Of a DNA stretch of 26,963 nt, positions 1-26,963 are shown piece after piece. The notes beneath the pieces are model-generated. The model worked only from the letters and a program-made list of their open reading frames with translations. It did no database searches and had not been told where the DNA came from. A program made the translations under genes and the position numbers. Within the stretch, counting starts at the first letter, position 1. Every line of letters begins with the position of its first letter. The stretch is taken from positions 1 through 26,963 of the forward strand of contig JAPLIF010000157.1 of the NCBI GenBank assembly GCA_026389255.1, read 5' to 3'. Source of the DNA: Cyanobacteriota bacterium (GTDB lineage Bacteria > Cyanobacteriota > Cyanobacteriia > PCC-6307 > Cyanobiaceae).

Positions 1-993
1 GCCCTGCGTCAACAGGATCCCAACCAGCTCTCCTATTCGGAATCCTTGCTGCGCCGCTGTTTAAAAGAGCAGCCCCATTTCACCCCCGCCCTGGTGGCTC
101 TGACAGACACACTGTTGCTGCAGCGAGCCTGCGGCGGCGACGATCCCACCAGCCTGTCGGAACAGATTGAAGCCCTGATTGATCAAGCCCAAGCCCAGCA
201 AACCATGACGGTTGAACTGCAGGCCCTGCAGGCCGAAACGATGCTGCAGCTCCACCGCCGGCCCCAGGAGGCTGAGCAGGCCTTCCGCACCCACCAACCG
301 ATCGCGCAGGAACCGGGCCCTGGCCAGCGAAGCTGGGCAAGGATGCTGCTGTGCCTTGGGGAATCCCGGCTGGCTCTGCAGCTGCTGCAGACGGGATTGG
401 ACCCGGAGCGTCCCCATGGCTGGCTGCTGGCGGCCCTGGCCCATGCCCATCTGGGCCACTTCCAGGACGCTCTGGTTGCCCTGAAGCGGCAGCGTCAAAC
501 AATCAATCCGGCCTATTCCCTGCCCCTCAACCACTTAACAGAAGCCCTGATCCTGGCCAGCCAGGGCGACGCCGAAGCAGCACTCGCCAGCTTATCCGCT
601 GCCGACATCCTGAACAAACCTTTCGGCAGCCTGCACGCCATTGCCGCCACGGTGCAGGCCCTGGCGGGGCAAAAAGCCCAGGCCCGTTCCCTGGTGGGGG
701 AAGCGCACCGCCTGGAACCGAGGCAATTGGGCCTGGCCAGCTTGTGGGCCCTGGCGACCTTGAACCTGGGTGACAAGGCGGGAGCAGAACATTTCTTCCG
801 CCTGGCGACAACCTATGGCTGCGCCGCGGAGTACTACCTGCTGGATTCGGCTTTTCTGGCCCCCCATCAGCAGGATGCCGTGGTGACCCACTTTCGGAGC
901 CAGGTGAACAACCGGCCCCGCACCCAGGCCGAGACCCTCCTCGCCATGGTCCCCCGGCGGAGCGATGCTCCCAGGGCCTTCGAAACAGCGTGA
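1..993 (+). CDS. TPR-like repeat protein, 5' end outside the window
   Basis: The reading frame is open from the first base of the window to a TGA at 991-993, so this is the C-terminal part (about 330 residues) of a longer protein. A TTG at 46 is possible as a start, but nothing marks it as one. The visible protein is an Ala/Leu/Gln-rich chain of helical pairs. Spacings such as A-x-LASQGDAEAALASL and LALATLNLGDKAGAEHFF (approximate) resemble degenerate tetratricopeptide repeats. It has no signal peptide or membrane segment in view and no enzyme motif. TPR proteins usually act as protein-binding scaffolds, and the partner cannot be read here. The sulfatase gene follows on the same strand after about 80 bases. 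The TPR assignment is moderate; the function is unknown. Confidence 0.7.
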   Translation, partial: ALRQQDPNQLSYSESLLRRCLKEQPHFTPALVALTDTLLLQRACGGDDPTSLSEQIEALIDQAQAQQTMTVELQALQAETMLQLHRRPQEAEQAFRTHQPIAQEPGPGQRSWARMLLCLGESRLALQLLQTGLDPERPHGWLLAALAHAHLGHFQDALVALKRQRQTINPAYSLPLNHLTEALILASQGDAEAALASLSAADILNKPFGSLHAIAATVQALAGQKAQARSLVGEAHRLEPRQLGLASLWALATLNLGDKAGAEHFFRLATTYGCAAEYYLLDSAFLAPHQQDAVVTHFRSQVNNRPRTQAETLLAMVPRRSDAPRAFETA

Positions 994-1076
994 TTCGGTG
1001 AATGTCTTCTCGTTTTCTGAGATGACAAACGGCAATGGGCTGGTCAAGCTGCTGGCAGTTCCTTTCAGCCTGGACC

Positions 1077-2582
1077 ATGCCCAACAGCAAGCCGAACATC
1101 CTGATCCTTTGGGGTGATGACATCGGCCAGAGCAACCTGAGTTGCTATAGCGATGGCTTGATGGGGTATCAGACCCCCAACATTGACCGGGTCGCCAAGG
1201 AAGGGGCCCGGTTCATTCATTACTACGCCGAGCAGAGCTGCACGGCCGGTCGCGCCGCCTTCATCACCGGCCAGAGCGTGTTTCGCACCGGACTCAGCAA
1301 AGTGGGCCTTCCCGGCGCCAAGCAGGGCTTCCAGGACGAAGATCCCACCATTGCCGAACTGCTCAAGCCCCTGGGCTATCGCACCGGCCAGTTCGGTAAG
1401 AACCATTTCGGCGACAGGGACGAACACCTGCCGACGATGCACGGCTTTGATGAATTCTTTGGCAATCTTTATCACCTCAACGCCGAGGAAGAGCCGGAGC
1501 TGCGCGACTATCCCCAACCCGCCGACTTCCCCAACTTCCGGGAGCGCTTTGGCCCCCGGGGCGTCCTGCATTGTTGGGCCAATGGCGACGGCAGCCAACG
1601 CATCGAGAACACGGGCCCCCTCACCCGCAAGCGCATGGAGACGGCCGACGACGAGTTCATGGCCGAAGCCAAGCGCTTCATTCGCGATGCGGTGGCCACT
1701 GGAGAACCCTTCTTTGTGTGGTTCAACACCACCCACATGCACTTCCGCACCTATGCCAGGCCCCAGGACGTGGGTCGCAGTGGCCGCTGGCAATCGGAGT
1801 ACCACGACGTGATGCTTTATCACGATGACTGCATCGGCCAAATGCTCGATTTCCTCGACGAACTTGGGGTCACCGATGACACCATCGTCATGTACAGCAC
1901 GGACAATGGTCCCCACATGAACAGCTGGCCCGATGCCGGCATGACCCCTTTCCGCAGCGAGAAGAACACCAACTGGGAAGGGGCCTATCGCGTGCCCGCC
2001 ATGGTGCGTTGGCCCGGCCACATCGAAGCCGGATCGATTCTCACCGGCATTGTCAGCCACCTGGACTGGCTGCCCACCCTGTTGGCTGCGGCGGGCGAAC
2101 CCATGGTCAAAGAGAAACTATTGACAGGCCATCAAGTTGGAAGCAAAACCTTCAAGATTCACCTTGACGGCTACAACATGCTCGACTATTGGACCGGCAA
2201 AACCGCCACCAGCCCGCGGGTGGAATTCTTCTACTTCTCCGATGACGGTGACCTGACCGGCCTCCGCTACGACAACTGGAAGTTCGTCTTCCTGGAGCAA
2301 CGGTGCCAGGGCACGTGCCAGATCTGGGCAGAACCCTTTGTGAAGCTGCGGGTGCCCAAGATTTTCAACCTGCTCACCGACCCCTACGAACGGGCCGACA
2401 TCACTTCCAACACCTATTGGGACTGGATGTTCGACCATGTCTTCCTGCTGGTGCCGGCCCAGACCTACGTGGCCCAATTCCTGGCCTCCTTCCAGGAGTA
2501 CCCGCCCAGGCAAAAAGCAGCGAGCTTCTCCCTCGACAGTGTGATGGCGGAGATGGCCCATGCCGCCAGCGGCGGCACCTGA
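1077..2582 (+). CDS. Type I sulfatase (arylsulfatase family)
   Basis: Predicted formylglycine-dependent sulfatase of about 501 residues, hydrolysing sulfate esters; the substrate is unknown. Alkaline-phosphatase-fold hallmarks appear in order. A metal-binding Asp pair (WGDDIG) lies near residue 14. The active-site motif CTAGR has its Cys at residue 55, followed by AAFITGQ. A Lys in FGKNHFGD lies near 108, a His-containing TTHMH near 219-222, the metal ligand pair in STDNGPH near 276, and a late Lys in RSEKNTNWEG near 296. The motif is CxAxR, not the commoner CxPxR. I chose the ATG at 1077 because homology starts just after it (PNILILWGDD). An upstream in-frame ATG at 1035 adds 14 unlikely residues. 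Neither start has a convincing ribosome-binding site. No signal peptide is seen, so it is probably cytoplasmic. Confidence 0.9.
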   Translation: MPNSKPNILILWGDDIGQSNLSCYSDGLMGYQTPNIDRVAKEGARFIHYYAEQSCTAGRAAFITGQSVFRTGLSKVGLPGAKQGFQDEDPTIAELLKPLGYRTGQFGKNHFGDRDEHLPTMHGFDEFFGNLYHLNAEEEPELRDYPQPADFPNFRERFGPRGVLHCWANGDGSQRIENTGPLTRKRMETADDEFMAEAKRFIRDAVATGEPFFVWFNTTHMHFRTYARPQDVGRSGRWQSEYHDVMLYHDDCIGQMLDFLDELGVTDDTIVMYSTDNGPHMNSWPDAGMTPFRSEKNTNWEGAYRVPAMVRWPGHIEAGSILTGIVSHLDWLPTLLAAAGEPMVKEKLLTGHQVGSKTFKIHLDGYNMLDYWTGKTATSPRVEFFYFSDDGDLTGLRYDNWKFVFLEQRCQGTCQIWAEPFVKLRVPKIFNLLTDPYERADITSNTYWDWMFDHVFLLVPAQTYVAQFLASFQEYPPRQKAASFSLDSVMAEMAHAASGGT

Positions 2583-2678
2583 ACGGATCGGGGACTGGGG
2601 GATTCCGGGGCGGGATCAAGCCGATAACCTGGGCGCACTCGGCCCCTTCATCCCCGGGGCCCAGACCCGCCTGCCCGC

Positions 2679-3722
2679 ATGTCCTCCACCCTTGACCCCC
2701 GCGGACTCACCCCCCGGCGAGCTTGCCGGGTGCTGCTGGGTGTGGCCGCCTCCAGCCTGCTGCTCGGCCTGGTGGCCTGCCTGCCGCCTCCATTCGGGTC
2801 CGCCCAGGCCACCGGCGCGCCGAACGGTGGGGTTGGGGCCCTGCCAACGGATCCCCGCTTGCCCCGGGCCGCCGACGGCCGCCCCTATCCCGTCGTACCC
2901 AGCAATCCAGCCGCCATCGCTGGGTTATTGACGGCTGTAGAAACGGCACTGCGCTCTCCCACCACCCCGGCCGCCGATCTGGCCCAACTGGGCCACCAGC
3001 AGCAGGTGATCTATCGGGCGCTGGCACCCCGGCCGGAGCTGGCCAACCAGGTGCGTGCCTCCCTGCCACCGCGCTGGCAACCGGTGCTGGATCAGCACAT
3101 GGTGGCGCGGCGAGCCTTCCTGGAAATGCGCCGCGGCAAAAGCCTGGCCGTGAAAGTGCCCGCCTGGCGCATCATCCCCCCCGAGCCAGCCGCCAATCTG
3201 CTGCGGTATTACCGCGCCGCCGCCGCCGAAACGGGCATTGCCTGGGAGGTGCTGGCGGCGGTGAACCTGGTGGAAAGCGGCATGGGGCGCATCGACGGGG
3301 TGTCGATTGCCGATGCCCGTGGGCCGATGCAATTTTTGCCCTCCACCTGGGCGGAAGCGGGCATCGGTCAAGGCGGCAATATTCGCAATCCCCAGGACGC
3401 CATCCACGCCGCCGCCCGCTATCTGGTGCGTCGCGGCGGCCTCAAGGACATCCGCAAGGGGCTCTGGGGGTACAACAACAGCGAGCATTACGGCCGCGCC
3501 GTCCTCGCCTATGCCGCCCTGATCAGGGAAGATCCTGCTGCCTACACCGGCTTTTACCACTGGGAAGTGCATTACCCCACCGTCGCCGGCGACCTATGGC
3601 TGCCCGTGGGCTACGACCAGCCCAGACCCCTGGCGGTGGCCACCTTCTTGCAACAGTCCCCCGCTAGCGCCCCGCCCGCAGCGGCGGCCGGAATCCTGAT
3701 CAGCCAGCGAGCCCAACCCTGA
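2679..3722 (+). CDS. Lytic transglycosylase (SLT/MltB-like), predicted lipoprotein
   Basis: 347 residues. The N-terminus has a basic stretch and a hydrophobic segment ending in a lipobox-like L-V-A-C with Cys34, suggesting export and lipid anchoring in the periplasm. The catalytic domain is in the second half. The probable catalytic acid is Glu199 in AVNLVESGMGR, followed by the hallmark DARGPMQFLPSTW (about 212-224) and the AAARYLVRRGG and GYNNSEHYG segments typical of this fold. Such enzymes cleave the MurNAc-GlcNAc bond of peptidoglycan, forming 1,6-anhydro-MurNAc, in wall turnover. Residues 35-160 are Pro/Ala-rich and not recognised. The C-terminal 30 residues look like a flexible tail. 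The family is clear; assignment to soluble SLT versus MltB type is not settled. Confidence 0.85.
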   Translation: MSSTLDPRGLTPRRACRVLLGVAASSLLLGLVACLPPPFGSAQATGAPNGGVGALPTDPRLPRAADGRPYPVVPSNPAAIAGLLTAVETALRSPTTPAADLAQLGHQQQVIYRALAPRPELANQVRASLPPRWQPVLDQHMVARRAFLEMRRGKSLAVKVPAWRIIPPEPAANLLRYYRAAAAETGIAWEVLAAVNLVESGMGRIDGVSIADARGPMQFLPSTWAEAGIGQGGNIRNPQDAIHAAARYLVRRGGLKDIRKGLWGYNNSEHYGRAVLAYAALIREDPAAYTGFYHWEVHYPTVAGDLWLPVGYDQPRPLAVATFLQQSPASAPPAAAAGILISQRAQP

Positions 3723-3854
3723 CTCGCTGGCGCCAGAGAACCAGCCCCAGGGGTCGACCAATCCATCAAAAGATGTGCAGAAAGTGTGATCAAGAAAAAA
3801 GGCTTGGTCGCCGATAGGTTCCCAGCATCAGTCGCCCGCCACCGCGCCTCCCCG

Positions 3855-4769
3855 ATGACAACCCCGTCCCCGCGCCCCACCCCCTTGTTGACCTACGCCG
3901 CGGGGCTGGGGTTGGTTCTCTCGGCCATCCAGCTGGCACCAAAACCAGCCCTGGCGGCACCCCTGGCCGCCGCACCGATCGAGGCCGGCACCCCCGGCAG
4001 CCCTACTCCCCCTTCCACACCGCGCACGACCAAGGCGTGGGCCGCTACGGCCGAGCTCTACGGATTCATGCCAATCCGCATGACCGGCACCACCACCGTG
4101 CGCGGCTTCAGCGCTGACACCGATCTTTGGCTCGGCGAGACGATCCCCCTGATCCAGATGGTGGGTTCGGGCCGAGCCAGCCTTGAATACGGACGCATCG
4201 GCGTTCTGGTGGATGCCAGTTACACCCAGTTAGGGGACCAAGGCTCCAAAACCAGCGCGGACGGAATGTTCACCGGTAACGCCCAGGTCACCGCCATCCA
4301 GGGGGTGTATGACCTAGCCCTGCATTACCGCTTCGGCGACCCTGAAACGGCCGTAGCCCATGCGGGCGCCTACAGCGTGATTCCCTATGCCGGTGTGAGG
4401 CTGCTGCACAGCGAACTGGGGGTCAAGGCCCAGCTGCGCGACAACAGCGGCAGCGGCTGGCAATGGCAGGGCGAGGGCAACCTCAACCGCACCTGGACCG
4501 AGGCCCTGGTGGGCACCCAGGCCAGCGTCTTTCTCACACCCCGCCTACGGGCCTTCGCCCGTGGCGACATCGGCGGCTTTGGCCTCGGCGGAGCCGAGGA
4601 TCTTTCGGGTAACGCCCAGGTGGGTCTCGGCTATGCGGTGGGCAACAGCACCCAGGTCAACCTGTCCTGGCGCTACGCCGGGATCCGCTTCAACAATGGC
4701 GGCTCCCCCGCCAATGGCTTCAACACCGAGCAAAACGGCATCGAAGCCGGTCTGAAGTTCTTTTTCTGA
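3855..4769 (+). CDS. Exported beta-barrel-like outer membrane protein
   Basis: 304 residues from the ATG at 3855. A GTG at 3786 would add 23 residues in front of an otherwise normal signal peptide, so it is rejected. The N-terminus has a hydrophobic core (LLTYAAGLGLVLSAIQLA) and an A-L-A signal-peptidase site before APLAAAP. The mature part shows alternating polar/hydrophobic strands, many Gly and aromatic residues and no Cys. It ends in G-L-K-F-F-F, a terminal aromatic residue like the signal recognised by the outer-membrane barrel assembly machinery. Strand pairs such as GRIGVLVDASYTQLGD and QVNLSWRYAGIRF support a small barrel. Function is unknown; a pore or an adhesion protein are both possible. 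A GC hairpin lies just past the stop. Confidence 0.7.
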   Translation: MTTPSPRPTPLLTYAAGLGLVLSAIQLAPKPALAAPLAAAPIEAGTPGSPTPPSTPRTTKAWAATAELYGFMPIRMTGTTTVRGFSADTDLWLGETIPLIQMVGSGRASLEYGRIGVLVDASYTQLGDQGSKTSADGMFTGNAQVTAIQGVYDLALHYRFGDPETAVAHAGAYSVIPYAGVRLLHSELGVKAQLRDNSGSGWQWQGEGNLNRTWTEALVGTQASVFLTPRLRAFARGDIGGFGLGGAEDLSGNAQVGLGYAVGNSTQVNLSWRYAGIRFNNGGSPANGFNTEQNGIEAGLKFFF

Positions 4770-4800
4770 AGCCGACCCTTCGAGGCTGATCAACAACAGC

Positions 4801-4821
4801 GACCCGCCCCTGCCGCGGGTC
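4801..4821. terminator. Perfect GC hairpin between convergent genes
   Basis: GACCCGC at 4801-4807 pairs perfectly with GCGGGTC at 4815-4821 around a 7-base loop. It sits between the stops of the beta-barrel gene (plus) and the histidine kinase gene (minus), so it could terminate or protect transcripts from both sides. No T-run follows on either strand, so intrinsic termination is uncertain. Confidence 0.45.
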
Positions 4822-4824
4822 CGC

Positions 4825-6909
4825 TCAGGCTGGCGGAATGCGGGGGACTGGGGGGCTGGGGGTTGGAGTCCGGGGCCGGTAGTGGCTGAGGGTATCGAGC
4901 AGATCCTCCGTATCGACCGGCTTGATCAACACCCGATTCATACCGGCCTTCAATAGGGCGTTTTCGGATTCGAGAAACACATCCCCTGTCATGCCGATGA
5001 TGGGCAGTAGGTCGTAGCGGTGGTCCGGGCGATGGTCGCGGCGGATGCGCCGGGCCGCCTCCAGGCCACCGATACCGGGCATGGTCATGTCCATCAACAC
5101 CATCTCAATGGGATGGATGGCCATGAGCGCAAGGGCCTCCTCCCCACTGGCAGCAGCGAAGACCGTGGCGCCATGGGTTTCGAGGATCTCCCGCAGACAA
5201 TGGCGCAAACTCGGGTAATCCTCAGCCAAAAGAATGCGCAATCCCGCCAGGCGGCGGGCCCCTGGATCGATTGGAACCATGCCACGCCCCTGGGCCGGCC
5301 CATCAACGTCGGAACGGAGCCCTGATTCGGCCAACACCCCATTTTCGAGCACCTGCAAGGGCAGCAGGATGAAGAAACAACTGCCCCGGCCCCTTTGGCT
5401 ATCCACCAACAACTGGCCGCCAAGGGCCTGAACAATGTCGCGACTGATGAATAGCCCCAGGCCTGTTCCCTCTTCGTCGCGGGTGTGGACGTTGGCTAAG
5501 CGGTGAAAGGGCCGAAAGAGGCTGGCGATCTCGTCGGCTTCCAATCCAGGGCCCGTATCTTCCACGGCGATGCGTAGGGGATTGGCATCGGCGGTGCCGG
5601 GGGGCAGCAGGCTCCAATGCAAGCGGATCGTGCCGTGGCGGGTGAACTTGCCGGCATTGGTCAGTAGGTTGAGGATCACCTGCTTGAGCTTCATCGGATC
5701 AGTGAGAATGATCTCTGGCACATCAGCATCAATCTCCACCAGAAAGTTGAGTCGTTTACGCTCAAACTGAGGTGCTAGAATCTGGTAAAGAATAGTAGTT
5801 AGATCTCGCACCTGCACAGGCTCCAAGCGAATATTGGTCTGCTGGCCTAGGGGCCTCTGGGGGTCCAGCAAATCGTTGACCACATCCAGGGCGTGCTGAC
5901 TGGCCGAAAGGATGGCGCCATGCCTGGAACGATCATCCCGGTCGGACTGGGTGGCCAGGGCCTGATCGACATGGTTGCGAATCGCCGCAAGTGGTGTACG
6001 AATCTCGTGGCTCATGCAGCTGATCAGATTCTGGTTTTCAGCCAAAGCCTGGCGGGCGGCGGCGCCACTTTTAAGGGCCTGTTGTTCGCTGTCTTTGATC
6101 TGATCCATCAAGGTGGCCACAATCAGACCGGCTAGGCCACTGGTGATCACAAATAGATTGAGCCCATAATAGTTGGTTGCACCAGAATTAATGAATGGTC
6201 CTTCGCCCATACTGGTGGCCCAGAAGGTAACGACGGAGAGATAAAGGGCAGCAAAACAAGCTGCCAAGCGTCCGCGCACCAGTCCTGGAATCACCACCAG
6301 GGGCCGATAGAGATCCAGGTTGCTGGTGAGGGAAAGGCCTCCTTGGGTAACAACCACGAACAGACTGAGCCCTTCGACCATGATCAGGGCCGGCAACACC
6401 GCATCCACCAGGTTGTCGCGCAGGGAGCGACGGCGGCTGAACAAAATCAATAACAGGGGCGTGAGCTGGGCCTGGGCAATGCCGTTGCCCGACCACCAAT
6501 TGAGCCAATCCTGAGTGACAAAAAAGGAATGATCTGGGATGTCGCCGTACTGCAGGGCCCCCATGCCAAGGCTGGCGCTCAAGGGTTGCAGCACCAGAAA
6601 GACCAGGGCCACCAGCCACAACAGGTCGGACAGGCGCTTGAGGTCGGGGCGCAGGTTGAGATAACCAAAAGCAAAGGAACCGACTAGCCCTTCCAGCCCC
6701 ACGACGATTCCAGGCCAAAGGCCAGGACCGAACAAAATCACCGCCGCCAGGGCCAGGCCTTCCGGGGCGAAGAACACGGGCGTCACCACCTGATGGTCAA
6801 CATTCACCTGGAAGGAGGCCAGGCCAGAAAGGAAATAGAGAACAGCCAGCACGGAGGATTGCCATAGCTGCTCCTTTCCCGGTCGACAACGACGCAGAAA
6901 ATCAACCAT
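4825..6909 (-). CDS. Hybrid sensor histidine kinase: MASE1-like, HisKA, HATPase, REC
   Basis: 694 residues. Residues 15-270 hold about eight membrane segments with the MASE1-like signature FFAPEGLALAAVILFGPGLW (about 47-65). The phospho-accepting His301 is in CMSHEIRTPLAAI. The ATP-binding domain has the N-box NLLTNAGKF (Asn418), the G1 box EDTGPG (Asp451), an F box FRPFH and the G2 box GTGLGL (481-486). A C-terminal receiver domain has acidic residues Glu563/Asp564, phospho-acceptor Asp607 in VLMDMTMPG, Thr641 and Lys663. All catalytic residues are present, so it should be active as a membrane-bound sensor with internal phosphorelay. There is no DNA-binding output domain and no adjacent regulator or phosphotransfer gene, so its partner lies elsewhere. 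The Pro-rich last 15 residues are a tail. The signal sensed is unknown. Confidence 0.93.
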   Translation of the reverse strand: MVDFLRRCRPGKEQLWQSSVLAVLYFLSGLASFQVNVDHQVVTPVFFAPEGLALAAVILFGPGLWPGIVVGLEGLVGSFAFGYLNLRPDLKRLSDLLWLVALVFLVLQPLSASLGMGALQYGDIPDHSFFVTQDWLNWWSGNGIAQAQLTPLLLILFSRRRSLRDNLVDAVLPALIMVEGLSLFVVVTQGGLSLTSNLDLYRPLVVIPGLVRGRLAACFAALYLSVVTFWATSMGEGPFINSGATNYYGLNLFVITSGLAGLIVATLMDQIKDSEQQALKSGAAARQALAENQNLISCMSHEIRTPLAAIRNHVDQALATQSDRDDRSRHGAILSASQHALDVVNDLLDPQRPLGQQTNIRLEPVQVRDLTTILYQILAPQFERKRLNFLVEIDADVPEIILTDPMKLKQVILNLLTNAGKFTRHGTIRLHWSLLPPGTADANPLRIAVEDTGPGLEADEIASLFRPFHRLANVHTRDEEGTGLGLFISRDIVQALGGQLLVDSQRGRGSCFFILLPLQVLENGVLAESGLRSDVDGPAQGRGMVPIDPGARRLAGLRILLAEDYPSLRHCLREILETHGATVFAAASGEEALALMAIHPIEMVLMDMTMPGIGGLEAARRIRRDHRPDHRYDLLPIIGMTGDVFLESENALLKAGMNRVLIKPVDTEDLLDTLSHYRPRTPTPSPPVPRIPPA

Positions 6910-7189
6910 CCCTTGGCGATGCCACAGCAGGGAAGGGATAGGAATGGCAAGGGGTGGCAGTTGGGGACAATATTAACAATAAAAAAGCAGCATGGGAATC
7001 AGGGGATCACCATTGATCTTGACTTCAAGAAATTAAAATCAATGGCGATATCAACCGAGGGTAATTAACATCACTACTGATCCAATAAGCATAGAAATTA
7101 CTATATATTAACCACCTTGCCCCGTCACGACCCCGACCAGGTGCCCTAAAACGAAGCAACATTGCCCGGCGCCGCCGGCCCCAACCCCC
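6910..7189. promoter_or_regulatory. AT-rich divergent intergenic region
   Basis: About 280 bases separate the divergent starts of the kinase gene and the ABC1-like gene. The stretch 6970-7112 is far richer in A/T than its surroundings. A TATATT at 7104-7109 could be the -10 element for the plus-strand gene. On the minus strand TTGTTAATATTG near 6970-6981 could serve the kinase gene. No good -35 element accompanies either, so promoters are inferred mainly from gene layout. Confidence 0.35.
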
Positions 7190-9145
7190 ATGGACCGAAC
7201 GGGCCCCGCCAGCGCCACCGCCGCCGAAAACGCCCTGGCCGCGATGCGGTCCTCCGTTTTCGGCACCGATCCAATGGCGCCGGCTCCGCCCGCCTTGCCC
7301 ACCATCCTGGCGCCGACCAATCCAAAGGCCCCGGTGAATGCGGGTCCCCACAACGGCACCAGGGACCCAGCCGATCTCGGCGATTTCATTGAGACCGCCG
7401 GGCTGCTGGAGTACGACCCTGAGGCGATCAGCCGCATCTACGCCGGCCATCCCCAGCGCCTGGCCCGCCGGCTGCGCCAGACCCTGATCCCGATCAGCCT
7501 GTATCTGCTGGGAGTGGTGAGCGACAACCTCACCGGCCAGCTCAAGGTGCCCGAACGGGCCCGCGCCCGGGCCCGCGAATGCGCCGAACTGCTGGCGGCC
7601 CTGGGGCCCGCCTTCATCAAGGCCGGCCAGGCCCTCTCCACCCGGCCCGACATCGTGCCGCCGCTCCTGCTCGAAGAACTGGCCCAACTGCAGGACCAAT
7701 TGCCGGGCTTTGATCCAGCGCTGGCCATGGCCTGCATTGAAGAGGATCTCGGTGCCCCGGTGGACAACCTGTTTGCCCATCTGGAGCGGGAGCCCATCTC
7801 CGCCGCCTCCCTGGGCCAGGTGCATCGGGGCGTCCTGCACAACGGCCAGAAGGTGGCCGTCAAGGTGCAACGGCCTGGCCTGCGGGAGCAGATCACCCTT
7901 GATCTCTACATCGTGCGCAATATCGCCGCCTGGCTGAATCGCCGGGTGGGGCTGATCCGCAGCGATCTGGTGGGGCTGATTGATGAACTGGGCCTCCGTG
8001 TGTTCGAAGAGATGGATTATCTCAACGAAGCCGCCAACGCCGAACGCTTCGCCACACTGCACGCCGCCAACCCCCGTATCGCCGTCCCCGCCATCTACCA
8101 CGAGGCCACCAGTCGGCGTGTGCTGACCATGGAGTGGATTGATGGCGTCAAACTCACCAACCTCGAAGCCGTACGAAACCTCGGCATCGATCCCAACGAG
8201 ATGGTTCAAGTGGGCGTGGACTGCAGCCTGCAGCAACTCCGGGAGGCCCGCACGGGACTGATCCAGGCGGTGGTCCACCTGGTCAACCGCAATTTCGGCG
8301 CCCTTTCCAAGGACTTTGTCAGCCTGGGATTTCTAGGAGAAGAGGTGAATCTAGAGCCGATTGTGCCGGCCTTCGAAAGCGTCTTTGGCCAAGCGATCGA
8401 GATGGGTGTCAGCCGCATGGATTTCAAGGCCGTCACCGACGATCTCTCCGGTGTCATGTATCGCTTTCCCTTCCAGGTTCCGCCTTACTACGCCCTGATC
8501 ATCCGTTCGCTGGTCACCCTCGAGGGGATCGCCCTCAGCGTTGATCCCGACTTCAAGATCCTGGGGGCGGCCTATCCCTATTTCGCCCGGCGCCTGATGG
8601 AAGATCCGGATCCGCAATTGCGCAGCAGCCTGCGGGAGATGCTCTTCGATGGCGATGAATTCCGCTGGGAGCGTCTTGAAAATCTGCTCAGCAGTGCCTC
8701 TTTACAACAACAACTCGACCTCGAAGGCCTGCTCGACCAGGTGACCGAATTTCTCTTTTCCGCCAACGCCGGCATGCTGCGGCGCCAACTCGTCGATGCC
8801 GTGGTAGCCCAAATGGACGGCCTGGCCTGGCGCACCACCCTGCAGCTGGGACGTCGCCTACCGGCCGCCCTCTTGCCCCCAGGTCTGCGCCAACGTCAGC
8901 AGCTGCCCGAATCCCTGGCCAGCGAACCCCTGCTTGACCTCGAGCCGATCCGACAACTGGTAACCATCCTGCGGGATCTCCCCAACTTCGAACCCCAGCT
9001 CCTGCTGCGGCGCCTACCCCGCCTCCTGGGCGAACCCGACCTACGGCGCATGGGGGCTGAAGTGGCGCGGGGACTGGCGGAAAAGGGAGTGGTGCGGCTA
9101 TTGCGAGACGTTTTGGTCGCCCCGGCGGGGTCGGGGGCGGCCTAG
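7190..9145 (+). CDS. ABC1/AarF/UbiB-family kinase-like protein lacking the catalytic loop
   Basis: 651 residues. The family (UbiB in bacteria, ADCK/COQ8 in mitochondria, ABC1K in plastids) is linked to quinone and lipid metabolism. Present are the family's KxGQ motif (KAGQ, 144-147), the Ala-rich loop SAASLGQVHRG (from 204), the nucleotide Lys225 in VAVKVQRPG and the ExD motif E274-M-D276. VGVDCSLQQL (341-350) then runs straight into REARTGLIQAVVHLVNRNF. In family members the segment between these carries the catalytic HxDPHPGN loop and the DFG metal site; both are absent. The frame stays open for 300 further residues. The first 65 residues are a Pro/Ala-rich extension, so the true start could be a later codon. 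The product is probably catalytically dead unless the sequence is in error. An exported DUF1400 gene follows after 31 bases. Confidence 0.85.
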   Translation: MDRTGPASATAAENALAAMRSSVFGTDPMAPAPPALPTILAPTNPKAPVNAGPHNGTRDPADLGDFIETAGLLEYDPEAISRIYAGHPQRLARRLRQTLIPISLYLLGVVSDNLTGQLKVPERARARARECAELLAALGPAFIKAGQALSTRPDIVPPLLLEELAQLQDQLPGFDPALAMACIEEDLGAPVDNLFAHLEREPISAASLGQVHRGVLHNGQKVAVKVQRPGLREQITLDLYIVRNIAAWLNRRVGLIRSDLVGLIDELGLRVFEEMDYLNEAANAERFATLHAANPRIAVPAIYHEATSRRVLTMEWIDGVKLTNLEAVRNLGIDPNEMVQVGVDCSLQQLREARTGLIQAVVHLVNRNFGALSKDFVSLGFLGEEVNLEPIVPAFESVFGQAIEMGVSRMDFKAVTDDLSGVMYRFPFQVPPYYALIIRSLVTLEGIALSVDPDFKILGAAYPYFARRLMEDPDPQLRSSLREMLFDGDEFRWERLENLLSSASLQQQLDLEGLLDQVTEFLFSANAGMLRRQLVDAVVAQMDGLAWRTTLQLGRRLPAALLPPGLRQRQQLPESLASEPLLDLEPIRQLVTILRDLPNFEPQLLLRRLPRLLGEPDLRRMGAEVARGLAEKGVVRLLRDVLVAPAGSGAA

Positions 9146-9176
9146 GTTAATGCCGTTTGATAAGGATCAATAGGGC

Positions 9177-9803
9177 ATGGTGGTGGCGAATCGGCAAAGG
9201 CTCTTGGCGGCCGCCATCGGCTTGACGCTATGGGGCACCGCCAGCGCTGCCCCGGCAGCCGAAAATGTGGTCTTCATTTCCGGGGCCTTCCGGCGCTCCA
9301 TTCCGGTCTCTGATCTCGAACGCCTGGCCGCCAATGGCCAGGCCCAAGGCCTGCTCGGCGACCTGCTGAGCTTCGGCAAACAGAAGCCGGCAGACGTCCA
9401 GAAAATGCTTAACGAATCGGTCAACCTGCCGATCGGCCTTGTCTCGCGGCTGCTGAACACCCGCATCGGCATGGCGATTCTGGATCGCTTTGGCACCATT
9501 GTTCACCCGCTGCGGGCCAGGGAGGACGGGGTGGTCGCCCTGCGATCGGCGATCGTGCTGGGGCTGAACAACGATAAAAAATCCCTCTCGGCCATCAGCT
9601 TCCTGCGGGCCTATCCCACCCGCGAGATGGCCGTCAGCATCCCAGCGCTGTTGGTGTTGATGGAAAAAACCTCCTCGATCGCCGAGCTGGTGCGCTTCTT
9701 TTCCGAATCCCCCCTGGATGGCCTAAGGGGCCCTGCGGCGGCCGCTCCGGCACCCACTCCATCCCTAGCGCCTGTGACGGCCCCTGCCGCCAAGGCCCCC
9801 TGA
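9177..9803 (+). CDS. Exported DUF1400-domain protein
   Basis: 208 residues starting at an ATG with AAGGA about ten bases upstream. The N-terminus (VANRQRLLAAAIGLTLWGTASAAPAAE) is a typical signal peptide with likely cleavage after A-S-A or A-P-A, so the mature protein should be periplasmic or in the lumen. The body matches my memory of the DUF1400 domain, found in cyanobacteria alone or in front of alpha/beta hydrolases. Seen are VVFISGAFRRSIPVSDLERLA, a short helical region, LLNTRIGMAILDRFGTIV, and a terminal SIPALLVLMEKTSSIAELVRFF. No hydrolase catalytic triad is present, so this is the stand-alone form. The last 30 residues are Pro/Ala-rich. It lies close behind the ABC1-like gene and is probably cotranscribed. 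Function unknown. Confidence 0.75.
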   Translation: MVVANRQRLLAAAIGLTLWGTASAAPAAENVVFISGAFRRSIPVSDLERLAANGQAQGLLGDLLSFGKQKPADVQKMLNESVNLPIGLVSRLLNTRIGMAILDRFGTIVHPLRAREDGVVALRSAIVLGLNNDKKSLSAISFLRAYPTREMAVSIPALLVLMEKTSSIAELVRFFSESPLDGLRGPAAAAPAPTPSLAPVTAPAAKAP

Positions 9804-9844
9804 GGCAGGCAACGTAGATTCAACCCAGCCCCTCCCCTAGCCCC

Positions 9845-10948
9845 GTGCCCCTGCTCCAAGCCCTGCGTCGCCTGGGCCAGCGCCCCACGATGCAGGACTG
9901 GCCGGGGCTGATTGAGGCCTATCGCCCCTGGCTGCCTGTGAGCGCCAAGACCCCGGTGATCACCCTCAGGGAAGGGGCCACCCCCCTGATCCCTGCACCG
10001 GCGATTGCCGAACGCATCGGCCGTGGGGTTTCGGTGTTCCTCAAGTACGACGGTCTCAACCCCACGGGCTCCTTCAAGGACCGGGGCATGACCATGGCGA
10101 TCAGCAAGGCCAAAGAGGCCGGCTCGGAAGCCGTGATCTGCGCCAGCACCGGCAATACCTCCGCCGCCGCCGCGGCCTATGCCCGCAGGGGTGGCATGCG
10201 CGCCTTCGTGCTGATCCCCGACGGCTATGTGGCCCAAGGAAAACTAGCCCAGGCCCTTCTCTATGGGGCCGAGGTGCTGGCGGTCAAAGGTAATTTCGAC
10301 CGGGCCCTGGCCATCGTCCGTGAAGTGGCCGATCGCTACCCAATCACCCTGGTTAATTCCCTCAATCCCTACCGCCTTCAGGGTCAGAAAACCGCCGCCT
10401 TCGAAGTGGTTGACGCCTTGGGAGAGGCCCCCGACTGGCTTTGCATCCCCATGGGCAATGCCGGCAACATCAGCGCCTACTGGATGGGATTCAAGGAATA
10501 CCAACAGGCCGGCAACTGCCAGAAACTGCCCCGCATGATGGGTTTCCAGGCCGCCGGATCGGCCCCCCTGGTTCTGGGAGAGACGGTGGAACACCCGGAC
10601 ACCATCGCCACCGCCATCCGCATCGGCAACCCGGTGAATCGGGACAACGCCATCAAGGCCCGCGAGGAAAGCAAGGGTGACTTCATGGCCGTCACCGACG
10701 CTGAAATCATTGAGGCCTACAAGCTGCTGGGCAGCGCCGAAGGCGTCTTCTGTGAACCCGCCAGCGCCGCCTCGGTGGCCGGCCTGCTCAAGCGCCATGG
10801 GGAGGTGCCTGCGGGGGCGCGGGTGGTCTGCGTCCTCACCGGCAATGGCCTCAAGGATCCCGCCACCGCCATCGAACACAACGATTCCACCTTCCATACC
10901 GGCCTTGAGGCCGACACCAACACGGTGGCCAGGGTGATGGGCTTCTAA
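9845..10948 (+). CDS. thrC: Threonine synthase
   Basis: 367 residues. It converts O-phosphohomoserine to threonine with pyridoxal phosphate, the last step of threonine synthesis. The cofactor Lys78 lies in [11 protein letters not shown], followed by the phosphate-binding [14 protein letters not shown] stretch and the [12 protein letters not shown] and [11 protein letters not shown] segments typical of the short bacterial enzyme. Length is normal for the family. The start is a GTG at 9845 without a clear ribosome-binding site; the upstream residues [10 protein letters not shown] match what I remember of Synechococcus homologues. An ATG at 9890 is the alternative. A hairpin with a T-run follows 57 bases after the stop. 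It stands next to dnaN in the same direction but is separated by about 510 bases. Confidence 0.95.
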
Positions 10949-10995
10949 CGAACAGAAATCCAGACAGGAACCTGACCCCAGCCAGCATCCAAACC

Positions 10996-11026
10996 AAAGC
11001 TTACGCCCTGGCGGGGCTTTTTTTTT
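10996..11026 (+). terminator. Rho-independent terminator after thrC
   Basis: GCCC at 11005-11008 pairs with GGGC at 11014-11017 around TGGCG, followed by nine T at 11018-11026. An alternative longer pairing uses AAAGC at 10996-11000 with GCTTT at 11016-11020. The T-run directly after a GC stem downstream of thrC makes this a good intrinsic terminator. Confidence 0.75.
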
Positions 11027-11459
11027 GGCCGATCGGCAGGGCCGACCGCCTGGGGAACAGGGGTCATGACGCATCCGATTGTCAAAGCGTCCCAGGGAAA
11101 ATCTGGTGAAGGGGCAAGCAAAAGCGGGGAAAAAGCAAGGGCAATTTCCATCGCTGGCAACGAAGCTGATTCCCCAGGTTTGGGAAACAGGGGAAAACTC
11201 AAATTTGGGGCGCCGTTCAAGCCAGCCCTCCCAAACCGCTGTGAACGAAAAAACAAGGGCCAAACAGCCGGTAAGGGGGTTTTCCACTGATTCCCCAGCC
11301 CCTACGACGACGGTTTGGTTTATCTTTTAAAAAATAAAACTCTTGAGCAGTCGAACGGTCGCCGGGCCGTTTGCCACCGTTGCGCTTTGCCCCTGGCTGT
11401 GAAACCGTGGGCCCAACGTTCCGACCCCAAAGGCCAGCCATCGCTGTCCACCCCTTGCC
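11027..11459. other. Candidate replication origin / dnaN leader region
   Basis: No gene is seen in these 433 bases. TTTTCCACT at 11280-11288 differs from the cyanobacterial DnaA box TTTTCCACA by one base. Weaker TTTTCCC-type copies occur on the minus strand near 11095-11103, 11127-11135 and 11190-11198. An A/T-rich tract at 11319-11340 could serve for unwinding or as the dnaN promoter. A 7-bp stem (AACGGTC with GGCCGTT, one G-T pair) at 11354-11371 lies in the dnaN leader. In Synechococcus elongatus the origin lies upstream of dnaN. Sampled 60-base lines show C exceeding G on the plus strand to the left (241: 27 to 16; 4501: 27 to 16; 8881: 24 to 15) and G exceeding C to the right (14941: 28 to 16; 25861: 24 to 18). 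Confidence 0.45.
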
Positions 11460-12605
11460 ATGAAGCTGGTGTGCTCCCAGGCCGAACTCAATGCCAGCCT
11501 TCAGCTGGTCGGTCGGGCCGTGGCGACCCGACCGACCCATCCGGTGCTGGCCAACGTGCTGCTTACCGCTGACGCCGCCACCGGGCGGCTCAGCCTGACC
11601 GCCTTCGACCTCAGCCTTGGTATCCAGACCAGCCTTCCCGCAGCGGTTGAAGCCAGTGGCGCCATCACCCTGCCGGCCCGCCTGTTTGGCGAAATCGTCG
11701 CTCGCCTTTCATCGGACAGTCCCCTCAGCCTCAGCTGCCTGGAGGGGGACGAGCAGGTGGAACTCACCAGTTCCGGCGGTAGCTACCGCATGCGTGGCAT
11801 GCCCGCCGATGACTTTCCCGACCTCCCCCTCAACCAGACCGGCACCTCGATCCGTCTTGATGCCGAGGCCTTGGTGAGGGGCCTGCGGGCCACCCTCTTT
11901 GCCAGCAGTGGCGACGAGGCCAAGCAGGTGCTCACCGGGGTGCACCTGCGCCTTGATGACGCAGGCCTCGAATGTGCCGCAACCGATGGCCATCGGCTAG
12001 CGGTCCTCCACCTGGCCCATGGGGCCACGGCCGCCAGCAGTGATGGTGAGCCCTTTGATGTCACCGTGCCCGCCCGCTCCCTCAGGGAGCTGGAGCGCTT
12101 GCTCAGCGGCCGGCCTTCCCAGGAGCCCCTCAGCCTCTTCTGTGACCAGGGGCAAGTGGTGGTCCTCTGGGCCGATCAGGTGCTCACCAGCCGCAACATC
12201 GATGGCGTCTATCCCAATTACGCCCAATTGATTCCAGCCAGCTTCAATCGCCTCGTGCGGCTGGATCGCCGTGGGTTCATCGCTGGCCTGGAGCGGGTGG
12301 CGGTGTTGGCCGATCAGCACAACAATGTGGTGACGATCAGCGCCGATCCGGCCGCCGCCAAGGTCACGATCCGCGCCGATGCCCAGGACGTGGGCAGTGG
12401 TTCGGAATCCCTGGCGGCCAGCATTGAAGGCGATCCCATCGACATTGCTTTCAATGTCCGCTATCTACTGGATGGACTCAAGGTGATGGGTGGCAGCGAG
12501 GTGGTGCTCAAGTGCAATGCCCCCACCACCCCTGCGGTCCTGGAACCCGTGGGCGAGCCGGATGCCTTCGTGTATCTGGTGATGCCGGTGCAGATCCGCA
12601 GCTGA
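11460..12605 (+). CDS. dnaN: DNA polymerase III beta subunit (sliding clamp)
   Basis: 381 residues from ATG at 11460. It forms the ring-shaped dimer that tethers DNA polymerase III and other proteins to DNA. The family pattern of three similar domains is visible. The start MKLVCSQAELNASLQLVGRA is followed by TRPTHPVLANVLL, then a central GVHLRLDDAGLECAATDGHRLA that is strongly diagnostic. NIDGVYPNYAQLIP lies in the third domain, and the C-terminus VYLVMPVQIRS matches the canonical ending. Length is normal. The next gene starts four bases after the stop, so the two are surely cotranscribed. Its place beside the proposed origin is as expected for cyanobacteria. Confidence 0.98.
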   Translation: MKLVCSQAELNASLQLVGRAVATRPTHPVLANVLLTADAATGRLSLTAFDLSLGIQTSLPAAVEASGAITLPARLFGEIVARLSSDSPLSLSCLEGDEQVELTSSGGSYRMRGMPADDFPDLPLNQTGTSIRLDAEALVRGLRATLFASSGDEAKQVLTGVHLRLDDAGLECAATDGHRLAVLHLAHGATAASSDGEPFDVTVPARSLRELERLLSGRPSQEPLSLFCDQGQVVVLWADQVLTSRNIDGVYPNYAQLIPASFNRLVRLDRRGFIAGLERVAVLADQHNNVVTISADPAAAKVTIRADAQDVGSGSESLAASIEGDPIDIAFNVRYLLDGLKVMGGSEVVLKCNAPTTPAVLEPVGEPDAFVYLVMPVQIRS

Positions 12606-12609
12606 GGAC

Positions 12610-13620
12610 GTGACCCTTCCGGAGCAGTTGTTACTGAGTGACCTGCTGGCCCGGCGCGTGCGCTGTGATCAGGGCACCGACCATGGAGTGGGGATTCTCG
12701 GCTGGATGCATCCCCCCGTCCATCGCCTGCTCGGCTGGGTGAGCCGCCCCTCCGCCTTTGGCCAGCGCCGCCAGGTGTGGCGCCTGGATCAGCTGCGGGG
12801 CCTCAGCGAGCAGGAGGCTTTCGTCAAGGGGTTGGCCGCCGACACCGATCCAGCCACCCTCGAGCGCCTACCGACCCTGTTTGAGGCGGCCCTCATCGGA
12901 GTCGACGGCCAGAACCTGGGCCACGTGGCCGATGCCGCGGTTGAACTGCGCAGCGGTCGCATCCTTCACTACCTGGTTTCCCGCAGTGATCCCCGGCTCC
13001 CCGGCAGCAGCCGCTGGCGGCTCAGCCCCGATCGCATCGTCGATCAGCAGAGCGGTCGGGTTGTCACCGCCCTGCGGGAGTTGGACGATCTGCCCCTGGC
13101 CCGGGCCAGTGTGCGTCAAGAATTCCTGCGCCGTTCCCGCCGCCTTCGTGATCAGGTGGGCCAGGAGACCTCCCGGTTGCGGGATCAGTTTCAGCAGGTC
13201 GGCGATCGGGTGGAGGACAAATTGGAGGGTTGGCTGGAGGACCCCCCCTGGGATGGGCGCGAACGGGGTCAGAACGGGGATCCAGATGCGGACTGGGATC
13301 TTGATGGAGTTTCGCCATGGGATCGCCAGAACGAGCGTTCCAGGACGCCGGATGGTCCCTTGTCCTATGGCCCGGGTGGACGCCGGGACCCTGTTGGCGA
13401 TCGCCAGAGCGACGCCCGACGAGCAGCGTTCTCCGACCCGCTCGAGGATTGGGAAGATGATGAGGATTTCCCTGCGCCCACGGCCTCCGATGGCAACCCT
13501 CTTGAGTCTCGGGGCCGTCGCCGCGACCGGTCCGCCGAGGGTCCCCTGCCCCGCTCCCGCCGCCCGGCCGCCCCTGCGAGAGCGGCAGAACCGGATGAGG
13601 AGGATGACCCCTGGGTTTAG
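12610..13620 (+). CDS. PRC-barrel-like protein with acidic disordered tail
   Basis: 336 residues starting at a GTG four bases after dnaN, with AGGA just upstream overlapping the dnaN end. Residues 1-160 hold two PRC-barrel-like units. The first includes LLLSDLLARRVRCDQGTDHGVG and VWRLDQLRGL. The second includes GVDGQNLGHVADAAVELRSG and IVDQQSGRVVTALRELD. Residues 165-210 form a charged, probably coiled-coil segment (RQEFLRRSRRLRDQVGQE onward). The last 120 residues are rich in Asp, Arg, Pro and Gly and end in an acidic DEEDDPWV, so they are likely disordered. No membrane segment or signal is seen. As I recall, this dnaN neighbour is conserved in Synechococcus and Prochlorococcus but uncharacterised. 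Position suggests a link to the replisome, but that is inference. Confidence 0.75.
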   Translation: MTLPEQLLLSDLLARRVRCDQGTDHGVGILGWMHPPVHRLLGWVSRPSAFGQRRQVWRLDQLRGLSEQEAFVKGLAADTDPATLERLPTLFEAALIGVDGQNLGHVADAAVELRSGRILHYLVSRSDPRLPGSSRWRLSPDRIVDQQSGRVVTALRELDDLPLARASVRQEFLRRSRRLRDQVGQETSRLRDQFQQVGDRVEDKLEGWLEDPPWDGRERGQNGDPDADWDLDGVSPWDRQNERSRTPDGPLSYGPGGRRDPVGDRQSDARRAAFSDPLEDWEDDEDFPAPTASDGNPLESRGRRRDRSAEGPLPRSRRPAAPARAAEPDEEDDPWV

Positions 13621-13687
13621 CCCCCGGGGGTGAAGGGGGTGACGCGCTGTTGGAGACTCAGGAGCTGTCGATGCTGGCGCCGCTTTG

Positions 13688-15919
13688 GTGGACCCCACCC
13701 TGACCTTTTCGGTGCCCGATGCCCTGCGTAAGGAGGGGCTGAGCCAGGCCGATTACGACGAAATCGTGCGGCGCCTCGGCCGCGCCCCTAACCGGGCCGA
13801 GTTGGGCATGTTCGGCGTCATGTGGTCAGAGCATTGCTGTTATCGCAACTCCAGGCCCCTGTTGGCCCAGTTCCCCACCAGCGGTCCCCGCATCCTGGTG
13901 GGGCCCGGTGAGAACGCGGGCGTGGTCGATCTCGGCGAAGGTCAGCGCCTGGCCTTCAAGATCGAAAGCCATAACCATCCCTCGGCCGTTGAGCCCTTCC
14001 AGGGGGCGGCCACGGGCGTTGGCGGCATCCTGCGCGACATCTTCACCATGGGTGCCCGTCCGATCGCCCTGCTCAATGCCCTGCGCTTCGGGCCCCTCGA
14101 GGATCCCCGCAATGCCGGCCTGATGGAGGGGGTGGTGGCGGGCATCGCCCATTACGGCAATTGCGTTGGCGTGCCCACCGTGGGCGGTGAGGTGGGTTTC
14201 GACCCCAGCTATTCCGGCAATCCCCTCGTCAACGCCATGGCCCTGGGCCTGATGGAAACCGAGGACATCGTGCGCTCCGGTGCCGCCGGGATTGGCTATC
14301 CGGTGGTGTACGTGGGCAGTACCACCGGCCGGGACGGCATGGGGGGCGCCAGCTTCGCCAGTGCCGAACTCAGTGCGGCCTCCCTCGACGATCGCCCCGC
14401 TGTGCAGGTGGGGGACCCTTTCCTGGAGAAGGGCTTGATCGAGGCCTGCCTGGAGGCCTTCCAGAGTGGCGATGTGGTTGCCGCCCAAGACATGGGTGCC
14501 GCCGGCCTCACCTGCAGTTGCTCCGAGATGGCCGCCAAAGGGGGTGTGGGGGTCGAGCTGGATCTGGATCGGGTGCCGGCCCGTGAGTCAGGGATGACGG
14601 CCTACGAATTCCTGCTTTCAGAATCCCAGGAACGCATGTTGTTCGTGGTCAAACCGGGGCGCGAGGAGGCTCTGATGGAACGCTTTCGCCGCTGGGGCCT
14701 CCAGGCTGCTGTGGTGGGACGGGTGTTGGTCGAAAACGTGGTGCGGGTCCTGCGCGTGGTTCTGCCTGGGGGTCTGCTGTCCTGGGGGGAGGTGCTGCTG
14801 CGCCTGCTTGATGACCCCACCATCGCCAGCAAGCGTTGGGTCTGGCGCCAGTACGACCACCAGGTGCAAGCCAACACCGTGGTGCCCCCGGGGGGTGCCG
14901 ATGCCGCCGTTGTGCGCCTTCGACCCCAGCAGGGGGAGGGGGCGATGGCCCCTGGTCACCGGGGGGTGGCGGCGGTGGTGGATTGCCCCAATCGCTGGGT
15001 GGCCCTCGATCCGGAGCGGGGTGGCATGGCGGCCGTGGCGGAGGCCGCCCGCAATCTCAGCTGCGTCGGCGCCGAACCCCTGGCCGTTACCGACAACCTC
15101 AACTTTCCTTCCCCGGACACCGACACCGGCTACTGGCAGTTGGCCCAGGCCTGTCGCGGCTTGTCCCAGGCCTGTTTGGCCCTGGGCACTCCCGTCACTG
15201 GCGGCAATGTCTCCCTCTACAACGAAACCCGCCTGTCCGATGGCCGCCTCCAACCGATCCACCCCACCCCGGTGGTGGGCATGGTGGGCCTGGTCAGCGA
15301 TCTGAACCGGGTGCGGGGGATGGGTTGGCGCCAGCCGGGTGATGCCATCTGGCTGCTGGGCCTGGCGCCCGAGGACGGGGCCGCCGGGTCCGATGACCGG
15401 ATCAGCCTGGCGGGCAGCAGTTATCAGACGGTGATCCATGGCCTCTGCACCGGTCGTCCCCCCCGGATTGACCTGGATCTGGAGGTCCGGCTCCTGGAGC
15501 TGCTGCGGTGTGCCATCGGGTCCGATCTGGTCGCCAGTGCCCACGACCTCAGTGATGGCGGGTTGGCGGTGGCCGCCGCTGAAGCCTGTCTGGCGGGCGG
15601 CCTGGGGGCCTTCCTGGAGTTTCCAGCCGGTGGGGTGCGCCTCGACCGTCTGCTGTTCGGCGAGTCCGCCGGTCGCGTCTTGGTGAGCGTGCCGGTTGGG
15701 GTGGCTGCCGGTTGGCGGCAGCTGTTGTCTGAGGCGGCCACGGCCGGTGTTGCCGCCACTCGGCTGGGGGAGGTGGGGGCCCAGCCTGAGCTGATGGTGT
15801 CCCTGGGGGCTGACACTCTGTTGCGGCTGTCCCTGGAGTCCCTGCGGGACAGCTTTGAGGGGGCCATTCCCCGTCGCCTTGGGGGGCAGCCCCGTGGCGA
15901 TTGGCCACCGACGGAGTGA
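13688..15919 (+). CDS. purL: Phosphoribosylformylglycinamidine synthase subunit PurL
   Basis: About 743 residues, the size of the small PurL that works with separate PurS and PurQ subunits. It makes FGAM from FGAR, ATP and glutamine-derived ammonia, step four of purine synthesis. Diagnostic segments include [18 protein letters not shown] near residue 43 with the catalytic-region His, [18 protein letters not shown] (nucleotide and metal binding), [11 protein letters not shown], and [14 protein letters not shown] in the second half. The start is a GTG at 13688 or the TTG just before it at 13685; no in-frame ATG exists upstream before a stop at 13640-13642. An AGGAG at 13660-13664 sits too far from it but well placed for an out-of-frame ATG at 13671. 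purF follows after 93 bases. Confidence 0.96.
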
Positions 15920-16012
15920 TTTCGGCGGCTTTTTCCCCATCCCCCCATACGTCGATGCGCCAGGATGCTCGCAGTCAGGAGGTGGTCTGCCCCGTGCCAA
16001 CCCATCCTCCCC

Positions 16013-17518
16013 ATGGCTTTTTCCATGGTTGAGCCCCCACTGGTTGAGATCCCAGCCGATCGCGCCGACAAGCCTGAAGAAGCTTGCGGAGTGTTTGCCG
16101 TGTTGGCCCCTGGGCAGCCCGTTGCCAACCTCACCTACTTCGGTCTTTACGCCCTCCAGCATCGCGGCCAGGAATCGGCGGGCATGGCGGTTTTCGACGG
16201 CCCCCAGGTACGGCTGCACAAGGACATGGGCTTGGTCAGCCAGGTGTTTGATCAGGAGGTGCTGGAGCGCATGACCGGCGAGCTGGCGATCGGCCATAAC
16301 CGCTATTCCACCACCGGTAGCAGCAAGGTTTGCAACGCCCAGCCGGTGGTGCTCATGACCCGCCTCGGGCCCCTGGCCCTGGCCCATAACGGCAACCTGG
16401 TCAACGCCGTCGAGTTGCGCCAGGCCCTTGACCATCTCTCTTCCGAATTCACCTCCACCACTGATTCCGAGTTGATCGCCTTTGCCCTGCAACAGGCGGT
16501 GGATGGCGGTTTGGACTGGGCCGCGGCCATCCGTCAGGCCGTAGGACGTTGCCGTGGCGCTTTCAGTTTGGTGATCGGCACCCCAGAGGGGTTGTTTGCG
16601 GTGCGGGATGGCCATGGCATCAGGCCGCTGGTGTTTGGTCGTCTCGGAGAGATAGGGGAGGGGCAGTGGGTGGCCAGTAGTGAATCCTGCGGCCTCGATA
16701 TTATTGGTGCCAAGTATGTCGATCAAGTTAATCCTGGTGAGTTAATTCATTTCCGTAGCGGTGATTTGGAGCCAATCCGTCAGATTTGGTGTGACCAACC
16801 CGCCAAGCTATGTGTTTTTGAGATGATTTATTTTGCCCGTCCTGATAGTCGTTTCTTTGATGAATCGCTCTACAGCTATCGCGTGCGTATCGGCGAAGCT
16901 CTGGCACGCCAGAAACCAGTCCGGGCCGACATCGTGATCGGTGTTCCAGATTCTGGTATTCCTGCGGCTATTGGTTATTCCCAATTCAGCGGTATTCCCT
17001 TTGCCGATGGTCTGATTAAGAACCGTTATGTCGGTCGCACGTTCATCCAGCCTACCCAGGCGATGCGGGAAGTGGGTATTCGCGTCAAACTCAATCCCCT
17101 GCCCGATGTGCTGGCCGGCAAACGGGTTGTGGTGATCGATGATTCGATCGTGCGGGGCACCACCAGCCGCAAGTTGGTCCAGGCCCTGCGTGATGCCGGG
17201 GCAACCGAGGTTCACATGCGCATCAGTTCGCCGCCGGTTACCCATCCTTGTTTCTATGGCATCGACACCGATACCCAGGACCATCTGATTGCCGCCCGCC
17301 TCAATCTTGACGAAATCGAGGCCCATCTTGGCGTTGATTCGCTTGCCTATCTCAGCAAGGAGGGCATGTTGGAGTCGGCCCATGCACCCTCCAGCCATTT
17401 CTGTACGGCCTGCTTCGATGGCCAATATCCCATCGACATGGATGAGGACGTGCGCGGCAGTAAATTGATGCTGGAGCCGGCGGGCCTGGCAAGTCTCACG
17501 CCGGTATCGGTTGCCTAG
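16013..17518 (+). CDS. purF: Amidophosphoribosyltransferase
   Basis: 501 residues. It commits PRPP to purine synthesis by transferring glutamine ammonia to form phosphoribosylamine. The N-terminal glutaminase nucleophile is Cys25 in EEACGVFAVL, so a 24-residue propeptide would have to be removed. This fits PurF enzymes that also carry an iron-sulfur cluster; later Cys residues in SPPVTHPCFYGID and SSHFCTACFDG fit the cluster ligands. The PRPP-binding loop is VVVIDDSIVRGTTS. HRGQESAGMAVFDG and GHNRYSTTGSS are glutaminase signatures. I chose the ATG at 16013; an ATG at 16025 would shorten the propeptide to 20. The stretch 16640-17110 uses noticeably more A/T-ending codons than the rest. Confidence 0.96.
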   Translation: MAFSMVEPPLVEIPADRADKPEEACGVFAVLAPGQPVANLTYFGLYALQHRGQESAGMAVFDGPQVRLHKDMGLVSQVFDQEVLERMTGELAIGHNRYSTTGSSKVCNAQPVVLMTRLGPLALAHNGNLVNAVELRQALDHLSSEFTSTTDSELIAFALQQAVDGGLDWAAAIRQAVGRCRGAFSLVIGTPEGLFAVRDGHGIRPLVFGRLGEIGEGQWVASSESCGLDIIGAKYVDQVNPGELIHFRSGDLEPIRQIWCDQPAKLCVFEMIYFARPDSRFFDESLYSYRVRIGEALARQKPVRADIVIGVPDSGIPAAIGYSQFSGIPFADGLIKNRYVGRTFIQPTQAMREVGIRVKLNPLPDVLAGKRVVVIDDSIVRGTTSRKLVQALRDAGATEVHMRISSPPVTHPCFYGIDTDTQDHLIAARLNLDEIEAHLGVDSLAYLSKEGMLESAHAPSSHFCTACFDGQYPIDMDEDVRGSKLMLEPAGLASLTPVSVA

Positions 17519-17578
17519 GTTGAATCCAAATACAATATAATCGTTTAAAAAGAATAGTCAACTACTTTGGTTTCCAAC
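17519..17578. terminator. Imperfect inverted repeat between convergent genes
   Basis: GTTGAATCCAAA at 17519-17530 pairs with TTTGGTTTCCAAC at 17566-17578, 11 pairs with one bulge and one mismatch. The 35-base A/T-rich centre includes TTTAAAA. It lies exactly between the stop of purF and the stop of the phytochelatin-synthase-like gene, so a role as a bidirectional terminator is plausible. Confidence 0.35.
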
Positions 17579-17583
17579 GCATA

Positions 17584-18204
17584 CTAGGCGGCAATCGGCG
17601 AGATGTGCCCCCCCCCTTGCTGGGGGATGCCAGTGCGCAGGTAATTCACCACCAACCGATCGTGGGGATCGCTCAGACCCTCCCACAGCAGTTGGCGGAA
17701 CTGCACCAGGCTTAGCTGGTCCCCCTGGAAACGCCGCACCATCAGGCCGTGCTCCCTCGACCAGCCATCCAGTTGGGCCAAGGTCATGCCCTCCCGCCGC
17801 ACCCGCTCAGCCCGTACGAACCGTCCGCCGCCAGGCCCGCCGAAGACATTCTCCTGGGTCCAGAAGTGGTAACCGGGGTAGCCAGGCACCGGAGGGGCGG
17901 GAACTCCCAGGCTGTTCAGCACCACCACCAAGCTGGCCGCGCCGCAATAGGAGAGGTTGGCCTGGGTTTCGAAATCCTGGGATAGGGGGCCGTAGTCGGC
18001 CCGGGCATCACTGCCCAGCAGCAGCTTTTGACCGGCGGGTTCCCGCAGGGGGATCGGCGCCGCCGCCATCGCTTGGGGCGCCGCGCCTTGCCCCTGGCTG
18101 AAGCCTGGTTGCCAGGCGGATGCGACGACGACCTGCAGGCTGGCTCCCAGTAACAACCCCCAGGCCTTCCACCCGGGGGGGAGCAGGGGGTTTGGGCGAT
18201 TCAA
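17584..18204 (-). CDS. Phytochelatin-synthase-like protein, truncated after the catalytic His
   Basis: 206 residues. Phytochelatin synthases are papain-like enzymes with a Cys-His-Asp triad that cleave glutathione and, in eukaryotes, polymerise it into metal-binding peptides. Bacterial forms mainly do the first step. Cys87 in [16 protein letters not shown] and His200 in [10 protein letters not shown] match the triad, with a spacing of 113 against 106 in the Arabidopsis enzyme. The Asp expected about 18 residues after the His is absent because a TAG follows six residues after it. Residues 10-45 look like a signal peptide, suggesting export. The start is TTG overlapping the preceding gene's TGA by four bases (TTGA); no ATG precedes the signal. 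It is the last gene of the minus-strand group. It may be inactive or degrading. Confidence 0.75.
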
Positions 18205-20684
18205 GATGCGCCCATCAGCAGGGGAATCAGCTCTTGCACCTGTTGCCCCGGGGCTAGGCCGAGGTTGAGGCCCGAACCGCTGGTGTCTTCCAACGGCACA
18301 TCCGCCACTTTCAGCCGCAGGCTGCGGCCGTTACCACCGGCCAGCACCACCCCCATCATGGTCGGTCCTGGGCCCTGCAGGTCCACCAGCTCATCGGAGC
18401 GATCCAGGAAGCGCAGGCCGATCTGGCCTAGATCGCCCCGTTGACACTGCCTCAGACTCGCCAGGGCCAGTCGTTTCAGTTGCCCCAGGCGGCTGGCCAG
18501 CACCACGTCGCCGCTGGATTCGCTAGTGGCGGCTCCTACCACCTGTTCGCCCGGCAGCAGGCGCATCAAGGTGGGTCCCTGGGCGATGCGCCCCATCACC
18601 GGCAGGTTGGTTTCGTTGATGGCCAGACGCAACATCCGGCCCGTGCTGCTGGCCACCACTAGTTCTTGGTCCTCGCGGCAGGCCACTACCCGTTGCAGCT
18701 CCACCACTTCCTTGAGTTTGAGCACGGTGGCCGCCCGTCCGGAGAGCTCCAGGAATTCTTCGAGGGGCAAGCGCTTAAAGCGGCCATCGGTACTGAGCAG
18801 ACCCAGGCTGCAGCCCGGTTGCCTGGGCAGTGGTAGCACCTGGATCACCCGTTCGCCGTCGAGGCTGTCGGGCAGGAATTTCTCCAGTCCACCCGGTTGC
18901 TGACCAGCGAATTCCCAGCGCAGCAGCGCCACCCTGCCGGCCGCAGTGAAGGCCAGCAAGGAAGGTTGACTCGGCACGGGCAGCAGTAGGCGGGCCGGCG
19001 CGGGATGGTCTCCCACCTCTGCGCTTTCCTGCAGGTGCAGTTTGCCCAGGGTCTGGGCGGAGACGATGCGCACCAGACCATCGGCTTGGATCAGGAGTTG
19101 GCTGTCGTTGGCCAGCCCCTCAAAGGCCTGTTGCCGCTGCAGTTCGGTGTTGGGCCGCACGGCAGCGGCCCGCAGCGCCACCAATTCGTCTCCCCCTGCC
19201 ACCAGGCGGGTGCGGCGGGGGGTGGAGTAGCGCTTTTTGAGCACTTTCAACTCACTCACCATCGTGTTCAGGAGGGTGTCCCGGTCGTCGAGCAGGATCC
19301 GCAGCCGGGTGCGCTCGGCCGCCAGCTCTTCCGATTCCTTGCGCAGGCTTTCTTGTTCAAGGCCGGTGAGGCGCCGCAGGGGCATGGCTAGAACGGCCTC
19401 GGCCTGGCGTTCCGTCAGGTCGAGTTGCACCTGTAGTGCCGCTTTGGCGGTAGCCGCATCGGCGGCAGCGGTGATCAGGGCAATCACCTTCTGCAGGTTG
19501 GTCAGGGCTTGGATCAGACCCTGAACCACCTCCAGGCGATCCTCACAGCGCCGCAGGGCGTGGCGGGTGCGGCGCAGCAGGGTGTGTTCGCGGTATTCGA
19601 GAAAATGGTTCAGCAGCTGGCGCAGGCTGAGCTGTTGGGGTTGGCCATTGACCAGGGCCAGCATGATGGCGCCGAAATTGCTCTGCAGGGCCGTGCGCCG
19701 TTGCAGGTCTTCCAGCACCTTGGCGGCCTCCGCATCGCGGCGCACTTCAATCACCACCCGCATGCCGTCCCGATCGCTTTCATCGCGGATGTCGGCGATG
19801 CCCGTGATCTTGCCGTTGTTGACCTGTTCGGCCAACTTTTCGATCCAGCCGGCCTTACTGAGTTGGTAGGGCAATTCCGTGATCACCACGGCTCCGCGGC
19901 GATGGCGACCCTTGCCGGGCTGCACCTCCTCCAGGTGGGCCACACCGCGCATGGGGATGCTGCCGCGGCCGCCCAGATAGGTGTCGCGCACACCACTGCT
20001 GATCAGAACCTCACCGCCGGTGGGGAAATCCGGGCCTGGCACCAACTGCAGCAGCTTGTCGTCGTCCAGATCGGGCTGGCGGATCAGGGCAATCAGGGCA
20101 TCCACCACCTCACCCAGGTTGTGGGGGGGGATGTTGGTGGCCATGCCAACGGCGATTCCGGTGCAGCCATTCAGCAGCAGAAAGGGAAGTTGGGCCGGCA
20201 GGACGGTCGGTTCCTGTTGGGAGCCATCGAAATTGGGCGCGAAATCGACTGTTTCGCTGCCGATCTCATCGAGCATCCCCTCATGGGCAATCGGGGCCAG
20301 CCGGGTTTCGGTGTACCGCATCGCCGCCGGTGGATCGTCATCCACCGAACCGAAGTTGCCGTGGCCATCCAGGAGGGGGTGGCGGCTGGAGAAGGTCTGC
20401 ACCAGCCGCACCAGGGCGTCATAGACCGCCTGATCGCCGTGGGGATGGTATTTGCCGAGCACATCGCCCACGACCCGGGCGCATTTGCGGTAGGGGCGAT
20501 CTGGCGTCAGTCCCAGTTCGTGCATGGCGAAGAGAATGCGCCTTTGCACGGGTTTGAGGCCATCGCGCACGTCCGGTAGAGCCCGGCCGACGATGACGCT
20601 CATCGCGTATTCGAGGTACGACCGCTGCATCTCCTGATGCAGGGCGATTGACTCGATGCGGTCTCCGGCGCGGTCCTCGGCCAT
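18201..20684 (-). CDS. parC: DNA gyrase / topoisomerase IV subunit A family protein
   Basis: 827 residues. It is the breakage-reunion subunit of a type II topoisomerase, acting with a GyrB/ParE partner to relax, decatenate or supercoil [24 protein letters not shown] near residue 22 and [17 protein letters not shown] near 78 are diagnostic. The catalytic Tyr124 lies in [14 protein letters not shown]. The tower and coiled-coil regions follow, and a C-terminal beta-pinwheel of about 300 residues shows repeated G-R-x-L/G-x-x-K-R-L strands. I do not see the canonical QRRGGKG box that lets true GyrA wrap DNA; QRGDLGQ near residue 745 is only a weak resemblance. This favours the cyanobacterial ParC-type paralogue, but the symbol is less certain than the family. 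The downstream gene overlaps it by four bases. Confidence 0.92.
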
Positions 20685-20749
20685 CCGGTGCTGGGTTCTG
20701 GGGGCGGAAGACGGGAGTCAGCCTACAGATGGCAGCCTGGCCTCCCGAT

Positions 20750-21715
20750 TCACTCCAGCATGGTGGAGCGGCCATTGGCGTTGGCACTGGCCCGCTCAAC
20801 GGCCGCTTTCAGCTCGGGTTGGGAGAGCAAATGCCGGGCGGCCGCCCGGAGCTTGGGCCCCCACAACTGCTCTTTTTGGTAACTCTCCTTGACGTAGTTG
20901 GGGTCTTCATTCAGGGCATTGTTGGCCAGCCGCAGCGCTTCGGTGCGCTGTTGGGGGTTGGTGAGCAAGAGGCTGCTGCCGAGGGCAAGGGAGGTTTCGG
21001 CGGCATCGGCCTTGCTGCTCAACACCTTGCGCCAGCGATCCATGGCCTCGGGGCGCCGATCGAGTTCGAACAGCACCAGACCCTGGTTATTGACCGCTTC
21101 CCAAAAATTCTGGCGCAGGCTGGCGGCTTTGTTGAAGCTGGTCAGGGCCTCATTCGGTTGGGCCAGCATCAAATAGGCATTGCCCATATCGAAGTAGGCG
21201 CCCGCGTTCTGGCCGTCCAGCTGCAGGCCACGGCGCAGCAGAGCCAGGGCATCGGCGGGGCGGTTGTTGCGCAGGGCTACGGCCCCTTCGGCAAACCAGA
21301 TGCCGGGGTTAGTCGGATCGAGCCGCTTGGCTTTCTCCAGGGCCTTGAGGGCTTGTTCCGAGCGGTTGCTGCGTAGTTCGGCTTCCGCCAGCAGCACCCA
21401 ACCGATCGGTTCGTTGGGAAGCAGCCGCACGGTGAGATCGGCCAGGCGAGCAGCGTCTTCGGGCTGGCCGAAGCGCAGTAACTTGGCGGCGGCCTGGGCA
21501 ATGCCCCTTCCGGCCCCCTCGAGGGCCTCGGCCTGGGGCACGAACACATAGGGCACCATGGCCGCGGCCGGTTGCGTCGTCACCAGCAGCCCGGCCGTCA
21601 GCAGGGGCAGGGTGAGGCCGAAACGGCTGCGTTGCAGCCAGCCAGTAGCCCCCTTGGGGTGCTGCGAATGGCGACGGACGCAAGGGGCCCAATTCAGCCA
21701 GGAACGGCCTGCCAT
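20750..21715 (-). CDS. Exported TPR protein
   Basis: 321 residues from an ATG whose first base is 21715; the frame is open further upstream but that overlaps queG. A basic N-region and hydrophobic FGLTLPLLTAGLLVTTQPAAA form a long signal peptide, so the protein should be periplasmic or lumenal. At least five tandem tetratricopeptide repeats follow, such as IGWVLLAEAELRSNRSEQALKALEKAKRLDP, GIWFAEGAVALRNNRPADAL and GAYFDMGNAYLMLAQPNEAL (each shown in part). It begins 25 bases after queG and ends 65 bases before the topoisomerase gene, so it is probably in one transcript with both. The same arrangement is what I recall from marine Synechococcus. Partners and role are unknown. Confidence 0.85.
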   Translation of the reverse strand: MAGRSWLNWAPCVRRHSQHPKGATGWLQRSRFGLTLPLLTAGLLVTTQPAAAMVPYVFVPQAEALEGAGRGIAQAAAKLLRFGQPEDAARLADLTVRLLPNEPIGWVLLAEAELRSNRSEQALKALEKAKRLDPTNPGIWFAEGAVALRNNRPADALALLRRGLQLDGQNAGAYFDMGNAYLMLAQPNEALTSFNKAASLRQNFWEAVNNQGLVLFELDRRPEAMDRWRKVLSSKADAAETSLALGSSLLLTNPQQRTEALRLANNALNEDPNYVKESYQKEQLWGPKLRAAARHLLSQPELKAAVERASANANGRSTMLE

Positions 21716-21740
21716 GGAGTCGTTAAGAGTCAACCCCACC

Positions 21741-22721
21741 CTAGGCAGAGGGGGGTGAAAGACCCAGGGCGGCCCGTAGGTTGCGGCGCCACATCCAGGG
21801 TTTGATGCGTCGTAGGGCCGAAGCCCGTAGACGCCCATCCCAGTCCCCATCACTCCAGGAGAGGGCCTGGGATCCCTGCAGATCCAGCAACCAGGGCCTG
21901 GGCTGCACTTCGGGATTGGAGGCACTGGGCAGATCAGGACCATTCCAGGGACAGATGTCCTGGCAGATGTCACACCCGGCCACCCAGCCCTGGAGGTGGT
22001 TAGCGATGGCCGGAGGCAGGACGGGATCTCGATTTTCGATGGTGTGGAAGGAGATGCAGCGGCGCGAATCGACCACGAAGGGTTCGCGGATCGCCTCGGT
22101 GGGACAGGCATCAAGGCAGAGGCGGCAGGCGCCGCAGCGGGTTGGGGCTGGCCTGTCGGGGGTGAGGGGCACGCTGGTGAGGAGATGGCCCAACAGCAGC
22201 CAGGAGCCGTGCTTGGGGTTGATGAGGTTGCCGTGTTTGCCGATCCAGCCCAGCCCCGCCTCTTCCGCCCAGGCTTTGTCCATGAGTGGTCCACTGTCGA
22301 CGCAGACCCGCCAGCTCGCCCCGTCCACCTGTTGCTGCAGCCAGCGGCCCAGGCGCCTCAGGCGACCATCGATGACCCGGTGGTAATCCCGCCCCCAGCC
22401 ATAGCGCGCCACCGCCAGGCTGCCGGGGCTGCGCTGGGCCTTCACGTGGTAGTTGAGGCCCACCGCCAGAACACTGCGCACCCCTGGTAACAGTGCGTCA
22501 ATGGCCCGTCGCCGCGGGTCGGCCATCCAGGCCATCGAACCCTGGTAGCCGGCGTCCAGCCAGCGTTCCAGGGCAGCGCTGCGCAGGGCCAGGCGGCTGC
22601 TGCCGGGAACGGTGGCGATGCCGGCCACGGCGAAACCTTCGTCCAGGGCCCGTTGGCGCAGGCTTTGAGAAAGGTTGTCGGCGTTGGAAGGGGACACGGG
22701 CAGTCGGTAAAGTCTGGCCAA
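21741..22721 (-). CDS. queG: Epoxyqueuosine reductase
   Basis: 326 residues. A cobalamin- and iron-sulfur-dependent enzyme that reduces epoxyqueuosine in tRNA to queuosine, the last step of that modification. VDSGPLMDKAWAEEAGLGW (141-159) and GKHGNLI are family hallmarks carrying the proposed catalytic Asp142. Two 4Fe-4S clusters are supplied by CGACRLCLDACP (196-207) and CDICQDICPWN (250-260). The start is TTG at 22721 with GAGGA six bases upstream. A GTG at 22697 is the alternative and lacks a ribosome-binding site. It is the first gene of the minus-strand group. The HpsJ-like gene starts only 15 bases away in the other direction. Confidence 0.93.
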   Translation of the reverse strand: MARLYRLPVSPSNADNLSQSLRQRALDEGFAVAGIATVPGSSRLALRSAALERWLDAGYQGSMAWMADPRRRAIDALLPGVRSVLAVGLNYHVKAQRSPGSLAVARYGWGRDYHRVIDGRLRRLGRWLQQQVDGASWRVCVDSGPLMDKAWAEEAGLGWIGKHGNLINPKHGSWLLLGHLLTSVPLTPDRPAPTRCGACRLCLDACPTEAIREPFVVDSRRCISFHTIENRDPVLPPAIANHLQGWVAGCDICQDICPWNGPDLPSASNPEVQPRPWLLDLQGSQALSWSDGDWDGRLRASALRRIKPWMWRRNLRAALGLSPPSA

Positions 22722-22736
22722 ACAGGATCCTCAGGC

Positions 22737-23387
22737 GTGTCCTTCACTTCCTCCACCCGCTTCAGTCCGCTGCTTCGCTGGATGGGGATCACCCTGGTGA
22801 TCCTCCTGCTCCTTAATCTTCTCGCGGTCTTGGCCCTTTGGGACTGGGGGGCCGAACCCTTTCGCCAGTTGGTGGTGGAAAGGCTGGTGCAGCAATCCCC
22901 CCTGGCCCTGGTGGGCCTGGTGTTGATGTATTTCTCGGCCCGGCTGGATGATGGGGGGAAAGAGCGCTCGCCCCTGCTCTGGGCCGTCTGTCTGCTGAGC
23001 GGCTTGCTGGCGGTGTTGTTGACGGCTGCCCTGCCGATTGCCTTCGGGGGCGACAAATTAATGCAGGAGCAGGCCGACCAGCAGCTGGCCGCGTCCAAGG
23101 GCCAGCTGGAGATGGCCCGCCAGCAGAGCAAGGATCCGGCCATGCTCCAGCAGCTGGTCAAGCAGGCCGAAGCCCGCGGCCAGGTGCCCGCCACCGCCAC
23201 CCCCGACCAGAAAACCCAGGCGGCCCGCACCTTCGTTGAGCGTCAGCTGGGCCAGATGGAAGGTCAGTACAAGCAGATGCAACAGACCACCGCAGTGACC
23301 CTCAACCAGCGCCGTTTGGGCAATTCCGCCGGTGCGGTGGTGCTGATTGCCGCCTTCACGATTCTTTGCCTGGGCAGTGTTCTTTAG
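22737..23387 (+). CDS. HpsJ-like membrane protein with coiled-coil region
   Basis: 216 residues from a GTG with AGGA nine bases upstream. Two or three hydrophobic segments lie in the first 110 residues (ITLVILLLLNLLAVLALW, SPLALVGLVLMYF, LLSGLLAVLLTAALPIAF), and one ends the protein (AGAVVLIAAFTILCLGSVL). Between them is a Gln/Glu/Lys-rich stretch (about 120-190) likely to form a coiled coil on one side of the membrane. The layout resembles cyanobacterial HpsJ-family proteins, named from hormogonium polysaccharide secretion in filamentous species; that match is from memory and moderate. A unicellular organism has no hormogonia, so the role would differ. It leads a plus-strand group with DUF502, nusB and ftsY. 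Confidence 0.6.
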   Translation: MSFTSSTRFSPLLRWMGITLVILLLLNLLAVLALWDWGAEPFRQLVVERLVQQSPLALVGLVLMYFSARLDDGGKERSPLLWAVCLLSGLLAVLLTAALPIAFGGDKLMQEQADQQLAASKGQLEMARQQSKDPAMLQQLVKQAEARGQVPATATPDQKTQAARTFVERQLGQMEGQYKQMQQTTAVTLNQRRLGNSAGAVVLIAAFTILCLGSVL

Positions 23388-23472
23388 CCTCTCGGCGCTG
23401 GAGGTTTCCGGTTACCGGCCCAATCGCTGGTTAGCGTTTGCATTCCAGACCCCGTAGTCCCGCCAGAGCCCA

Positions 23473-24207
23473 TTGGATCCCCCCTCCACCCTGCCAAGAC
23501 CAGATCAGCCTCTCAATACCAGGCTGCAGCAGGACCTCAAAAATGACCTGATCGCAGGTCTGTTGGTGGTGATCCCCCTGGCCACCACCATTTGGTTGGG
23601 CACCACGGTCAGCCGTTTTGTCCTGGCGTTTCTGACGTCGATTCCCAAGCAGTTCAACCCCTTCAACACCCTGCACCCCTTGCTGCAGGAACTGATCAAT
23701 CTTGGGTTGGGCCTGCTGGTGCCCCTGCTGGGCATCCTTCTGATCGGCTTGATGGCCCGCAACATCGTCGGGCGTTGGTTGCTGGAGTTCGGCGAGGGCA
23801 CCCTGCTGCGCATTCCAGTGGCTGGCTCGGTTTATAAAACCCTCAAGCAGTTACTGGAAACCTTTCTCAGGGATAACTCCAGCCGCTTTCGTCGGGTTGT
23901 GTTGGTCGAATACCCCCGGGAGGGTCTCTACGCCATTGGCTTCGTGACCGGAACGATGGGCAGTTCGATTCAGGCCGATTTCAGCGAGATCATGCTCAGC
24001 GTCTTCATTCCCACCGCCCCCAACCCCACCACCGGTTGGTACGCCGTGGTGCCGGAGCGCCTCGTCAAGGACATCGATCTCAGCGTGGAAGACGCCTTCC
24101 GCACGATCATTTCGGCCGGCATCGTCAATCCCGATGAGCGTCAGCCCCCATCGAACCGAAGCTTCGCCAACCTGATGGCCCAGCTGCGCGCCCCCCAGCT
24201 CTCGTGA
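23473..24207 (+). CDS. DUF502 family membrane protein
   Basis: 244 residues starting at TTG 23473. There are two membrane segments: DLIAGLLVVIPLATTIWLG (about 25-45) and LGLGLLVPLLGILLIGLMA (about 77-95). The soluble part has the family signatures RIPVAGSVYKTLKQLLETF and VVLVEYPREGLYAIGFVTG, and SVFIPTAPNPTTGWYAVVP near residue 180. The family is widespread in bacteria and linked to no fixed function. The stop overlaps the ATG of nusB by one base (TGATG), so translation is probably coupled. Confidence 0.9.
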   Translation: MDPPSTLPRPDQPLNTRLQQDLKNDLIAGLLVVIPLATTIWLGTTVSRFVLAFLTSIPKQFNPFNTLHPLLQELINLGLGLLVPLLGILLIGLMARNIVGRWLLEFGEGTLLRIPVAGSVYKTLKQLLETFLRDNSSRFRRVVLVEYPREGLYAIGFVTGTMGSSIQADFSEIMLSVFIPTAPNPTTGWYAVVPERLVKDIDLSVEDAFRTIISAGIVNPDERQPPSNRSFANLMAQLRAPQLS

Positions 24208-24854
24208 TGCAGAGTCATTCCCTCTCCCGTGAACTGGCCCTGTTGATGCTGGGTCAGGTGGATGACCGGGGCAGCAGCCGTCGGACGTCTTCGTCCGATC
24301 TCTCCTCGGATCTTTCCATGGAGACTTTGTTGCATCAGGCCCAGGCCAGCCTGGCCTTCCATGTGCGTGAGGCCCTCGACCATTCCGCCGGCGATCTCGA
24401 GCAGGCCCAGCAGCAGTTGCTCGATAGCGAACTCCAGCAGGAGGGCGAAGAGAGCTTGCCTCGGGTGCGCACGCACCTCCAGAAGGGTCTGGCCTTGGCC
24501 GAACAGGCCTTGAATCGCTTGTCGGCCAGCCTTGAGTTGCCGCGCCTGTTGGTGTTGGCCGACCAGGAGGCGGTGCGGCGGGGTGCGATCGAACGGGCCC
24601 AGGCCGTGCTGCAGCACCGCGAAGACCTGGACGCCCGCCTGGATCGGGTGATGGAGGGCTGGCGTCTGACCCGCCTGCCCCGCATCGATCGGGACATTCT
24701 GCGGTTGGCGGCGGTGGAGCTTGAGCAGTTCGGCACCCCCTTGGCGGTGGCGTGCAGTGAGGCGGTGGAGCTGGCGAATCGCTATAGCGATGAGCAAGGA
24801 CGGCGCATGATCAACGGTGTGCTTCGGCGCTTCACCAACGCCACCAAGGCCTAG
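24207..24854 (+). CDS. nusB: Transcription antitermination factor NusB
   Basis: 215 residues from ATG at 24207, which shares a base with the preceding stop. NusB binds boxA RNA with NusE (S10) to keep RNA polymerase going through rRNA operons. The C-terminal half is typical: RLDRVMEGWRLTRLPRIDRD, ILRLAAVELEQFGTPLAVACS, AVELANRYSDEQGRRMINGV (each partial). The N-terminal 90 residues are longer than in E. coli NusB (139 residues) and contain a Glu/Gln-rich helical insertion, a feature I recall from cyanobacterial versions. The gene before ftsY is separated by 17 bases from it, so both are cotranscribed. Confidence 0.92.
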   Translation: MQSHSLSRELALLMLGQVDDRGSSRRTSSSDLSSDLSMETLLHQAQASLAFHVREALDHSAGDLEQAQQQLLDSELQQEGEESLPRVRTHLQKGLALAEQALNRLSASLELPRLLVLADQEAVRRGAIERAQAVLQHREDLDARLDRVMEGWRLTRLPRIDRDILRLAAVELEQFGTPLAVACSEAVELANRYSDEQGRRMINGVLRRFTNATKA

Positions 24855-24871
24855 AGAGGGTTTCAGGCACC

Positions 24872-26581
24872 ATGGTTTTCGATTGGTTTCGCAACCGCAC
24901 CAAGCCCCAAGCCGAGAAGGCCATAGAGCCTCCCGCTGCCGAGGTGGGTGCCCCTGGCCCCGATTCAGATCTTGAGGACGTCGCCCCAATAGCGGTGAAG
25001 GACGTCATGGCGGCCGCTATCCCGGAGGCTGCCCCAGCTCCCCGGGCGGACTCCCCGGCTGAGGCGGCTTCGCCACCGGTGGCTCCTGCTCCGGCAACCG
25101 CTGGCGCCGTTAATCAAGAGGCCCTGGAATGGGCGCGCCAGGCTTATGCCCGGCTGAAGGCCGAGCAGCAGGCCCAGAAGCAGGCGGCCTCACCCACGGT
25201 GGAAACGCCCCCAGCCACTCCATCGGAGGCGTCGTCGCCGCCAGAATCCGAGTCGCTGCAGCCCCTGGCTACGGCCGAACCGATCGTCGCCGCCGCAGCG
25301 ACTGCGGCTGTCCCAGCCCCCGAGGCTCCCCAAGCCCCTGTGGCGCTAACGCCGCTGCCCCTCAAGGCCCCCGCTCCCGCCCAAGCCCCTGCGGCGCCGG
25401 GCCGATCCCTGTTGGAGCAGGCCGCGGCCCAGCGTCAGCAGCGGCTGCAGGAACTGACGGCCCAGGACACCGCTGGGGGATCCGAAGCGTTGTCCCCTCC
25501 TGGCGCGCTGCCAGGGGGCGCCCTCAGCGGCGCGGCCGCCCCGGTGACCGCTGGCGACGACCTCCAGTTGGGTGCCTTTGATGACACCTTTACCTGGTCG
25601 GCGGAGGTGTTGGCCGCCCAGGGGCGCTCGCTGGACCAGGTCTCCCTGGAGGAGATCGACTGGCTGGGGCGACTGAGGCGCGGTCTGGAGAAGACACGCC
25701 GCGGTTTCGTCACCCAGCTGCTCGACAGCCTCGGCGACGACCCCCTCACCCCCGAGGTGATCGACGACTTGGAAACCACACTGTTACGGGCCGATGTGGG
25801 CGTCCAGGCCACCGACCAGGTGCTGGCGGCCCTGCGGCAGCGGCTCAACGAAGAGGTGGTGGATCCGGCCGAGGGCCTGCGCTTTCTCAAGGAGCAATTG
25901 CGGGGCCTGCTGGAGGCGCCGATCACCGCCAGCGGCCGCGACTTGTTGGTGCCCGAGCGGGGGCGCCTGAACGTGTGGTTGCTGGTGGGGGTCAATGGGG
26001 TCGGTAAGACCACGACCCTTGGCAAATTGGCCAATCTGGCCGTGCGCAGTGGCTACACCTGTTTGATTGCCGCAGCGGACACCTTCCGGGCGGCGGCGGT
26101 GCAGCAGGTGAGTGTCTGGGGCGAGCGCAGTGGCGTCCCGGTGATTTCCAATCCCAGCGCCAATGCCGATCCGGCGGCCGTGGTCTACGACGCCATCGGT
26201 GCGGCCCAGGCCAAGGGCAGCGAGTTGGTGCTGGTGGACACCGCCGGCCGCCTGCAGACCAAAAACAACCTCATGGAAGAGTTGGCCAAGGTGCGACGGA
26301 TCGTCGACAAGCTGGCCCCCGATGCGACTGTTGAATCCCTGTTGGTGCTTGATGCCAGCCAGGGTCAGAACGGTCTCAAACAGGCCCTGGCCTTTGCCCA
26401 GGCGGCGGGCCTCACCGGGGTTGTGATCACCAAGCTCGATGGCAGCGCCCGGGGCGGTGTGGCCCTAGCGGTGGCCTCCGAGGCCAAGTTGCCAATCCGT
26501 TTCATCGGTGCTGGCGAAACGATCCTTGATCTGCGTCCATTTAATAGTTTTGAATTCGTTGAGGCGTTGTTGGCGTCTTGA
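24872..26581 (+). CDS. ftsY: Signal recognition particle receptor FtsY
   Basis: 569 residues. FtsY is the membrane-associated GTPase that docks the signal recognition particle and ribosome at the translocon. The NG domain occupies about residues 255-569. Its P-loop is GVNGVGKTTTLGKLA near 373. DTFRAAAVQQ follows, then DTAGRLQTKNNLMEEL near 455, TKLDGSARGG near 518, and the C-terminal FIGAGETILDLRPF. All GTPase motifs are intact. The first about 245 residues are Ala/Pro/Glu-rich and of low complexity, forming the A domain that helps membrane association. It begins MVFDWFRNRTKPQ, an amphipathic lead typical of the family. No terminator with a T-run is seen after the stop. Confidence 0.96.
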   Translation: MVFDWFRNRTKPQAEKAIEPPAAEVGAPGPDSDLEDVAPIAVKDVMAAAIPEAAPAPRADSPAEAASPPVAPAPATAGAVNQEALEWARQAYARLKAEQQAQKQAASPTVETPPATPSEASSPPESESLQPLATAEPIVAAAATAAVPAPEAPQAPVALTPLPLKAPAPAQAPAAPGRSLLEQAAAQRQQRLQELTAQDTAGGSEALSPPGALPGGALSGAAAPVTAGDDLQLGAFDDTFTWSAEVLAAQGRSLDQVSLEEIDWLGRLRRGLEKTRRGFVTQLLDSLGDDPLTPEVIDDLETTLLRADVGVQATDQVLAALRQRLNEEVVDPAEGLRFLKEQLRGLLEAPITASGRDLLVPERGRLNVWLLVGVNGVGKTTTLGKLANLAVRSGYTCLIAAADTFRAAAVQQVSVWGERSGVPVISNPSANADPAAVVYDAIGAAQAKGSELVLVDTAGRLQTKNNLMEELAKVRRIVDKLAPDATVESLLVLDASQGQNGLKQALAFAQAAGLTGVVITKLDGSARGGVALAVASEAKLPIRFIGAGETILDLRPFNSFEFVEALLAS

Positions 26582-26683
26582 GCGGCAACCACTATTTGCG
26601 GATCCTACAATCGTGCTTGAGGCTAATCTAATCATCCGATTTGGGTTGTGTATATTCCCGAACATATGGTTATCGGACCCGCA

Positions 26684-26802
26684 AACCACTCCCATGCTTC
26701 GATGGCCTCCGCCAACGAGCACTGCACCGCAATGGTGTTGCGGTGATTCAGCCCGATGCCTCACCGTGGTACACGGAAAGGGGGAGCACTAGGGGAGTGG
26801 TT
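26684..26802. repeat. Inverted repeat enclosing a second hairpin downstream of ftsY
   Basis: AACCACTCCC at 26684-26693 is perfectly complementary to GGGAGTGGTT at 26793-26802. Within it, CACCGCAA at 26725-26732 pairs with TTGCGGTG at 26738-26745 around a five-base loop. The region 26582-26892 has no gene I can recognise. It could be a structured transcript, the remnant of a small mobile element, or a regulatory region. No target duplication was found by eye. Confidence 0.4.
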
Positions 26803-26860
26803 CTCGGAACCTCCCAATAAAGAGTTAGAGAGATGGGGCACAGGCTGCCGCGGTGAAGAA

Positions 26861-26869
26861 TGGTATAGT
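26861..26869 (+). promoter_or_regulatory. Extended -10 promoter before the antitoxin gene
   Basis: TGGTATAGT fits an extended -10 element (TGnTATAnT). Transcription would begin near 26876, leaving a leader of only about 17 bases before the ATG at 26893. No -35 element is evident, as is common with extended -10 promoters. The flanking TATA at 26876-26879 could be part of an operator for self-repression, which is usual for antitoxins; this is inference. Confidence 0.4.
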
Positions 26870-26892
26870 CTGCGTATAGCCGCTGCAGTGGC

Positions 26893-26963
26893 ATGCAGAC
26901 GAAGGTTCAGAAATGGGGAAACAGCCTTGGCGTGAGAATTCCACGCGGCTTGGCTGAAGAAGT
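26893..26963 (+). CDS. MazE/AbrB-type antitoxin, 3' end outside the window
   Basis: 23 codons are visible before the window ends. They encode an N-terminus with KVQKWGNSLGVRIPRG, the classic SpoVT-AbrB/MazE DNA-binding strand pattern (K-W-G-N-S-x-x-V-R-I-P). Such antitoxins repress their own operon and neutralise a MazF-type ribonuclease encoded just downstream, which would lie beyond the edge. No ribosome-binding site is seen, and the predicted leader is very short. The use of AGA and AAA codons differs from the GC-rich neighbours, in keeping with acquired DNA, though 23 codons are few. An unrelated AbrB-fold regulator is the alternative. Confidence 0.72.
   Translation, partial: MQTKVQKWGNSLGVRIPRGLAEE

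Follow-up and report, generated by a model that had tools for sequence, protein, structure and literature searches.

The ABC1/AarF/UbiB proteins (PF03109) are atypical kinases, and the solved relatives found by sequence are 7cy2, 5yjz, COQ8B (9tvk) and COQ8A (4ped). Small deletion errors, for their part, occur in fragmented draft genomes. The window, by which we mean the whole stretch of 26,963 nucleotides that was analysed, belongs to a cyanobacterial draft genome (G000) of 2.10 Mb in 376 contigs with a completeness of 78.8%, and it contains a gene of the ABC1 family with a junction inside it:

7190..9145, forward strand: ABC1/UbiB (AarF) family gene, from the PF03109 match and the intact relatives P0002, P0003 and P0004 of 682–686 aa
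8239..8240, forward strand: junction without 105 nt (35 codons with HADPHPGN and DFG) that are found in relatives, from comparison with relatives

The ORF at 7190–9145 encodes 651 aa as assembled, and the ABC1 profile PF03109 matches its product with an E value of 9.5e-55 and 185.8 bits (cut-off 22.9), covering only positions 1–191 of the 244 in the profile. The protein shares with the family FIKAGQ, ISAASLGQVH, VAVKVQ and EMDY, which we take to be the KxGQ motif, the Ala-rich loop, the nucleotide-binding lysine and the ExD motif respectively, and all four are read in the translation of the window, as the initial annotation had reported. It differs from the family in that, as assembled, it is without the 35 residues holding HxDPHPGN and DFG, and neither motif is present in the full translation. 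Residues 350 and 351 flank the junction at 8239/8240, with CAGCAACTC before it and CGGGAGGCC after it, where the protein reads from VGVDCSLQQL directly into REARTGLIQAVVHL (LQQL to REAR); the best-fitting nucleotide breakpoint against the relative G003 is at 8238/8239, one base away. The reading frame is intact and the remaining protein aligns normally to the relatives, with a shortfall of 105 nt or 35 aa, so the figure of roughly 35 residues given in the initial annotation turned out to be exact.

A scan of contigs gave 333 stretches encoding an ABC1 relative, and in all of the best 80 that were kept a regular expression found HxDPHPGN followed by DFG between the same flanking residues, which together with the translation confirms the in-frame loss of the catalytic loop and DFG that had been proposed at 8239/8240. 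When the window protein was aligned with the 80 relatives, chosen as ORFs holding DPHPGN (a choice that drops none of the 80), internal gaps of 8 or more residues across the 605 core columns were confined to the window. One relative (L008) has no more than an end gap in this alignment of 81 proteins, because its contig is cut. Since the segment is found in 80 of 80 relatives and the window has the only internal gap, the missing segment is more than chance divergence.

Two protein searches at E 0.001 or better gave 1223 and 7910 proteins, and the best 120 of each add up to 230 besides the window's own. The first of them (1223 matches) was centred on the junction, residues 318–375, and therefore an ungapped copy should rank near the top; among the best 120 of the 1223 the second-ranked match, behind the window's own protein, reached 92 bits against 111, and it has the segment. 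By regular expression the HxDPHPGN/DFG motif is present in 229 of the 230 other proteins that make up the best 120 from each search, and the sole exception, P0020, has DFC for DFG and no gap. The nearest of these proteins is P0002, a 33-member cluster, which agrees with the window protein at 635 of 650 aligned residues (97.7%) and contains the 35-residue segment. Among 400 genomes sampled from the family, a degenerate pattern of the junction peptide matched a single one, namely the window's own; the pattern requires Ala at a place where Ser is common among the relatives (RESRTG) and would miss the same deletion in such lineages. A second example of the ABC1 deletion was thus not found in any of 80 loci, 230 listed proteins or, by the exact pattern, 399 other family genomes.

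These results bear on the suggestion that the gene is a pseudokinase form conserved within the ABC1 family and serving a new function. The retention of the N-terminal ABC1 motifs and of the C-terminal 300 residues speaks for it, and the failure to find a second example in the 80 loci, the 230 listed proteins and the 399 other family genomes (the latter by the exact, Ala-requiring pattern) speaks against it, leaving such a conserved variant with hardly any probability. A natural pseudokinase is very unlikely, and the conserved natural variant that the initial annotation had considered is not supported, as the deletion is absent from all other relatives examined.

The search for ABC1 family genes in the window's own genome found two, the window gene and one on contig C80. 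The C80 gene (L106, near 4462) has 143 nt missing against both G002 and G003, with a frameshift shortly after HADPHPGN. Both detected ABC1 genes of the genome are therefore broken in the same domain, which first pointed to a problem beyond a single gene, and the intact paralogue that had been proposed as a check is not provided by the sole other ABC1 gene detected in the assembly. There are three to four ABC1 matches in each of the relatives G001–G005 and two in G006, and in view of the higher numbers in G001–G005 a further copy may sit in the unassembled part of G000.

The window itself has three more gaps against its relatives:

13685..15919, forward strand: PurL (FGAM synthase subunit II) gene, 744 aa, with a 150-nt gap at 14753/14754, against G002 and G003 and by alignment to 3viu
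6699..6700, reverse strand: 69-nt gap in the presumed histidine-kinase gene 4825–6909, against G001 and G002
17584..17586, no strand assigned: 137-nt gap against G003 at the 3' end of gene 17584–18204 (reverse strand), not clean against G002

The PurL gap corresponds to 50 aa that a solved PurL possesses: the alignment to 3viu stops at query residue 356 and chain residue 346 and restarts at query 360 and chain 384; the gap at 14753/14754 is probably another artefact in the same contig. The gene at 4825–6909 is presumably a histidine kinase by its sequence, and its gap at 6699, seen against G001 and G002 only, may be natural. Against G002 the gap near 17585 is 147 nt with 59 nt unmatched. Three of the four window gaps (105, 69 and 150 nt) have lengths divisible by three, as would be favoured if the deletions were natural, and this counts against an artefact. 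A gene at 1035–2582, presumably sulfatase-like by its CTAGR stretch, has no counterpart at the corresponding position of G002, which is probably ordinary accessory gene content.

Gaps of 60–200 nt were counted between G000 and three relatives, G001–G003, which are draft genomes too. Against G002 there are 11 clean deletions and one insertion in 88.4 kb at 88.6% identity, against G003 eight deletions and one insertion in 60.7 kb at 92.9% identity, and against G001 eight deletions and no insertion in 34.2 kb at 88.8% identity, these three counts being largely the same gaps seen again and not independent. The controls among the relatives gave two deletions and no insertion for G003 against G002 (68.2 kb, 89.4% identity), none of either for G001 against G002 (38.7 kb, 92.7%), and no deletion and one insertion for G001 against G003 (34.6 kb, 89.1%). 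With the window and C80 removed, both of which had been picked for their gaps, seven deletions are left in 59.0 kb between G000 and G002. Four of the 11 gap lengths against G002 are multiples of three, as chance gives without selection for the frame. The size class is not sharp, because larger gaps of 186 nt against G003 and of 202 and 341 nt against G001 also occur in G000.

A gap was called clean when the shorter side had at most 12 unmatched bases or when the gap lay within one HSP, and HSPs below 76% identity or 70 nt and chains below 800 nt were excluded. The sample comprised 32 of the 376 contigs of G000, three of them in part, of which 14 aligned to G002 stretches and entered the count; the contributing contigs besides the window and C80 were taken by number or for matching G002 stretches. 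Two of the G002 stretches searched, on C14 and C67, had been chosen for their ABC1 genes, and from G001 and G003 the contigs with the longer matches were taken and several with short ones left out. The two clean gaps between G003 and G002, of 129 and 168 nt, lie near a contig start (L124, G003:C46, at 311 and 411) and may be a similar error in another draft, or natural. On contig C266 of G000 (L168) a 95-nt gap at 2037, not a multiple of three, lies opposite a 516-aa ORF in the relative, which seems to resemble an M32 carboxypeptidase. Another gap on C266, at 124, is 138–144 nt depending on relative and method, and its effect on the frame is unsure. The stretch missing at position 1566 of C60 is covered in the relative by a short ORF of 77 aa only and may be non-coding.

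At 12455–12459 of C266 a sigma factor gene is without 90 nt, equal to 30 aa and to most of region 4; the gap lies between two stretches coding for RER, and the gene product matches only positions 33–50 of PF04545 (Sigma70_r4). In G001, G002 and G003 the counterparts retain region 4 in full and rank first among the Sigma70_r4 matches of their genomes; G000 holds five further Sigma70_r4 matches. As the counterparts are the best matches and those of G002 and G003 have a Lys/Ala-rich N-terminal part, the C266 protein would by its sequence be a group 1 (primary), RpoD-like sigma factor. Loss of PurL function together with loss of the primary sigma factor is not credible in one free-living cyanobacterium, and a living cell would not be expected to tolerate the set of gaps in PurL, the second ABC1 gene and the primary-looking sigma factor.

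The missing 105 nt are thus very probably an artefact of genome reconstruction and not a property of the living cell. This reading is preferred because similar gaps occur in excess in the sampled part of the genome and also affect the second ABC1 gene, PurL and the primary-type sigma factor, and because only four of the 11 lengths are divisible by three, the 97.7%-identical P0002 has the segment, and the exact junction pattern is found in one of 400 genomes, the window's own. A real and recent in-frame deletion in one strain, abolishing the ABC1 kinase activity and coinciding with assembly errors, would agree with the kept frame and with the normal alignment of the rest of the protein to its relatives, but it is improbable: the gap fits a class seen across the sampled assembly, with PurL and the primary-type sigma factor among the genes affected, the 97.7%-identical protein is intact, and internal gaps of eight residues or more are absent from the 80 proteins aligned with it. 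Even less probable is that both ABC1 genes detected had truly lost, in a real lineage, part of the catalytic domain, one in frame and the other by frameshift, amid a burst of deletions of about 100 nt across the genome.

Microhomology was measured at 12 junctions and is 0–6 nt at all of them and 0–2 nt at nine; at the ABC1 junction it is 0 nt against G003, and the short homology that the initial annotation had proposed to look for at the deletion ends is accordingly lacking there. The clear case of a repeat is the sigma factor junction near 12455 on C266, with 10 nt by HSP overlap and 4 nt by the best-fitting breakpoint. Near 8980 on C180 the HSPs overlap by 30 nt, yet the best-fitting breakpoint gives 0 nt. 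The low microhomology argues against collapse at an exact repeat, the simplest assembler error, and with 0 nt against G003 a repeat-mediated collapse is unsupported at the ABC1 junction. Among the three readings put forward in the initial annotation (a pseudokinase-like form, a recent deletion, and assembly collapse at a short repeat) the artefact is the part that stood, without the detail of the short repeat. The GC content of the deleted segments was also compared with that of their flanks, as a possible cause of drop-out, and showed no clear pattern (0.55–0.68 in the segments, 0.51–0.68 in the flanks, the segment being higher in eight of 12). Removal of Ns from scaffolds was considered as well, and no N was counted in the window or in eight further G000 loci, so that such a removal would not show directly.

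The assembly repeatedly skips stretches, mostly of about 70–150 nt, and no Ns mark them at the loci checked. Within the artefact reading the most likely route, and a fairly probable one, is that pieces which had been assembled separately were joined over short gaps in the sequencing and the gap was closed at the wrong length; we infer this to be the step that produced the ABC1 gap. The artefact reading also contains the possibility, which we regard as doubtful, that the junction is real in the DNA molecules, as a deletion chimera that arose when the genome was amplified or the library prepared. Since joins in a de Bruijn graph depend on k-mers in common, the microhomology of 0–2 nt at nine of 12 junctions and 0–6 nt at all 12, and the recurrence of similar-sized gaps at many sites, would suit such chimeras. 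Amplification chimeras are often inverted, whereas all 12 examined junctions are collinear, in a sample that was selected as collinear gaps.

Compared with the small deletion errors of fragmented drafts, the gaps of this genome are alike in being clean, in affecting genes expected to be essential, in not preserving the frame and in being absent from the relatives, and the G000 junctions differ from simple repeat collapse in having little or no repeat. A clean in-frame loss of catalytic motifs in a draft genome can mimic a new pseudokinase, and gaps of the same type in neighbouring genes that ought to be indispensable, here PurL and the primary-type sigma factor, quickly expose the likely artefact. 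Other odd "domain losses" in this genome deserve distrust for their part, and the organism itself most probably carries an ordinary catalytic-type ABC1 kinase.
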